From contig JACPNZ010000018.1 in NCBI GenBank assembly GCA_016185245.1, positions 62,001 to 126,000 on the forward strand: 64,000 nt of DNA. Reading direction: 5' to 3'. Numbering within the stretch: the first letter of the stretch is position 1; each line of letters starts with the position of its first letter. Of the stretch, positions 1 through 64,000 are shown piece by piece. The notes under the pieces are model-generated. The model was given only the letters and a program-made list of their open reading frames with translations. It was not told the origin of the DNA and ran no database searches. Source of the DNA: Hyphomicrobiales bacterium (GTDB lineage: Bacteria; Pseudomonadota; Alphaproteobacteria; Rhizobiales; Aestuariivirgaceae). The position numbers and the translations under genes were made by a program.

Positions 1-1069
1 GTGTCTCCAGCCACTTGTCGTCGACCGGCCACAGGGCGGCATAGGCGGCGTTGTGGAACCTGAGGCGCTGGTCGGGGCCGAAAATGGCGATGGCCGTATC
101 GAGCTTGTTGAGGGTCGAGGCATGGGCCTTGATGTGGCGGTCGAGTTCCTTTTCGGCCTCCTCCAGCGCCGACATGTCGACGGCGAAGCCGGCCCGGCCC
201 TCGTTGAGTTCGATTTCGTAGACATCGAGGGCCCGCATGGCGCCGGCGACGACGGCGTGGGCCCTTCCGGCATAGCCGGGCCGGCCGTTGGCGGCGGACC
301 GGTCGATCTTGGAGTCCTCGGCGATTTCCAGTGCGGCCTTGAGCACCGAGCCACTGTCGGGGGCCTCGACGGCGCGAACATAGGCCTGGTTCACCCAGGC
401 GAGTTTGCCGTCGGAGCCGCGCAGCCACACCGGGAGCGGCGCGGCATCGAGAACCGCACTCAGCCGCTCCACCTGCTTGCCGAGCTTGCGCGCGTCGTCG
501 GCAAGCTCGGTGATCTGGCGGCGCTCGCCGGCGAGTGGCCGGAAGCGCAGGGTGGCAAGCCCTCCGGCGGTGCGGCCGTCGGCCTCGAGAAGCTCGTTGG
601 CGCTGGTGCGTACGCCGATGTTGAAGGCGGTTCCCGCGTCGCGCAGCTCGGCCACCGCGGCGCTGAGCGCGTCGGCCGAATCATGTTCGAGCCAGCCGGC
701 GAAATCGCCGAGGTCTTCGGCGGTCTGGGGCACCAGGGCGGCCCCGTGCATGCTGCCGACGACCCGGTCGGGGACGCCGTCACGGCCGCGCCAGATCAGC
801 AGCACATGGGATTCGGCGGCAATCGCCGTTTCGGCCTCGTTGAGGCGAACTTCCAGCTCGGCGATGCGGCGCTGGGCGGCGGTGCCGCCGCTGGTCAGGC
901 GCCTGACCGCGACCGCAGCCCAGGCCAGTACCGCGACGCTGCCGACGATCGCCACCAGCGATACCGGATCGGCCGAGGGCATGGTGAAGGAGGCGGCATT
1001 GGCAGAGGCGAACGGCAGCAGGCTGGCGAGACCCAGTCCCGCGATATTACCGCCGCCGCGCCAGCCCAT
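1..1069 (-). CDS. DivL-like PAS-domain sensor kinase (N-terminal part, truncated by window edge)
   Basis: The minus frame is open from an ATG at 1069 to the left edge, so about 356 residues of the N-terminal half are present. It begins with a hydrophobic signal-like stretch (GLGLASLLPFASA) and a second hydrophobic segment near residues 37-53. A coiled-coil-like AQRRIAELEVRLNEAE stretch and two PAS-like segments follow; the second reads AIFGPDQRLRFHNAAYAALW. This order, and the position beside ahcY, match the DivL/PAS kinases of rhizobia, which feed the CtrA cell-cycle phosphorelay. The catalytic half (DHp and ATPase) lies outside the window, so the kinase call rests on family and position. 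An AAGGAA lies about 11 bases before the ATG. Confidence 0.7.
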   Translation of the reverse strand, partial: MGWRGGGNIAGLGLASLLPFASANAASFTMPSADPVSLVAIVGSVAVLAWAAVAVRRLTSGGTAAQRRIAELEVRLNEAETAIAAESHVLLIWRGRDGVPDRVVGSMHGAALVPQTAEDLGDFAGWLEHDSADALSAAVAELRDAGTAFNIGVRTSANELLEADGRTAGGLATLRFRPLAGERRQITELADDARKLGKQVERLSAVLDAAPLPVWLRGSDGKLAWVNQAYVRAVEAPDSGSVLKAALEIAEDSKIDRSAANGRPGYAGRAHAVVAGAMRALDVYEIELNEGRAGFAVDMSALEEAEKELDRHIKAHASTLNKLDTAIAIFGPDQRLRFHNAAYAALWPVDDKWLET

Positions 1070-1174
1070 CTCGTTTTCGGTTCCTTGGCCCCGGGGGACG
1101 CCCTGTCCGAATCAGCCTACGCCCGCCCCGGAAAAGATATAGCCAGAAACCCGGAGCGCCGGAATCCTCGAATA

Positions 1175-1284
1175 GATCACGATGATTTTGGATTGAAACA
1201 ATCCAAAATCATGAACGTGATCGTTTCGGTATAGTTGAGCATGATGTTATCCAAAAAGTGGTACCCACTTTTTGGCGTCATGCT
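1175..1284. repeat. Double-hairpin intergenic palindrome, copy 1
   Basis: Two long imperfect inverted repeats lie in tandem. The first (1175-1222) has arms GATCACGATGATTTTGGATT and CAATCC...GTGATC around a 3-base loop. The second (1238-1284) has ends AGCATGATG and CATGCT and a core of AAAAAGTGG/CCACTTTTT. It abuts the ahcY stop codon at 1285, so the transcript end would fold into a strong stem. A related element, inverted in order, occurs at 31808-31916. Elements of this look are common between genes in Rhizobiales. Confidence 0.85.
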
Positions 1285-2691
1285 TCAATACCGGTAGTAG
1301 TCCGGCTTGAAAGGGCCCTGGCGGGCAACACCGATATAGGCGGCCTGGTCGTCGCGCAGCGTCGTCAGCTTCACCCCCAGCTTGGCCAGATGCAGGCTCG
1401 CCACCTTCTCGTCCAGGTGCTTGGGCAGCACATAGACTTCGTTCTTGTATTTGGCGGTGCGGGCGTTGGTGAAGAGCTCGATCTGGGCCAGGGTCTGGTT
1501 GGTGAAGGAGGCCGACATGACGAAGCTCGGGTGGCCGGTGGCGTTGCCGAGATTGACCAGCCGGCCCTGGGACAGGAGGATCACCCGGGCGCCTGACGGC
1601 ATGTGCACCATGTCGACTTGGGGCTTGATGTTGGTCCACTTGAAGTTGCGCAGGTCCGAGACCTGAATCTCGTTGTCGAAATTGCCGATATTGCAGACGA
1701 TCGCCATGTCCTTCATCTGCTTCATGTGGTCGACGGTGATCACGTCCTTGTTGCCGGTCGCGGTCACGAAGATGTCGGCCGAGGCCACCACGTCGTCGAG
1801 GGTCTGCACGGCAAAGCCGTCCATTGCCGCCTGAAGGGCACAGATGGGATCGATCTCGGTCACCACGACGCGGGCGCCCGAACCTTTGAGCGACTGGGCC
1901 GAGCCCTTGCCCACGTCGCCATAGCCGCAGACCACGGCGACCTTGCCGGCCATCATCACGTCGGTGCCGCGACGGATGGCGTCGACGAGGGACTCGCGGC
2001 AGCCATATTTGTTGTCGAACTTGGACTTCGTCACGCTGTCGTTGACGTTGATCGCCGGGAACGGCAGCTCGCCCTTCTTCTGCAGGTCATAGAGGCGGTG
2101 CACGCCGGTCGTCGTTTCCTCGGAGACGCCGATGATCGCGGCCTTCACCTTGTCAAACCAGCCGGGGCTCGCCTTGATGCGCTTTTGGATTTCGCCGTAG
2201 AGGCATTCCTCCTCCTCGCTTTTGGGGTGGGCGATGAGGGAAGCGTCCTTTTCGGCCTTGGAGCCCAAGAGGATGTAGAGGGTGGCATCGCCGCCGTCGT
2301 CGAGGATCATGTTGGTGGTCTGGCCCGCCGGCCAGTCGAAGATCTTCGCCGTATAGGCCCAGTATTCCTTGAGGGTCTCGCCCTTGAAGGCGAAGACCGG
2401 GACACCGGCGGCGGCGATCGCGGCGGCGGCATGGTCCTGGGTCGAGTAGATGTTGCAGGAGGCCCAGCGCACCTCGGCGCCAAGCGCCACCAGTGTCTCG
2501 ATCAGCACCGCCGTCTGGATGGTCATGTGCAGCGAGCCCGAAATGCGGGCACCACGCAGGGGCTGCCGGCTTTGGTATTCGGCCCTGGTCGCCATCAGCC
2601 CGGGCATCTCCACCTCGGCCATGTCGATTTCCTTGCGGCCCCAGTCCGCCAGCTTGATATCGGCAACGTGATAGTCGTGGGCCTGCGCCAT
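1285..2691 (-). CDS. ahcY: Adenosylhomocysteinase (S-adenosyl-L-homocysteine hydrolase)
   Basis: This 468-residue cytosolic enzyme hydrolyses S-adenosylhomocysteine to adenosine and homocysteine, clearing the product inhibitor of methyltransferases and feeding methionine recycling. The length and the whole chain fit the bacterial family. Near the N-terminus the [17 protein letters not shown] segment is typical. The NAD-binding motif [14 protein letters not shown] lies near residue 255, and the C-terminus ends in KPDYYRY as in the family. It is a single-gene unit between a hairpin repeat downstream and a palindromic operator candidate upstream (2765-2784). In characterised rhizobial genomes ahcY adjoins ptsH-manX-hprK-chvG-chvI; here that group sits about 37 kb away. 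Confidence 0.97.
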
Positions 2692-2764
2692 GGGTGTCGG
2701 TCCTGCTGTTGGGAGAGGAAAGGAGGGCGTCCTATAGCAGGCGCGCCGCCCTCTGGCAAGAAAG

Positions 2765-2784
2765 ACATAAAGAAACCTTTATAT
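2765..2784 (-). promoter_or_regulatory. Palindromic operator candidate upstream of ahcY (ArsR/SahR type)
   Basis: Read on the minus strand the site is ATATAAAGGTTTCTTTATGT, an inverted repeat ATAAAG-N4-CTTTAT. Its near edge is about 73 bases before the ahcY start, in an AT-rich island of an otherwise GC-rich intergenic region. ArsR-family regulators of SAH and methionine recycling genes bind AT-rich palindromes of this kind, which suggests SAH-responsive control. No such regulator is encoded in the window, so the regulator is inferred. Confidence 0.5.
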
Positions 2785-2807
2785 CCTCTGCCGCAGACTG
2801 TTCCATG

Positions 2808-2839
2808 AAAAACCCCCGGAAGCCAGGGGCCTCCGGGGG
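2808..2839 (-). terminator. Rho-independent terminator of the peptide-binding protein gene
   Basis: On the minus strand a GC-rich stem (CCCCCGGAGGCC, 3-4 base loop, GGCTTCCGGGGG) is followed directly by five T residues. It begins 24 bases after the stop codon of the binding-protein gene and points the same way. Confidence 0.85.
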
Positions 2840-2862
2840 CGATCTAGCAACGATAGGCGAGG

Positions 2863-4533
2863 TCAGGCCTTGGCCACCGCCAGGTTCTCGCCGAAGATGT
2901 AAAGGGTCGGGTGAATCTCGAAGCCCTGCACCTTCTTATCATAGGCGGCATAGACCGAGCGCCACAGCGGCTGGGCGATCGGCCCGTCCTCCTGCATGAT
3001 CTTTTCGAGCTTGCCGAGAATTTCCGAGCGGGCCTTGACGTCGAGGGTGCCTTCCGCCTTGGTCAGAAGCGCGTCGAACTCCTTGTTGGAATATGCGCTC
3101 TCGTTCCACGGTACGCCGGTGCGGTAGGCCAGCGCCAGCACCATGAAGCCGAGCGGCCGGTGGGTCCATTCGGTGAAGCCGAACGGCACCTTGTCCCAGA
3201 CTTCCCAGAACTTGTTGGAGGGCAGCACGTTGATCTTGGCGCGGATGCCGGCCTCCTTCCACTGCTCGGCCATGGCCTCGACAGCGGCCTGCTCCCACGA
3301 CGGATCGGGCTTGCAGTTGATCTCGATGTCGATGCCGTCCTTGAAGCCGGCGTCGGCCAGCACCTTCTTGGCGCCTTCCGGATCGCGCTTGAACTCCGCC
3401 AGCTTGAAGTAGTCGGGGTGCACCGGCGCCACATGGTGATGTTCGGCGGCCGAGCCGACGCCCTTGTGGGCGATCTGCAGGGTCTTGGCCGGATCGGTCG
3501 CCATGCGGACGGCAAGGCGCACCTTCGGATTGTCGAAGGGCTTCGAGTCCGAACGCATGCGGGCAACCGCCGTCTGGGCGGTGACCACCGTGCTGATGTT
3601 CACGTGATCCATGGCCTTGTAGATGTCGAACTGCTCGATATTGCCCTGGTAGATGCCGTCCACCTGCTTCGACGAGAGGGCCTGGGCGACCGCCGACGGA
3701 TTGTCGCCAAGGTCGATGAACTGCAGTTCGTCGACGTAGCCGGGGCGGTCCTTGATGCGCTTCAGCACCGCCTTGCGTCCGACTTCAAGGGCCACCAGCT
3801 CGAACGAGCCCGTACCGTTGGAACCGACCTTGAACTTGCCGTTCTCCTTCGGGTCGAGCATCAGGAAGGGATAATGGAAGAAGTGCTCGGGCACCGCCAC
3901 CTGGGCTTCCTTGAGATGGAGGATGAGAGTCTTCTTGTCCTTGACCTCGATGGCATTGGCATCCCACAGCTCGGTGGTCATCACCGCGTTGCCCTTGTCG
4001 TCTTTCTTGCCGGTGTCGACATCCTTCAGCATATAGCCCTTCATCAGGCCGATAATCGACGAGCCGACTTTCGGGTCGAGGGCGTGCTTGATGTTCCAGG
4101 CGGCGTGTTCGGCGGTGAAGGCGCCGCCCTTGTGCCACTTCACGTCGGCTATGGTGAAGGTCCAGGTCTTGAGATCCTCGGAGGCTACCCACTTGGACGC
4201 GAGATGCGGGCGGGTAACGTTGTCGGAGCCGGTACGGGTCAGATAGCCGGTCACCTGGCGCACGACGTTCGAGTCATAGACCCACGAGAAGGTGTGGGGC
4301 GAATCGAGCTTGGGCACGCGCTGGGCGATCTTGATGACCCCGCCCTTGGGCATTTCCGCGGCGCTGGCCGCGGGAACGAAATCCTCGCCGGCGATCTTGC
4401 CGGCCCACATGTAGGCGGTCGGCGCCGCCATGCCGAGCAGGGCGGCATAGCGCACGAATTCGCGGCGATCGATCAGACGGTCGGCGAGCTGTTGCTTGAG
4501 CGTGCCGATCAGAACGTGTTCTTTGTCGGACAT
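2863..4533 (-). CDS. ABC transporter substrate-binding protein, peptide/opine/nickel family (SBP_bac_5)
   Basis: A 556-residue periplasmic binding protein. I chose the ATG at 4533 because GGAGG sits about 9 bases upstream; an in-frame ATG 39 bases further up lacks such a site. Residues 20-60 hold a Tat-like signal with RREFVRY followed by an Ala/Leu-rich core. The mature chain has the family-5 layout, with PHTFSWVYDSNVVRQVTGYL near the start, a TFTIADVKWHKGGAFTAE segment and RLAVRMATDPAKTL in the middle. It likely delivers a peptide-like ligand to the permease and ATPase genes at 5466-9430, although DUF1194 on the other strand separates it from them. Ligand identity cannot be read from sequence. 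The gene ends at a clear terminator. Confidence 0.88.
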   Translation of the reverse strand: MSDKEHVLIGTLKQQLADRLIDRREFVRYAALLGMAAPTAYMWAGKIAGEDFVPAASAAEMPKGGVIKIAQRVPKLDSPHTFSWVYDSNVVRQVTGYLTRTGSDNVTRPHLASKWVASEDLKTWTFTIADVKWHKGGAFTAEHAAWNIKHALDPKVGSSIIGLMKGYMLKDVDTGKKDDKGNAVMTTELWDANAIEVKDKKTLILHLKEAQVAVPEHFFHYPFLMLDPKENGKFKVGSNGTGSFELVALEVGRKAVLKRIKDRPGYVDELQFIDLGDNPSAVAQALSSKQVDGIYQGNIEQFDIYKAMDHVNISTVVTAQTAVARMRSDSKPFDNPKVRLAVRMATDPAKTLQIAHKGVGSAAEHHHVAPVHPDYFKLAEFKRDPEGAKKVLADAGFKDGIDIEINCKPDPSWEQAAVEAMAEQWKEAGIRAKINVLPSNKFWEVWDKVPFGFTEWTHRPLGFMVLALAYRTGVPWNESAYSNKEFDALLTKAEGTLDVKARSEILGKLEKIMQEDGPIAQPLWRSVYAAYDKKVQGFEIHPTLYIFGENLAVAKA

Positions 4534-4747
4534 TGAAACGAATCCTCCCTCGGACTGAACTTTCCATAGCACAGGAGCGTCGTCCCGGACGGTCCGCGCA
4601 CTGGCTGATGGAACCCTATCACCCGCAGCGGTCCCTGCAACAGGAAAGCGCCTCTCCGTCAGGGTGAAAAGAAATCAACCGTCGGCCGGAACCCGGGCGG
4701 AAGGCTGGTCTGAAGGGATTTCCCGGGGGCTGCTATGCTGCGACGAA

Positions 4748-5464
4748 ATGTTCAGGCCAGCACTCCTGCCCTATCTCCTGCCCGCCGTCCTGGGGCTTGC
4801 GGCGGTTCCGCCGGCCGATGCAGCCGACGCTTCCGTCGATCTCCTTCTGGTGCTGGCGGTCGATGCCTCGGGCAGTGTCGACGACGGGGAATTCGCCTTG
4901 CAGCTCGGCGGCATCGCCCAGGCGTTCCGCGATGCCACGGTCAAGGCCGCGATCGCCGCCGGGCCCCAGGGGCGGATCGCCGTGGACCTCGAAATCTGGG
5001 CCGACCATCAGGTTCCCAAGGATTCGAGCGGCTGGTTTGTAATCGCCGCGCCGCTGGACGCCGAAGCCTTCGCCGCCCGGGTCGAGACCACTCCGCGCAC
5101 CCAGAACGGCGCCACCGGCATCGGCGAAGGCATCGCTGCCGGGCTTCGCCTGATCGCCGAAAGCGGCTTCGAGGCGCCGCGCCGGGTGATCGATGTGTCC
5201 GGCGACGGGCGCGAAACGCCGGCCCGCGAATATGTGGTGCTTTTGCCTCAGGCCCGGGCCATGGCCTATGAGCGGGGGGTGACGGTCAACGGCCTGGCCA
5301 TCGTCAACGAGGAGCCGGACCTCCTCGCCTATTACGACACTGCGGTGCGCACCGGTCCCGGCAGCTTTGCCATGGCGACCCCCGACTACCGGTCCTTCGC
5401 CGAAGCCATGCGGCGCAAGCTCTTGCGCGAGATCGAGGACCGGCCGAAGCTTTCCAGCCGGTAG
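4748..5464 (+). CDS. DUF1194 family secreted von Willebrand A-like protein
   Basis: A 238-residue protein starting at the ATG at 4748, which places a signal peptide (FRPALLPYLLPAVLGLAAV, cleavage after ADA) at the N-terminus; an upstream in-frame ATG at 4664 would bury it. The mature part begins DLLLVLAVDASGSVDDGEF, which carries the DxSxS metal-ion-dependent adhesion motif of VWA folds, and later has VIDVSGDGRE. This fits DUF1194, a periplasmic family of unknown function. It is divergent from the binding-protein gene and convergent with the fused ATPase gene, with one base between the two stops, so a link to the transporter is only positional. Confidence 0.82.
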   Translation: MFRPALLPYLLPAVLGLAAVPPADAADASVDLLLVLAVDASGSVDDGEFALQLGGIAQAFRDATVKAAIAAGPQGRIAVDLEIWADHQVPKDSSGWFVIAAPLDAEAFAARVETTPRTQNGATGIGEGIAAGLRLIAESGFEAPRRVIDVSGDGRETPAREYVVLLPQARAMAYERGVTVNGLAIVNEEPDLLAYYDTAVRTGPGSFAMATPDYRSFAEAMRRKLLREIEDRPKLSSR

Positions 5465-5465
5465 A

Positions 5466-7541
5466 TCAATGCACCGGCTTCCGCGCCACGGCGATGACCG
5501 GCTCCATCTGGTGCAGTTCGGCTTCCGGCAGATGGCACATGATGCGGTGGCCGGGGGCGAGTTCCTTGACCTCCGGCAGGTCGGTTTCGCAGATGGCGCC
5601 GATCTTGCGCGGGCAGCGGGTCTGGAACGGGCAGCCCGGGGGCGGGTTCATCGGCGAGGGCAGCTCGCCCTTCAAGACGATGTGCTTCTTGACAATCGAG
5701 GTATCGGCGATCGGCACCGCCGACAGGAGCGCCTCGGTATAGGGATGATAGGGCGGTGCGAAGACCTGGTCGGTGGTGCCCTGCTCCATCACCCGGCCGA
5801 GATACATGACCACCACCCGGTCGGCGAGATAGCGGACCACCGACAGGTCGTGGCTGATGAATACCATGGTGGTGCGCTTCTTGCGCTGGATGTCGGTCAG
5901 GAGCCCGGTGACCGCCGCCTGCACCGACACGTCAAGGGCCGAGACCGGCTCGTCGGCCACCACCACCGAGGCGTTGCCGCCGAAGGCCCGGGCGATGCCG
6001 ATCCGCTGCTTCTGGCCGCCCGACAGCTGGCGCGGCTTGCGGTCGGCGAATTCGCGCGGCAGCTTGACCATGTCGAGGAGTTCGGCGGTCTTGCGCTCGA
6101 TCTCCTCGCGCGTCTTGGCGACGCCGAATTTCTTCAGCACACGGCCGATCTGGGACCCCACCGAATGGCTGGGATTGAGCGTCTCGAAGGGGTTCTGGAA
6201 CACCATCTGCAGGCTCGAGATCAGCCCCTGGGGCCGCTTCTTGACCGGCAGCTTGCCGATGTCGACGCCGTTGACCAGAACCTCGCCGCCGGTCGCCTTT
6301 TCCAGCCCCATCAGCACCTTGGCGAAAGTCGACTTGCCGCAGCCCGATTCGCCGACGATCGCCACGGTCTCGGCCTCGCGCGCCTCGAAGTCGAGCTTCT
6401 CGTTGGCCTTGACGTAGCGCACCCCCCTGCCCGAAATCAGCGCCGCCAGCGAATTGTTGTGGATCTCGTAGTATTTCTTCATGTCCTTGACCTGCAGCAC
6501 GACCTTTCCTGGCTGCATGGGTTCGCTTTGCACGCCTTGGTGGACCTGGGCCGACCAGTCGATCTCGCCATAGCGGGCGCAGCGCACCTGATGGCCGGCA
6601 TCGCCTCTCACCTCCTGCATGTGCTGGGGCGGGCCACAGCGGTCCTTCTGGAAGAAGTCGCAGCGCGGCCCGAAGGTGCATCCCGTGGGCCGGTCGCGCG
6701 GCAGCGGCAATTGCCCGCGGATCGGCACCAGCGGATGGGCGAAGCGGTCGGTGCCGGGGAGCGGGATCGACTGGAACAGCCCGCGCGTATAGGGATGGCG
6801 CATCTGGTCGAAGACCTGCTTGACCGAACCCAGTTCCACCGACTGGCCGGAATACATCACACAGATGCGGTCGCAGGTCTCGAGGATGAGCCCGAGATTG
6901 TGCGAGATGTAGATCATCGAGGTGCCGAAGCGCTTGGCGATGTCCTTGATGAGCTCGACCACACCGGCTTCCACCGTCACGTCGAGGGCGGTGGTCGGCT
7001 CGTCGAGCAGCAGGAGCTTGGGATTGGAAAGCAGTGCCATAGCGATGACGGCGCGCTGCTGCTGGCCGCCCGACAGCTGGTGCGGATAGGAATTGAGAAT
7101 GCGAAGGGGATCGGGCAGGCGCACCGCATCGAGCAGTTCGATCGCCCGCTTCTCGGCCGCCGCGGCGTCGAGTCCCTCGTGGATCATCGGCACTTCGATG
7201 AGCTGGTCGCGAATCCGCATCGAGGGGTTGAGCGAAGCCATCGGCTCCTGATAGACCATGGCGATCTGCGAGCCGCGGATCCGGCGCAATTCCTCGTCGC
7301 TCATGGCGCGCATGTCGCGGCCAAGGAACTTGATCTCGCCGCCGGTGACCGCACCGTTCTTGCCCATATATTGCATGATGGCGAGAGCGACCGTCGACTT
7401 GCCGCAGCCCGACTCGCCGACGATGCCGACCGCCTCGCCCGGATTGACAGTCAAGTTGAAGTCATAGACCGCCGGCACTTCGCCCGCCCTGGTGTAGTAG
7501 GAGATCGAGAGGTTCTTGCATTCGAGGACAGGGGTGACCAT
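5466..7541 (-). CDS. Fused double ATPase of a peptide ABC importer (DppD-DppF-like)
   Basis: A single 691-residue protein carries two complete nucleotide-binding domains. Each has a Walker A motif (GESGCGKST near residues 42 and 397), an ABC signature (LSGGQQQR and LSGGQKQR) and a Walker B (LLLLDEPTTALD and VVVADEPVSALD). Each half ends with the Cys-containing oligopeptide-type C-terminal region (GCTFGPRC and GCPFQTRC). In many bacteria these halves are separate OppD/DppD and OppF/DppF proteins; fused forms are common in alphaproteobacteria. It follows the permease genes on the same strand with 3 bases between, so it is translated from the same message and powers the importer. Confidence 0.93.
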   Translation of the reverse strand: MVTPVLECKNLSISYYTRAGEVPAVYDFNLTVNPGEAVGIVGESGCGKSTVALAIMQYMGKNGAVTGGEIKFLGRDMRAMSDEELRRIRGSQIAMVYQEPMASLNPSMRIRDQLIEVPMIHEGLDAAAAEKRAIELLDAVRLPDPLRILNSYPHQLSGGQQQRAVIAMALLSNPKLLLLDEPTTALDVTVEAGVVELIKDIAKRFGTSMIYISHNLGLILETCDRICVMYSGQSVELGSVKQVFDQMRHPYTRGLFQSIPLPGTDRFAHPLVPIRGQLPLPRDRPTGCTFGPRCDFFQKDRCGPPQHMQEVRGDAGHQVRCARYGEIDWSAQVHQGVQSEPMQPGKVVLQVKDMKKYYEIHNNSLAALISGRGVRYVKANEKLDFEAREAETVAIVGESGCGKSTFAKVLMGLEKATGGEVLVNGVDIGKLPVKKRPQGLISSLQMVFQNPFETLNPSHSVGSQIGRVLKKFGVAKTREEIERKTAELLDMVKLPREFADRKPRQLSGGQKQRIGIARAFGGNASVVVADEPVSALDVSVQAAVTGLLTDIQRKKRTTMVFISHDLSVVRYLADRVVVMYLGRVMEQGTTDQVFAPPYHPYTEALLSAVPIADTSIVKKHIVLKGELPSPMNPPPGCPFQTRCPRKIGAICETDLPEVKELAPGHRIMCHLPEAELHQMEPVIAVARKPVH

Positions 7542-7544
7542 GCT

Positions 7545-8486
7545 CTAGTCCCTCAACGAGATTTCGCGCAGGCCGTCGGCCAGCAGGTTCAACCCCAGGA
7601 CCATGGTCGAGATGGCGAGCGCCGGCCAGATCATGGCATTGGCCGCCGCCGTGCCGTAGCCGCGCACTTCCGAAATCATCTTGCCCCAGTCGGGATCGGG
7701 CGGCGGCAGGCCGAGACCGAGGAAGCCGAGAGCGGCGATGGCGATGGTGACATAGCCCAAACGCAGGCAGGCATCGACGATCAAGGGCCCCCGGGCATTG
7801 GGCAGAAGCTCGACGATCATGATGTAGATAGGCGTTTCGCCGCGCACTTCGGCGGCCGCCACATAGTCGCGGGTCTTGAGATCGAGCACCAGGCCGCGCA
7901 CGATGCGGGCGACCTGCGGGGCGGTGGCGAACATCACCGCCAGCACGATGGTGAGGCCCTTGACCCAGACGGTCGAGAAGCCTTCGCCCGCCAGCCACTG
8001 GCCGGCCGACGAATCGGGGCCGAGCTGCGACAGGATGACGATGTACAGAACCATCTGCGGGAAGGCCAGAAAGACGTTGCCGATGAAGGAGATGATCTCG
8101 TCCCACCAGCCGCCGCGATAGCCGGCCGCCACGCCCATCAGCATGCCGACCGCATAGGCAACGACAGTAGCAAAGCCCGACCAGAACAGCACGAGCCGCG
8201 AGCCGTAGAACAGCCTTGCCAGGATGTCGCGGCCCTTGTCGTCGGTGCCGAGCCAGTAGTGGCCGCCGTCCGGCGACGGGGTGAGCGCCGGGGTCAGGAG
8301 GTCGGCGCCTGCCTGAGCCAGCGGATCGCGCAAGGGCAGGAGGTCGGCGAAGATGGCGATCAGTACCCAGAACAGCACCAGCGTCAAACCCACCATGCCG
8401 ATGGGCGATTCGCGCAGCAGGCCGACCGATCGGGCGATCTTGGCGAAGCGGCCGGGGCGGGCGGGGGAGGCGGCAAGGTCGGTCAT
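7545..8486 (-). CDS. Peptide ABC transporter permease (DppC/OppC-like)
   Basis: A 313-residue inner-membrane permease. The frame is open far upstream, but the start MTDLAASPARPGRFAKI at 8486 gives the normal length and follows dppB by 11 bases. The first membrane span is GMVGLTLVLFWVLIAIFADLL, followed by the OppC-typical HYWLGTDDKGRDILARLFYG near residue 90. The permease EAA-loop region is VRGETPIYIMIVELLPNARGP, and the chain ends in LGLNLLADGLREISLRD, a family hallmark. It forms the heteromeric channel with the DppB-like subunit encoded just upstream. Confidence 0.93.
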   Translation of the reverse strand: MTDLAASPARPGRFAKIARSVGLLRESPIGMVGLTLVLFWVLIAIFADLLPLRDPLAQAGADLLTPALTPSPDGGHYWLGTDDKGRDILARLFYGSRLVLFWSGFATVVAYAVGMLMGVAAGYRGGWWDEIISFIGNVFLAFPQMVLYIVILSQLGPDSSAGQWLAGEGFSTVWVKGLTIVLAVMFATAPQVARIVRGLVLDLKTRDYVAAAEVRGETPIYIMIVELLPNARGPLIVDACLRLGYVTIAIAALGFLGLGLPPPDPDWGKMISEVRGYGTAAANAMIWPALAISTMVLGLNLLADGLREISLRD

Positions 8487-8497
8487 GGGTGGCCTCC

Positions 8498-9430
8498 TCA
8501 GGCGAAGCGGATGCGGGGGTTGAGGAAGGTGTAGCCGATGTCGGAGATGAACTGCGACAGCACCGCCACCACCACGGCGATCATGGCCCCCGCCAGGATC
8601 AGATAGACATCGCCGAACATGGCGGCATCGTAGAGCGCCTTGCCGTAGCCATCGTAGGCAAAGAACACTTCGGTCACCACCACGCCGGACAGGAGATAGT
8701 TGAGCTGCAGGATCATCACCGTGAAGGGCGCGATCAAGGCATTGCGCAGGGCATGGCGAATGACCACCCGGCGATAGGGCAGGCCCTTGAGTACGGCGGT
8801 GCGGACATATTGCGAATTCATCACCTCGGCCATCGAGGCCCGGGTCATGCGGGTGTAGTAGCCGAAATTGTAGATGACCAGGGTGGCCACCGGCAGAATC
8901 AGTTCGACCCAGGAGAATCCATCGGAAAAGGACGACGAGCCCGGCAGCCAGTCGAGCCAGTAGACGAAGATCGCCACCAGGAAGGTGGCCGAGGCGAATT
9001 CCGGGATCGAGGTGGTGAACACCGAAACGACGGTGATGGTGCGGTCGCGCAGGCCGGCTTCGGCGACCCCCGACAGGACGCCGAGAACGAGCGAGATCGC
9101 CACCGTCGCGACGAACACCAGACCGCCGAGGATGGCGGTGTTCTGCAGGCGCGGCAGCAGGAAGTCGTAGACCGGGGCCGAGAACTGGGCGGAATCCTTC
9201 CAGTCGCCGGTCAGGAAACCATAGAGCCAGGAGGAATAACGCACCCACAGGGGCCGGTTATAACCATTGTCCTCGAGCCACTGCAGGCGGCCCTCCATGG
9301 TGGAATACTGCCCCAGCACCCGGGCCGCGAGGTTGACCTTGTCGCCCTCGAAGAACACGAACAGCAGCACCGAGATCACGAACATGATCAGGATCATCGA
9401 CGCCAGCCGGCGCAGTGCAAGTACGAGCAT
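8498..9430 (-). CDS. Peptide ABC transporter permease (DppB/OppB-like)
   Basis: A 310-residue inner-membrane permease and first gene of the dppB-dppC-dppDF run. The N-terminus RRLASMILIMFVISVLLFVFF is the usual first span. The inner-loop motif reads YVRTAVLKGLPYRRVVIRHALRNALI, the conserved OppB coupling region, and the C-terminus ends in LNPRIRFA (family LDPRIRY). A GAGGGGAGGAG stretch just before the ATG is a strong ribosome site. The 137 bases upstream, before the end of aspA, would hold the operon promoter; no clear motif was recognised there. Confidence 0.93.
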   Translation of the reverse strand: MLVLALRRLASMILIMFVISVLLFVFFEGDKVNLAARVLGQYSTMEGRLQWLEDNGYNRPLWVRYSSWLYGFLTGDWKDSAQFSAPVYDFLLPRLQNTAILGGLVFVATVAISLVLGVLSGVAEAGLRDRTITVVSVFTTSIPEFASATFLVAIFVYWLDWLPGSSSFSDGFSWVELILPVATLVIYNFGYYTRMTRASMAEVMNSQYVRTAVLKGLPYRRVVIRHALRNALIAPFTVMILQLNYLLSGVVVTEVFFAYDGYGKALYDAAMFGDVYLILAGAMIAVVVAVLSQFISDIGYTFLNPRIRFA

Positions 9431-9567
9431 ACTCCTCCCCTCGGCCTCTTTCGGGCCTTTCAGTCGGACCGATCATAGGGGGAGGGCGCGGCCAAGGGCA
9501 AGATGCGTTCGCCCGGGCGCCGTCGCGCAATCTTCAGATTTGAGTTGCCTGTGGCTCAAGCCAGCGG

Positions 9568-10965
<1,398 letters not shown>

Positions 10966-11005
10966 GATCATCTCCCTATAGAATCGCCGGACCAGTCTAG
11001 CCTGA

Positions 11006-12193
<1,188 letters not shown>

Positions 12194-12202
12194 GAGATCG
12201 CC

Positions 12203-12523
12203 ATGGCCAAGGGCTACTGGATCGCCCGCGTCGACGTGCACGATCCCGCGACCTACAAGAATTATATCGACAACACTGTGGCGGCGCTCGCCAGGTTCGG
12301 GGGGCGCTACGTCGTGCGTGCCGCGCCCATCGCGGTCAGCGAAGGCACAACCCGGTCGCGCAACGTGGTCATCGAGTTTCCCAGCCTCGAGGCGGCGATG
12401 GCCTGCTACAAGTCGCCCGAATACCAGAAGGGGGTTTCCTTCCGCAAAGCTGCGGCGGAAGCCGATGTCGTTATCGTCGCCGGCTACGACGGGCCGCAGC
12501 CGGGCGATCCGGTTACGGGCTGA
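12203..12523 (+). CDS. DUF1330 domain protein
   Basis: A 106-residue protein with the DUF1330 (dimeric alpha/beta barrel) pattern: MAKGYWIARVDVHDPATYKNYI at the start and RNVVIEFPSLEAAMACYKSPEYQ in the middle. The biochemical role of the family is not established. It starts 9 bases after the TRAP binding protein with GGAG upstream, so the two are co-transcribed. Its end overlaps the end of the convergent dctM gene by 11 bases. Confidence 0.85.
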   Translation: MAKGYWIARVDVHDPATYKNYIDNTVAALARFGGRYVVRAAPIAVSEGTTRSRNVVIEFPSLEAAMACYKSPEYQKGVSFRKAAAEADVVIVAGYDGPQPGDPVTG

Positions 12524-13958
12524 TTTTCGGCGGCGGACTCAGGTCGATGGTCGGCGGCCCGCTGAGGTCGCCGCCCTCGCTCGCTTGCGGCACGGTGATC
12601 TGGAAATTGGGATCGACGACGACAGGGGCATCGAGGAAGGCCGTCACCATCTGCGGGAAAAAGATCAGAAGGCCGACCAGGATGAGCTGCAGCATCACCC
12701 AGGGAATGGCGCCCCAATAGATATCCGAGCTCCTGACGCTCGGCGGCGAGATGCCGCGCAGATAGAACAGGGCGAAGCCGAAGGGCGGATGCATGAAGCT
12801 CGTCTGGATGTTGGCGCCGAGCAGCACGCCGAGCCAGATGAGGTCGATGCCCAGCGCCCTGGCGGCGGGCACCAGCAGCGGCACGATGATGAAGGCGATC
12901 TCGAAGAAATCGAGAAAGAAGGCGATCACGAAGACGAAGAGGTTGACGAAGATCAGGAAGCCCACCTGGGCTCCCGGCAGGCCGGTGAGAAAGCTCTCGA
13001 TCCATTCCTTGCCGCCCACTCCCTGGAACACCAGGCTGAAGACCCGCGAGCCGAGCAGGATGAACACCACCATGGCGGTGATCCGCATGGTGGTCTGCAT
13101 GCCTTGATAAACGAGGGGCCAGGTCAGCCGGCGGTTGATCCCGGCCAGCACGAAAGCGCCGACCACGCCCATGGCGCCGGCTTCGGTTGCCGTAGCGAGG
13201 CCCATGAAGATCGTTCCCAGCACGACGAAGATGAGCGCCAGCGACGGCACCATGCCGCGGGTGCAGCGCCAGATCAGCGGCCAGCCCTTGAGCGTGCGCG
13301 CCTCCAGCGGTAGGGCCGGGATGTCCTGGGGCCTGACGATCGACAGGATCGCCACCCAGATCATGAACAGCACGACCTGGACGATCGAGGGGCCGATGGC
13401 GCCCTTGTACATTTCGCCGACATCGACGCCCATCTGGTCGGCCAGCACGACCAGCACCAGGGACGGCGGAATGAGCTGGGTGATGGTGCCCGAGGCGGCG
13501 ATGACGCCGGTGGCATGGCGCACGCTGTAGCCGTATTTCATCATGATCGGCAGCGAGATGAGCCCCATGGCAATGACCGAGGCGGCCACCGTGCCGGTAA
13601 TGGCGCCGAGCACCGCTCCCACCAGGATCACCGCATAGGAGAGCCCACCGCGCACGCCGCCGAACAATTGCCCGAAGCCCTCGAGCAGGTCCTCGGCGAG
13701 CCCGCTCCGCTCCAGCACCGCGCCCATCAGGGTGAAGAAGGGAATGGCGAGCAGCAGGTCGTTGCTCAGCACGCCATGCAGTTGGAAGGTGAGGTTGCCG
13801 AGGAAGTCGGGGGCGATGAGGCCGAGCTCGATCGAGATGAAGCCGAAAAACAGGCCCACGGCGGCGAGCGAGAAGGCCGCCGGATAGCCATAGAGCATGA
13901 ACAGGATCAGGCCGGCGAACATCAACGGCGCCATGTTCGCCTTGAGGAAATCGATCAT
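12513..13958 (-). CDS. TRAP transporter large permease (DctM)
   Basis: A 481-residue inner-membrane protein with about a dozen hydrophobic spans, the ion-coupled transport subunit. Family features are the N-terminal LMFAGLILFMLYGYPAAFSLA, the loop LLLAIPFFTLMGAVLERSGLAEDLLE and the repeat-like GTITQLIPPSLVLVVLADQMGVDVG, where sodium ligands usually lie. The C-terminal tail after residue 440 is Pro-rich and longer than usual. The start overlaps the dctQ stop by 4 bases, showing translational coupling. Its solute-binding protein is encoded convergently at 11096-12193. Confidence 0.93.
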   Translation of the reverse strand: MIDFLKANMAPLMFAGLILFMLYGYPAAFSLAAVGLFFGFISIELGLIAPDFLGNLTFQLHGVLSNDLLLAIPFFTLMGAVLERSGLAEDLLEGFGQLFGGVRGGLSYAVILVGAVLGAITGTVAASVIAMGLISLPIMMKYGYSVRHATGVIAASGTITQLIPPSLVLVVLADQMGVDVGEMYKGAIGPSIVQVVLFMIWVAILSIVRPQDIPALPLEARTLKGWPLIWRCTRGMVPSLALIFVVLGTIFMGLATATEAGAMGVVGAFVLAGINRRLTWPLVYQGMQTTMRITAMVVFILLGSRVFSLVFQGVGGKEWIESFLTGLPGAQVGFLIFVNLFVFVIAFFLDFFEIAFIIVPLLVPAARALGIDLIWLGVLLGANIQTSFMHPPFGFALFYLRGISPPSVRSSDIYWGAIPWVMLQLILVGLLIFFPQMVTAFLDAPVVVDPNFQITVPQASEGGDLSGPPTIDLSPPPKISP

Positions 13959-14566
13959 TGCACCGGCTTTTCGTAGGCCGCTTCACGGTGGGGGCCGGTG
14001 GTGAGCGAAGCCAGGCACTTGATGATTTCGGAAATTCCCTGCAGCAGCACCAGGGCGAACCCCGCCGGCAGGCAGAACTTGGCGGGCCAGCGCGGCAGCC
14101 CGCCGGCATTCTGCGACAGTTCGTTGTTGTTCCAGGCCTCGAGGAACCACGGCCAGGTGAAATAGATCATCACCAGGCAAATCGGTACCAGGAAAAACAC
14201 GCCACCGATCAGGTCGATCCAGTCGCGGGTGCGGTAGCCGGCCGAACCATAGATCAGGTCGACGCGGACATGCTCGTTCAGCTTCAGCGTCCAGGGGGCT
14301 CCGAACATGACCATGCCGGCGAACATGGCGAGTTGCAGGTCACTCAGGATATTGGAGTTGTTGCGGTAGAGATCGAAAACCCACGCCACTTCATCGGTGA
14401 ACACGCCGAGCGTCTGCCCGACATAGAGCATAGTGCCGAGGCTGTAGCGGGCCAGCGCGTTGAAAGCGCTGACCAGGGCGGCGAGCAGAACCAGCCAGGT
14501 GGCGAGCCGGCCGAAACCAGCGCTCACGCCGTCGATCAGCCGGCTGAGGGCAAGAAGCCCCGTCAT
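13955..14566 (-). CDS. TRAP transporter small permease (DctQ)
   Basis: A 203-residue inner-membrane protein with four predicted spans, the small subunit that scaffolds DctM. It has the DctQ-typical stretch VLLAALVSAFNALARYSL and the VMFGAPWTLKLNEHVRVDLIY motif between spans 2 and 3, with NEHVRVD as the hallmark. It is the first gene of the dctQ-dctM pair. GAGGAAGACATG gives a ribosome site close to the start. The divergent mmcB gene begins 45 bases away, so both promoters must lie in that short gap. Confidence 0.92.
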   Translation of the reverse strand: MTGLLALSRLIDGVSAGFGRLATWLVLLAALVSAFNALARYSLGTMLYVGQTLGVFTDEVAWVFDLYRNNSNILSDLQLAMFAGMVMFGAPWTLKLNEHVRVDLIYGSAGYRTRDWIDLIGGVFFLVPICLVMIYFTWPWFLEAWNNNELSQNAGGLPRWPAKFCLPAGFALVLLQGISEIIKCLASLTTGPHREAAYEKPVQ

Positions 14567-14610
14567 GTCTTCCTCCCCAGGCGCACGTTGACCGGCGCAG
14601 CATTTGTGGC

Positions 14611-15111
14611 ATGAGATTAGGAGAAAGCGCTGCGGCGCGCCAAGAGGAAATGATGGGCCTGGAGCTGAAACCCGACGGCCGGCAATCGGACACCGCCCTC
14701 ATGGTGCAGAAGGGTGTCTGCCGGCTCTTACGCGCGGCGGGCTTTGCCACCTTGACCGAGTTCACCCTGGTCAGCGGCAGACGCGCCGATGTGATCGGCG
14801 TCAACGAGCGCGGAACGATCTGGATCGTCGAGATCAAGTCGTCGCCGGAGGATTTCCGCGCCGACGGCAAGTGGCCGGAATACTGGGACTACTGCGACCG
14901 CCTGTTCTTCGCCATTCCCCAGACCATGGACACCGAGATGATGCCGACCGCCACCGGGCTGATCGTCGCCGATGCCTGGGGGGCGGATTTTCTGCGCCAT
15001 CCCGACGAGGTGCTGCTCCATGCGGCACGACGCAAGGCAGTCACTTTGGCCTTCGCCCGGGCCGCGGCACTGCGCCTGCACGGGCTCCACGATCCACTGT
15101 CGAATTCGTGA
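14611..15111 (+). CDS. mmcB: MmcB family DNA repair protein
   Basis: A 166-residue protein, or 153 if translation begins at the ATG at 14650, which is preceded immediately by GAGGAA. The core VISGRRADVIGVNERGTIWIVEIKSSPEDFRADGKWPEYWD region (a few residues differ by position) shows the D...E-x-K pattern of a PD-(D/E)xK nuclease fold, here RADVIG then EIKSS. MmcB is an alphaproteobacterial protein placed in mutagenic or damage-induced DNA repair. It is convergent with irr, with 2 bases between the stops. No SOS box was recognised upstream. Confidence 0.85.
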   Translation: MRLGESAAARQEEMMGLELKPDGRQSDTALMVQKGVCRLLRAAGFATLTEFTLVSGRRADVIGVNERGTIWIVEIKSSPEDFRADGKWPEYWDYCDRLFFAIPQTMDTEMMPTATGLIVADAWGADFLRHPDEVLLHAARRKAVTLAFARAAALRLHGLHDPLSNS

Positions 15112-15113
15112 AT

Positions 15114-15524
15114 TCAGCCGCGCTTCAGCCGGACGATCACGTCGATGCGGTCGATGCGAGTGCCTTCGGGAAGGGCGGGCAGGCCAAAAACTTCGACGCG
15201 CTCGCTGCCGATATCGACGAGCTGGCCCTTGTCCTCGAGGAAGTAGTGGAAGTGGTTCGAGGTGTTGGTGTCGAAATAGCTGCGGTTGCCTTCGATTGCC
15301 ACCTCGCGCAGGAGGCCCGCGGCAGTGAACTGGTTGAGGGTGTTGTAGACGGTCGCCAGCGACACCGGCAGGCGCGCCGCCTGAGCCTCGCCGTGGAGAG
15401 ATTCGGCACTGACATGGCGGTCGCCCGAAGCAAACAATAACCCGGCCAAATCCAGGCGCTGGCGCGTCGGACGAAGTCCCGCACCCCGCAATTTTTTGGC
15501 GATTTCCCCGGTTGCAGGCGGCAT
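15114..15524 (-). CDS. irr: Iron response regulator Irr (Fur family)
   Basis: A 136-residue Fur-superfamily repressor. The frame extends further upstream into fabA, but the start MPPATGEIAKKLRGAGLRPT at 15524 fits the family. The winged helix runs to about residue 90 (RLPVSLATVYNTLNQFTAAGLLREV). The SNHFHYFLEDKGQLVDI motif around residue 95 is the His-rich Irr segment; there are no Cys pairs of the zinc site typical of Fur. Irr senses haem and iron status in rhizobia and controls haem and Fe-S genes. It is divergent from fabA with about 160 bases between, an arrangement common in the order. Confidence 0.88.
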   Translation of the reverse strand: MPPATGEIAKKLRGAGLRPTRQRLDLAGLLFASGDRHVSAESLHGEAQAARLPVSLATVYNTLNQFTAAGLLREVAIEGNRSYFDTNTSNHFHYFLEDKGQLVDIGSERVEVFGLPALPEGTRIDRIDVIVRLKRG

Positions 15525-15684
15525 TTCAGCGGCCTTTATAGGCGTTTGCCGGGGCCCTGCGCAACGCTTGCGCCATGCGGCGGCCTGACGCGCGGCGCGT
15601 GACGTTTGAAGCTGGAATTTGCCTGTGTTAGGAACCTCTTGTGCGGCGGCGTGGGGCCCGGGCAGCGGCGAAAGACGAGACAGG

Positions 15685-16200
15685 ATGAACGAGCGCAAAT
15701 CGAGTTACGACTATGATCAGCTCCTGGCCTGCGGCCGCGGCGAGCTGTTCGGCCCGGGCAATGCCCAGCTGCCACTGCCGCCGATGCTGATGTTCGACCG
15801 CATCACCCATATTTCCGACACCGGCGGCGGGAACGGCAAGGGCCAGATCGTCGCCGAATTCGATGTTCGTCCCGACCTGTGGTTCTTCGCCTGCCATTTC
15901 CAGGGCGATCCGGTGATGCCCGGCTGTCTCGGCGTCGATGCCCTGTGGCAGCTGCTCGGCTTCTTCCTCGGCTGGCTCGGCGCCCCGGGCCGCGGCCGGG
16001 CCCTGGGGGTGGGCGAAGTGAAATTCACCGGCATGGTGACGCCGGTCGTCAGCCGCGTCGAATATGTGGTCAATCTCAAGCGCGTCATCCTGCGCAAACT
16101 CAATCTCGGCATCGCCGACGGCTTGCTCAAGGCCGACGGCGAGACCATCTATACGGCGACCGACCTGCGGGTCGGCCTGTTCCAGTCCACTCCGGCCTGA
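15685..16200 (+). CDS. fabA: 3-hydroxydecanoyl-ACP dehydratase/isomerase
   Basis: A 171-residue enzyme of type II fatty acid synthesis. It dehydrates 3-hydroxydecanoyl-ACP and isomerises the trans-2 to the cis-3 product, the branch point to unsaturated fatty acids. Length equals that of characterised FabA. Landmarks are [14 protein letters not shown] near residue 30, [24 protein letters not shown] near 70 with the catalytic His in CHF, and the Asp of GVDALWQ. The start at 15685 follows ACAGG; longer upstream extensions would run into irr. First gene of fabA-fabB-fabI. Confidence 0.96.
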
Positions 16201-16212
16201 GGAGACGTGAAG

Positions 16213-17427
16213 ATGCGGCGAGTCGTGGTCAGCGGTCTTGGCATCGTGTCGAGCATCGGCAACAATGTCCAGGAAGTCCTGAGTTCGCTGCGCGAGGCCA
16301 AGTCGGGGATCGTCAAGGCCGAGGCCTACGAGAAGCTCGGCTTCCGCTGCCAGGTGCATGGGGCGCCGAATTACGATCTCGAGACGGTCGACCGGCGAGT
16401 GCGCCGTTTCATGGGCGATGGCGCGGCCTGGAACTATGTCGCCATGCAGCAGGCGATCGTCGACTCCGGGCTCGAAGAGAAGGACGTGAAGAACGACCGC
16501 ACCGGCCTGATCATGGGCTCGGGCGGGCCGTCGACCAAAACCATCGTCGCCGCCGCCGATGTGACCCGCGACAAGGGTCCCAAGCGCGTCGGCCCGTTCG
16601 CCGTGCCGGCCGCCATGTCGAGCACCAATTCGGCAACCCTTGCCACCCCCTTCGGCATCAGGGGCGTCAACTATTCGATCTCGTCGGCCTGCGCCACCTC
16701 GGCCCATTGCATCGGCAACGCCGCCGAGATGATCCAGTGGGGCAAGCAGGACGTGATGTTCGCCGGCGGCGGCGAGGAACTCGACTGGACGCTGTCGGTG
16801 CTGTTCGACGCCATGGGGGCGATGTCGTCCAAGTACAATGCCACGCCGGCGAAGGCCTCGCGGGCCTATGACAGGAACCGCGATGGCTTCGTCATCGCCG
16901 GCGGGGCCGGCACGGTAGTGCTGGAAGAGCTCGAGCACGCCAAGGCGCGCGGCGCGAAAATTTATGCCGAACTGGTGGGCTACGGCGCCACCTCGGACGG
17001 CTACGACATGGTGCAGCCCTCGGGCGAAGGGGCGGCACGCTGCATGCGCCTGGCCCTGGCGACGGTGAAGGAGAAGATCGACTACATCAACCCGCACGCC
17101 ACTTCGACGCCGATCGGCGACAAGAAGGAGATCGAGGCCATTCGCGCGGTGTTTGGCTCCGACATTCCGCCGATCGCCGCGACCAAGTCGCTGACCGGCC
17201 ATTCGCTGGGCGCAACCGGGGTGCAGGAGGCGATCTATTCGATCCTGATGATGAAGTCGGGCTTCATCTGCGAGAGCGCCAATATCGAGGAGCTCGATCC
17301 CGAGTTCGCCGATATCCCCATCGTCCGCCAACGCATCGACAACGTCAGGATCGACGTCGCCATGTCGAACAGCTTCGGCTTCGGCGGCACCAACGCAACC
17401 CTGGTCTTGCAGCGCTATAACGGCTGA
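16213..17427 (+). CDS. fabB: 3-oxoacyl-ACP synthase I
   Basis: A 404-residue condensing enzyme that elongates acyl-ACP, including the cis-3-decenoyl-ACP made by FabA. The catalytic triad is visible: Cys in [16 protein letters not shown] near residue 162, His in [12 protein letters not shown] near 297 and His in [12 protein letters not shown] near 332. A GTG at 16207 is also in frame, but GGAGA at 16201 sits right beside it, so the ATG at 16213 ([10 protein letters not shown]) has the better spacing. It lies 12 bases after fabA and 4 bases before fabI. Confidence 0.96.
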
Positions 17428-17431
17428 CCCC

Positions 17432-18235
17432 ATGAAAACCGGATTGATGGCAGGCAAGCGCGGCCTGGTGATGGGCGTCGCCAACGACCACTCGATCGCC
17501 TGGGGCATCGCCGCGAAGCTGCATGAGCACGGCGCTGAACTTGCCTTCACCTATCAGGGCGAGGCCTTCGGCAAAAGGGTGAAGCCCTTGGCCGACGAGG
17601 TCGGCTCGAAGCTGCTGCTGCCTTGCGATGTCGAGGACATCGCCACCGTCGATTTCGTGTTCGAGGCGCTCAAGGCGAAATGGGGCAAGATCGATTTCCT
17701 GGTGCATGCCATCGCCTTCTCCGACAAGGCCGAGCTCAAGGGCAAATACGCCGACACGACGCGGGAGAATTTCATCCGCACCATGGTGATCTCGTGCTTC
17801 TCCTTCACCGAGATCGCCCGCCGGGCCGCTGCGCTCATGCCGGACGGCGGATCGCTGGTGACGTTGACCTATGGCGGCTCGGTCAGGGTGATGCCGAACT
17901 ACAATGTGATGGGCGTGGCCAAGGCCGCACTCGAGGCCTCGGTCCGCTATCTCGCCGCCGACTACGGACCCCAGGGGATCAGGGTGAACGCCATATCGGC
18001 GGGGCCAATGCGGACACTGGCGGGCGCCGGCATCGGCGATGCCCGGGCCATGTTCAACTATCAGCAGGCCCATGCGCCGCTGCGCCGGACGATCACGCTC
18101 GAGGAAGTGGGTGGTGCCGGGCTCTATCTCCTGTCGCCCCTGTCGGGCGGGGTGACCGGCGAAATCCACTATGTCGATAGTGGCTACAACATCATCTCCA
18201 TGCCGCGCCCCGAGGATTTGAAGAACGGCGGCTGA
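17432..18235 (+). CDS. fabI: Enoyl-ACP reductase (NADH), FabI
   Basis: A 267-residue short-chain dehydrogenase that performs the last reduction of each fatty acid elongation round. The cofactor motif is GVANDHSIAWGIA near residue 16. The active-site Tyr-x6-Lys appears as YNVMGVAK near residue 155, as in FabI. LTYGGSVRVMPNY just before it is the substrate-pocket stretch. It completes fabA-fabB-fabI and is convergent with folC, with 5 bases between stops. This is the FabI type targeted by triclosan-like inhibitors. Confidence 0.95.
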   Translation: MKTGLMAGKRGLVMGVANDHSIAWGIAAKLHEHGAELAFTYQGEAFGKRVKPLADEVGSKLLLPCDVEDIATVDFVFEALKAKWGKIDFLVHAIAFSDKAELKGKYADTTRENFIRTMVISCFSFTEIARRAAALMPDGGSLVTLTYGGSVRVMPNYNVMGVAKAALEASVRYLAADYGPQGIRVNAISAGPMRTLAGAGIGDARAMFNYQQAHAPLRRTITLEEVGGAGLYLLSPLSGGVTGEIHYVDSGYNIISMPRPEDLKNGG

Positions 18236-18240
18236 GGTCT

Positions 18241-19569
18241 CTACCGCCGTCCGGCGCCGCTGACTTTCGACATTTCCATCCGGCCATGGGCGGCGAGCAC
18301 CCGGCCGGCGAGATAGAGCGAGCCGCAGATCAGGATGCGAGGGGCGGGAACCGTCTGCGAGGCCTGGCGCAGTGCTGCCTCAAGGCTTTCGGCGGTTTCG
18401 GCGGCCAGGCCCTTCGCCCGGGCCGCCTCGGCGAGTTTGCCGGCTTCGACGGCGTTTTCCTCGTCGGGAATGGTGAGGCTCACCGCCTTGCGGGCAATGC
18501 CGGCGAAGGCGCCGATGAAGCTTCCGGCATCCTTGGTGTTGAGCATGCCCCAGATCAGCACCAGGGGCCGCGAGTGACGGTCGTTCAGATCGGAAAAGGC
18601 CTGGGCCAGCACCCGTCCGGCGGACGGATTGTGACCGCCGTCGAGCCACAGTTCGGCATCGGCGGAGACGAGATCAGAAAGCCCTCCCGGCCCCAGCCGC
18701 TGCATGCGGGCGGGCCAGACAACCGACCTGAGACCGGCAGCGATGTGGGCCTCGCCGATGCGCGGATCGTCGACGGCCCGGATGGCGGCAATGGCATTGC
18801 CGGCATTGTCGATCTGGTGACGGCCGGCTAGCTGCGGCAGCGGCAGATCGTGCAGCCCCGCCTCGTCCTGGAACACCAGGCGGCCGTGCTGCTCGAAGCT
18901 CTGCCAGTCGCGGTTGGCGACCGCCAGGGAAACGCCGAGGCGGGCCGCCACCCGCTCGATCTCGGCCAGGGCCTCGTCGGGCTGGGCGCCGATCACCGCC
19001 GGCGCGCCGCGTTTCAGGATGCCGGCCTTCTCGTAGGCGATGGCCGTGATGGTCTCGCCCAGATACTGCTGGTGGTCGTAGTCGATGGTGGTGATGACGG
19101 CGCAGGCCGGTTTCGCGATCACATTGGTGGCGTCGAGCCGGCCGCCGAGGCCCACCTCCAGCACCAGATAGTCGGCCGGGGTGCGGCTGAAGGCGAGGAA
19201 GGCCGCCGCCGTGGTGATCTCGAAGAAGGTGATGGGGTGGCCCTCGTTCGCCCGCTCGCATTCGGCGAGGAGAGCCGAAAGGTCGGCTTCGGCGATGAGT
19301 TCGCCCGCCACCCGGATGCGCTCGTGGAACTTCACCAGATGCGGCGAGGTGTAGCAATGGACCCCCAGGCCCGCCGCCTCCAGCATGGCGCGGAGATAGG
19401 CCACCGTCGAGCCCTTGCCATTGGTGCCGGCCACATGGATGACCGGCGGCAGCTTCTCCTGCGGATCGCCGAGCCGGGCCAGGAGGCGGGCGATGCGCTC
19501 GAGGCTCAGGTCGATGATCTTGGGATGAAGCGCCAGCAGCCGGGTCAGGATGGCGTCGCTCAGGGCCAA
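18241..19569 (-). CDS. folC: Bifunctional folylpolyglutamate synthase/dihydrofolate synthase
   Basis: A 442-residue ATP-dependent ligase that adds glutamate to dihydropteroate and to folates. The Mur-ligase-like P-loop is HVAGTNGKGSTVAYL near residue 45, followed by YTSPHLVKFHERIRV. The second Mur signature is LVLEVGLGGRLDATN near residue 140, and the C-terminal domain includes LWLDGGHNPSAGR near 310. It is the last gene of the minus-strand run trpF-trpB-(toxin/antitoxin)-trpA-accD-folC, 10 bases after accD. Confidence 0.95.
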   Translation of the reverse strand: MALSDAILTRLLALHPKIIDLSLERIARLLARLGDPQEKLPPVIHVAGTNGKGSTVAYLRAMLEAAGLGVHCYTSPHLVKFHERIRVAGELIAEADLSALLAECERANEGHPITFFEITTAAAFLAFSRTPADYLVLEVGLGGRLDATNVIAKPACAVITTIDYDHQQYLGETITAIAYEKAGILKRGAPAVIGAQPDEALAEIERVAARLGVSLAVANRDWQSFEQHGRLVFQDEAGLHDLPLPQLAGRHQIDNAGNAIAAIRAVDDPRIGEAHIAAGLRSVVWPARMQRLGPGGLSDLVSADAELWLDGGHNPSAGRVLAQAFSDLNDRHSRPLVLIWGMLNTKDAGSFIGAFAGIARKAVSLTIPDEENAVEAGKLAEAARAKGLAAETAESLEAALRQASQTVPAPRILICGSLYLAGRVLAAHGRMEMSKVSGAGRR

Positions 19570-19579
19570 AGTTCGCGCC

Positions 19580-20482
19580 TCATTGGGCGGCGATGGCCAG
19601 CGCCGTGCCGGGCTCCACCGCCATGACGGCCGGCGACTTCATCAGTATGCGGAGGATACGGCCGACGGTGGGGCGCATCTCGTGGCGGGGCACCACCATG
19701 TCGACCATGCCGTGCTCCTCGAGATACTCGGCGCGCTGGAAGCCGGTCGGCAATTTCTCGCGGATGGTCTGTTCGATCACCCGCTGGCCGGCGAAGCCGA
19801 TCAGAGCGCCCGGCTCGGAAATGTGAACATCCCCCAGCATGGCATAGGAGGCGGTCACCCCGCCGGTCGTCGGATGGGTGAGGACGACGATATAGGGGAG
19901 TCTCGCCTGGCGGAGTTCCTGTACGGCGACGGTGGTGCGCGGCAATTGCATGAGGGAAAGCACGCCCTCCTGCATGCGGGCCCCGCCCGAGGAGACGAAG
20001 AACACGAAGGGCTCGCGGCGGGCGACGGCCGAGCGCATGGCGGTGATGATCGCCTCGCCGGCGGCCATGCCGAGCGAGCCGCCCATGAAGGCGAAGTCCT
20101 GGACCGCCACGGTGACCGCCAGCCCGTCGATCGTGCCATGGCCGGCCAGCATGCAGTCCTCGGCCCCGGTCTTGACCCGGGCCTCCTTGAGGCGGTCGGC
20201 ATATTTGCGCTCGTCGCGGAATTTCAGCGGATCGGTCGCCACCTGGGGCATGGCGATCCTGTCGAATTCGCCGTCGTCGAACATCGACTTCAAGCGCAGA
20301 TCGGGGGCCATGCGCATGTGATGGCCGGACCCCGGCATGACGAACTGGTTGGCTTCCAGATCCTTGTAGAACACCATCTGGCCCGACTCGGGATCCTTAA
20401 TCCACATGTTGTCGGGCACCTCGCGCTTGACGCCGAGGATCGAGCGGATTTTCGGGCGGACGAAGTTCTTGATCCAGTTCAT
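19580..20482 (-). CDS. accD: Acetyl-CoA carboxylase carboxyltransferase subunit beta
   Basis: A 300-residue subunit that with AccA transfers carboxyl from biotin to acetyl-CoA, making malonyl-CoA. The start [17 protein letters not shown] at 20482 is the family start; the open frame continues into trpA. The crotonase core includes [16 protein letters not shown]-like text ([16 protein letters not shown]) near residue 165 and [16 protein letters not shown] near 210. The N-terminal zinc ribbon is degenerate: where E. coli has two Cys pairs this protein reads [10 protein letters not shown] and VMPGSGHH, with no cysteine. Loss of most of these is known in rhizobia. It begins 5 bases after trpA. Confidence 0.95.
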
Positions 20483-20487
20483 GGGTT

Positions 20488-21306
20488 CTAGCTCCTCACA
20501 CCGCGGGCGATGTCGCCGACCAGGGCATGCACGGCCTTCGCCGTCTTGGACGTGGGCTTTCCGGCTTTTGTGAGGCTCAAGCGGATCGCATCGACGAGTG
20601 CTGAACCCACCACCACGCCGTCGGCATCGCGGGCGATGGCCCGGGCCTGTTCGGCGGTCTTCACGCCAAAGCCCACGGCGATAGGAAGGGTCGTATGTTT
20701 CTTCAAACGTTTCACGTTGGCCTTGACGCTCTTCAGGTCGGGTGCCTTGGTGCCGGTGATTCCGAGCACCGAGACATAATAGACGAAACCCGAAGTATTG
20801 CGAAACACCTTGGGGGCGCGCCGGTCGTCGGTCGTCGGCGTCGCCAGGCGGATGAAATTGAGCCCGGCCTTGATCGCCGGCAGGCACAGTTCGTGGTCCT
20901 CCTCGGGCGGCAGGTCGACGACAATCAGGCCGTCGACGCCGGCGGCCTTGGCATCCTTGAGAAACTTGTCGACGCCATAGACATAAACCGGATTGTAGTA
21001 GCCCATCAGCACGATGGGCGTGTCCTGGTCGTCCTTGCGGAACTGACGGACCAGCCTGAGCGTCTTCTTCATGGTCTGGCCGGCAGCGAGGGCACGCAGG
21101 CCTGCCGCCTGAATGGCCGGGCCATCGGCCATGGGATCGGTGAAGGGCATGCCGAACTCGATCACGTCGGCGCCGGCCCTGGGCAGGCCCTTGACGATCT
21201 TCAGCGAGGTTTCATAGTCGGGATCGCCGGCGGTGACGAAAGTGACAAGGGCGGCGCGGCCTTCCTTCTTCAACGCGGCAAAGCGGCGGTCGATGCGGGT
21301 GGTCAC
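20488..21306 (-). CDS. trpA: Tryptophan synthase alpha chain
   Basis: A 272-residue TIM-barrel enzyme that cleaves indole-glycerol phosphate to indole and glyceraldehyde 3-phosphate. The catalytic Glu lies in [21 protein letters not shown] near residue 50, and the catalytic Asp in [12 protein letters not shown] near 128. The phosphate-binding region [11 protein letters not shown] is near residue 215. Indole is channelled to TrpB, whose gene lies upstream but is separated here by a toxin-antitoxin pair, an insertion in a normally contiguous trpB-trpA junction. Confidence 0.96.
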
Positions 21307-21318
21307 TACGACGGCTCC

Positions 21319-21609
21319 TCAGTCATGCCATTTGGGCGGACGCTTCGCCCGGCTATCCCAGAGGCGAACGACCTGAATTACATCACCTTTGATGCGATAG
21401 ACGAACGAAAATGGTGTCTTCGGGATGGAAATCTTTCGCAGGCCGAGATTGTCAATCGGATGCCCGATATGAGGATTGCTCTTCAGAAATGCCTGCATTC
21501 GAATGATCTGCCGCCAGCCGCTCTTTCCACCTTCCGGGAAGACTGCGAGGTAATATTCTTGAACCCAAGTGATGTCTGCGTGGCAGCTCGCCAGGTAGAC
21601 GAGCTTCAC
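21319..21609 (-). CDS. RelE/ParE family toxin
   Basis: A 96-residue protein of the RelE/ParE fold. It has the N-terminal beta strand MKLVYLASCHADITWVQEYY, the middle NPHIGHPIDNLGLRKISIPKTPFSFVYRI and the C-terminal strand VIQVVRLWDSRAKRPPKWHD, which ends in the VxRLWxxRxxPxxW pattern of ParE/RelE toxins. It starts inside the antitoxin stop with a 4-base ATGA overlap, standard for such pairs. Whether it acts on gyrase (ParE) or mRNA (RelE) cannot be read here. Only 12 bases separate it from trpA, so trpA-accD-folC may be read through it. Confidence 0.85.
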   Translation of the reverse strand: MKLVYLASCHADITWVQEYYLAVFPEGGKSGWRQIIRMQAFLKSNPHIGHPIDNLGLRKISIPKTPFSFVYRIKGDVIQVVRLWDSRAKRPPKWHD

Positions 21610-21896
21610 GACTTGCCCGTATCGGGGAATATGTCGGGCTCGGGCGGCGGCAACTCATTTTCCGTGCCCCATGATTCCATCCATCTAGTCATAGCCTCCT
21701 CGGAAATGAATACACCCTTGTCGGCCTCGGCGATCGCCGCCAGCATCTCCTCCCGGAAATAAGCCTTGGCATCGAGATAATCCTCAACCGCCTTCTGAAC
21801 GATGTAGCCGGCCGAACGATCTTCGATTTCCGCCTCCCGGTCGAGTCGGGCTTTGATCTCGGTATCCATGCGCATGGAAAAAGGTGTGGTAGCCAT
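21606..21896 (-). CDS. Ribbon-helix-helix antitoxin (CopG/ParD-like)
   Basis: A 96-residue protein. The first 45 residues (TPFSMRMDTEIKARLDREAE, then SAGYIVQKAVEDYLDAK) are a ribbon-helix-helix DNA-binding domain. The acidic C-terminus (ISEEAMTRWMESWGTENELP) is likely the toxin-neutralising tail. It is the first gene of the pair and overlaps the toxin start by 4 bases. A palindromic, repeat-containing operator candidate lies immediately upstream (21911-21943), fitting autoregulation by the complex. The pair interrupts the trpB-trpA junction. Confidence 0.83.
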   Translation of the reverse strand: MATTPFSMRMDTEIKARLDREAEIEDRSAGYIVQKAVEDYLDAKAYFREEMLAAIAEADKGVFISEEAMTRWMESWGTENELPPPEPDIFPDTGKS

Positions 21897-21910
21897 AACC
21901 TATACTCCTG

Positions 21911-21943
21911 TGCGCAATGTAATACAATGTATACACATGCGCA
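21911..21943 (-). promoter_or_regulatory. Operator/promoter candidate of the toxin-antitoxin pair
   Basis: An AT-rich 33-base stretch is bounded by TGCGCA on both sides. On the minus strand it contains GTATACATTG and TATTACATTG, i.e. TACATTG repeated at a 10-base step, one helical turn, as expected for paired ribbon-helix-helix dimers. It ends 14 bases before the antitoxin start, where it would overlap the -10 region. It fills most of the 50-base gap after trpB. Confidence 0.6.
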
Positions 21944-21946
21944 ATC

Positions 21947-23167
21947 CTACAATTTTACCCCCAGTATATCGGCTACTGTGAAGATGTCCTTGTCGCCGCG
22001 GCCGCACATGTTCATCACCATCAAATGGTCTTTGGGCTTGGTGGGCGCGAGTTTCATGACATAGGCGAGTGCGTGGGCCGGTTCGAGGGCGGGAATGATG
22101 CCCTCGAGCCGACAGCATAGCTGGAAGGCTTCGAGGGCCTCCTTGTCGGTGGCCGAGACATAGTTGACCCGGCCCATGTCGTGGAGCCAGGCGTGCTCGG
22201 GGCCGATGCCGGGATAGTCGAGGCCGGCCGAGATCGAATGCCCCTCGATGATCTGGCCGTCGTCGTCCATCAAGAGGTAGGTTCGGTTGCCGTGCAGGAT
22301 GCCCGGCCTGCCGCCGGTGATCGAGGCGGCATGTTTGGTCTTGGTGCGAAGTCCCAACCCCGCCGCCTCGACGCCATAGATTTCGACGTCCTTGTCATCG
22401 AGAAAGGGGTGGAACAGGCCCATGGCATTGGAGCCGCCGCCGATCGCCGCAACGAGCGAGTCGGGCAGCCGGCCCTCGCGTTTCAGCATCTGGGCCCTGG
22501 TCTCGCGGCCGATGACCGACTGGAAGTCGCGCACCATCTCCGGGTAAGGGTGCGGCCCCGCCACCGTGCCGATGCAGTAGAAGGTGTCCTCGACATTGGC
22601 GACCCAGTCGCGCAAGGCCTCATTGAGCGCGTCCTTCAAGGTGCGCGAGCCCGATAGCGCTGGCACCACTTCGGCGCCCAATAGCTTCATCCGGAAGACG
22701 TTGGGCTTCTGGCGGGCGATGTCGACCTCGCCCATGTAGACGATGCATTCGAGCCCGAAACGGGCGCAAGCCGTGGCGGTGGCCACGCCATGCTGGCCGG
22801 CACCGGTTTCGGCGATGATCCTCTTCTTGCCCATGCGGCGGGCGAGCAGGATTTGGCCCATGACGTTGTTGATCTTGTGGGCGCCGGTGTGATTGAGCTC
22901 GTCGCGCTTGAAATAGATTTTGGCGCCGCCGAGGTGCTCGGTGAGGCGCTCGGCGAAATAGAGCGGACTGGGGCGGCCGACATAATGCTCGAGGAAGTCG
23001 TCGAGTTCGGCCTGGAAGGTGGGGTCCGCCTTGGCGTCCTTGTAGGCCTGCTCGAGTTCGAGGATCAGCGGCATCAGGGTTTCGGCGACGAAGCGGCCGC
23101 CATAGATGCCGAACAACCCGTTCTCGTCGGGGCCGGTGCGGAAGGAATTGGGAGGGGTCACGTTCAT
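21947..23167 (-). CDS. trpB: Tryptophan synthase beta chain
   Basis: A 406-residue PLP enzyme that joins indole and serine to give tryptophan. The start [20 protein letters not shown] at 23167 gives the usual length. The PLP lysine is in [16 protein letters not shown] near residue 100, the active-site Glu in [13 protein letters not shown] near 122 and the phosphate-binding loop in GGGSNAMG near 245. It follows trpF by 25 bases. The usual next gene, trpA, is displaced by the toxin-antitoxin pair. Confidence 0.97.
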
Positions 23168-23192
23168 GGGCCGTCTCGCTTTCGGCCCCGTT

Positions 23193-23828
23193 CTAGCGGG
23201 CCGACTTGGCCGCCTCAATGAATTTCCGGATCAGCCTCACGTCCTTGACGCCGGGGGCGGATTCAACGCCGGAGGAAACATCGACCATGGGCGCGCCGGT
23301 CAGGCGGATGGCGTCGGCAACATTGCCGGGCGTCAGGCCGCCCGCCAGCATGAAGCGGCCGGTGCGGCCCGCCAGCAGGGTCCAGTCGAAGGCTCGGCCG
23401 GTGCCCCCGGGCAGATGACCCTCCGGCGCCCTGGCGTCGAAGAGCACGAAGGCGGCGATGCCGTCGAAGGCGGCGGCCATCGCAATATCGGCGGCATCCC
23501 CGACCCGGATCGCCTTGACGATGGGTTTCCCCGTCAGCGCCTTCATGGCGGCGATGCGTTCCGGGGGTTCGCTGCCATGGGCCTGGAAGGCATCGGGACG
23601 AACCTGGCGGGCGATGTTCAACAGGGTTGCATCATCGGCATCGACGACGAGGGCGATGATGTGGGCCCGGCCGCGGGCGATGTTGGCCAGCGCTACCGCC
23701 TTCTCCACCGAAACATTTCGCGGGCTTCTCTCATAGAACACCAGCCCGACCATGTCGGCTTTCGCCGCCAGGGCCGCCTCCATGGTTTCGGGCGTCGACA
23801 GCCCGCAGATTTTCACCTCAACGGCCAT
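23193..23828 (-). CDS. trpF: Phosphoribosylanthranilate isomerase
   Basis: An approximately 211-residue TIM barrel that isomerises phosphoribosylanthranilate in tryptophan synthesis. The start at 23828 gives [16 protein letters not shown], where KICGL carries the catalytic Cys; a start 12 bases upstream is also open. The catalytic Asp sits near residue 130 in FDWTLLAGR. The C-terminus [18 protein letters not shown] includes the phosphate-binding SSGVE motif. Its start overlaps the pyrF stop by 11 bases, so the two are translationally coupled. Confidence 0.95.
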
Positions 23829-24522
23829 GGAGGCTCGCAAGGATCGCCTGGGCGGCGGCAGCGGGATCGGCAGCCTGGGTTATGGCGCGGCCGATCACCA
23901 GATAGTCGGCGCCGGCGGCGATCGCCGCGGCCGGGGTCGCCACCCGCTTCTGATCCTGGGTTGCGGCATCGGCCGGGCGGATGCCGGGAACCACCGTCAG
24001 GAAATCGCGCCCCAGCCCATGACGGATGCCCACGAGATCGTGGGGACTGCAGACGACACCGTCGAGCCCCGCCCGACAGGCGAGTTCGGCGAGCGAGCGG
24101 GCATGGTATTGGGTATCCTTCGAGGTCTCGAAGCCCGCCTGCCAGATGTCATCGTCCGACAGGCTGGTGAGGATGGTGACGGCGATCAGTTTGGCGCGGC
24201 CCGCAACCGCGTCGCGGGCCGCCTGCATCATGTCGAGGCCGCCGGTGGCATGGACGTTGACGATGGCCGGACGGGGGTCGAGTGCCATCAGCGCCGTCAT
24301 GGCGGAGGCAACCGTGTTGGGAATGTCGTGCAGCTTGAGATCGAGGAAGATCGGCAGACCTTCCGCCGCCACCGTCTCATAGCCCCGCGCCCCATGGGCA
24401 TAGAAGAACTCCATGCCGATCTTCATCAGTCCCACATGGGGCTTGAGGGCCTTGGCAAGTGCCGTGGCGCGGCCGAGATCGGCGGTATCGAGGGCGACAC
24501 AGATGGGGTTGCGGGCGGTCAT
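23818..24522 (-). CDS. pyrF: Orotidine 5'-phosphate decarboxylase
   Basis: A 234-residue TIM barrel that makes UMP from OMP. The start at 24522 (MTARNPICVALDTAD) is typical. The catalytic Asp-Lys-Asp network appears as IFLDLKLHDIPNTVA near residue 62, the PyrF signature. PGIRPADA and DYLVIGRAITQA near the C-terminus bind phosphate. It overlaps the upstream cyclodeaminase-like gene by 4 bases and trpF by 11. A pyrimidine gene between lapA and trpF is not the usual rhizobial order, in which lapA adjoins trpF. Confidence 0.95.
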   Translation of the reverse strand: MTARNPICVALDTADLGRATALAKALKPHVGLMKIGMEFFYAHGARGYETVAAEGLPIFLDLKLHDIPNTVASAMTALMALDPRPAIVNVHATGGLDMMQAARDAVAGRAKLIAVTILTSLSDDDIWQAGFETSKDTQYHARSLAELACRAGLDGVVCSPHDLVGIRHGLGRDFLTVVPGIRPADAATQDQKRVATPAAAIAAGADYLVIGRAITQAADPAAAAQAILASLHGR

Positions 24523-25442
24523 GCCGCCTTTTGGTACACCATGATGGCAGTGGCAAGGTCTTCGAGTGCGGTGCCGCAGGACTTGAACAGGGTGATTTCT
24601 TCGGCCGAGGCGCGACCCTTCGCTTTGCCCTGGCAAAGGTCGAAGAGATCGCCCTTCACCTGGGCGAAGTCGAACTTGCCCTCGTCGCGGGCCTGGATGA
24701 GATCGCCCGCTTCGGCCAGCGCGCCGTCGCGGGTGTCGACATAGACTGAGGCGCGGCGCACGGTTTCTCCGTCCACCTCGCGCATGTTCGGCGTGAAGGC
24801 ACCGGCGAGATCCACATGGGTCCCCGGCCTCAGCCATTCGCCCTTGACGATGGCCGTCGTCGAGGTGGTGACACAGCTGACGATGTCGGCATGGCGCACC
24901 GCCGCTTCGAGATCGGGCGTGGCCACCGTATCGACGCCGTCGGCGGCGAGTTCGGCGGCAAGCGCTTCGGCCTTCGCCATGGTGCGGGTGAAGATCGATA
25001 CCTTGCGGATCGGCCGCAGGCTGGCATGGGCGCGGACGAAATGGGCGCCGAGCGCCCCGGCCCCCACCAGGACGAGATGCGAGGCACCGGGCCTGGCCAG
25101 ATAGGAGGCCGCAAGGGCGGCGGCGGCGGCGGTGCGCCGTCTGGTCACTTCGGTGCCGTCCAGCATGGCGACGGTTTCGCCGGTGGAATTGTCGATCAAC
25201 AGATAGCTCGCCTGGATGGTGGGCAGACCCTGGGCCGGATTGTCGGGCTTGAACACCACTGTCTTGAGCCCGGTCCACTCTTTCGACCAGGCGGGCATCA
25301 AGAGCAGGGTGAGGTTATCGGCCACCTCGTGATGGTGGCGCACCGGGGTGGCGATCTCGGAACGGAAACCTTGCCGCAGGGCCTCGACGATATCGCGATA
25401 GGGTGCGAGGCGGGCGACCTCGGCGGCCGAAAGAATCTTCAC
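24519..25442 (-). CDS. Ornithine cyclodeaminase/mu-crystallin family protein
   Basis: A 307-residue NAD(P)-dependent protein of the OCD/mu-crystallin family, whose members include ornithine cyclodeaminase, alanine dehydrogenase and ketimine reductase. Features are KTVVFKPDNPAQGLPTIQASYLL near residue 60, [20 protein letters not shown] near 93 with the conserved Thr-Glu-x-R-R-T-A signature, and the dinucleotide motif VLVGAGALGAHFVRAH near 123. A catalytic Asp equivalent is in HVDLAGAFTPNMREVD. Substrate is uncertain. It overlaps pyrF and lapA by 4 bases each, so it belongs to the same transcript. Confidence 0.88.
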   Translation of the reverse strand: MKILSAAEVARLAPYRDIVEALRQGFRSEIATPVRHHHEVADNLTLLLMPAWSKEWTGLKTVVFKPDNPAQGLPTIQASYLLIDNSTGETVAMLDGTEVTRRRTAAAAALAASYLARPGASHLVLVGAGALGAHFVRAHASLRPIRKVSIFTRTMAKAEALAAELAADGVDTVATPDLEAAVRHADIVSCVTTSTTAIVKGEWLRPGTHVDLAGAFTPNMREVDGETVRRASVYVDTRDGALAEAGDLIQARDEGKFDFAQVKGDLFDLCQGKAKGRASAEEITLFKSCGTALEDLATAIMVYQKAA

Positions 25443-25783
25443 GAGGCCGCATCTCCGGCGGAAGCGACCGCCCGCGCCCGGGTCTCGCGCTTCAGCTTCT
25501 CATGCTCCTCATGGGCCCGGATCAGCTCGATCCGCGCCTGGCGGGCCGCCTTGCGGTGCTTGCCCTGAGAAATCCACGCGGCGATCCAACCGGCCAGCAA
25601 CCCCACGAAAATGCCGCAGAAGAACAACACCCATAGCGGCATGTTGATGAACGCCCGCGGGCCATCGCGCGACAGGGGATCGAAGGACACCACGACCCAC
25701 TGCCGGTTGGCGACCGCGAAGACGACGGCGAGAACGGCGACCGGCAGGCCGACGATCCAGTTGATAAACTTTCTGATGGTCAT
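25439..25783 (-). CDS. lapA: LapA family small membrane protein
   Basis: A 114-residue inner-membrane protein with two hydrophobic spans (FINWIVGLPVAVLAVVFAVA and MPLWVLFFCGIFVGLLAGWIAA) and a Lys/Arg/Glu-rich C-terminal helix. This is the LapA/YciS layout; in enterobacteria LapA with LapB adjusts LPS synthesis through LpxC degradation. NRQWVVVSFDPLS between the spans is the family motif. It lies 3 bases after ihfB, the usual ihfB-lapA order. Confidence 0.85.
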   Translation of the reverse strand: MTIRKFINWIVGLPVAVLAVVFAVANRQWVVVSFDPLSRDGPRAFINMPLWVLFFCGIFVGLLAGWIAAWISQGKHRKAARQARIELIRAHEEHEKLKRETRARAVASAGDAAS

Positions 25784-25786
25784 TGC

Positions 25787-26068
25787 CTATTTGGGGTTGA
25801 GCCGCTCGCGCAGTTCCTTGCCGGTCTTGAAATAGGGAACGCGCTTGGCGATCACCTCGACCGACGAGCCGGTGCGCGGATTGCGGCCGATGCGGGCGTT
25901 GCGCGACTTGACCGAGAAGGCGCCGAAACCGCGGAGTTCGACCCGGTCGCCCTGCTTCATGGCGGCGATCACCTCGTCGAGCACCACATTGACGATGCGC
26001 TCGAGGTCGCGGTGATAGAGGTGGGGATTCTTGTCGGCGATCTTCTGGACGAGCTCGGACTTGATCAT
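25787..26068 (-). CDS. ihfB: Integration host factor subunit beta
   Basis: A 93-residue DNA-bending protein that works as a heterodimer with IhfA. The start at 26068 ([21 protein letters not shown]) matches family length. The arm-tip region is [24 protein letters not shown], where the Pro in RNPRTG intercalates into DNA, followed by [17 protein letters not shown] at the C-terminus. It lies 26 bases after sppA and 3 before lapA on the same strand. Confidence 0.96.
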
Positions 26069-26094
26069 GGGCGTGCGGTCCTGCTTCGGTTGCG

Positions 26095-27033
26095 TCAAAG
26101 TTGAGGGTGCCAAAGCACGAGGAGACCGTCAAGCTTGGCGCGTTCGGCCTTGTCGCGCCAGCCCGCCAGCCCCACCGCCTGCAGCATCCGGTCGGCGATG
26201 GCGAAGCCAAGCCCGGTCGGATCGGTGCCCACCGGATTGGCCCAGTCGACGAGCTTCAGGCCGGGGGCGATCTTCCTTTCCTTCTCGAGCCAGGCTACCG
26301 CCTCGTCCTCGCCGCCGATTTCGTCGACGAGCTTGTCGGCGACCGCCTGGCGGCCGGTGTAGACGCGGCCGTCGGCCAGCACATCGACCCGGGCCGCCGG
26401 CAGCTTGCGGCGTTCGGCGACGAGGCCCTTGAACCAGGCGAAGCTGTCTTGAACCATCTCGTTGGAAACCGCGCGCACCTTGTCGGAGACCGGCTTGTAG
26501 GGCGAGGGCTCGGCCTTGAGCTCGCCCGACTTGATTTCCTCCATCTTGATGCCGAGCGTATCGAGCAGCCTGGAGATTTCCGGGAAGGAGAAGATGACGC
26601 CGATCGAGCCCGTTATGGTATTGCCGCGGGCCACGATGTGGTCGGCGGCGATCGCCGTGATATAGCCGCCTGACGCGGCCACCGTATCCATGACGGCGAC
26701 CACCGGCTTTTGCTTGGCGACCCGGCGTAGCTCCTCATAGAGCGCTTCCGAGCCGGCCGTGGTGCCGCCCGGACTGTCGATGCGAATGACCAGGGCCTGC
26801 ACCGCCGAGGTTTTCGCCACCTTGTCCAGGAGATCGAGGGTCGCCTGGTCGCCGGTGATCAGTCCGTCGATGCGGATGCGGGCGATGTGCTTTTCGTATT
26901 TGCTGAAGCCGCCGGGAGTCCAGGCAAGGGCGGCGATGGCCGCCACCGCCAGCAGGATTGCGAGCACGCGCCACACGGTGAGCTTACGCCGCATGCGGCG
27001 GCGATCGACGATCAGTTCGGCTTCGGTGGCCAT
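26095..27033 (-). CDS. sppA: Signal peptide peptidase SppA (family S49)
   Basis: A 312-residue inner-membrane protease that degrades cleaved signal peptides. A single N-terminal span ([18 protein letters not shown]) follows a basic segment. The short, single-domain SppA form is seen. The catalytic Ser is in [17 protein letters not shown] near residue 118 and the catalytic Lys in [12 protein letters not shown] near 170. [19 protein letters not shown] near 82 is the usual oxyanion-region motif. First gene of the run that continues with ihfB and lapA. Confidence 0.94.
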
Positions 27034-27053
27034 GGGGACGCTCTACAATCATC

Positions 27054-27074
27054 CCTCCCCCGAAATGGGGGAGG
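27054..27074. terminator. Possible terminator hairpin after rpsA
   Basis: An 8-base-pair stem CCTCCCCC/GGGGGAGG with a 5-base loop lies 19 bases after the rpsA stop. It is GC-rich but has no T-run on either strand, so it could be a weak terminator or an RNA 3'-end protector. Confidence 0.4.
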
Positions 27075-27092
27075 AGACGCGGTTGCCGTGAC

Positions 27093-28808
27093 TTACTCGC
27101 TCTTGACTTCGGCGTCCTTGCGCTTGAGGGCCGCCCCCAAAATGTCGCCCAGCGAAGCGCCCGAGTCGGTGGAGCCGTACTGGGCCACCGCCTCGCGCTC
27201 GTCGGCGATCTCGAGGGCCTTGATCGAGACGTTCATTTTGCGCGCCTTGGTGTCGATGAGCGTCACCTTGGCGTCGAACTTCTCGCCCACGGCGAAGCGC
27301 TCGGTGCGCTGCTCGGAGCGGTCGCGGGCCAGATCGGCGCGCTTCACATAGGCCGTCATGTCGGAGTTGGCGACCCGCACCTCGAGGCCGTTCTCTTCGA
27401 CCTTGATCACTTCACAAGTGACCGTGTCGCCCTTCTTGATGCCGGCGACGGTACTGATCGGATCGCTGCCGAGCTGCTTGATGCCCAGAGAAATCCGCTC
27501 CTTCTCCTGGTCGACGTCGAGCACCTTGGCCTTCACCCGGTCGCCCTTTTTGAAGTCCTTGATCGCCTCTTCGCCGGGCCGCTTCCAGTCGATGTCGGAG
27601 AGATGCACCATGCCGTCGACATCGCCATCCAGCCCGACGAACAGACCGAACTCGGTGATGTTTTTGATCTCGCCCTCGACCGTCGCGCCATTGGGATACT
27701 TGCTATGGAAGGTCTCCCAGGGATTGCGCTGGGTCTGCTTGAGGCCGAGCGAAATGCGGCGCTTGGCCGGATCGATCTCGAGCACCTGCACATCGATTTC
27801 CTCGGTGGTCGAGAGAATCTTGCCGGGATGGACGTTCTTCTTGGTCCAGCTCATCTCAGAGACATGCACCAGGCCCTCGATGCCGTCTTCCAGTTCCACA
27901 AAGGCACCATAGTCGGTGATGTTGGTGACCCGGCCCTTGACCTTGGAACCGATCGGATAGCGCTCGGCCACCACTTCCCACGGATCCTTGTCGAGCTGCT
28001 TCATGCCGAGCGAGATGCGCTGGGTCTCGGGGTTGATGCGGATGATCTGCACCTTGACGGTCTGACCGACATGGAGGACGTCGGAAGGATGATTGACCCG
28101 CTTCCAGGCGATGTCGGTGACATGCAGCAGGCCGTCGATGCCGCCCAAATCGACAAACGCGCCGTAATCGGTGATGTTCTTAACCACGCCATCGACCACC
28201 TGGCCCTCGGCCAGATTCTGGACGAGTTCGGAGCGCTGCTCGGCCCGGGTTTCCTCCATGATGGCGCGGCGCGATACGACGATATTGCCGCGGCGGCGAT
28301 CCATCTTGAGAATCTGGAAGGGCTGGGTCACGTTCATCAGGGGGCCGACGTCACGGATCGGCCGCACATCGACTTGCGAACCCGGCAGGAAGGCCACGGC
28401 CCCGCCCAAATCGACGGTGAAGCCGCCCTTGACCCGGCCGAAGATCACCCCATCGACCCGCTCGTTCTTGGTCGAGGAGACTTCAAGCCTGGTCCAGGCT
28501 TCCTCGCGGCGGGCCTTGTCGCGCGACAGGACCGCTTCGCCCAAGGCGTTCTCGATGCGCTCGAGATAGACCTCGACGGTGTCGCCCGGCTTGAGCTCGG
28601 AGGCCTTGCCCGGCTGGGCGAATTCCTTGACCGCGATCTTGCCTTCGGTCTTGAGGCCGACATCGATGATGGCGAAATCGTTCTCGATCGAAACGACGCG
28701 GCCCTTGACCACCGAGCCTTCGGTGGCGGGATTGTCAACATAGCTTTCGGCCAGCAGGGCTTCGAAGTCTTCACGGGTGGGATTGAGGGAGACGGCGGAT
28801 TTCGCCAT
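27093..28808 (-). CDS. rpsA: 30S ribosomal protein S1
   Basis: A 571-residue RNA-binding protein with six S1 domains that recruits mRNA to the 30S subunit. Domain starts are visible as repeats of the type GxVxxIxxFGAFVxL: GRVVSIENDFAIIDVG near residue 35, GRVKGGFTVDLG near 125, GVVKNITDYGAFVDLG near 205, GRVTNITDYGAFVELE near 290, GEIKNITEFGLFVGLD near 375 and a last, more divergent copy near 465. The cmk-rpsA order is common, although here a 500-base gap with a small opposite-strand gene separates them. Confidence 0.97.
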   Translation of the reverse strand: MAKSAVSLNPTREDFEALLAESYVDNPATEGSVVKGRVVSIENDFAIIDVGLKTEGKIAVKEFAQPGKASELKPGDTVEVYLERIENALGEAVLSRDKARREEAWTRLEVSSTKNERVDGVIFGRVKGGFTVDLGGAVAFLPGSQVDVRPIRDVGPLMNVTQPFQILKMDRRRGNIVVSRRAIMEETRAEQRSELVQNLAEGQVVDGVVKNITDYGAFVDLGGIDGLLHVTDIAWKRVNHPSDVLHVGQTVKVQIIRINPETQRISLGMKQLDKDPWEVVAERYPIGSKVKGRVTNITDYGAFVELEDGIEGLVHVSEMSWTKKNVHPGKILSTTEEIDVQVLEIDPAKRRISLGLKQTQRNPWETFHSKYPNGATVEGEIKNITEFGLFVGLDGDVDGMVHLSDIDWKRPGEEAIKDFKKGDRVKAKVLDVDQEKERISLGIKQLGSDPISTVAGIKKGDTVTCEVIKVEENGLEVRVANSDMTAYVKRADLARDRSEQRTERFAVGEKFDAKVTLIDTKARKMNVSIKALEIADEREAVAQYGSTDSGASLGDILGAALKRKDAEVKSE

Positions 28809-29119
28809 GGCTGTGGTAGTCCTGTCTGAAATCGAGGCTGGCCCGGCGGCAAACCCGCTAGGACATCCCGCATGGCCCCGGAAACATTAATGGGGGCCCA
28901 AGCGGGCAAACCGCGACGGCGTTCCAGGACCCCGGGTGTCCACCCAGGCATGTGGGGCAAGAGGGTCCTGCAACAATTGGGCGCTCGTGACGAGGGCCCG
29001 GTTCACGTTCGCGCCCCGAAAGGTGCGGCCTGGAACGGCGGGCGGTATAGGCCAATCGGCGGACGGGAGCAAGGAAAAGGGGAGATTGAATTTCGCAGCC
29101 CCTTGGGTCAGGAAATGCC
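28809..29119. other. Intergenic region upstream of rpsA
   Basis: This 311-base gap should hold the rpsA promoter and leader. It is GC-rich. Short open frames on both strands cross it, but none has a ribosome site or recognisable sequence, so I call no gene here. S1 commonly controls its own message, so a structured leader is plausible; I could not define one by eye. Confidence 0.4.
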
Positions 29120-29310
29120 ATGCAGCTGATCGAACCGGGTCATCCCTTCTACAAGCCCCTGTGGCGGCGGCTCGCTATCGTGGCGGCCTGCGCCCTGTGG
29201 TTGGCCTTCGAGGTGTTCGTGAGCCGTGACAATTTGTTCATGCCGATCGCCGCGGCCCTCACCGCCTACACCGCCTGGGTGCTGCTGGCGAAATATCGCG
29301 CTCCGGAAGG

Positions 29311-29314
<4 letters not shown>
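29120..29314 (+). CDS. Small two-span membrane protein, uncharacterised
   Basis: A 64-residue protein of unknown function. It begins [20 protein letters not shown], then has two hydrophobic helices ([14 protein letters not shown] and [19 protein letters not shown]). Short proteins with a similar [13 protein letters not shown] start occur near cmk/rpsA-type loci in Rhizobiales, as far as I recall. GGTCAGGAA lies just before the ATG. It is convergent with cmk, sharing a 4-base stop overlap. Confidence 0.65.
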
Positions 29315-31283
<1,969 letters not shown>

Positions 31284-31378
31284 TCACGCGGGGTTTTCAT
31301 TGGCTTTTGACATTCCTTTCGGACCATGGCATGGAGCCGCCAATCATTACATTCCGACCGTTGTCGAAAGGATCAACC

Positions 31379-31807
31379 GTGGTCAAGGCTGAACTCGGAA
31401 CCAAACGCACGTGCCCGTCCTGTGCCGCCCGCTTCTACGACCTGATGAAGAACCCGATCGTCTGCCCCAAATGCGGCGTGAGCTTCGTCGCTGCCGCCAT
31501 CCTGCCGTCGAAGGGCGAACTGCCGCCGGCCGCCGCCGTGCCCCAGCCCAAGCCGCGGGTGCTGGAGCCCGAGGACGCCGAGGTGAGTGATGTCGAGCTG
31601 GTCAGCCTGGAGGACGCCGAGGCCCCCGATGCCGCCGAGGACGAGACCGGTACTATCGAGGATGTCGATCTGGGCGAAGAACCGGGCGAAGCCGCCGCCG
31701 AGGAGGACGATGCCTTCCTGGTGGTCGAGGAAGAAGAGGGCGACAATGTCACCGGGCTTCTCGACAGCGGCCCCGCCGGCGGCAAGGAAGAGGAAGAAGA
31801 GCCGTAG
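31379..31807 (+). CDS. TIGR02300 family zinc-ribbon protein with acidic tail
   Basis: A 142-residue protein of unknown function typical of alphaproteobacteria. I place the start at the GTG at 31379 (VVKAELGTKRTCPSC), preceded by GAAAGGA at good spacing; an upstream ATG at 31307 would overlap the aroA promoter region. Two CPxC knuckles (TCPSCAARFYD and VCPKCG) form a zinc ribbon in the first 40 residues. The remainder is Pro/Ala-rich and strongly acidic, ending in EEEEEP. It is divergent from aroA and followed by copy 2 of the hairpin repeat and tRNA-Ala. Confidence 0.82.
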   Translation: MVKAELGTKRTCPSCAARFYDLMKNPIVCPKCGVSFVAAAILPSKGELPPAAAVPQPKPRVLEPEDAEVSDVELVSLEDAEAPDAAEDETGTIEDVDLGEEPGEAAAEEDDAFLVVEEEEGDNVTGLLDSGPAGGKEEEEEP

Positions 31808-31916
31808 AGCATCATGCGCCAAAGTGTTATCACTTTGGCGATAACATGATGCTCCAGGATAGGGCCAACGATCACGTCTATGACTTTTGACGGTTCCGTC
31901 AAAAGTCATCGTGATC
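31808..31916. repeat. Double-hairpin intergenic palindrome, copy 2
   Basis: Two inverted repeats in tandem: 31808-31853 (ends AGCATCATG and CATGATGCT, core CCAAAGTG/CACTTTGG) and 31870-31916 (ends GATCACG and CGTGATC, core TGACTTTTGACGG/CCGTCAAAAGTCA). The end motifs match those of copy 1 at 1175-1284, but the hairpin order is reversed, as expected if the composite lies in the opposite orientation. It starts directly after the stop codon at 31807. Confidence 0.85.
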
Positions 31917-32002
31917 TAGGTTTTTGCGCTTGATTGTTGGTCGGGCCGGAACTAGGTTCCGCCCGCCTCGCCGCCCACAAGCGGCGCTGCGGATCGGTGT
32001 TC

Positions 32003-32078
<76 letters not shown>

Positions 32079-32117
32079 TCCGAAACTCGCCGGCAAATCG
32101 CACCTGGTTCACGCGGG

Positions 32118-33596
32118 TCAGGACTCATAGTGTTCGGCCACCAGGCGGTTGAGTAGGCGGACACCCCAACCCGGGGCCCAGCTCTGATTGATCGCGGTGC
32201 GGGCGCCATCGAAGGCGGTTCCGGCGATATCGAGGTGAGCCCAGGGCACACCGTTGACGAAGCGCTGAATGAATTGTGCCGCGATGATCGACCCGGCGTT
32301 GCGGCCGCCGATATTCTTCATATCGGCGACATCGCTGTCGATCAGCTTGTCGTATTCGGGCGTCAGCGGCATGCGCCAGACCTTCTCGCCGGTGGCAAGT
32401 CCGGCCGCCGACAGGCGCTGGACCAGTTCGTCGTCGTTGGAGAAAAGCCCGGCATGTTCCTTGCCCAATGCCACCACGATGGCACCGGTCAGGGTAGCGA
32501 GGTCGATCATGAAACGTGGCTTGAAACGCCGCTGCACGTACCACAGAACGTCGGCCAGCACGAGGCGTCCCTCGGCATCGGTATTGAGTACGGCGATGGT
32601 CTGCCCCGACATGGATTTCACCACGTCGCCCGGCCGCTGGGCGTTGCCGCCGGGCATGTTCTCCACCAGGCCGATGGCGCCGATGGCGTTGACCTTCGCC
32701 TTGCGCCTCGCCAGTGCCAGCATGAGGCCGGTGACGCAGGCAGCACCCCCCATGTCGCCCTTCATGTCCTCCATGCCAGCCGCCGGCTTGATCGAGATGC
32801 CGCCGGTATCGAAGGTCACGCCCTTGCCGATGAAGGCCAGCGGCTGGTCGGTTCGCCTGCCGCCGTTCCAGCGCATGATCACCAGACGCGGTTCCTGCGC
32901 CGACCCTTGCGCCACGCCGAGGAGCGCGCCCATTCCCAGCTTGTGCATCTGCGAAGGGGTCAGTATCTCGACTTTCAGCCCGTTCCGGCCCAGGTCTCGG
33001 GCCCGGTTGGCGAAATCTACCGGAAACAACCGGTTAGGCGGTTCGTTGACCAGGTCGCGGGCCAGATGAACGCCCTCGGCCACGGCGTCGAGAGCCACAA
33101 AGGCCTTCCTGGCCTGCGCCGGAGAAGTAGTGTGAAACGCCAACGCCGTCAGCTGCCCCCCGTTCGTCCTTCGCGACTTGTATCGGCTGAACTCGTAGAC
33201 GCGAAGCCTGGCCCCCGACGCCAGCCATGCGGCGCACTGTTCAGGCCGGCCGACGGCTTCTGGAAAATCGGTCACGACTGCCGCCTCGGCAATCTTCATG
33301 GATTGGAGAGTTCCAGCGATGCCACCGCCTAGCATCTCAAGATCGAGCGGGTGAAGCTTCGCGGTGTCTCCAAGGCCAAATACCACAACACGCGACAGTT
33401 TCCCTCCCGGAGCCAGGATGTCGAGCGATTGGTCACGCTTGCCGCTGAAGGCCGCTGCCTTGATGGCCCGGGTGATAGCACCGGAGGATCGCGAATCGAG
33501 GCCCTGCGCCCGGGGTGCGAGCTGTCCACCCTGACCGGCAAACACGACGATTACGCCCGATCTCGCTGGGGAAGGGCCAAGAAACGTGATATTCAT
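32118..33596 (-). CDS. pepA: Leucyl aminopeptidase (family M17)
   Basis: A 492-residue cytosolic metallopeptidase that removes N-terminal residues from peptides. The M17 signature NTDAEGRLVLADVL lies near residue 335, with metal ligands in KGVTFDTGGISIKPAAGMEDMK near 260. The N-terminal domain (to about residue 165) is the usual PepA DNA/peptide-binding domain. The start at 33596 has only a weak upstream ribosome site. In rhizobia pepA is commonly divergent from lptF-lptG-lptD; here lptD follows directly without lptF and lptG. Confidence 0.95.
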   Translation of the reverse strand: MNITFLGPSPARSGVIVVFAGQGGQLAPRAQGLDSRSSGAITRAIKAAAFSGKRDQSLDILAPGGKLSRVVVFGLGDTAKLHPLDLEMLGGGIAGTLQSMKIAEAAVVTDFPEAVGRPEQCAAWLASGARLRVYEFSRYKSRRTNGGQLTALAFHTTSPAQARKAFVALDAVAEGVHLARDLVNEPPNRLFPVDFANRARDLGRNGLKVEILTPSQMHKLGMGALLGVAQGSAQEPRLVIMRWNGGRRTDQPLAFIGKGVTFDTGGISIKPAAGMEDMKGDMGGAACVTGLMLALARRKAKVNAIGAIGLVENMPGGNAQRPGDVVKSMSGQTIAVLNTDAEGRLVLADVLWYVQRRFKPRFMIDLATLTGAIVVALGKEHAGLFSNDDELVQRLSAAGLATGEKVWRMPLTPEYDKLIDSDVADMKNIGGRNAGSIIAAQFIQRFVNGVPWAHLDIAGTAFDGARTAINQSWAPGWGVRLLNRLVAEHYES

Positions 33597-33781
33597 GCCA
33601 CCGACTTTCTATTCCGCGCATTGATTTTCTGAGGCACCGGGGTCGCAGCAGTTTGCAATTTCCGGCCGCACATAAGCGCAACCGACTCTTTACTACAATG
33701 CCCCATCCGCCGCGCTTCCGCCGGAATTGCTGGCCACGGTACCAACCGAAAGGCGCTTCACCAATCGGTTGAAAGCCGTTA

Positions 33782-36085
33782 ATGATGTGTAACACTTGTA
33801 AACGGGCAGCTGGTCGGGTGAAATTGAAGAAGGCTGGCTTGGGGCGCGCGACTGGACGGCGATTGGCTGTTTCCGGCGTTGGTGTCTTTATGATTCTTGT
33901 CATGGCAGCCGCCGTGACGGCCTACTCCGCCCACGCCGTCATTCCCATGCCCGAGAAACCCAAGGAACCTAAGTTTGTCAAGCCGGTCACAAAGAAGCCC
34001 GTAACCGGCACACGCGTGTTCTTTGTGGCGGACAAGTTGACCTACGACGCCAGGACCAAGATTGCGGTTGCCACCGGATTTGTGCAGATCACCTATGGAT
34101 CCTACAGGCTCACCGCCACCAAGGTCGTCTACGACACGGCCAAGGACACTCTCAAGGCCAACGGCTCGGTCGAGCTGCGAGAACCCAACGGCAACATCCT
34201 ACAGGCCGACTACGCCGAGGTCTATGACAAGTTCAAGCAGGGGTTTGCCGAGCACCTCAAGGCATTGCTCACCAACGACGTGACCATCACCGCCGCGTAT
34301 GCGAGGCGATACGAGAACGGCATAACCATCTATGAGCATTCCACCTACACGGCCTGCAGGGACTGTGTCGGTGAAGGCAAGACGCCGGCCTGGCAGATCG
34401 TGGCCAGGCAGACCAAGCACGACGAGAACAGCCATACTCTCTACTACAAGGACGCGACCTTTGAACTCGGCGGTGTGCCGATAGCGTGGGTGCCGTCGCT
34501 TTCCTATCCGGACCCGACAGTGAAGCGCAGAACCGGATTCCTGTTTCCTAACTTTTCATATGGGAAGGCCTATGGTCCCGCTATCAAGACACCATATTTT
34601 TGGGTGTTGGCGCCCAACGCCGACGTTACCTTTACCCCGATGTGGACGGTCAAGCAGGGGATGGTGGCTGATGTCGATTTCAGGCACCGGCTAAGTAGCG
34701 GACAGTATGACCTTCACGGTTATGGCGTTTATCAACTTGATCAAACCTCTCCGAGCGATCCTAGTCTTTGGCGCGGGGCCGTAACGTCGAAGGGCGACTT
34801 CAAGTACGACAGCGTCTGGTCGGCAGGCTGGGATGGCACGCTTGTCAGTGACCGCACTTTCTTTCACGACTACAGTATCGGTAACAGAGATATGATCACC
34901 AGTAGCGCCCGCGTGACCGGCCTCTCCGACCGAAGCTATGTCCAGGCGGAGGCATTGCAGTTCCAAACCATGATAACGGGAGAGCGCCAAGATGTTTTGC
35001 CGATCGTATTTCCCTACGTCACCGCAAGCCACACGTTTGCCCAGCCAATTCTTGGCGGCGAACTTGGGGTCGACATGACGGCATATTCGCTAGAAAGAAC
35101 GGACCCGGTGACCAATTTCAATCTCGGGACACGGCAAACCAGGGCTGTCACCGAACTTCACTGGCAAAATCCGGTGATCAATGGATTGGGTCAAATCATC
35201 ACGCCGTTCATGCGTCTGCGCAGCGATCTTGCGCTCAGCCAGAATGTTCCGTCTGCCGGCTCGCGGACCGATACAAGCGCCAGGCTGTTGCCAACCGCGG
35301 GCGTCGATATGCGGTGGCCGTTTCTTGCGACAAACGAACTTGGCCAAAGCATTCTGACACCAGTTGCCCAGCTGATCAGCGCGCCGGACGAGGGGGATAT
35401 CACGTCCATCGGCAACGAAAATGCCATTTCCTTGAACTTCGATGCCTCGAGTTTGTTTCTCGAGGATCGCTTCACCGGCTTCGATCGTTTCGAGGGCGGA
35501 ACTCGTGCCAACGCCGGATTGTTGTACAGTTTTCTGGCCGAAAATGGTGGCTTTGCGCGAGTGAGTTTCGGCGAGTCATTCCACTTGGCCGGACAGAACA
35601 GTTTTATCGCAGGCTCAGGTTTAAACGGGTCCAATTCGGACCTGGTCGGGGCAATTGCCCTTCAACCAACCGAAAATATGAGATTTACCTATCAGGCGCG
35701 AGTTGCCCAGGATCTTTCTAGGATCAATACCCAAGAAGTCTCCGCCAACCTCAGGGTTGGCAATGCCTCCGGAGCGCTGAGCTATGCCGACATTGCTGCC
35801 GCGCCGACCTATGGGCGGCCTGATCAACAGGAGCAGATTTGGGGCAGTGCCAACTACAGCCTGTCCGATAGCTGGACTGTCTTTGGCGGCTTCCGCTACG
35901 ACCTCCGCAACGCCAACTTCATGGAAAAGAGTTTGGGTGTCCAGTTTAGTTGCGACTGCATGACCGCCAGTCTGTCCTATACCGAAAGCAGCGGTAACAG
36001 TCTTGGTACCCTACCGGACAAGACAATCAAACTATCCGTCGAATTCCGCACCCTCGGCACCATCACAGGAGGATTCGGGCTCTGA
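33782..36085 (+). CDS. lptD: LPS-assembly protein LptD
   Basis: A 767-residue outer-membrane beta-barrel that inserts lipopolysaccharide into the outer leaflet. A hydrophobic signal (GVGVFMILVMAAAVTAYSAHA) lies near residues 32-52. The OstA-like domain follows (VFFVADKLTYDARTKIAVATG near 78). The barrel starts near 200 with VPIAWVPSLSYPDPTVKRRTGFL. Cys pairs CRDC near 192 and CDC near 728 are positioned like the disulfide-forming cysteines of E. coli LptD. ATG at 33782 or 33785 is possible. It heads lptD-surA-pdxA-rsmA. Base composition is clearly less GC-rich than in the genes to its left. Confidence 0.95.
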   Translation: MMCNTCKRAAGRVKLKKAGLGRATGRRLAVSGVGVFMILVMAAAVTAYSAHAVIPMPEKPKEPKFVKPVTKKPVTGTRVFFVADKLTYDARTKIAVATGFVQITYGSYRLTATKVVYDTAKDTLKANGSVELREPNGNILQADYAEVYDKFKQGFAEHLKALLTNDVTITAAYARRYENGITIYEHSTYTACRDCVGEGKTPAWQIVARQTKHDENSHTLYYKDATFELGGVPIAWVPSLSYPDPTVKRRTGFLFPNFSYGKAYGPAIKTPYFWVLAPNADVTFTPMWTVKQGMVADVDFRHRLSSGQYDLHGYGVYQLDQTSPSDPSLWRGAVTSKGDFKYDSVWSAGWDGTLVSDRTFFHDYSIGNRDMITSSARVTGLSDRSYVQAEALQFQTMITGERQDVLPIVFPYVTASHTFAQPILGGELGVDMTAYSLERTDPVTNFNLGTRQTRAVTELHWQNPVINGLGQIITPFMRLRSDLALSQNVPSAGSRTDTSARLLPTAGVDMRWPFLATNELGQSILTPVAQLISAPDEGDITSIGNENAISLNFDASSLFLEDRFTGFDRFEGGTRANAGLLYSFLAENGGFARVSFGESFHLAGQNSFIAGSGLNGSNSDLVGAIALQPTENMRFTYQARVAQDLSRINTQEVSANLRVGNASGALSYADIAAAPTYGRPDQQEQIWGSANYSLSDSWTVFGGFRYDLRNANFMEKSLGVQFSCDCMTASLSYTESSGNSLGTLPDKTIKLSVEFRTLGTITGGFGL

Positions 36086-36093
36086 GGAATCAT

Positions 36094-37107
36094 ATGTTGT
36101 TCCGTTTGTTCAGATTGTTCGGCGCGCTTGTCGGCGTTGTCATTCCTTTGGCTCTCAATGCCCCTCATGCATCTGCAGAGGGTGCGAGCGTCGTGGCCAT
36201 TGCGAACGATCAGCCCATCACCGAGCTCGACATAACCCAGCGGATGGCTTTGTTGAGGATACTCGAGAGTCTCCCACAGGGCGAATTGACGCGAAAGCGG
36301 ACCCTGCGGATACTTGTCGATGACGTGGTGAAGATGGTCGAGGCCAATCGCCTGAAGATGACGCCGACCGACACCGAGGTCACGCAACGGATTTCGTTAT
36401 TGGCTACCGGCATGAAGACGACACCGGCGGACTTGCTGTCGCGGCTCGCCAAACAAGGAATAGGCGAGGCCGCCTTTCGACGCTATCTCAGCACGCAGAT
36501 GGGGTTCGACCGGATAATTGTTTCAAAGTATCAGGCAGATGTAACGGTTCAACCTGCCGAGGTCGATCGCAAGACGGCGGAAATTCAACAGAACGTCGAT
36601 AGCCGCATGGGGCAGATCATGAAGGATCCACGCATGCAGAGCGTTGTCGTCTATACGCTGATGGAAATAACGCTCCCGGTTGAAGGTGGTGACGCGATGA
36701 CGGCCGAGTTGCTGCAGGCCCGCGCTATGGAGGCGGCGCAAGTCGCGCGGCAGTTCAACGGCTGCGCAAATGCGAGAGCCGCTGCCGAAGGCGTATTCAA
36801 CGTGAAGTTCGGCAAGAAGATTGACGCCGACGCAGCAAAACTCCCCCCTCCCATGAAGAGCGCCCTGGACAAAGCCGGCGTCGGCAAGGCCATCGGCCCG
36901 ATGCGCTCGAAGGATGGCATTCAGTTGGTTGCCTACTGCGGCAGCCGCAAGGTGGTACCGCCTCAACCCAAGTTCGAGATGCCCACCCGTCAACAGATCC
37001 AGAATCTTCTCATCAACCAGAAATACGAAACCTTGCAGGAGCAGTATCTGCAGACGGCGCGAAAGTCGGTCTATGTCGAGTATCGCGATCCAAGCCTCTC
37101 CCAATAG
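36094..37107 (+). CDS. surA: Periplasmic chaperone SurA-like (peptidyl-prolyl isomerase family)
   Basis: A 337-residue protein with signal peptide (FRLFGALVGVVIPLALNA, cleavage after ASA). The SurA N-terminal domain is recognisable: VVAIANDQPITELDITQRMALL near residue 32. A single C-terminal PPIase-like region is degenerate, with ITLPVEGGDAM near 185 and GVGKAIGPMRSKDGIQLVAYCGSR near 265. SurA escorts beta-barrel proteins to the outer membrane and is needed for LptD, whose gene ends 8 bases upstream. GAGGAA precedes the start. Confidence 0.88.
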   Translation: MLFRLFRLFGALVGVVIPLALNAPHASAEGASVVAIANDQPITELDITQRMALLRILESLPQGELTRKRTLRILVDDVVKMVEANRLKMTPTDTEVTQRISLLATGMKTTPADLLSRLAKQGIGEAAFRRYLSTQMGFDRIIVSKYQADVTVQPAEVDRKTAEIQQNVDSRMGQIMKDPRMQSVVVYTLMEITLPVEGGDAMTAELLQARAMEAAQVARQFNGCANARAAAEGVFNVKFGKKIDADAAKLPPPMKSALDKAGVGKAIGPMRSKDGIQLVAYCGSRKVVPPQPKFEMPTRQQIQNLLINQKYETLQEQYLQTARKSVYVEYRDPSLSQ

Positions 37108-37113
37108 CTGTCG

Positions 37114-38118
37114 ATGACACGAGGGGGACCGATCGTTCTCACTTCGGGTGAACCAGCGGGTATTGCCCCCGAGATAACTGCGGGAGCATGGTTCAGCTTG
37201 CGCAACAACTCCGAGTGCTGCTTTTTCTTGCTTGGCGATGCGGAATATTGGCGGTCGCGAAACGACAATGCGTTGCCGGTCCGGAAGATCGACGATCCCG
37301 GAGAGGCGGCTGGAATTTTCTCAACCGCTCTTCCGGTGTTGCACCGGCCGCTGGCGGCGCACCCTGGTCCCGGGAGGATAGCTTCGGCGACTGCCAACCA
37401 GGTCATCGCCGCTATCGATGAGTCGGTCGGCCTCGCATTTTTAGGCAAAGTTTCCGCCATCGTCACCAATCCGATTCAAAAAGAAGCGCTATTCGCAGCC
37501 GGGTTTCGCCACCAGGGTCATACTGACTATCTGGCCGCACTGTCGCGCAAGGCAGGTCACTCGGTGCATGAGGTCATGATGTTGGTGGCAGGAGGCCTGC
37601 GGACAATACCAGTCACCGTTCATATTCCCCTTGCTGACGTGTCGCGATCCCTGACGACGCAGGCAATCGTCGATCAGGCCAGAGTCACCGCCCACGATCT
37701 CAGAAGATACTTTGCCATTTCGTCGCCGCGGCTGGCGTTTACTGGGCTCAATCCTCATGCCGGTGAGAACGGCGCCTTTGGAACGGAGGAACGGGATGTG
37801 ATCGAGCCGGCGTTGCGACAGCTTGCCGACGAGGGACTTGCGGTACTGGGGCCGCTGCCAGCCGATTCGGCCTTTCATGCGGAAGCACGAAAGCGTTACG
37901 ACGCAATTCTCTGCATGTATCATGATCAGGCGTTGATCCCGGCCAAGACACTCGATTTTCATGGCGGCATCAATGTGAGCCTGGGATTGCCCTTCGTCCG
38001 CACTTCACCTGACCATGGAACAGCACTCGACATTGCGGGCCGCAGTCGTGCCGATCCGCGGAGCCTCACGGCGGCGATCGAGCTCGCAGCGAAGATGGTG
38101 CAAGCCGACCGTGGTTGA
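37114..38118 (+). CDS. pdxA: 4-hydroxythreonine-4-phosphate dehydrogenase
   Basis: A 334-residue NAD-dependent enzyme of pyridoxal phosphate synthesis. The start [20 protein letters not shown] is the usual GEPAGIGPE motif. Metal-binding His residues are in [15 protein letters not shown] near residue 137 and in [17 protein letters not shown] near 268. The conserved [10 protein letters not shown] lies near 212, and the C-terminal [15 protein letters not shown] carries the third His. It follows surA by 6 bases and overlaps the rsmA start by 8. PLP made here serves the PLP enzymes of the phosphonate region among others. Confidence 0.96.
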
Positions 38119-38956
38119 CGACGCCCTGCCGCCGCTCCGTGAAATCATTGCTCGATTCGGCCTCGGTGCGAAGAAGAGCCTCGGGCAGAACTTTCTGTTC
38201 GATCGCAATCTCACTCGGAAAATTGCGAGGGCTGCCGCTCCCTTGGAGGATTTTACCGTTGTGGAAATCGGCCCGGGGCCGGGAGGTCTTACACGAGCGC
38301 TTCTCGAGGTGGGCGCCATGAAAGTCATCGCCATTGAGAAGGATCGGCGGGCGCTGGCCGCATTGAATGAACTGGCGGCTGTCTATCCGGGACGGCTGCA
38401 AGTCGTTTCGGGAGATGCCGTGACTACCGATATTGCGGCTCTGGTCCGGGGCCCGGCAAAAATCGTAGCGAATCTTCCCTACAATATCGCGACCTTGTTG
38501 CTCACCAATTGGCTGACACGCAGCCCCTGGCCTCCCTGGTTTTCATCACTCACTCTCATGTTTCAAAAGGAAGTGGCCCTGCGCATCGCCGCTCGCCCCG
38601 GCGGTCACGACTATGGCCGCCTTTCAGTGTTGTGCCAGCATCTCTGCGAGGTCCGAAAACTCTTCGACGTCAATCGCGCTGCATTCACGCCGCCGCCCAA
38701 GGTGACATCTAGTGTGGTTCAACTGGTGCCCAAGTCAGTTCCGTCACCGGCGTGCCCAACTGCGGCGTTGGAGCGCCTGACGGCGGCCGCCTTTGGGCAA
38801 CGGAGAAAGATGTTGCGAACAAGCCTCCGGTTACTGACTCCGGACCCGGAAACGTTTCTGGTCAGGGCGGGCATCGATCCCTCATTGCGGGCCGAGCAAC
38901 TGCCGGCCCAAGACTTTGCGCGCCTTGCGCAGTTGCTGGGTCAATCGAACTCCTGA
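38111..38956 (+). CDS. rsmA: 16S rRNA (adenine1518-N6/adenine1519-N6)-dimethyltransferase
   Basis: A 281-residue SAM-dependent enzyme (KsgA) that dimethylates two adenines in the 16S rRNA 3' hairpin. I chose the GTG at 38111 ([18 protein letters not shown]), because the core starts right after it and it overlaps pdxA by only 8 bases. Motif I is [16 protein letters not shown] near residue 50, preceded by [11 protein letters not shown] near 22. The catalytic motif IV is [10 protein letters not shown] near 120. It ends the lptD operon, as in other alphaproteobacteria. Confidence 0.95.
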
Positions 38957-39014
38957 TATCACGATCATGTCATTCGCTGTTCGAGAACAAGAAGCGCTTC
39001 TTCACACCGCCCGC

Positions 39015-39473
39015 CTACAGCCGATAGATTCCGAAGTCAAACAGCCCGCCCTTGAGAATGACCGCGGTGTTTTGCATCCCCGCCTTTTGAATCATGGCGG
39101 AGAGCTTGCCGGCATTGTCTGGAGCGATGCGAACGCAGTTATGCGATGCGCGTGTTCCCAGGTCTTGATTTGAAAGCTGCCGTGGATCGCGTGTCCTTCG
39201 CCGGTGAAGGAAATCGAATGCGGCATGGGCGTGTCGTCGCATTCCTTGGAATAGTGATCGACCTCCATCCAGAAGGGGCGAGAGGCCCCGCTCGGCGTGT
39301 CATAACCTGTCGCGCCGGTAGAGACAGGCGGGACAAGTTGCATTTCCCCGTCGATTGTCACGGTCGTCTTCTGGCTGGCTTTGTTGACCGCTATGACAAT
39401 TTTGGCCGCTGAAGCTGAGCCAGGGATCCACTGGTGCCATCAGCAATAGGGCAATTCCGACGTACCGCTTCAT
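39015..39473 (-). pseudogene. Frameshifted L,D-transpeptidase (YkuD family)
   Basis: Reading leftward from an ATG at 39473, a signal-like start (MKRYVGIALLLMAPV) is followed by YkuD sequence spread over three frames. Near 39400-39420 the frame shifts, after which KIVIAVNKASQKTTVTIDG and HAIHGSFQIK are read. Near 39155-39175 it shifts again, giving LGTRASHNCVRIAPDNAGKL and the end IYRL at 39015. The active-site motif normally reads SHGCVR; here the Gly is Asn while the Cys remains. The family cross-links peptidoglycan. Two frameshifts and the motif change indicate decay, unless the assembly has errors. Confidence 0.82.
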
Positions 39474-39597
39474 TGTCACCGCGTTGCGGTTTGCCGGGTT
39501 GGATCACGCAAATCAACCGCGCGAGACGAAGCTATAAATGCATCTCGGGGTTGCAGTCGAGTAGATTGATCGCGGATGCCATCGCCTTTCCTGAGCA

Positions 39598-39870
39598 TCA
39601 TTCCTCGTTGAATCTTGCCTCAACGAGATCGGCCAGCGCAAGGATTGCTGCGTCGGCTTGTGGACCGGAGGCGGTGATCCTGATGGTTGTACCCTTGGCC
39701 GCCGCCAGCATCATGAGGCCCATGATGGATGTTGCCGGAACCGTCTGGCCGTCGCGCGATACGGATATATCGGCATCGAAGGCTTCGGCGCATTTTACGA
39801 ATTTTGCTGACGCTCGGGCATGGAGCCCGCGTTCGTTGGTGATCGCCAATTCACGGCTCAGGGCGGTCAA
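39598..39870 (-). CDS. ptsH: Phosphocarrier protein HPr
   Basis: A 90-residue cytosolic phosphocarrier. The phospho-His site is NERGLHARASAKFVK near residue 16, and the regulatory Ser site is ATSIMGLMMLAAAKG near 47, the target of HprK. The gene follows an EIIA of the mannose type by 3 bases and lies in the hprK-EIIA-ptsH order. No sugar-specific permease is present, so it belongs to the regulatory PTS of alphaproteobacteria rather than to sugar uptake. Confidence 0.95.
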   Translation of the reverse strand: MTALSRELAITNERGLHARASAKFVKCAEAFDADISVSRDGQTVPATSIMGLMMLAAAKGTTIRITASGPQADAAILALADLVEARFNEE

Positions 39871-39873
39871 AAA

Positions 39874-40272
39874 TCAGTCCCCTAGGATCTGACTGGCTAT
39901 GTTGATGTACTTTCGCCCGGCATCCTGGGCAGCCAGTGCCGCCTTTTCCAGATTCGATTCCTTACGAATGCGGGCGAGTTTGACAAGCATGGGTAGGTTC
40001 AGCCCCGCAACAACCTCGACCCGGCCGAGTTCCATCAGCGAAATGGCGAGGTTCGAGGGAGTTCCACCGAACATGTCGGTCAGGACGATGACGCCCGAGC
40101 CCGAATCAACCCGCCGGATTGCTTCGCCGATGTCGGCACGCCGTGCTTCCATGCGGTCATCCGCCCCGATGCACACCGACTCGATGTGGTCCTGGCTCCC
40201 CACGATATGTTCCAGCGCATGAGTAAATTCTTCAGCGAGTCGGCCGTGGGTGACCAGGACAAGGCCGATCAT
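39874..40272 (-). CDS. PTS EIIA component, mannose/fructose family
   Basis: A 132-residue EIIA-Man-type protein. The active-site His is in VLVTHGRLAEEF near residue 9, and the VIVLTDMFGGTPSNLAISL segment near 62 is the family's conserved loop. It receives phosphate from HPr. With no cognate membrane component nearby, its role is regulatory, and rhizobial annotations name it manX or ptsM. It sits between hprK and ptsH. About 90 bases without a gene separate it from hprK. Confidence 0.93.
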   Translation of the reverse strand: MIGLVLVTHGRLAEEFTHALEHIVGSQDHIESVCIGADDRMEARRADIGEAIRRVDSGSGVIVLTDMFGGTPSNLAISLMELGRVEVVAGLNLPMLVKLARIRKESNLEKAALAAQDAGRKYINIASQILGD

Positions 40273-40363
40273 GGGATTGACTTGGCTCCGCGCACGAGGT
40301 GGGTCTGGTAAGACCGAGGGAGGCGAACAATGCCCCTATGGAATTCCGGTTGCAACAGGGGTT

Positions 40364-40849
40364 TCAGCGCTCCAATAACCAGTCCACCGCGGCGCGAATT
40401 CGCGCCGGCGCTGAGGCCGACGTTGGGTCAACAAATACCATTGGAAGTTGCCGGCCAAGTATCTCGAAGTGACTTCCCTCCAGCGCCGGCATGCGCTCGA
40501 TACTGGCTTGATCGGAGAGTCGGACTGCCAGCCCGATCCGAGCTTCGCGCAAGAATGGCACGGCAACAATGCCAAGGCCGCGGATCTCAAGCTGGCCGGC
40601 AATTGCTGCGGGCGCCGAACCAACAAGCCTGTCACCCGCAAGCCGTATAACGACCTGATCGTCGGCGACCAGTCTCGTCTCCTTTTGAGATTTTGTGATT
40701 CCGTTCCCCGCCTGGTCAACGAGCCGTAGTGCTAGGTCCGATTTGCCGCTACCTGAACCACCAAGGAGCAGCACGCCGTGGTCGCCAATAGCAACACAGC
40801 TTGCATGAATCAGAGTGCCATCAGGGCTTGTGTGCCGGAGCCCGGTCAT
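40364..40849 (-). CDS. hprK: HPr kinase/phosphorylase, short alphaproteobacterial form
   Basis: A 161-residue protein, about half the length of the Gram-positive enzyme; it lacks the N-terminal domain, as is normal in alphaproteobacteria. The Walker A is GVLLLGGSGSGKSDLALRL near residue 25, and the HprK signature region is LEIRGLGIVAVPFL near 90. It phosphorylates the Ser of HPr. I chose MTGLRHTSPDGTLIHAS at 40849, which overlaps the end of chvG by 29 bases; longer starts run deeper into chvG. The overlap ties PTS signalling to the ChvG-ChvI operon. Confidence 0.92.
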   Translation of the reverse strand: MTGLRHTSPDGTLIHASCVAIGDHGVLLLGGSGSGKSDLALRLVDQAGNGITKSQKETRLVADDQVVIRLAGDRLVGSAPAAIAGQLEIRGLGIVAVPFLREARIGLAVRLSDQASIERMPALEGSHFEILGRQLPMVFVDPTSASAPARIRAAVDWLLER

Positions 40850-42635
40850 CACCCACCGCAGGAATACGTACCAGGAAGCGCGCGCCCTGCACGGGGCGCT
40901 CGCCGTTTGCGTCGATCTTGCCGTGGCGGTTCTCGGCCCAAATTCGTCCCCTGTGAGCTTCGACGATCTGCTTCGAAATCGACAACCCCAAGCCAGAATT
41001 CGAGCCAAAGCTGCCGTCCGGTCGATCCGTGTAAAATCGATCGAAAATTCGCTCCAGGTTATCAGGTCGAATTCCCGGACCGCAATCATCGACCCGAAAC
41101 TCGACATCCGGTCCGACCCGGCGAATGCGAACACTGAGGCGGGTTCCCGGCGTCGTAAAGGACCGCGCGTTGTCGACGAGGTTGCGGACTACTTGTCCCA
41201 GCCGCGATTCATGGCCGATTACCGTATAGCCCTGCTGGGTGTCGATGCCGTTCGGCAGCCGCGCCACCTCGAAGTCAATGGCGGCCTGATCGTCCTTGCG
41301 GGTTTCATTGGCCAGGGAAACAATTGCCGACAGAAGTTTCATCATGTCGACCGGCCCCGGCTCGGATCTCGCCAGCTCGGCATCAAGACGGGAGGCGTCG
41401 GAAATATCGGTGATCAGACGGTCCAATCGCTTGACGTCGTGCTTAACGATCTCGATCAGCCGGGCCCGTTGCTCATCGGTCTTGACGAATGCCAGGGTCT
41501 CCACCGCGCTGCGTAGTGACGTCAGCGGGTTCTTGAGTTCATGACTCACGTCGGCAGCGAACGCCTCAATCGCATCGATGCGGTTGTAGAGCGCGTTGGT
41601 CATATCCCGGATGGCTCCAGACAGGTGCCCGATCTCGTCGCGCCGGGAACCAAAGTCGGGGATTTCGACACGTCTGCTGATACCACGGCGGACCTGCTCG
41701 GCGGCGGCTGAAAGGCGGCGGATCGGTTCCGCTATGGTTCCAGCCAAAAACACAGAGAGCAACATGGTGACCAGCGCGACGAACCCAAAGGTCAACAGAA
41801 CGACATGGCGTTCGGCCCTCAGGACATCGTCAATCTCGCCGCCGGTGGTTGATAATACCAGGGCTCCAAGTACCGCCCTGTAACGTTGAACCGGCACTGA
41901 CACCAGCACGACAATCTGACGACTTTCGTTCAACCTCACCAGGCTTACCGACGCTCCACTCAGAGCCGCCGCTACCTCGGGGAAGGACTTTCCATTGTCG
42001 AGACCATACTCGCCCATCGGCGGATAATCATAGGCAAACAGCCAGTTCGACGCGCGGTTCCACCAGCGCACAAGGATGGGTTCCTTCCCGGCATCGATTG
42101 GCGGCACATCGCTCTGCACGATGTCGCTGCGGCCGAAAAGGAACCGGCTGTCGACAACCATATTGCCGTCGTTATCGATAATTCTGGCGCGCACAGTGGT
42201 GTTGGTAAGAAGGCGTTTGAGGATAGGGCCTGCCGTTTCCGGATTGATCGGGAAGTCGAGGGCATTGAGCTGACTGGCGTCGGAAGACCCGTCTTCAGAA
42301 GGTACATCCAGGGAATCGGGATCGATGACGATCGATCCGGTATCGATCGTTGCGGAACCCGCCACGGCGGCGGAGATGATGTGGGCCTGTGTCGTCAAGC
42401 TCTGAACGCGGGCGTCGATCAGGCCCTGGCGGAACTGGTTGAAGTAGAGAATACCCGCCACCAGAATAATCAGACCGAGGAGATTGAGCAGCACGATCCG
42501 GCTGGTAAGTCTCTGCGGCGCAAGCCGGTGAATCAATCCGCCGCGGCGTGGACGGGCGACACCGACCGGCATATCGGCCGCGTCATCGCTCTCGGTGCGT
42601 TCCAACCGTTCTGCCGCCTTGAACTTGTTCAGCAT
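40821..42635 (-). CDS. chvG: Sensor histidine kinase ChvG
   Basis: A 604-residue inner-membrane kinase. There are two spans, near residues 48-66 (ILLNLLGLIILVAGILYF-like) and 275-300 (VLLTFGFVALVTMLLSVFLAG), with a large periplasmic sensor between. HAMP follows (IRRLSAAAEQVRRG), then the H-box VSHELKNPLTSLRSA near 375 and ATPase boxes (VRNLVDNARSF, DDCGPGIRPDNLERIFDRFY, GLGLSISKQIVEAH). ChvG senses acid and envelope conditions in rhizobia and is held by ExoR in the periplasm. Part of chvI-chvG-hprK-EIIA-ptsH, reading leftward. Confidence 0.95.
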   Translation of the reverse strand: MLNKFKAAERLERTESDDAADMPVGVARPRRGGLIHRLAPQRLTSRIVLLNLLGLIILVAGILYFNQFRQGLIDARVQSLTTQAHIISAAVAGSATIDTGSIVIDPDSLDVPSEDGSSDASQLNALDFPINPETAGPILKRLLTNTTVRARIIDNDGNMVVDSRFLFGRSDIVQSDVPPIDAGKEPILVRWWNRASNWLFAYDYPPMGEYGLDNGKSFPEVAAALSGASVSLVRLNESRQIVVLVSVPVQRYRAVLGALVLSTTGGEIDDVLRAERHVVLLTFGFVALVTMLLSVFLAGTIAEPIRRLSAAAEQVRRGISRRVEIPDFGSRRDEIGHLSGAIRDMTNALYNRIDAIEAFAADVSHELKNPLTSLRSAVETLAFVKTDEQRARLIEIVKHDVKRLDRLITDISDASRLDAELARSEPGPVDMMKLLSAIVSLANETRKDDQAAIDFEVARLPNGIDTQQGYTVIGHESRLGQVVRNLVDNARSFTTPGTRLSVRIRRVGPDVEFRVDDCGPGIRPDNLERIFDRFYTDRPDGSFGSNSGLGLSISKQIVEAHRGRIWAENRHGKIDANGERPVQGARFLVRIPAVGDDRAPAHKP

Positions 42636-42661
42636 GGGCTGAAGCCCGCCGCTAGCTCTCG

Positions 42662-43372
42662 CTATTGTTCCTTGAACCGGTAGCCGACACCATACAGTGT
42701 TTCGATGCCGTCGAAGGCCAGGTCGACCTGATTGAACTTCTTGCGCAGGCGCTTGATGTGGCTGTCGATGGTCCGGTCGTCGACGTATACCTGATCGTCG
42801 TAGGCCGCATCCATCAGGGCGTCGCGGCTCTTCACGATTCCGGGGCGCTGGGCCAACGACTGAAGGATAAGAAACTCGGTCACGGTTAGGGTCACCGGTT
42901 TGCCGTCCCAGGTGCAGGAATGGCGATCGGGGTCCATCGAAAGCTTGCCACGCTCAATGACCTTGGCAGCCTCCTGAGGTGCGGCAGCGGGATCACGGGC
43001 GCCAGCCCGGCGCAGGACCGCTTTGACTCGCTCGACCAGCAAACGTTGCGAGAACGGCTTCTTAATGAAATCGTCGGCACCCATCTTGAGGCCAAAGAGC
43101 TCGTCGATCTCATCATCCTTCGAGGTCAAGAAGATCACCGGCAAGTCGGTCTTCTGGCGAATGCGGCGCAACAATTCCATGCCATCCATACGCGGCATCT
43201 TGATATCGAATATCGCGATGTCCGGCGGATTGTCCTGCAGACCCTGCAAAGCGGCAGCGCCATCATTGTATTTTTGCACACTGTAGCCCTCGGTCTCCAG
43301 GGTCATGCCCACCGAAGTCAGAATGTTGCGGTCGTCGTCGACCAGCGCGATCGTCGGCATTTTCTTGTTCAT
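42662..43372 (-). CDS. chvI: Response regulator ChvI
   Basis: A 236-residue OmpR-type regulator. The receiver has acidic pocket DDDRN near residue 12, phospho-Asp in [13 protein letters not shown] near 57 and the conserved Lys in [12 protein letters not shown] near 105. The C-terminal winged helix includes [19 protein letters not shown] near 160 and [18 protein letters not shown] near 205. It pairs with ChvG, whose gene starts 26 bases downstream, and in rhizobia controls acid, envelope and exopolysaccharide genes. The divergent hugZ starts about 100 bases away. Confidence 0.97.
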
Positions 43373-43469
43373 CCTTGGTTGGTTCCCGTGGACCGGCTCT
43401 AGGGGTGGAACTGGAACAAAATGTGGCGGACATGATAGGTGTTCCAGGTCCCGATTGCGAGGTCAGATC

Positions 43470-44180
43470 ATGACAAGCTCCAGAAGTTTCAGTGGAAACG
43501 ATGCAAGAAGGCTTTTGCGACGGGCACGCATCGCTACCCTGGCGACGCTCAACCGGGAGGGCGGAACGCCCTACGCTTCTCTGGCGAATGTGGCGACCGA
43601 TGTGGATGGCGCTCCCATTATCTTGGTTTCCAGTCTAGCGTGGCACACCCGAAACCTGGTCGCCGATGGCCGGGCCAGCCTCCTGGTGGCGGAGCCGGCG
43701 CCAGAAGGCGACGCCCTGACCGGGGCGCGGGTGACCTTCATTGGGCGCTTCCGGCCAGCGGACAATCCGCGCTTGCGGCGGCGATACCTGGCCCACCACC
43801 CCGAGGCTGAGCCTTACGCCAATTTCGGCGATTTCGGCTTTTGGCGACTCGAATCCGAGCAGATTCATGCCATTGCCGGCTTTGGCCGGATTGAGACGCT
43901 CTCCGTCGGCGAGGTGTTTCCGGAAGCGACCGAGATGGCGGACTTGGAAACAAGGGCCGTCGAACACATGAACTCCGACCACGGTGGGGCGGCGCAACGC
44001 TTGGTCACCGAATTGCTTGCCGCCCCGGCGGGTAACTGGCAGGTGGCGGCCATCGATCCCGATGGGGCTAGTTTAACTTGTGGCGAGCGAAGCCTGAGAC
44101 TGGAATTTCCAGCGCCGGTCTTCGACCCGGAATCACTCAGTCGGGGCCTAGCGGAGCTCCTGAAGAAAACACATGAATGA
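43470..44180 (+). CDS. HugZ family pyridoxamine 5'-phosphate oxidase-like protein
   Basis: A 236-residue protein. The start at 43470 (MTSSRSFSGNDARRLLRRAR) excludes an implausible upstream extension in chvI. The first 140 residues form a split-barrel FMN/haem-binding domain (RIATLATLNREGGTPYASLANVA; ILVSSLAWHTRNL; FWRLESEQIHAIAGFGR). The C-terminus is a DUF2470 domain with VEHMNSDHGGAAQRLV near 170. HugZ proteins bind or degrade haem for iron release. It lies between chvI and pckA, a place where rhizobia often have such a gene. Confidence 0.88.
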   Translation: MTSSRSFSGNDARRLLRRARIATLATLNREGGTPYASLANVATDVDGAPIILVSSLAWHTRNLVADGRASLLVAEPAPEGDALTGARVTFIGRFRPADNPRLRRRYLAHHPEAEPYANFGDFGFWRLESEQIHAIAGFGRIETLSVGEVFPEATEMADLETRAVEHMNSDHGGAAQRLVTELLAAPAGNWQVAAIDPDGASLTCGERSLRLEFPAPVFDPESLSRGLAELLKKTHE

Positions 44181-44309
44181 CTATTATCTATCAAATTATG
44201 ATGTTCGGTACCGCAATTATATGAGTTGATATTTGCTTTATTGCATCATTTTTCTTGCTGTGATTGACGTAGCACCATAGGCTGCATCCACTACGTGGAG
44301 GAAAGCCCA

Positions 44310-45917
44310 ATGGACACAGCTACCGACAACCGGATTCGTTCGCAGCTTTCCGATCTCGGCCTCAAATGGGTCGATGCCATATCGTGGAATGCCCCGGTGG
44401 CTTCGCTTTACCAGCAGGCGGTTGCTCGTGGCGAAGGCCTGATAGCAGATGGTGGAGCGCTGGTGGTTTCAACCGGCAGCCACACCGGACGGAGCCCTGG
44501 CGACAAATTCATCGTGCGCGAAGCGGCGACAGAAAACACGATCTGGTGGGACAACAACAAATCAATGACTCGGGCCCAGTTCGACGTCCTCAAACGGGAT
44601 TTCATGGCCCACGCTCGACTTAAGAGCCTCTTCGTGCAGGACCTCCAGGCCGGGGCCGATCCTGCCTATAGTCTGCCGACCCGTGTTATCTGCGAGTATG
44701 CCTGGCATGCGCTATTCATCCGGCACCTGCTCATCGTTCCGGCCAGCCGCGAAGGTTCCGCTCCGCAGCTGACGGTCATCGACCTGCCGAGCTTCAAAGC
44801 CGATCCGGCGCGCCACGGCACGCGGAGCGAAACCGTCATCGCCCTCGACCTTGCCAACGGCCTAGTGCTGATCGGCGGCACCCAGTACGCCGGCGAAATG
44901 AAAAAATCGGTATTCACGGTTCTGAACTATGTGCTGCCGGATCGTGGAGTGATGCCCATGCATTGTTCCGCCAATGTCGGTACCGTGGGCGACTGCGCCG
45001 TCTTTTTCGGCCTTTCCGGCACTGGCAAGACAACGCTTTCCGCCGATCCGTGGCGCACTTTGATCGGCGACGACGAGCATGGCTGGTCCGAGACCGGCGT
45101 ATTCAATTTTGAAGGCGGCTGCTATGCCAAGGTCATCAGGATCTCGCCAGAGGCCGAGCCGGAGATCCACGCCACGACGCGGAGCTGGGGCACGGTGCTG
45201 GAAAACGTCGGCATCGATGTCGATACACGCAGTCTCGATCTCGACGACGCTTCGGTGACGGAGAACACCCGTTCGGCCTACCCGCTGAGCACCATTGCCA
45301 ATGCCAGCCGCACCGGACGCGCTCCGATCCCCAAGACCATTGTCATGTTGACGGCAGATGCCTTCGGCGTGTTGCCACCGATCGCCCGGCTGACTTCCCA
45401 GCAGGCCATGTATCACTTCCTTTCGGGCTACACCGCCAAGGTAGCCGGAACCGAACATGGCGTGACCGAGCCGCAGGCGACCTTCTCGACCTGCTTCGGG
45501 GCACCGTTCATTCCGCGCCATCCCGGTGTCTACGGCAATATGCTCCGCAACCTTATCGCCAAGCACAAGGTTTCGTGCTTCCTCGTCAATACCGGCTGGA
45601 CGGGCGGCGCCTTTGGTATTGGCCATCGCATGCCGATTAAGGCCACCAGAACCTTGCTGAATGCGGCCCTCGACGGTTTGCTCGCCGATGCCGAGATGCG
45701 GACCGACGAGAATTTCGGGTTCCAGGTTCCAGTTGCCGTGGCGGGAGTTGACCCGAATATACTGAACCCACGCCGCACCTGGGCCGACGGCAAAGCCTAT
45801 GACGAGCAGGCTCGAAAGCTCGTCGGCATGTTCGTGCATAATTTCGCCCGCTTCGAAGGCCTGGTCGGCGCTGACGTGAAAGCGGCAAGCCCCGCGGCGC
45901 TGATCGCGGCAGAATAG
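44310..45917 (+). CDS. pckA: Phosphoenolpyruvate carboxykinase (ATP)
   Basis: A 535-residue gluconeogenic enzyme that makes PEP from oxaloacetate. The ATG at 44310 follows GGAGGA at 7 bases; an in-frame GTG at 44295 is less likely. The signature [17 protein letters not shown] lies near residue 234, with metal ligands in [10 protein letters not shown] just before it and GDDEHGW after. [15 protein letters not shown] near 430 is the C-terminal substrate region. The AT-rich stretch 44181-44290 likely holds its promoter. Beside chvI-chvG, as in Agrobacterium and Sinorhizobium, where ChvI affects it. Confidence 0.97.
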
Positions 45918-45920
45918 ATT

Positions 45921-46517
45921 CTATGCCTGATACTCATGTGACGAACACAGTTGCCCGGCTTCTTCGGAGCTGATCGGCTCATCGAACAGCATGCAGAGGT
46001 GCGGACCGCGCGCATGCGACTCGCGGCCCCGTTCACGGAAGAAGCGACAGGAGACGCAGATGCCAAAGTGCGGCAACCCGGCACGCGCCACCTCTGCCTC
46101 CAACATCTCAGCAAGGTTCCGGCCCAGCCGCCTGCGGGCCTTGTTGCCAAGCTCATCGGCTGACATAACAAGACGCCTCCACGGATCGAGCTCCAGTACG
46201 GCCTGCCCTTGCGGTGTCAGCATGAGAGCGACGGACCGCCGTTCATCCGGGCGTCGCGACTTAACGATCAGGCCCTTTTTTTCCAGCGTCTTAACCGTTT
46301 GTGAAACGGTACCCTTGGTGGCCCCGAGATATTTCGTCAGAACGCTCGGTACGTTGGAAAAACGATTGGCACGGGCGACAAAACGCAATGCCTCCCATTG
46401 CGCCGGGTTGAGTCCCGCCGAATGCTCGTTGGCGCGCATCAGGCGGAGCAATCTTTGCAGCCGAGAGGCGATAACCTCCCCGCTCACTTGTCCTTTGTCG
46501 TCGTCGGCTTCGCGCAT
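45921..46517 (-). CDS. MarR family regulator with C-terminal Cys/His cluster
   Basis: A 198-residue protein. Residues 15-145 form a MarR winged helix (LNPAQWEALRFVARA; GATKGTVSQTVKTLEKKGLI; wing RRPDERRSVALMLTPQG). After it the chain carries a cysteine pattern: CVSC, then HLC 17 residues on, then CSSH near the end. This is consistent with a bound Zn or Fe-S centre and hence metal or redox sensing; no ligand is known. It is the last of a minus-strand run with the dehydrogenase-like, GNAT and deacetylase-like genes, 12 bases after the first of these, so it probably regulates that run. Confidence 0.85.
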   Translation of the reverse strand: MREADDDKGQVSGEVIASRLQRLLRLMRANEHSAGLNPAQWEALRFVARANRFSNVPSVLTKYLGATKGTVSQTVKTLEKKGLIVKSRRPDERRSVALMLTPQGQAVLELDPWRRLVMSADELGNKARRRLGRNLAEMLEAEVARAGLPHFGICVSCRFFRERGRESHARGPHLCMLFDEPISSEEAGQLCSSHEYQA

Positions 46518-46529
46518 GTGCTTGTATCG

Positions 46530-47423
46530 TCACTTGCTGATGCCATTAATCTTGAGAAGCACGTCGATGAGGCGTGGCACGAAGCGCTCGCCGTAGCCTT
46601 GATTCTCGGCCATGACAAAGAGTTGATGCACAGTCTCGGCGAGAAAAGACGCAACCGGCATGGTCTCGGTCATGTTGGTATAGTAACGGAGATCCTTGCG
46701 CGCGTTGCGAATGGCGAATTTTGCGTGGCTATCGTCGTCGGAAAGCGGAACGTTGATCAGACGGCCAAACATCACCGATGCCGCCCCGCCCGACATGACA
46801 ATATCGCGGAAGGCCTGCATGTCGACGCCAGCCCTGGTTGCCACCGCAATGGCTTCCGCCGCCAGGGCGGCATTGCCAAGTGACAGAAAGTTATTGAGAA
46901 GCTTCAGCCGATGACCGGCGCCAACGTCGCCGGCGTAGACGATTGTATCGGCAAAGCAATCGAGCACTGGCCGAATGCGAGCCAGCACGTCCTTGGGACC
47001 GCCGGTCATGAGGCCGAGCGTTCCGGCCTCTGCCTCCTTTGGCGTGCGCGTCATCGGGGTGTCGATAAAGTGACCTCCCTTGGCTGCGACGTCGACCGCT
47101 ATCTTCTCTGTTGAATCTGGCTCCGCCGTTGAGCAGTCGGCAATGATGAAACCCTCGCCCACTGCGCCAAGAAGCCCGTATTCGCCATAGATCGCCTGCT
47201 CTACTTCCGGAGTACCGGTGACGCAGAGGATCACCGCATCGCAGGATTTAGCCAACGCATGCGGACTGCCGACCTCCTTGGCCCCCTTGGCGATGAGGTC
47301 GTCGACCGGTGCCCGGTTGCGATGACCGACGACGGAAAGTTCGAATCCCTTTTTCAGGATATTCTTGCCGATGCCATGACCCATGAGGCCGACACCGATC
47401 AATCCGACATGCTTGATAATCAT
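46530..47423 (-). CDS. NAD(P)-dependent oxidoreductase, 3-hydroxyisobutyrate dehydrogenase family
   Basis: A 297-residue beta-hydroxyacid dehydrogenase. The start at 47423 (MIIKHVGLIGVGLMGHGIGK) places the dinucleotide motif GLIGVGLMGHGI at the N-terminus, with AAGGAA upstream. Substrate-side motifs are FIDTPMTRTPKEAEAGTLGLMTGG near residue 125 and the catalytic Lys in GAGHRLKLLNNFLSLGN near 172. Relatives reduce semialdehydes or oxidise 3-hydroxy acids; the substrate here is unknown. Genomic company suggests handling an aldehyde or hydroxy acid arising from the PLP enzyme at 49001-50347. Confidence 0.88.
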   Translation of the reverse strand: MIIKHVGLIGVGLMGHGIGKNILKKGFELSVVGHRNRAPVDDLIAKGAKEVGSPHALAKSCDAVILCVTGTPEVEQAIYGEYGLLGAVGEGFIIADCSTAEPDSTEKIAVDVAAKGGHFIDTPMTRTPKEAEAGTLGLMTGGPKDVLARIRPVLDCFADTIVYAGDVGAGHRLKLLNNFLSLGNAALAAEAIAVATRAGVDMQAFRDIVMSGGAASVMFGRLINVPLSDDDSHAKFAIRNARKDLRYYTNMTETMPVASFLAETVHQLFVMAENQGYGERFVPRLIDVLLKINGISK

Positions 47424-47434
47424 GTTGATTCCTT

Positions 47435-47899
47435 TCAGTCGATAAACGCGGCAAGGTCTTCCCTCTCGAGAAGGTACAGTCTGTCTTCTTCCTTGCAAAC
47501 AAATCCCAGGCGCCGATAAAACCGGGCTGCCGCCTCGTTTGAAACATCGACCTCGAGCTTGATGAACTCAGCACCACGGCTGGCGACGCGCTTGGCAGCC
47601 TGTCGCAAGAGGTGCTGGCCGACGTTGTGTCCGCGGGCGGTGCCATCCACATAGAGATCCACAACATAGGCGCCCCTGGTGCCCCGCCAGGTTGAAAACG
47701 TCATCAGCGTCAAGCAGGCGCCGATCAGTCGTCCGGCTTGATCCGCAACGGTTATGTCGATGAGATCGCAATTTTCAACGAGCGCAGCGCCGCTCACAAA
47801 GGGCGTAGTATTGGCGCCGATGTCCGCAGCTAGCTTTCGCACCATGGCGGCTACCGCGTCCGCCTCGTCAAGCCGCATCTTGCGATATTCGATGATCAT
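47435..47899 (-). CDS. GNAT family N-acetyltransferase
   Basis: A 154-residue single-domain acetyltransferase. The acetyl-CoA site is DLYVDGTARGHNVGQHLLRQA near residue 88, a variant of R/Q-x-x-G-x-G/A in which the first position is RGHNVG. The last part SNEAAARFYRRLGFVCKEED is the usual GNAT C-terminal helix-strand. Its start overlaps the stop of the deacetylase-like gene by 4 bases, so an acetyltransferase and a predicted deacetylase are translationally coupled. The acceptor is unknown; an amine such as AEP or a polyamine is a guess from context. Confidence 0.87.
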   Translation of the reverse strand: MIIEYRKMRLDEADAVAAMVRKLAADIGANTTPFVSGAALVENCDLIDITVADQAGRLIGACLTLMTFSTWRGTRGAYVVDLYVDGTARGHNVGQHLLRQAAKRVASRGAEFIKLEVDVSNEAAARFYRRLGFVCKEEDRLYLLEREDLAAFID

Positions 47900-48927
47900 G
47901 CGTGAAGCCCTTGCAGCAGGCTTGCAAGATTGGCACCGAGATGCGGCGAAGCATAACCGCCCTCCTGGATAACCAGAATAGGTTTGGCGACTTCTGCGAT
48001 CATTTTGCCAATTTCGGCAAACTCCGCGGTTTCGATGGCAAAGCCCTTGAACGGATCGTCCACCGCGATGTCGAGACCGGCAGCGAGAACGAGAACGTCT
48101 GGAGCAAAATCAGCCAATCGCTCCAAAGCCTTAGATAGCGCTTTGCGATAAGGCATGATTGTCGTGCCGCGTTCCAGTGGCAGGTTGAGGTTGAAACCCT
48201 CGCCAGCGCCGCTGCCACGCTCTTCCTCATAACCCCAGAAAAAGGGATAAAAACGCCTGGGGTGGGCGTGAATGGAGACGGTGAGCACATCGGCCCGATC
48301 ATAGAATATCGCCTCAGTGCCATTGCCGTGATGCACGTCGATGTCGAGAATAGCCGCCCTCTTTCCCGCCCTGGTGAGAAGCTCGGCGGCGATGGCGGCA
48401 TTGTTGAGATAGCAAAACCCGGCTGCGATGTCGGCGGCGGCGTGATGCCCGGGCGGGCGGCACAGAGCATAGACGAGACGCTCACCGCCCAGAATGAGGG
48501 CGGCGGCATGAGCCGCCGTTCCAGCACTCGCCCGCGCAGAGGCCCAGGTGTCGGCGGTTATCGGGCAGGACCCGTCACCCAAATGAAAACCGCATTGACC
48601 GACGACGCTGTCGGGATAACCCGCCGGCGGCAACCCCGGACGCCCCAGTGCAAAGACATTGGCAGATGGAGTTTCGCTGGCGTCAGGGATTCGTTTCCAG
48701 CGCTCCCACAGGGTATCGAGGAAGGCAATGTAGCGGCGATCATGGACGAACGCGAGCGTCTCGCCCAAGATATCCGGAGGAGCGACCACTGGGCCTCCGA
48801 CACGGCGAACGCCATCGAGCAACATGTCGATGCGCTCGGGCCGTTCCGGGATCGGCTGCAACCTCCCGGAGACTACGAATTCGCTCGGCGCGTGGCGGCG
48901 CTGCGCTTCGTCGAATACGGTGATCAT
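47896..48927 (-). CDS. Histone deacetylase-fold amidohydrolase (acetylpolyamine amidohydrolase-like)
   Basis: A 343-residue zinc hydrolase of the HDAC/acetoin utilisation/APAH superfamily. The active-site His pair is in CRPPGHHAAADIAAGFCYLNNAA near residue 155, and the metal ligands are in AAILDIDVHHGNGTEAIFYD near 190 and LDIAVDDPFKGF near 278. The EGGY oxyanion Tyr motif is in LVIQEGGYASPHLG near 322. FFWGYEEERG fits the bacterial APAH-type group. It should remove acetyl from a small N-acetylated amine. It heads the minus run to GNAT, dehydrogenase and MarR and is divergent from the class III PLP gene by 73 bases. Confidence 0.88.
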   Translation of the reverse strand: MITVFDEAQRRHAPSEFVVSGRLQPIPERPERIDMLLDGVRRVGGPVVAPPDILGETLAFVHDRRYIAFLDTLWERWKRIPDASETPSANVFALGRPGLPPAGYPDSVVGQCGFHLGDGSCPITADTWASARASAGTAAHAAALILGGERLVYALCRPPGHHAAADIAAGFCYLNNAAIAAELLTRAGKRAAILDIDVHHGNGTEAIFYDRADVLTVSIHAHPRRFYPFFWGYEEERGSGAGEGFNLNLPLERGTTIMPYRKALSKALERLADFAPDVLVLAAGLDIAVDDPFKGFAIETAEFAEIGKMIAEVAKPILVIQEGGYASPHLGANLASLLQGLHA

Positions 48928-49000
48928 CGGTTTGCCGGCCCCCTAGAACTTCTGCTACTAGCTTGACACGGGTTCCATTCAAATCAAGGCGAATTCACGC

Positions 49001-50347
49001 ATGTCAGCTGCTGCCCCCTTGCCACCCAGTATTCATTCCATCGGCAGTCTTCCGAAGGTCGCCTGGGCCAAGGGAAGCTATGTCTATGACGCCGCCGGCA
49101 AACAGTACATCGACGGATCAGGCGGCCCGGCCGTCTATTGCATCGGTCACGGCAATCCGGAAGTGAATCAAGCAATCAAGGCGCAGCTTGACCGCGTCGC
49201 CCATGGCTACCGTTACAACTTCACGTCAGACGCCCTGGAGGAACTCACCGAGATTATCCGTGCGAGATGTGGCGGAACGTTGCAGCATATGGTCTATGTC
49301 ACCGGTGGCTCGGAAGCGGTCGAGTCCTGCCTCAAACTAGCATTGCAATATCATGCCGCCTGCGGCGAGATGAGCCGCCGCCGGTTCATTGCTCGCGAAC
49401 GTTCCTGGCATGGCAACACCCTCGGCGCCCTGTCGGTGTCCGGGTTTCTCGAACGGAAGAAGGCTTTCGAAGGCTCCTTGCTCGATGTCTCGCGCCTGTC
49501 TCCGGCCAATGTCTATCGCCCTGTCGCCGGCGCTACGGCTGAAACCGCCGGCGAGGCCTGCGCCCAGGAACTCGAGAGCGAAATCTTGAGACTTGGCCCG
49601 GAGAAGTTCGCCGCCTTCATTTTCGAGCCTGTTGTTGGTGCGGCCGGCGGCTGCGTGCCGGCCCCACCCGGGTATGCCAAACGCGTGCGTGAGGTCTGTG
49701 ACAAGTACGGCGTGCTGATGATCTCCGATGAAGTCATGTCGGGGGCGGGCCGTTGCGGTAGCTGGCGAGCGCTCGAAGCGGATGGAGTTGAGCCCGACAT
49801 CATGGCAGTCGCAAAGGGCCTCGCCGCCGGTTATCTGCCTTTGGGAGCCGCCATCTATTCAAACAAGGTTGCGGACGCCATCCACGGCGCCCATGGTGCT
49901 CCGATGACCGGGCATACTTTCACCGGCCATACCGCCTGCTGCGCTGCCGGCGCGGCTGTCCAGAAGATTGTCGCGCGGGAAAAACTCGTCGAGCGTGTGC
50001 GAGACAATGAAGTCGTTCTCAAGGCCATGATCACCGAAGCAATGCAGGGGGTGGAGGCCGTCGGCGACATCCGCGGCCGGGGTTACTTCATCGCCACCGA
50101 ACTGGTGGCCAACCGCAACACCAGGGTGCCGTTCCCGGCGGAACACAAGCTCTACATGCGCATCCGTCAGCAAGCCTTCGACAACGGCCTGATCTGCTAT
50201 CCGGTCGGCGGCAATGTCGACGGAGTGAATGGCGATGCCGTCATCCTGGCGCCGCCCTATAACGCGACCTCCGCCGAGTTGGATGAGATCGTGTCAAAGA
50301 TGGCCAAGTCCGTCAGACAGGTACTTGCGGCGACCGGCGTCGGCTGA
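49001..50347 (+). CDS. Class III PLP-dependent aminotransferase-family enzyme (PbfA-type lyase or transaminase)
   Basis: A 448-residue fold-type I PLP enzyme. Landmarks are GSGGPAVYCIGHGNPEV near residue 38, VTGGSEAVESCLKLA near 100, the PLP Asp in GVLMISDEVMSGAGRCG near 245 and the Schiff-base Lys in DIMAVAKGLAAGYLPLGA near 273. The phosphate-contact region is MTGHTFTGHTACCAAG. In phosphonate clusters a class III family member, PbfA, eliminates ammonia from (R)-1-hydroxy-2-aminoethylphosphonate to give phosphonoacetaldehyde, the PhnW product; this neighbourhood fits that. It could instead be an omega-amine or polyamine transaminase paired with the divergent deacetylase. Stop is 3 bases from the convergent phn operon end. 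Confidence 0.85.
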   Translation: MSAAAPLPPSIHSIGSLPKVAWAKGSYVYDAAGKQYIDGSGGPAVYCIGHGNPEVNQAIKAQLDRVAHGYRYNFTSDALEELTEIIRARCGGTLQHMVYVTGGSEAVESCLKLALQYHAACGEMSRRRFIARERSWHGNTLGALSVSGFLERKKAFEGSLLDVSRLSPANVYRPVAGATAETAGEACAQELESEILRLGPEKFAAFIFEPVVGAAGGCVPAPPGYAKRVREVCDKYGVLMISDEVMSGAGRCGSWRALEADGVEPDIMAVAKGLAAGYLPLGAAIYSNKVADAIHGAHGAPMTGHTFTGHTACCAAGAAVQKIVAREKLVERVRDNEVVLKAMITEAMQGVEAVGDIRGRGYFIATELVANRNTRVPFPAEHKLYMRIRQQAFDNGLICYPVGGNVDGVNGDAVILAPPYNATSAELDEIVSKMAKSVRQVLAATGVG

Positions 50348-50350
50348 GAC

Positions 50351-51151
50351 TTAGTACCAGTTGTCTCGCTCGGCGTCCTTGGCCATGCGGGCCGGCCCGC
50401 GGTTGAGGAACGCATCGGCATGGACGATGGTTCGGTCATGTTCGATCAGAACGACGGCGTACATCGGTGGCTCGTCGCTATAGACTGTCTCGACCGAGCC
50501 ACCGACCAGCGGCAGTTGGTGGTTTAGACTCGGGAGGGCTGAAAACGGAATTCCCCGCCACTGCCCACTGATCGGTCGATGGGCGTGCCCAAAGAAAATG
50601 TGGTGGATATCGTGGTCATTGAGGAGATCGGCAAAACCCTCAGGGTCATCAAGCTTGATCAAGTCCTGCAAGGGATGACCAATGTCGAAGGGTGGATGAT
50701 GCATGAAGAGGTAGACGGGAGCGTCGCCGGCCCTGTCCAGCTCCGCCTTCAGCCAGGCGCGGCGGGGAGCATCGTAAAGTCCCGCCGACGACGGCGGTCC
50801 TTTCAAGGTATCGAGAAAAAGAAAGTATGAGCCATTCCGCGCGATCGCTTGTTGAACGTGGCCGGCCGGGTCCGCTCCACCGAAGACCTGTAGATAGTTC
50901 GCCCGGCTGTCGTGATTGCCGAGCATGAGGTATGTTTCAATCGGCAACTCTTCCAATCGCCGTTTCAGGACCCGATAGGAGGCAATCTCGCCTTGCTCGG
51001 CCAAATCGCCGGTGATGGCGCAAAAGCTTGCATCGGAATGGTGGGCTGCAATATCGGTGAGGCAGGCATCGAGCCGGGCGAAGGGGTCGAGCCCCCAGAG
51101 TAATTCACCGGGCTTGCCGAGATGCAAATCGGTCAGGTGGATGAATTTCAT
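50351..51151 (-). CDS. GpdQ-like class III metallophosphoesterase
   Basis: A 266-residue binuclear metal phosphodiesterase of the cpdA/GpdQ class. The full metal set is visible: D-x-H in LTDLHLG near residue 8, GDLAEQG near 49, GNHDSR near 79, MHHPPFD near 150 and FGHAHRP near 190. Family members cleave cyclic nucleotides, glycerophosphodiesters and, notably, phosphonate monoesters. It is the last gene of the phnW-phnA-phnY-carrier operon and overlaps the carrier gene by 4 bases. I infer it releases free AEP or phosphonoacetate from an esterified phosphonate; a cAMP phosphodiesterase role is the alternative. Confidence 0.87.
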   Translation of the reverse strand: MKFIHLTDLHLGKPGELLWGLDPFARLDACLTDIAAHHSDASFCAITGDLAEQGEIASYRVLKRRLEELPIETYLMLGNHDSRANYLQVFGGADPAGHVQQAIARNGSYFLFLDTLKGPPSSAGLYDAPRRAWLKAELDRAGDAPVYLFMHHPPFDIGHPLQDLIKLDDPEGFADLLNDHDIHHIFFGHAHRPISGQWRGIPFSALPSLNHQLPLVGGSVETVYSDEPPMYAVVLIEHDRTIVHADAFLNRGPARMAKDAERDNWY

Positions 51152-52845
51152 TCGGGCTTCACATCGCCACTCCTGAGACGCGATCCTCGCAACAGGCCAG
51201 CGGCATCGACGATCGGGTATCCGGCGGACACGATATGCGAGTTGATGCGGTGGAGATCGCGGATCATGTCGACATAGAGCGCGCTGCGGCGCAATGCGCC
51301 GCCCTTGCCGCGCGCCCCCACCCGGAAATGCTCGTCGAGCACGCTGTTCTCGAGTGCACGAAAGGCATCTTTCTGGGCGATCAGCCGCTTGGCACCCTCA
51401 ATATCGCCGGACGACAAAACCCCTGTCGCGATCCGCAGATTTTCATGGATGATGAGGCATAGGTCGTCCAGGGACGCTTGTTCGGCAACGCTGAAAGCTA
51501 TGCTTTCCTTGGCCTTGGCCTTGATGCGGTCCGACAGGTTAAGATGGATCACGTCACCTGCATGCTCAAGGTTGCTGATATAGAGAGTGATCTCCAAGGC
51601 TCGGCGGGCATCTGGCGCTGAAAGCTCGACTTGCGCAAGGTCTGACAGATAGGACTGCACGGCCGTCTGAAACGCGTTGAGGCGCTCGTCCAGCGCCTTC
51701 AGTAGCTTCAACGTCTCGAGACTCCCCGTACGGAGGGCCATCAGTGCCGTATCGAACATGCGATCGAGCACTTCGCTCATGCGCACGGTCTCAAGCATGG
51801 CATTGGCAAGTGCCACCGACGGCGTGGACAGCGCCACCGCATCGAGGTAGCGGGGCGCCGCGAGCCGATCGTCATCCTGCTTCTCATCCGGAACGAGACG
51901 GTACATGATTCTTTCGACCCCGCCAGTCAGAGGCAGAAAAACGAGTCCTGCCACGATGTTGAACAGGGCATGGAAGGTGACGGCGGTCTCGACTGCCCGC
52001 ATCGGTATCAGTACCACATAGGGTGTTATCCGGCCGATGAAGGCCAGTCCGGCTATCGCCATGAAGGCGCGGCAGAAGAGATTGGAAAGTGGCAGTCTCC
52101 GCGCCGCAGCCGGCAGTGCCAGTGTGGATGTTACCGCCGGAAGGCCGCCACCAAAATTGATGCCGAGAACGAAACTCAGCGCACCCGCAACCTCAAGGCT
52201 GCCATTCGCCAGGAACGAGGCGATCAGCAGGATCGCGGCAAGCGTCGAATGAAAAGCCCAGGCCAGGAAAGCGCCGACAATGAATGCCAGCAGCGGCTCG
52301 CGGCCGACCGCTGCCAGGACGTCGTGAAACAGGCTTGCACCGCTCAGCGGCACGGTAGCGGTCTTGATGAGCTGCAGCGATAGCAGCATCAGGCCTAGGC
52401 CGATAAGGATGCGCCCAACATTGTGCGGCCGGAATTCCTCCGACATGCTGAAGGTAACGTAGCCTGCGAACAACAGGATAGGTGAGGCCCACAGCGCGAA
52501 GTTGCTACCGGATGCGAAGTTGCTACCGGATGCAAAGACCGAGGACACGATGGCCGAGCCCACATCGGCGCCAAGCAGGATGGCAAGGCCGAGTGCCGTG
52601 CCGATGGCACCCGAGGCGGCAATGCCGGCGACGATCAGTGTCATGGCCGTGCCGCTACCCAGGATGGCAGTGGCAATTCCGCCGGCGAGGAAGGCCGAAA
52701 GCCTGCTTCCCAGGCGATGCTCGATGAAGGCCTTCAACCGGTCGCCCCAGGCGCGCATGACACCGGTGCGGACCATGCGCACGCCCCAGAGCAGCAGCGC
52801 TACCCCGCCCAAGAGATTGACGATAACGAGGGTTCCCGGGTTCAC
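51148..52845 (-). CDS. Na/Pi cotransporter family protein with PhoU-like tail
   Basis: A 565-residue inner-membrane protein of the PNaS family. The N-terminal half has the inverted repeat of hydrophobic spans with family QSS-type motifs altered to GSGTAMTLIVAG near residue 63 and FHSTLAAILLIASFLANGSLE near 213. The C-terminal 220 residues form a PhoU-like helical domain (LISNLEHAGDVIHLNLSDRI-type text near 480). It may move the phosphate released by PhnA. An 18-base tandem duplication at 52496-52531 repeats FASGSN. It follows phnY by 7 bases in the same operon. Confidence 0.9.
   Translation of the reverse strand: MNPGTLVIVNLLGGVALLLWGVRMVRTGVMRAWGDRLKAFIEHRLGSRLSAFLAGGIATAILGSGTAMTLIVAGIAASGAIGTALGLAILLGADVGSAIVSSVFASGSNFASGSNFALWASPILLFAGYVTFSMSEEFRPHNVGRILIGLGLMLLSLQLIKTATVPLSGASLFHDVLAAVGREPLLAFIVGAFLAWAFHSTLAAILLIASFLANGSLEVAGALSFVLGINFGGGLPAVTSTLALPAAARRLPLSNLFCRAFMAIAGLAFIGRITPYVVLIPMRAVETAVTFHALFNIVAGLVFLPLTGGVERIMYRLVPDEKQDDDRLAAPRYLDAVALSTPSVALANAMLETVRMSEVLDRMFDTALMALRTGSLETLKLLKALDERLNAFQTAVQSYLSDLAQVELSAPDARRALEITLYISNLEHAGDVIHLNLSDRIKAKAKESIAFSVAEQASLDDLCLIIHENLRIATGVLSSGDIEGAKRLIAQKDAFRALENSVLDEHFRVGARGKGGALRRSALYVDMIRDLHRINSHIVSAGYPIVDAAGLLRGSRLRSGDVKPE
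52496..52531. repeat. In-frame 18-base tandem duplication in the Na/Pi carrier gene
   Basis: Two identical, adjacent 18-base units (GCGAAGTTGCTACCGGAT) lie at 52496-52513 and 52514-52531, followed by a partial third start (GCAAAG). On the coding strand they duplicate the residues ASGSNF, giving SVFASGSNFASGSNFALW between two membrane spans. Confidence 0.95.
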
Positions 52846-52852
52846 CCTTTCC

Positions 52853-54313
52853 TCAGGCCGGCCACGGCAGGGACCACGTCTTCACATTGGTGAAAAACTT
52901 CATGGCCTCCATGACGCCCTCCTTGATGCCGTTTCCGCTGTCCTTGATGCCGCCAAAGGGCGACATCTCGATGCGATATCCCGGCACTTCCCAGATATTC
53001 ACGGTTCCCACATTAAGGCCTTCGATGAAGCGGGTGATGCGATCCAGCCGGTTGGTGCAGACGCCGGACGAGAGACCGAAGGGGGTCGAATTGGAAATAT
53101 GGATCACCTCGGCGTCGTCGTTGGGAACCCGCACGATGGGAATAACGGGCCCAAAGGTTTCTTCGAAGACCAATTCCGATTGGTGCGGCACGAAGTCGAT
53201 GGTGATGGGCGGCAGCACGGCGCCCTGGCGGCCCGGATCATAAAGCACTTTGGCCCCCTGCTCGGCAGCTAGGTAGACGCGGCGTTCGAATACCTTGGCG
53301 GCCTCCTCGTGCACCACCGTTCCGAGGTCCGTGCTCGGGTCCATGGGATCACCGAACTTGATCTTCTTGGCTTTGGCCAACGCCAGCTCGACGAATTTGT
53401 CGGCGACGCGTTCCTGTACCAGAATGCGCTTCACCGCCGTGCAGCGCTGGCCGGAATTCTTGGTGGCACCGGCGACCGCGAGTTCGGCGGCCTTGTCGAG
53501 ATCGGCCTCGGAGAGATCGTCGAGGACGATTAGCGGGTCATTGCCACCAAGCTCAAGAGCAGCACGCTTGTAGGCGGCCTTGGCCGCTATGATCTTGCCG
53601 ACCCGAACGCCGCCGGTGAAGGTGATGACGCTGATGGCTTCATTGGTTACCATCTCGCCGCCGATGTCGTCGGGCCAACCGGTCACAACCTGAAACATCT
53701 CCGGCGGCAATCCTGCTTCATAAAGAATGTCCGCGAGAGCAATGGCGGTAAGCGGCGTCAGCTCCGTGGGCTTGCAAACCACGCAATTGTTGGTGGCGAT
53801 GGCCGGCGCTACCTTATGCGATACCATGTTGAGCGGATGGTTGAAGGGAGTGATGGCCGATACCACGCCCACCGGCTCGCGCTTGGTAAATATCTTGCGG
53901 GACTTCCCCTGTGGGGTGAGGTCGCAGGAGAATACTTGGCCATCGTCGAGAATGGTGAGTTGGCCCGCCAGCGAAAACACGTCGTAGGCGCGGCCGCATT
54001 CATAGACCGAATCTTTCTTGGACAGGCCAAGTTCGAGCGTGATGAGATCCGAAAGTTGGCCGGTTCGCGCGCGGATGAGTTCCGCCGTGCGAAACAGAAT
54101 CTGTTGGCGCTCATAACGCGTGAGCTTGGGCTTGTAGGCGGCGGCGATGGCAAAGGCCTTTGCCGCATGCTCGGCCCGGCCCGCCGGCACTGTGCCGATG
54201 ATCTCGTTGGTATAGGGATAGTGGACAGGTATTTCGCCGTCCGCCCCGACCCGCTTGCCACCGATGCGCATAGCCTCCCTGATGATCGGCCGCTTCACTG
54301 CTGGCGCGTTCAT
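52853..54313 (-). CDS. phnY: Phosphonoacetaldehyde dehydrogenase
   Basis: A 486-residue NAD-dependent aldehyde dehydrogenase that converts phosphonoacetaldehyde to phosphonoacetate. The start at 54313 is one base after the phnA stop. The catalytic Cys is in [15 protein letters not shown] near residue 290, the general base Glu in [15 protein letters not shown] near 254 and cofactor residues in [18 protein letters not shown] and FTGGVRVGK. The length and the GQRCTA variant match the S. meliloti PhnY. Its call depends heavily on phnA and phnW upstream; standing alone it would be a generic ALDH. Confidence 0.93.
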
Positions 54314-54314
54314 C

Positions 54315-55553
54315 TCAGTTCTCCACGATATGGTTGCAACCGACGGCAAAGGCATCGAAATTCCGGAGTTTGCCGGGAAGCCCCTCGAGCTTGCGATTGA
54401 CGATGACCGGAACCTCCTGTTCGGTTAGCCCGCCGTGCGAGCGTAGTGGCTCTTTGAGTCCCGAGAGATCGTGTTTGTCGCGGCTGGTGCCGATGGCCTT
54501 AGATGCGGTTGGTCCGCCCGATACCACAATGATGTCGCCCATACGATCTTCCGGCAATTCGAAGCGGGCACAGCCGTCCCTGCGGTTCAACACCAGGTCA
54601 ATCCCGGGCTGCATGGCGATCTCCGCCATCACGCTGGCTACGGTGGGACCGTAAATATAAACTGTCGCAAAGGAGCCCAGCGCTCCGTGATGAACTACAT
54701 AGGGGTCGGTGATCGGCAGGATTACCTTGGTCTTTCCCGTTCCGAATTTGCGGTCGAGCAAGTCCTGCAAGTATATGACATCAGGCTCGCCATTGGCCAA
54801 ATGTTTGTCCTTCATGCCGTGGTCAGCGACGATGACTACGATGGCTCCACCACGATCCAGCTCGCCCAGATACCTGTCCATCATGGCGTAGAAGCTGCTG
54901 GCACCAGCCGAACCCGGAGCAAATTTGTGCTGCACATAGTCGGTCGTTGAGAGATACATGAGATCGGGGCGCATCGAGCCCAGAAGCTTAACACCAGCTG
55001 CGAAGACGAATTCGGAGAGTTCGGCTGAATAGACCTCCGGCACGGTTAGTCCGACCATGGCGCAGACATGCTCAATACCATTGTCCTTGAGCGTCGCTTT
55101 GTCGGCTTTTTCGGATGAGAAGCAGACTGCCGAACCGTCGAAAGCGAGTCCCTTGCCGAGAAGAAGCCGCAGCTTGTCCTTGGCCGTCACCACGGCGACT
55201 TTAGCGCCTGCCTTCTGGAAAGCCTCGAAGATGGTCGGTGACCGCAGCCATTTCGGGTCGTTCATCATTGTCTCGGTGCCGGTGGTGGGATCGATGAGGT
55301 AGTTACCGCAGATGCCGTGCACCGACGGTGGGCGGCCGGTCACGATCGACAGGTTGTTGGGATTGGTGAAACTCGGGATAACCGAACAACCCCGAAGGTT
55401 CTCGCCCCTTTCGATCATCGCCTTCAGGTTCGGCATGAGACCTTCGGCCATGGCGATTTCCATGTAGGCGGGCTCGCTGCCGTCGCAGCAGACCACCACG
55501 AGGGGCACCTTGGGCCACTTGTATTCGCGGCCATTGACACTGACGGTCTTCAT
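54315..55553 (-). CDS. phnA: Phosphonoacetate hydrolase
   Basis: A 412-residue zinc enzyme of the alkaline phosphatase superfamily that splits the C-P bond of phosphonoacetate into acetate and phosphate. The nucleophile Thr is in [16 protein letters not shown] near residue 64, with the first metal Asp in [12 protein letters not shown] near 24. Other ligands are in [16 protein letters not shown] near 205, [14 protein letters not shown] near 240 and [12 protein letters not shown] near 375. The whole set fits PhnA as in S. meliloti and Pseudomonas. It follows phnW by 3 bases and precedes phnY by 1. Confidence 0.94.
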
Positions 55554-55556
55554 GCC

Positions 55557-56732
55557 TCAGGCCTCGAGCGGGACTAGATCGGTGACCTTCATCTCGCGCA
55601 GCACGTCGCCAATAGCCTCGAGCACCGCGTTCATCACTTTATCGTCGATCTGGCCAATAGTGCCAATCCGGAAACTTGGTCGTTTGGTCAACTTGCCCGG
55701 ATAGATGGCAAAACCGCGGGCGCGCAGCGACTCGTAGAACTGCTCGAAATCGAAATTGGGATCGCGCGGCGTGAGGAAAGTCTGAATGATGGGGCCGGCC
55801 TCGTCGTCGCCAAGCAGCGTCGTGAATCCCATGTCCTGCATGCCCTTGATCAGGATCTGGGCATTGCGGGCGTAGCGGTTGCCGCGCGCCGCGACTCCGC
55901 CCTGCTGTTCGTGCTCTTTCAGCGCCTGATGGAAGGCGACCAGCGCATGGGTGGGAGGCGTAAAGCGAAACTGGCCATTTGCCTCCAAGCCCCTCCACTG
56001 ATCGAAGAGATCAAGCACCAGCGAATGGCACTTGCCCTTGGAGGCCTCAAGCATGTCGCGCCTTACCAAGACGTAGGAAAAGCCCGGCACACCTTCGATG
56101 CACTTGTTGGACGACGACACCATGACATCGATGCCGGAGGCTTCCATGTCGAGCGGCAGCGCGCCGAACGAAGACATGGCATCGACCATATAGACTCGCC
56201 CCCGTTCCTTCACCGCCTTGGCGACATCATCGATCCGATTGACGATCCCTGAGGTGGTCTCGCAATGAATCATCCACACGTGGCTGATACCGGGATCGGC
56301 GTCGAGCGCGCTGGCAACCTCTTCAGTGCTAGGGGCGGCGCTGTCGCCCTTGTCGATCTTGAGGCAGGGACGGCCGATGCGTTCGAGGATATTGGCGGCG
56401 CGATCACCATAGGCACCGTTGGCAACGACCAGGGTCTTCGTGCCGCTCGACGGGCAGAAAGAGCCAAGCGCTGCCTCGATGGCGAATGTTCCCGAACCCT
56501 GCATGATCACGCATTCATAGGCCGGGCCGCAGTTGGCGAGCTTCACCAGAGCCTTGCGGATGTCGGCGACGATCTGGCGAAACTCGATGTCGCGGGAGCC
56601 CCAGTCGGCCAGCATCGTGAGTTTTACCGACCGTGACGTGGTCAATGGGCCAGGCGTCAGCAAATAGGGCATATCTTCCTGGCCGGCCGGGCCTTTGAAG
56701 GTGGGAATGATGCGCGGTGCGGTGGTTGTCAT
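55557..56732 (-). CDS. phnW: 2-aminoethylphosphonate-pyruvate transaminase
   Basis: A 391-residue fold-type I PLP transaminase that converts 2-aminoethylphosphonate and pyruvate to phosphonoacetaldehyde and alanine. The N-terminal LLTPGPLTTSRSVKLTMLADWGSRD is the PhnW signature, near residue 24. The PLP Asp lies in VYMVDAMSSFGALPLD near 180 and the Schiff-base Lys in VSSSNKCIEGVPGFS near 205. The C-terminal ends FRIGTIGQIDDKVMNAVLEAIG. First gene of phnW-phnA-phnY-carrier-phosphoesterase, divergent from a LysR gene by 89 bases. Upstream extra N-terminal residues (about 17) are longer than usual. Confidence 0.95.
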   Translation of the reverse strand: MTTTAPRIIPTFKGPAGQEDMPYLLTPGPLTTSRSVKLTMLADWGSRDIEFRQIVADIRKALVKLANCGPAYECVIMQGSGTFAIEAALGSFCPSSGTKTLVVANGAYGDRAANILERIGRPCLKIDKGDSAAPSTEEVASALDADPGISHVWMIHCETTSGIVNRIDDVAKAVKERGRVYMVDAMSSFGALPLDMEASGIDVMVSSSNKCIEGVPGFSYVLVRRDMLEASKGKCHSLVLDLFDQWRGLEANGQFRFTPPTHALVAFHQALKEHEQQGGVAARGNRYARNAQILIKGMQDMGFTTLLGDDEAGPIIQTFLTPRDPNFDFEQFYESLRARGFAIYPGKLTKRPSFRIGTIGQIDDKVMNAVLEAIGDVLREMKVTDLVPLEA

Positions 56733-56796
56733 GTCGGGCTCCAGAAACCTGTACCTTCTTGAGCGGATGACTGGTATAAGTCAAATCGGATGTTCT

Positions 56797-56809
56797 TATA
56801 TGATACATA
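56797..56809. promoter_or_regulatory. LysR-type operator candidate (phnW-lysR divergent region)
   Basis: The 89-base gap between phnW and the LysR gene is AT-rich. It contains TATATGATACATA, which fits the T-N11-A palindrome core of LysR sites, 13 bases before the LysR start. Its location fits autorepression of the regulator and activation of phnW. It is a single motif by eye, so specificity is low. Confidence 0.4.
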
Positions 56810-56821
56810 GGTTTTTACGAT

Positions 56822-57679
56822 ATGCGTCATGCGCAGCTTTTGGCCTTCCATGCAGTTGCCACTCAGGGCGGCTTTTCACGCGCTGCGGAGAAGCTGTCGC
56901 TTACCCAGCCTGCCGTATCCGATCATGTGCGCAAGCTGGAGGAAACCTACGGCGTTCAGCTCTTCAACCGTGCCGCCCGCGGTGCCGAACTGACCGCGCT
57001 GGGACGTGGGCTATTTGCCATCACGGAGCGGCTTCTTGAGGCCGAGGGGCAGGCGCGGGAGCTATTGTCGCGCGCCAAGACGCTGGACGAAGGTCAGCTC
57101 ACCATAGGAGCGGACGCCGCGGTCCACGTCCTTCTGCACATTGTCCGCTTCCACCAAAACCACCCGCGCATCACCCTCCGGCTGGTTACCGGCAACTCGG
57201 CCGAGCTTCTTGCCCGGCTGGAATCTCTTTCCATCGACCTCGCGGTCACGGCAGAAAGGCCCAGTTCAGAAGCGGTTCTGGCGCGCCGACTGAAACAGGA
57301 TCGCCTCGTCGCGGTTATTCGCGAGGAGTCGACTTTCCAGAAGGAGAGATCGCTGTCTTTGACGCGCCTGGCGGAGTTACCTCTAATCCTGCGCGAAGAG
57401 GGCTCGGCGACCCGCAGGCTTCTTCTCGAAGAATTACGACGGCGAGGACTTCGGCCCAGTATTGCCATCGAGATCGAAAGTCGTGAAGCGGCCCGCGAGG
57501 CGGTGGCCCAAGGTTTGGGCGTGGCAGTCATGTCGGAGGGCGAACTCGTGCCGGACTCCCGTCTCAGGACCATCCGAATATCCGATTGGCAGGCTTCCAT
57601 GGAAGAGTGGCTCTTGTGCCTAAAATCGCGAGCCGACTTGCACATAATCCGCTCCTTCTTCGACGTCCTGCCGGGCTAG
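56822..57679 (+). CDS. LysR family regulator of the phosphonate operon
   Basis: A 285-residue LysR-type regulator. The N-terminal helix-turn-helix is LLAFHAVATQGGFSRAAEKLSLTQPAVSDHVRKLEET (positions 5-41, given in pieces: FSRAAEKLSLTQPAVSDHV). The effector domain follows, with GQLTIGADAAVHVLLHIV near residue 93 and LPLILREEGSATRRLL near 182. Divergent from phnW, it most likely activates phnW-phnA-phnY in response to AEP or phosphonoacetaldehyde, as LysR proteins do in related clusters. Its stop overlaps that of the convergent epmA by 4 bases (CTAG). Confidence 0.9.
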   Translation: MRHAQLLAFHAVATQGGFSRAAEKLSLTQPAVSDHVRKLEETYGVQLFNRAARGAELTALGRGLFAITERLLEAEGQARELLSRAKTLDEGQLTIGADAAVHVLLHIVRFHQNHPRITLRLVTGNSAELLARLESLSIDLAVTAERPSSEAVLARRLKQDRLVAVIREESTFQKERSLSLTRLAELPLILREEGSATRRLLLEELRRRGLRPSIAIEIESREAAREAVAQGLGVAVMSEGELVPDSRLRTIRISDWQASMEEWLLCLKSRADLHIIRSFFDVLPG

Positions 57680-58713
57680 GGAACGGGTGTCCAGATGACC
57701 TGATCGATCCGGGTGGCTCCGGTCGCCAGCATCACCAGACGGTCGAAGCCAAGCGCCACGCCGGAAGCTGGCGGCATGATAGTCAAAGCCTTGAGCAACT
57801 CCTCATCTATGGGATAGCGCTCGCCATAGACTCGTTCTTTTACTTCCATTTCCGTCACAAAGCGCCGCCGCTGTTCGACCGGATCGATCAACTCGCCAAA
57901 ACCGTTGGCCAGTTCCACTCCACAAGCGTAGAGCTCGAAGCGTTCTGAAACCCGCCGGTCGTGGGCGCAGCTGCGCGCCAATGCCGCCTCGACAGCTGGA
58001 TACTCGTAAAGAACCGTCAGTGCCTCTATGCCGAGATTGGGCTCAATTTCTTCGACCAAAATGCGGCTGAAAATGTCGGACCAGCTGTCGTCGTCCGCGA
58101 CCCTAATTCGGGATTGGGCTGCCAGACCGTCACGGTCGGCACCGCCCGCCTGATCTAGCGTTGCCAGGAGATCGACACCCGCATAACGGTGGAAGGCTTT
58201 GGCAACCGTCAAGCGCTCGGGCTCTGCAAAGGGGTTTATTTCCCGCCCGCGCCAGGAAAAGCTACGCGCGCCGGCAGTTTCGGCAGCAATCTTGATGAGT
58301 GCCAGCGCATCAGCGATAATGATTCCATAGGCTTCATTAGCACGATACCACTCCAGCATGGTGAACTCGGGCAAGTGCGTCAGAGTGCGTTCCCGGTTCC
58401 GATAGACTCGCGCCAGATCGAAGATTCTGGTCTCTCCGGCCGCCAGTAGCTTCTTGCAGGCAAATTCCGGCGAAGTGTGCAGATAGCGCCGTTCACGGCT
58501 TCCGTCCGGCTGGATCAAGTCGGTGGCAAAGCCATGGAGATGAGCCTCGTTGCCGGGAGAAATCTGCAGCGTCGAACAGGAAACCTCCGTGAATCCGCAG
58601 TCGGAAAACCACGAGCGAACAGCCGTCGCGATACGATTGCGGGCCAGCAGAAAGGGTCTCCGGTCGTGATGCCGGTTGGGTGAAAACCACGGCGAAGGGG
58701 GGGGTGGATGCAA
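57676..58713 (-). CDS. epmA: Elongation factor P--beta-lysine ligase EpmA (GenX/PoxA)
   Basis: A 345-residue paralogue of the class II lysyl-tRNA synthetase catalytic core without the anticodon-binding domain. Motif 2 is [17 protein letters not shown] near residue 77 with [26 protein letters not shown] following, and motif 3 is [16 protein letters not shown] near 320. EpmA attaches beta-lysine to a Lys of EF-P, which is encoded divergently 90 bases away. The partner EpmB (lysine 2,3-aminomutase) is not in the window. The N-terminus [17 protein letters not shown] fits rhizobial EpmA. Confidence 0.93.
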
Positions 58714-58803
58714 AGCTTCTCAAAGGGGTTGGATTTGTCGGGTGTCACTGCTAATACCCTGCCCGGCTTTCCCCCGCAAATCATAGAAAGAACGAGTGTA
58801 AAC

Positions 58804-59376
58804 GTGGTCAAGATCATCGCAAGCGGTGTCCGCAAGGGCAATGTCATCGAGCATGAGGACGGCAAGCTCTATGTCATCCTCAAGGCCGAAAGCATGCATC
58901 CGGGCAAGGGTACGCCGACGACAACCATCGACATGCGCCGCATCTCCGACGGCGTGAAGACGACAGTGCGATACAAGACCACCGACACCATGGAGCGGGC
59001 GTTTGTAGAGACGCTCACTCACAACTATCTCTATCAAGACGGCGAGCAGTACGTTTTCATGAACCCGGAAAACTTCGAGCAGATCCACTTGCCGGCCGAC
59101 ATGTTGGGCGACCAGGCTGCCTTCCTGCAAGAAGGCATGGAGTGCCAGATCGCGCTGTTCAACGGTACGCCGATTTCCATTGAATTACCGCAGCGCGTGG
59201 TCCTCGAGATCGTTGAGACGGAGCCCGCCATCAAAAACCAGACGGCGTCCTCCTCCTTCAAGCCGGCATTGCTGTCCAACGGCGTGCGCACCATGGTGCC
59301 GCCGCATGTCACCTCGGGCACGCGAATTGTCGTCGCCACCGAAGACGGTTCCTACGTGGAACGCGCCAAGGACTAA
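58804..59376 (+). CDS. efp: Elongation factor P
   Basis: A 190-residue translation factor that relieves ribosome stalling at proline runs. I chose the GTG at 58804 ([20 protein letters not shown]), where the family start lies; ATGs upstream at 58708 fall in the epmA 5' end and give an abnormal extension. The modified Lys is in [17 protein letters not shown] near residue 34, so the protein is a competent EpmA substrate. [12 protein letters not shown]-like text ([13 protein letters not shown]) near 60 and [17 protein letters not shown] near 120 are family marks. Convergent with the methyltransferase by a 4-base stop overlap. Confidence 0.95.
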
Positions 59377-60593
59377 TTTCTCCGGAAGACCGCCACCATT
59401 TCGACGTGCGGCGACCATTTAAACTGATCGACGGGGGTTACCTGCTCCAGCCGGTAGCCACCACCCATCAGTATGCCCGCATCGCGGACCAGCGTCGACG
59501 GTTCGCAAGAAACCGCCACGACAGTTCCGACCTTTGACTTGGCGAACTGGCGCGCCTGCGCCTCGGCGCCGGCGCGCGGCGGATCGAAAACCACCGCATC
59601 GAACTCTTTCAACTCCGCAGCTGTAAGCGGCTCCTTCGACAGGTCGCGCGTAGAGACCGCAAAGGGTTTGATGCCTGTGGTCCGACGTGCCGCCTCGCCG
59701 AGAGCGGCAATGGACGGCTTGTCGCTGTCGACGGCGGTAACGCGCGCAGACGCCGCCAGCCGGAGTGCAAACGGTCCACAGCCACAGAACAGATCGGCCA
59801 CTCGTTTCGCCCCGACGGCCGCCGACGTCACCAACCCGGCAAGAACCGTTTCGCCCGCTTCGGTCGCCTGCAGGAACGCGTTGGGTGGCAGGATGACAGT
59901 GGCTGCCCCCATGTTCACGGCCGGGGAACGGTGCACTACAATGATCTCGCCATTGACGGTAAGTCGCGCCAGATCGAGCTTTCTCGCAAGGATTGCAAGC
60001 TTCGGCACATGGAACTCGACAACCTTCCTCCCGGCCTTGGCCGCGGCATCAACGCCGCCATTGGTTGCCGTAAGCGCCACATCGCAGTCGCCCAGAAACT
60101 CGCCAATGGACCGAGCGACATCGATCGCACGATCCAACATCGGCACCAGAATTGGGCAGCGGTCGATATCCTGTAGGTCATGACTCCGCAGCGCCATGAA
60201 CCCGGCTTTCAACACGCCGTCGTGTCGCCGAACGTGTAGGCTTGCTCGCCGCCGGCCCTGGCCATGGGCGTCGACCAAGTCAGCAACCGCAGCATCAATA
60301 CCTCGCTTGGCGAAAGCCGCTTGGACGAGACCCCTTTTCCAACTTCGGTAGGCGGACTGATCGAAATGCTGCAGCAGACAGCCACCGCATCGCCCAAAAT
60401 ACGAGCAGAAAGGTGGTATTCTATCCAATGATTGCGACTCGATACTGACTAGACGAATTGCCTCGCCTTCAATCTCGACGAGGATTGTCTCTCCCGGCAG
60501 GGCATAGGGTATGAAAGCTGCATTGCCATTGAGAGTTGCCATTCCCTCGCCGCGATGACCGAGCCTCTCAATCTTCAATTGGAACGCCGCCAT
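59373..60593 (-). CDS. Fe-S-containing RNA uridine methyltransferase (TrmA/RlmC/RlmD family)
   Basis: A 406-residue class I SAM-dependent 5-methyluridine methyltransferase. A TRAM-like N-terminus ([20 protein letters not shown]) precedes a cluster-binding [10 protein letters not shown] motif near residue 72 with a fourth Cys expected in DIDRCPIL. The SAM motif is [16 protein letters not shown] near 280 and the catalytic Cys is in [16 protein letters not shown] near 370. The start at 60593 excludes an in-frame extension overlapping the next gene. It modifies tRNA or 23S rRNA; exact target unclear. It begins 4 bases after the thiamine kinase stop. Confidence 0.9.
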
Positions 60594-60597
60594 AGGC

Positions 60598-61224
60598 CTA
60601 GCGCGGATAGGCGATGGCCACGGCATGGCCAGATTTCAGTGAAACCTGTACGGCCCCGTTAGCAATATTCGAGAGAGTGAGCGTCGATCCGAGCGCAATG
60701 TCCCGCTGCTGGAGGGGCCATCTCACCCCGGTAAGATCCAATCCTACAAGCTCGGTCATTGGCACCAGGCTCAGGCGGGTGCCCGCCGGCAAGTCAATCA
60801 ACGTGTGCCCCGGGATGATGGGATGAGCTTCTTCGTCGCCGCTCGTCATGCGGGCCGGGATTCCGGCGCGGGCAAGCTGGATTATCTGGCCAAAATGGCC
60901 CAGCATGTGGTCAGCTTGGCCACCAAATCCTCCGACCAGCAGCACACTTCTAGCGCCCTTGCTCAGCGCATCGGCGATGGCCAACCCACCGTCAGTTGTA
61001 TCCTTTTCCGCCGAAAATGTCTGACGCGGAATGTGACGGTACTGGACCGCGAGTTCCGATCCGGAGGAATCAAAGTCTCCAACCCACAATTCCGGCGTCA
61101 CTCCCAGAGCCGCGGCATGGACTATGCCGCTGTCGGCAGCGATGACCCGGGCCCCCGCGATCTGCTTACGAAGACGGGAAGTGATGGTCAGATTGCCGCC
61201 GAGAAGGATCGCAAAGTGTGCCAT
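60598..61224 (-). CDS. thiN: Thiamine diphosphokinase (thiamine pyrophosphokinase)
   Basis: A 208-residue enzyme that transfers pyrophosphate from ATP to thiamine, giving TPP. The N-terminal domain has ARVIAADSGIVHAAALGVTPELWVGDFDSSG near residues 27-57, where GDFDSS is the metal site, and AEKDTTDGGLAIADAL near 73, the second signature. The C-terminal thiamine-binding region holds GTRLSLVPMTELVGLDLTGVRWPL and SNIANGAVQVSLKSGHAV. It is divergent from the riboswitch-controlled thiamine importer, so uptake and activation are encoded back to back. Confidence 0.93.
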   Translation of the reverse strand: MAHFAILLGGNLTITSRLRKQIAGARVIAADSGIVHAAALGVTPELWVGDFDSSGSELAVQYRHIPRQTFSAEKDTTDGGLAIADALSKGARSVLLVGGFGGQADHMLGHFGQIIQLARAGIPARMTSGDEEAHPIIPGHTLIDLPAGTRLSLVPMTELVGLDLTGVRWPLQQRDIALGSTLTLSNIANGAVQVSLKSGHAVAIAYPR

Positions 61225-61289
61225 GGCCGTTCCCTAGCAGATGAAGCTTGTCAGCGCATCCCGCAAGGCGTATTCCGGTGCTTGCTCTC

Positions 61290-61373
61290 AACGGGGTGCC
61301 ACACTAGTGGCTGAGAGGCGCTCATGCGCCAACCCGCTGAACCTGATCCGGATCATGCCGGCGGAGGGATTGC
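61290..61373 (+). ncRNA. TPP riboswitch (THI box)
   Basis: The aptamer is clear. GGGGTGCC is followed by CTGAGA at 61311, then ACCCGCTGAACCTGATCCGG and CATGCCGGCGGAGGGA, all canonical THI-box elements. It lies upstream of thiB on the same strand. The expression platform appears to act on translation through the hairpin at 61398-61421. Confidence 0.96.
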
Positions 61374-61397
61374 GAGCGGGACCGCACCGGTTCCATT

Positions 61398-61421
61398 CCT
61401 CCATCCGCTGGCGAATGGAGG
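61398..61421 (+). promoter_or_regulatory. Ribosome-site-sequestering hairpin of the TPP riboswitch
   Basis: Arms CCTCCAT (61398-61404) and ATGGAGG (61415-61421) form a 7-base stem, and the 3' arm contains the GGAGG ribosome site 5 bases before the thiB ATG. With TPP bound, pairing would hide the site and block translation. There is no T-run, so this is a translational rather than a termination switch. Confidence 0.75.
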
Positions 61422-61425
61422 TACC

Positions 61426-62421
61426 ATGAAGAAGATTCTCACCGCCCTGTTCGCTCTCTTTGCCCTCGCTGTTCCCGCTACGGCAAGGGAAACTCTCACC
61501 ATCTATACTTACGACAGCTTTGTCTCAGATTGGGGGCCAGGCGCCAAGATCAAGGAAGCTTTCGAGAAAACCTGCGACTGCACCATCAAGTGGGTGGCAC
61601 CAGGAGATGGTGTTGCGGTACTCAATCGCTTGAAGCTCGAAGGCAAGAACACCAAGGCCGATGTCGTGCTTGGACTCGATACCAACCTGACGGCCGAGGC
61701 GGCATCCACCGGCCTCTTCGGCAAGCATGGCGTCGATCTCAGTCTCGCCCGGACCCCCGTGGCTTGGACCGACGAAATCTTCATGCCATTCGATTTCGCG
61801 CATTTCGCCGTGGTCTACGACAGTCAGGCAATCAAGCAGCCGCCAACAAGTCTCGATGAGCTGGTGAACGGCGATCCAACCCAGAAGATCGTGCTGGAAG
61901 ACCCCCGTTCGTCGACCCCGGGGCTCGGTTTTCTCCTGTGGATGAAATCGGTTTACGGCGACAAGGCCGGTGAGGCATGGAAGAAGCTGCGCCCCCGTAT
62001 CCTAACGACAGCGCCGGGCTGGTCGGATGCCTATGCCCTGTTTACCAAGGGCGAGGCCCCGATGGTCCTTTCCTACACCACCTCGCCTGCATACCATATG
62101 ATCGCCGAGAAAACCGACCGCTACAAGGCGGCCAGCTTTTCCGAAGGCCATTACCTGCAAATCGAAGTGGCGGGCCTCATCGACGCCTCGCCGAACCGCG
62201 CCCTTGCCCAAAAGTTCCTGCAATTCATGATGGGTCCCGGCTTTCAGGACCAGATCCCCACCAACAACTGGATGCTTCCGGCCGGAGCGACTTCGGCACC
62301 CCTACCCCCGGCCTTCGATACCCTCGTGAAGCCGACAAAAACGCTTCTCTTCACACCAGAGGATGTGGCCCAGAATCGCCGTGCCTGGATTGACGAGTGG
62401 CTGAATGCGATGGCGAACTGA
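61426..62421 (+). CDS. thiB: Thiamine ABC transporter substrate-binding protein
   Basis: A 331-residue periplasmic protein that binds thiamine and its phosphates. The start at 61426 ([20 protein letters not shown]) is a signal peptide with cleavage after ATA; GGAGG lies 4 bases upstream. The mature part begins [22 protein letters not shown], the ThiB hallmark, then [15 protein letters not shown] and [18 protein letters not shown] near residue 178. The upstream TPP riboswitch and downstream thiP-thiQ confirm the role over the related AEP/iron-binding proteins. Confidence 0.96.
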
Positions 62422-63959
62422 ACTTGAGCCCTTTCGCAATAAGCCGGGCATCGGCACTGCTGGCACTCGGCGTGGTGTTGGCCGCGGTTACGGCCGGTTT
62501 CGGACCGGTCCTTGCAATGGCTCTTTACCAGTCACCGGCTAGGGCCGATCCCTATCTCTTCCAGGTCGTCAGGTTCACTCTCCTGCAGGCGTCCCTGTCC
62601 GCGGCCCTGTCCGTGGCTTTCGCCATTCCTTTCGCGCGCGGCCTCGCACGCCGGCGCTTTGCGGGGAAGGACGTCCTCGTGAACCTGCTCGGCCTACCCC
62701 TATCGCTTCCGGCCATTGTCGTGGTACTGGGTATCGTCCAGATCTATGGCCGGCAGGGTTGGTTTGGTGGAGTAATCGAGGTCTATGGACTCACTGGTAT
62801 TTTGTTGGCCCATGTGTTCTTTAACCTTCCACTGGCGGCACGCATACTGCTTGGACAACTTGCGGCCATCCCTTCGGAGAGCTTCCGGCTTGGCGCGCAG
62901 CTCGGCTTCCGTGATCGCGACGTGTGGACACGAATAGAATGGCCGCAACTGGCGCGCGCCCTTCCGGGAGTCGCCATACTGATCTTCCTGCTATGCACAG
63001 CGAGCTTCACAGTGGTGCTGACCCTTGGTGGCGGACCACGCGCCACGACCCTGGAAGTTGCCATCTACCAGGCCCTGCGATTTGATTTCGATCCGCCGCG
63101 GGCAGCATCGCTTGCCCTGATCCAGCTGGCCATCTGCGGGAGCCTAGTTCTCTTATCTTATGGCTTTTCGCCTGGCGCTGTGGGCATGCCGTCGTTGGGC
63201 CGCTTCGCCAGCCGCTATGACGGCACGTCCATAGCAGCTCGCATGGCGGATGGTTTCGCAATCGCTATGGCATTGTTGCTTCTGCTTCCGCCCTTGCTAG
63301 GCATAACTTTGCCCGGCCTCGCCAATTTAAGCATCGGCAGCGACTTGCTTCCCGCCGCCGGAACGAGTCTGGCAATCGGGCTGGCATCAGCCTTGCTTGC
63401 CGTATTGATCGTCTGGCCGCTCGCCCAGCTGGCGGCCCGCTCACACTGGTGGCGCAGACTGACGCCGCTGGCAATGCTTCTAGGCCTTATGGTTCCACCC
63501 GCGGTACTGGCGACCGGCTGGTTCATCGTCCTCGCACGATTTTCAACCGTCAGTGTTCCGGCCGCAGTTCTCGTCGTCGGCATGAATGCCCTGATGGCCT
63601 TGCCCTTCAGCTACACCGCCCTGGCTCCGGCGGTCGCAGTAGCGGCACAGCGCTATGACCGACTGTGCAGCAGCCTGGGCCTTGCTGGCTATCGCCGAAT
63701 GATTGTCGTGGACCTTGCCGTGCTAAGGCAGCCGCTCGGTCTCGCCTTCCTGATGGCGGCCATCGTCTCGCTCGGAGACCTCACGGCCATCATGTTGTTC
63801 GGCTCGCAGGACTTCGCCACCCTGCCGTCACTGATTTACCGGCAGATGGGCACCTATCGCATGGCAAGCGCCTCTGGCACCGCCCTGATCCTCACTCTGT
63901 TCACCTTCGTGCTAATCAGCCTCGCAAATCGCTGGAGCGTCGCCGATGATAAGGCTTGA
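62397..63959 (+). CDS. thiP: Thiamine ABC transporter permease
   Basis: An inner-membrane permease of 520 residues from the GTG at 62397, or 511 if a TTG at 62424 ([17 protein letters not shown]) is used. It holds two fused permease domains with about twelve spans. EAA loops are [23 protein letters not shown] near residue 155 and [25 protein letters not shown] near 425. It overlaps the thiB end by about 25 bases from the GTG and thiQ by 13, so the three are coupled. Confidence 0.94.
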
Positions 63960-64000
63960 AGGCGTTCGCTTCCGCTTCGAAGACCTGGAAATGCGGTTCG
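63947..64000 (+). CDS. thiQ: Thiamine ABC transporter ATP-binding protein (5' end only)
   Basis: The frame opens at an ATG at 63947 that overlaps the thiP stop by 13 bases and runs off the window. The 18 visible residues read [18 protein letters not shown], the start of an ABC ATPase beta-sheet. Position after thiB-thiP makes thiQ near certain, though no Walker motif is inside the window. Confidence 0.8.

What the first reader, a model, noticed from the sequence alone, without database searches (positions are those of the whole stretch)
46530..50347. Deacetylase-GNAT-dehydrogenase set divergent from a class III PLP enzyme, next to the phn operon
An HDAC-fold amidohydrolase and a GNAT are translationally coupled (4-base overlap), followed by a 3-hydroxyisobutyrate-dehydrogenase-like enzyme, all divergent by 73 bases from a class III PLP enzyme. 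Its stop lies 3 bases from the phn operon. One reading is a feeder route: deacetylation of N-acetyl-aminophosphonates and PbfA-type deamination of hydroxy-AEP into the phosphonoacetaldehyde pool. The competing reading is acetyl-polyamine or omega-amine catabolism. I know of no described system with this exact set.
Basis: inference. Interest (0 to 1): 0.7.

Follow-up and report, generated by a model that had tools for sequence, protein, structure and literature searches.

The report
Predicted acetyl-shielded diamino-acid breakdown genes
Four neighbouring genes beside a phosphonate operon look like a small pathway that breaks down an acetyl-tagged, lysine-like amino acid rather than a phosphonate, and related gene sets in soil bacteria give a testable guess at long-missing genes.

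Summary
The phosphonate reading fails its tests: PbfA score 209.8 against cut-off 525, outside the PbfA clade, PbfA signatures absent. Of 33 genus genomes with the PLP gene, phn flanks it in 12, not in 17 (as far as fetched), unresolved in 3, not fetched in 1; six have no phnA match. The core that recurs is PLP, GNAT and HDAC. In two genomes of another family a PLP gene of the window's own clade is followed by a beta-keto-acid cleavage (BKACE) gene and a GNAT; a sister PLP clade forms PLP-BKACE-GNAT-HDAC operons (12 of 18 loci complete). This matches, step for step, a recalled Pseudomonas beta-lysine pathway: acetylate, transaminate, cleave, deacetylate. I propose acetyl-shielded catabolism of a beta-lysine-like diamino acid; every reaction and the substrate are inferred. 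Against it: no lysine 2,3-aminomutase match in this genome, no BKACE beside the set in this genus, HDAC missing beside PLP in 7 congeners. Acetyl-diamine (polyamine) catabolism is the main rival.

The parts
46530..47423 (-). HIBADH-like beta-hydroxyacid dehydrogenase (297 aa from ATG 47423); a near-constant accessory in this genus, not beside the trio in the two other genera seen
   Evidence: NAD_binding_2 and NAD_binding_11; below every NCBIfam cut-off listed; beside the set in the genus loci except G178 and G179 (absent) and G175 (contig end); trio without it in G277 and G260
47435..47899 (-). GNAT N-acetyltransferase
   Evidence: Acetyltransf_1; best PDB hits thialysine acetyltransferase 12jc, E 1.3e-10, and unnamed 2fe7, E 1.4e-10; of 12 plasmid relatives at E <= 1e-12, 10 lie beside an HDAC gene
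47896..48927 (-). HDAC-fold (acetylpolyamine-amidohydrolase-like) zinc deacetylase, 4-base overlap with the GNAT gene
   Evidence: Hist_deacetyl E 2.8e-74; zinc ligands, His-His and Tyr kept
48928..49000 (.). 73-base divergent intergenic region between HDAC and PLP genes
   Evidence: no sigma-70 consensus match in it
49001..50347 (+). Class III PLP enzyme of the PRK07483 kind, predicted beta-transaminase
   Evidence: NF005685 492.2 bits against cut-off 485; catalytic Lys and Asp kept; clade A, two members of which precede a BKACE gene
50351..56732 (-). Neighbour, judged not part of the system: convergent operon PhnW - PhnA - PhnY - Na/Pi symporter - metallophosphoesterase

Best explanation
The PLP, GNAT and HDAC genes form an acetyl-shielding catabolic module for a diamino acid, most likely beta-lysine or its N6-acetyl form. 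The GNAT acetylates the distal amine (so that the keto product cannot cyclise), the class III PLP enzyme transaminates the inner amine to a beta-keto acid, the chain is split (by a BKACE encoded elsewhere in this genome, or by another route), and the HDAC-fold enzyme removes the acetyl group from the remaining acetamido acid or its CoA ester, giving a 4-aminobutyrate-like product. The HIBADH-like enzyme is a genus-level add-on, perhaps a reductase of a semialdehyde or keto intermediate. The phn operon is an incidental neighbour. Shown here: gene order, families, kept catalytic residues, recurrence of the trio, and recurring PLP-BKACE-GNAT(-HDAC) operons in relatives, two of them with a PLP of the window's own clade. 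Inferred: every reaction and the substrate.
For: (1) Same divergent trio in 24 of 32 genus loci and in G277 and G260. (2) PLP genes of the window's own clade (67-69% identity) in G050 and G121 are followed by a BKACE (507 bits, NF053538 cut-off 430) and a GNAT relative (36-45%) on the same strand. (3) PLP clade B (36-38% identity), with GNAT (30-38%) and HDAC (47-52%) relatives: of 18 loci, 12 have PLP, BKACE, GNAT and HDAC in that order, 1 has the four in another order, 3 lack a found GNAT, 1 has a broken BKACE and 1 has PLP and HDAC only. (4) Six of 32 other PRK07483-like loci have a distant BKACE (24-28%) next to PLP (only about 1.5 kb of flank in 15 of the 32). A BKACE implies a beta-keto acid, hence a beta-amino substrate. 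(5) Two more GNAT relatives lie near CoA-transferase, thiolase, ArgE/DapE deacylase and a different class III gene; one has a lysine-2,3-aminomutase-like gene about 5.7 kb off. (6) Sneathiella L046: GNAT-HDAC fusion in one run with an aminomutase closest to lysine 2,3-aminomutase. (7) GNAT best PDB match is named for a lysine analogue. (8) All 11 order genomes with a PLP match at E <= 1e-170 have an HDAC at E <= 1e-90, against 35 of the 150; five families, kinship not corrected, loose HDAC limit.
Against: No lysine 2,3-aminomutase-family match (E <= 1e-20) in this genome and in only 6 of 37 in the genus, not tracking PLP. In the genus no BKACE place lies near the PLP place; the own NF053538-type BKACE is on another contig beside an oxidoreductase gene. 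NF053538-type BKACEs also stand in loci that look like aromatic catabolism (names from memory), so the BKACE type does not fix the substrate. Eleven of 15 clade-A loci outside the genus show neither BKACE, GNAT nor HDAC in the stretch held. HDAC is absent beside PLP in 7 genus genomes, GNAT too in G150. One HDAC inside clade B (Qingshengfaniella L185) is not in such an operon. The window HDAC keeps a Glu at the column of MrApaH Glu17 (3 of 10 clade A rows, 0 of 18 B; its polyamine role recalled). The pathway itself was not found in the held papers and rests on memory.
Confidence: 0.48

Rival explanations
1. Acetyl-diamine (acetylputrescine or acetylcadaverine) catabolism: GNAT acetylates the diamine, the PLP enzyme makes an acetamido aldehyde, the HDAC-fold enzyme deacetylates as Pseudomonas aeruginosa PA0321 and PA1409 do.
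For: Best solved relatives of the HDAC are acetylpolyamine amidohydrolases; class III enzymes generally act on amines not next to a carboxylate (PMC8154272, passage); P. aeruginosa PA0321 and PA1409 mutants grow poorly on acetylputrescine and acetylcadaverine (PMC4784309, abstract and passages); the window HDAC keeps the Glu17 column.
Against: PIS motif and Glu106 absent in 28 of 28 clade A and B HDACs, though one B row has Asp at 106 (compared with PMC11532494 passages); PLP not grouped with own-genome AptA, GabT or PRK07480-type paralogues; no aldehyde dehydrogenase in the set; BKACE beside clade-A and clade-B PLP genes.
Confidence: 0.22
2. Phosphonate feeder route: N-acetyl-AEP deacetylation and hydroxy-AEP deamination into phosphonoacetaldehyde.
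For: Adjacent convergent phn genes in 12 genus genomes; weak PhnO-model hit of the GNAT; the HIBADH-like enzyme shares an Arg and Asn-Asn with sulfolactaldehyde reductase (role of these residues recalled).
Against: PbfA 209.8 against 525 and PhnO 33.1 against 142; outside the PbfA clade; PbfA signature residues absent; 17 genus genomes with PLP not beside phn as far as fetched, 6 without a phnA match; PhnW already makes phosphonoacetaldehyde.
Confidence: 0.06
3. Catabolism of a sulfonated or other strongly anionic amine (for example acetylated taurine or homotaurine): deacetylate, transaminate, reduce the aldehyde with the HIBADH-like enzyme.
For: The Arg of the RTP motif and the Asn-Asn are kept in 30 of 30 rows (29 genus loci and G277) and shared with 6sm7 sulfolactaldehyde reductase, not with the four other solved sequences shown.
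Against: HIBADH is not beside the trio in G277 or G260, and in G277 lies by what looks like a sugar ABC transporter (names from memory); other HIBADHs with the same Arg occur in unrelated places.
Confidence: 0.07
4. Reversible protein acetylation switch: the GNAT and HDAC acetylate and deacetylate the PLP or HIBADH enzyme, as AcuA and AcuC do for acetyl-CoA synthetase (recalled).
For: GNAT and HDAC translationally coupled; a cluster 4 deacylase also acts on some lysine peptides (PMC11532494 passages).
Against: HDAC closest to small-molecule amidohydrolases; HDAC absent while GNAT, PLP and HIBADH stay in 6 genomes; in sister operons the pair sits with a catabolic set.
Confidence: 0.06

Closest known systems
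Pseudomonas beta-lysine pathway (beta-lysine N6-acetyltransferase, N6-acetyl-beta-lysine transaminase EC 2.6.1.65, 3-keto-6-acetamidohexanoate cleavage, 4-acetamidobutyryl-CoA deacetylase EC 3.5.1.51; Barker laboratory, recalled, nothing read)
   Same: Acetyltransferase, transaminase and deacetylase families present; sister operons add the cleavage enzyme, and three of them a thioesterase
   Different: No cleavage enzyme in this locus, an HIBADH-like gene instead; no aminomutase match in this genome; activities untested
PLP-BKACE-GNAT-HDAC operons of Shinella, Phyllobacterium, Pararhizobium, Ensifer and others (this work)
   Same: Three of four protein families shared; GNAT-HDAC 4-base overlap in five loci
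   Different: GNAT before HDAC, one strand, BKACE present, PLP of clade B
PLP-BKACE-GNAT set of G050 and G121 (this work)
   Same: PLP of the same clade A, GNAT relative
   Different: BKACE in the set; HDAC elsewhere in the genome and of the B kind
Bacterial acetylpolyamine amidohydrolases (PA1409, PA0321, Mycoplana ApaH)
   Same: Fold, catalytic residues, RPPGHH and EGGY motifs
   Different: No PIS motif, no Glu106; gene context
[quoted passage not shown]
   Same: Class III PLP family, near phnWAY
   Different: Separate clade, far below the model cut-off, signature residues differ, convergent and not conserved with phn

Membership tests
PbfA (NF049939) | Score above curated cut-off 525 | tested here: not met
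   209.8 bits
PbfA (NF049939) | Falls in the PbfA clade | tested here: not met
   8 PbfA rows form their own clade; window PLP lies in another group with support 98/95; the PbfA branch is long
PbfA (NF049939) | DEIPTG and HYTHE signature seen in 8 of 8 PbfA rows | tested here: not met
   Window has DEVMSG and HTFTG
PbfA (NF049939) | Lyase activity on (R)-hydroxy-AEP | not testable with these tools
   needs assay
PRK07483-type class III enzyme (NF005685) | Score above cut-off 485 | tested here: met
   492.2 bits
Bacterial polyamine deacetylase (cluster 4, PMC11532494) | RPPGHH and EGGY motifs, catalytic residues | tested here: met
Bacterial polyamine deacetylase (cluster 4, PMC11532494) | PIS motif | tested here: not met
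   PFK in the window; PIS in 0 of 28 clade A and B rows
Bacterial polyamine deacetylase (cluster 4, PMC11532494) | Glu106 (His in PsApaH) | tested here: not met
   Val109 at that column; Glu in 0 of 28 rows, Asp in 1
Bacterial polyamine deacetylase (cluster 4, PMC11532494) | Extended L2 loop and head-to-head dimer | not tested
   no model was made
Aminoalkylphosphonate N-acetyltransferase PhnO (NF007530) | Score above cut-off 142 | tested here: not met
   33.1 bits
3-hydroxyisobutyrate dehydrogenase (TIGR01692) | Score above cut-off 291.6 | tested here: not met
   140.1 bits
Beta-lysine degradation pathway (recalled) | Genes of acetyltransferase, transaminase and deacetylase families together | tested here: met
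   families only, substrates unknown
Beta-lysine degradation pathway (recalled) | Beta-keto-acid cleavage gene in the cluster | tested here: not met
   absent in the window; NF053538-type gene on another contig; present with same-clade PLP in G050 and G121
Beta-lysine degradation pathway (recalled) | Lysine 2,3-aminomutase in the genome | tested here: not met
   no match at E <= 1e-20 in G000, 6 of 37 in the genus; 8 of 14 control genomes ring, E. coli among them
Beta-lysine degradation pathway (recalled) | Enzyme activities on beta-lysine intermediates | not testable with these tools
   needs assay

The most novel reading that the evidence does not exclude
The PLP-GNAT-HDAC trio and the PLP-BKACE-GNAT(-HDAC) operons are the unassigned genes of N6-acetyl-beta-lysine catabolism, with an HDAC-fold enzyme acting as the 4-acetamidobutyrate or 4-acetamidobutyryl-CoA deacetylase: a new metabolic role for the HDAC fold, possibly for recycling the osmolyte N-epsilon-acetyl-beta-lysine.
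Probability: 0.28. Interest if true: 0.7.

Novelty: new variant of a known kind. Interest (0 to 1): 0.5.

Why it matters
If right, it would give candidate genes to two enzyme activities that I recall as described around 1980 without sequences, show a small-molecule role of HDAC-fold enzymes beyond polyamines, and stop the phn neighbourhood from being misread as a phosphonate feeder. The prediction can be tested with four proteins and a short list of substrates.

Tried and rejected
Phosphonate link by neighbourhood: rejected as not conserved. PbfA membership: rejected. Neighbour genes c24-c28 in some genus loci looked like a clue but are housekeeping by sight of the sequence (COX3-like, SURF1-like, threonine synthase-like, peptidase, GGDEF/EAL, names from memory). 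BKACE presence in the genome as a marker within the genus: rejected, 36 of 37 genomes have one, including G104 and G162 without PLP. Lysine 2,3-aminomutase as a partner in the genus: not supported. HIBADH as pathway core: rejected outside the genus. MarR gene 45921-46517 as regulator: no relative at 35% identity or more showed in the fetched loci. EpmA adjacency (cluster c5 within five called genes of PLP in 10 genus loci; named EpmA) as beta-lysine evidence: kept only as a curiosity because EpmB is missing too. Structure prediction was not run: it would not decide the substrate.

Literature: no held paper with the N-acetyl-AEP terms, none with the term pair, none with acetamidobutyryl, EC 3.5.1.51 or EC 2.6.1.65; the five papers hold only 'beta-lysine N6-acetyltransferase'. 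Searches (20 of 4,053 papers listed; 30 of 43 listed) were seen as listings; the four papers hold two BKACE-type terms and no deacetylase term. These searches cover open-licence PubMed Central papers only. Papers seen as found passages only: PMC10590968, PMC11532494, PMC4784309, PMC12366243, PMC8154272, PMC4922564, PMC12871164.

For that reason the best explanation went from 0.42 to 0.48, the novel case from 0.25 to 0.28, and the polyamine rival from 0.27 to 0.22 (small cuts in two others).
Full report
WHAT IS THERE. Every coordinate in the finding is right. On the minus strand lie an HDAC-fold gene (47896-48927), a GNAT gene overlapping it by ATGA (47435-47899) and an HIBADH-like gene. The listed ORF of the last begins at a TTG at 47498; an ATG at 47423 with a good ribosome-binding sequence is the better start, 11 bases after the GNAT stop. 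A class III PLP gene runs the other way from 49001 to 50347, 73 bases from the HDAC start. Three bases further ends a minus-strand operon, in order of reading PhnW, PhnA, PhnY, Na/Pi symporter, metallophosphoesterase (PhnW, PhnA and PhnY over their NCBIfam cut-offs), with a LysR gene opposite. So the PLP gene and the phn operon meet tail to tail. Promoter- and terminator-like matches do not exceed shuffles.

FAMILIES. The PLP protein passes NF005685 (PRK07483, 492.2 bits, cut-off 485), a model without a named substrate, and fails PbfA (209.8, cut-off 525). The HDAC-fold protein's best solved relatives are acetylpolyamine amidohydrolases, E 8e-80 to 3e-74. The GNAT passes no listed model (best RimI 49.9 against 86.4; PhnO 33.1 against 142); its best solved relatives are a thialysine acetyltransferase (E 1.3e-10) and an unnamed acetyltransferase (E 1.4e-10). 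The HIBADH-like protein is below the cut-off of all 11 models listed; its best solved relative is 3pef, which I recall as a succinic semialdehyde reductase.

IS PHN PART OF IT? The genus has 37 genomes held. The PLP orthologue is in 33 (E <= 1e-130), PhnA in 31 (E <= 1e-60), the HDAC orthologue (64% or more) in 26. PLP without PhnA: 6 (G155, G170, G176-G179; G176 is 79% complete, the others 92% or more). PhnA without PLP: G104, G151, G162, G174, of which G174 has HDAC, GNAT and HIBADH on a 4.6-kb contig. I fetched the surroundings of 31 PLP genomes besides the window; G153 was not fetched. In one search, phn genes flank PLP in 12 (G000, G068, G135, G158-G161, G168, G172, G180-G182), always convergent; in 17 they do not within the stretch held (G150, G152, G154, G155, G157, G163-G167, G170, G171, G173, G175, G177-G179; the stretch beyond PLP is only 1.4 kb at G177, 2.8 kb at G163 and 4.3 kb at G175); G152, G157 and G171 have phn on the same contig 12-14 kb away; in 3 the contig ends first (G156, G169, G176). 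In the others PLP often lies near EpmA or by genes that look like COX and threonine-synthase genes. The phn neighbourhood is therefore a feature of part of the genus.

WHAT IS CONSERVED. HDAC with GNAT lies divergent from PLP in 24 of the 32 loci including the window, is on another contig in G166, and is absent in 7 (G150, G161, G163-G165, G167, G170), where one search shows only distant HDACs or none. GNAT is missing only in G150. HIBADH is missing at G178 and G179 and beyond the contig end at G175. The trio in the same divergent order, without HIBADH, is in G277 (another genus of the family) and G260 (another family); G277's HIBADH (66%) is on another contig; G070 and G106 have HDAC-GNAT and PLP apart. 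Of the 150 order genomes, 11 have a PLP match at E <= 1e-170; all 11 have an HDAC at E <= 1e-90, against 35 of the handles G000-G149 (hypergeometric 3e-8; not corrected for kinship, five families, and G079's HDAC lies outside clades A and B).

THE OPERONS WITH A BKACE. Fifteen clade-A PLP loci outside the genus were looked at (G004, G050, G055, G070, G079, G092, G106, G121, G260, G277, L040-L043, L045). In two, G050 and G121 (one genus of another family), PLP is followed on the same strand by a BKACE (507 bits in each, NF053538 cut-off 430) and a GNAT relative; G260 and G277 have HDAC-GNAT; the other 11 show none of these in the stretch held. Searching the HDAC against plasmids gave 87 records at E <= 1e-50; I looked at 12 of them, and 10 have a clade-B PLP gene close by, while Qingshengfaniella and Azospirillum do not. 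With eight chromosomal loci this makes 18 clade-B loci: PLP, BKACE, GNAT and HDAC in that order in 12 (L179-L181, L184, L241-L244, L293, L294, L300, L302); the four in another order in L303; no GNAT found in L183, L297 and L299; a broken BKACE in L182; PLP and HDAC only in L298. Four plasmid loci also carry an amino-acid ABC transporter and three a thioesterase gene (Pfam 4HBT in one). Among 32 other PRK07483-like loci, 6 have a distant BKACE (24-28%) next to PLP (L027, L028, L034, L035, L052, L054). NF053538 is named for 3,5-dioxohexanoate, and BKACEs 60-72% identical to the operon ones are found in the genus in loci that look like aromatic catabolism (names from memory), so the BKACE type tells of a beta-keto acid, not which one.

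GNAT RELATIVES. The window GNAT has 12 plasmid relatives at E <= 1e-12: 10 beside an HDAC gene; 2 (Rhizobium leguminosarum, R. bangladeshense) near CoA-transferase, thiolase, ArgE/DapE deacylase and a different class III gene, the latter with a lysine-2,3-aminomutase-like gene about 5.7 kb off (TIGR03822, 552.7 bits). In Sneathiella litorea (L046) a GNAT-HDAC fusion (cut by the locus end) follows an aminomutase closest to lysine 2,3-aminomutase (482.8, cut-off 525.4) and two genes of which one is D-Ala-D-Ala-ligase-like by Pfam and the other looks alike by sight. No aminomutase was found in the 18 clade-B loci.

TREES. In a tree of 78 class III proteins the window clade A (18 rows, 100/100), clade B (13 rows, 100/100) and other PRK07483-like enzymes form one group (98/95); 8 PbfA proteins form a clade on a long branch, and the seven own-genome paralogues used (of 13; named, AptA, GabT and PRK07480-type among them) lie outside that group, several on long branches. 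In a tree of 42 HDACs A and B are neighbouring clades (fork 89/84, with L292 unresolved); L185 and five HDACs without clade-B PLP beside them fall inside B. In G004, G050, G055, G092 and G121 the HDAC is of this B kind and has no clade-B PLP beside it.

RESIDUES. All 28 clade A and B HDACs keep the zinc ligands, both His and the Tyr; none has the PIS motif or Glu106 that PMC11532494 (passages) ties to bacterial polyamine deacetylases, though one has Asp at 106, and the window keeps a Glu at the Glu17 column (role recalled). The PLP enzyme has DEVMSG and HTFTG where 8 of 8 PbfA rows have DEIPTG and HYTHE. The HIBADH-like enzyme has an Arg in an RTP motif and Asn-Asn further on, kept in 30 of 30 rows (29 genus loci and G277) and shared with sulfolactaldehyde reductase only, among the five solved sequences shown; I recall, without having read it here, that this Arg binds the sulfonate.

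HOW IT MOST LIKELY WORKS. I recall the beta-lysine pathway of a Pseudomonas from the Barker laboratory (about 1979-1981): beta-lysine is N6-acetylated, transaminated to 3-keto-6-acetamidohexanoate, cleaved with acetyl-CoA to acetoacetate and 4-acetamidobutyryl-CoA, and deacetylated to 4-aminobutyrate. The clade-B operon has one gene of the right kind for each step. The window has three of the four, and its own PLP clade stands beside the fourth in G050 and G121. I therefore read the window set as an acetyl-shielded diamino-acid route of the same logic, with beta-lysine or N6-acetyl-beta-lysine the best single guess. With no lysine 2,3-aminomutase match in the genome such a substrate would come from outside; I recall acetyl-beta-lysine as an osmolyte of methanogens and halophiles (one search lists compatible-solute papers that hold the term). 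What weakens this: the sequence distance between types A and B, the missing cleavage gene in this genus, the HDAC losses, and the clade-A PLP genes that stand alone. Acetyl-diamine catabolism remains the strongest rival.

NOVELTY. I found no description of the operon in the listings, which cover open-licence papers only and were partly capped. The protein families are all known; the combination and the proposed substrate are new to me. I file it as a new variant of a known kind.

Noticed in passing
L046:16216-21296 (Sneathiella litorea): Aminomutase closest to lysine 2,3-aminomutase, two ligase-like genes and a GNAT-HDAC fusion protein in one run: looks like a separate beta-amino-acid system.
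   Followed up: partly
L240 (Rhizobium bangladeshense plasmid p3): Lysine-2,3-aminomutase-like gene with an L-amino-acid-ligase-type ATP-grasp gene near GNAT, thiolase, CoA-transferase and a class III PLP gene.
   Followed up: partly
L027, L028, L034, L035, L052, L054: PRK07483-like PLP genes of other clades directly beside a distant BKACE gene (24-28% identity), suggesting that beta-transamination may be general in this PLP family.
   Followed up: partly
57676-58713 and 58708-59376: EpmA (355.2 bits, cut-off 286.9) and EF-P are present, but no lysine 2,3-aminomutase family member (EpmB included) was matched in 31 of 37 genus genomes, this one among them.
   Followed up: partly
G000:C38:207094-208092 (L301): A second, distant HDAC-fold gene (48%) in the same genome, with no PLP or GNAT relative called beside it.
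   Followed up: no
46530-47423: HIBADH-like enzyme has an Arg and Asn-Asn pattern shared with sulfolactaldehyde reductase; its substrate is open.
   Followed up: partly
45921-46517: MarR-type gene next to the set, without a similar neighbour in the other genus loci fetched.
   Followed up: partly
50351-52845: SpdA-like metallophosphoesterase and Na/Pi symporter with PhoU domain close the phn-side operon; they stand between PLP and PhnY in 7 of the 12 phn-flanked genomes and not in G159, G160, G168, G172 and G181.
   Followed up: no
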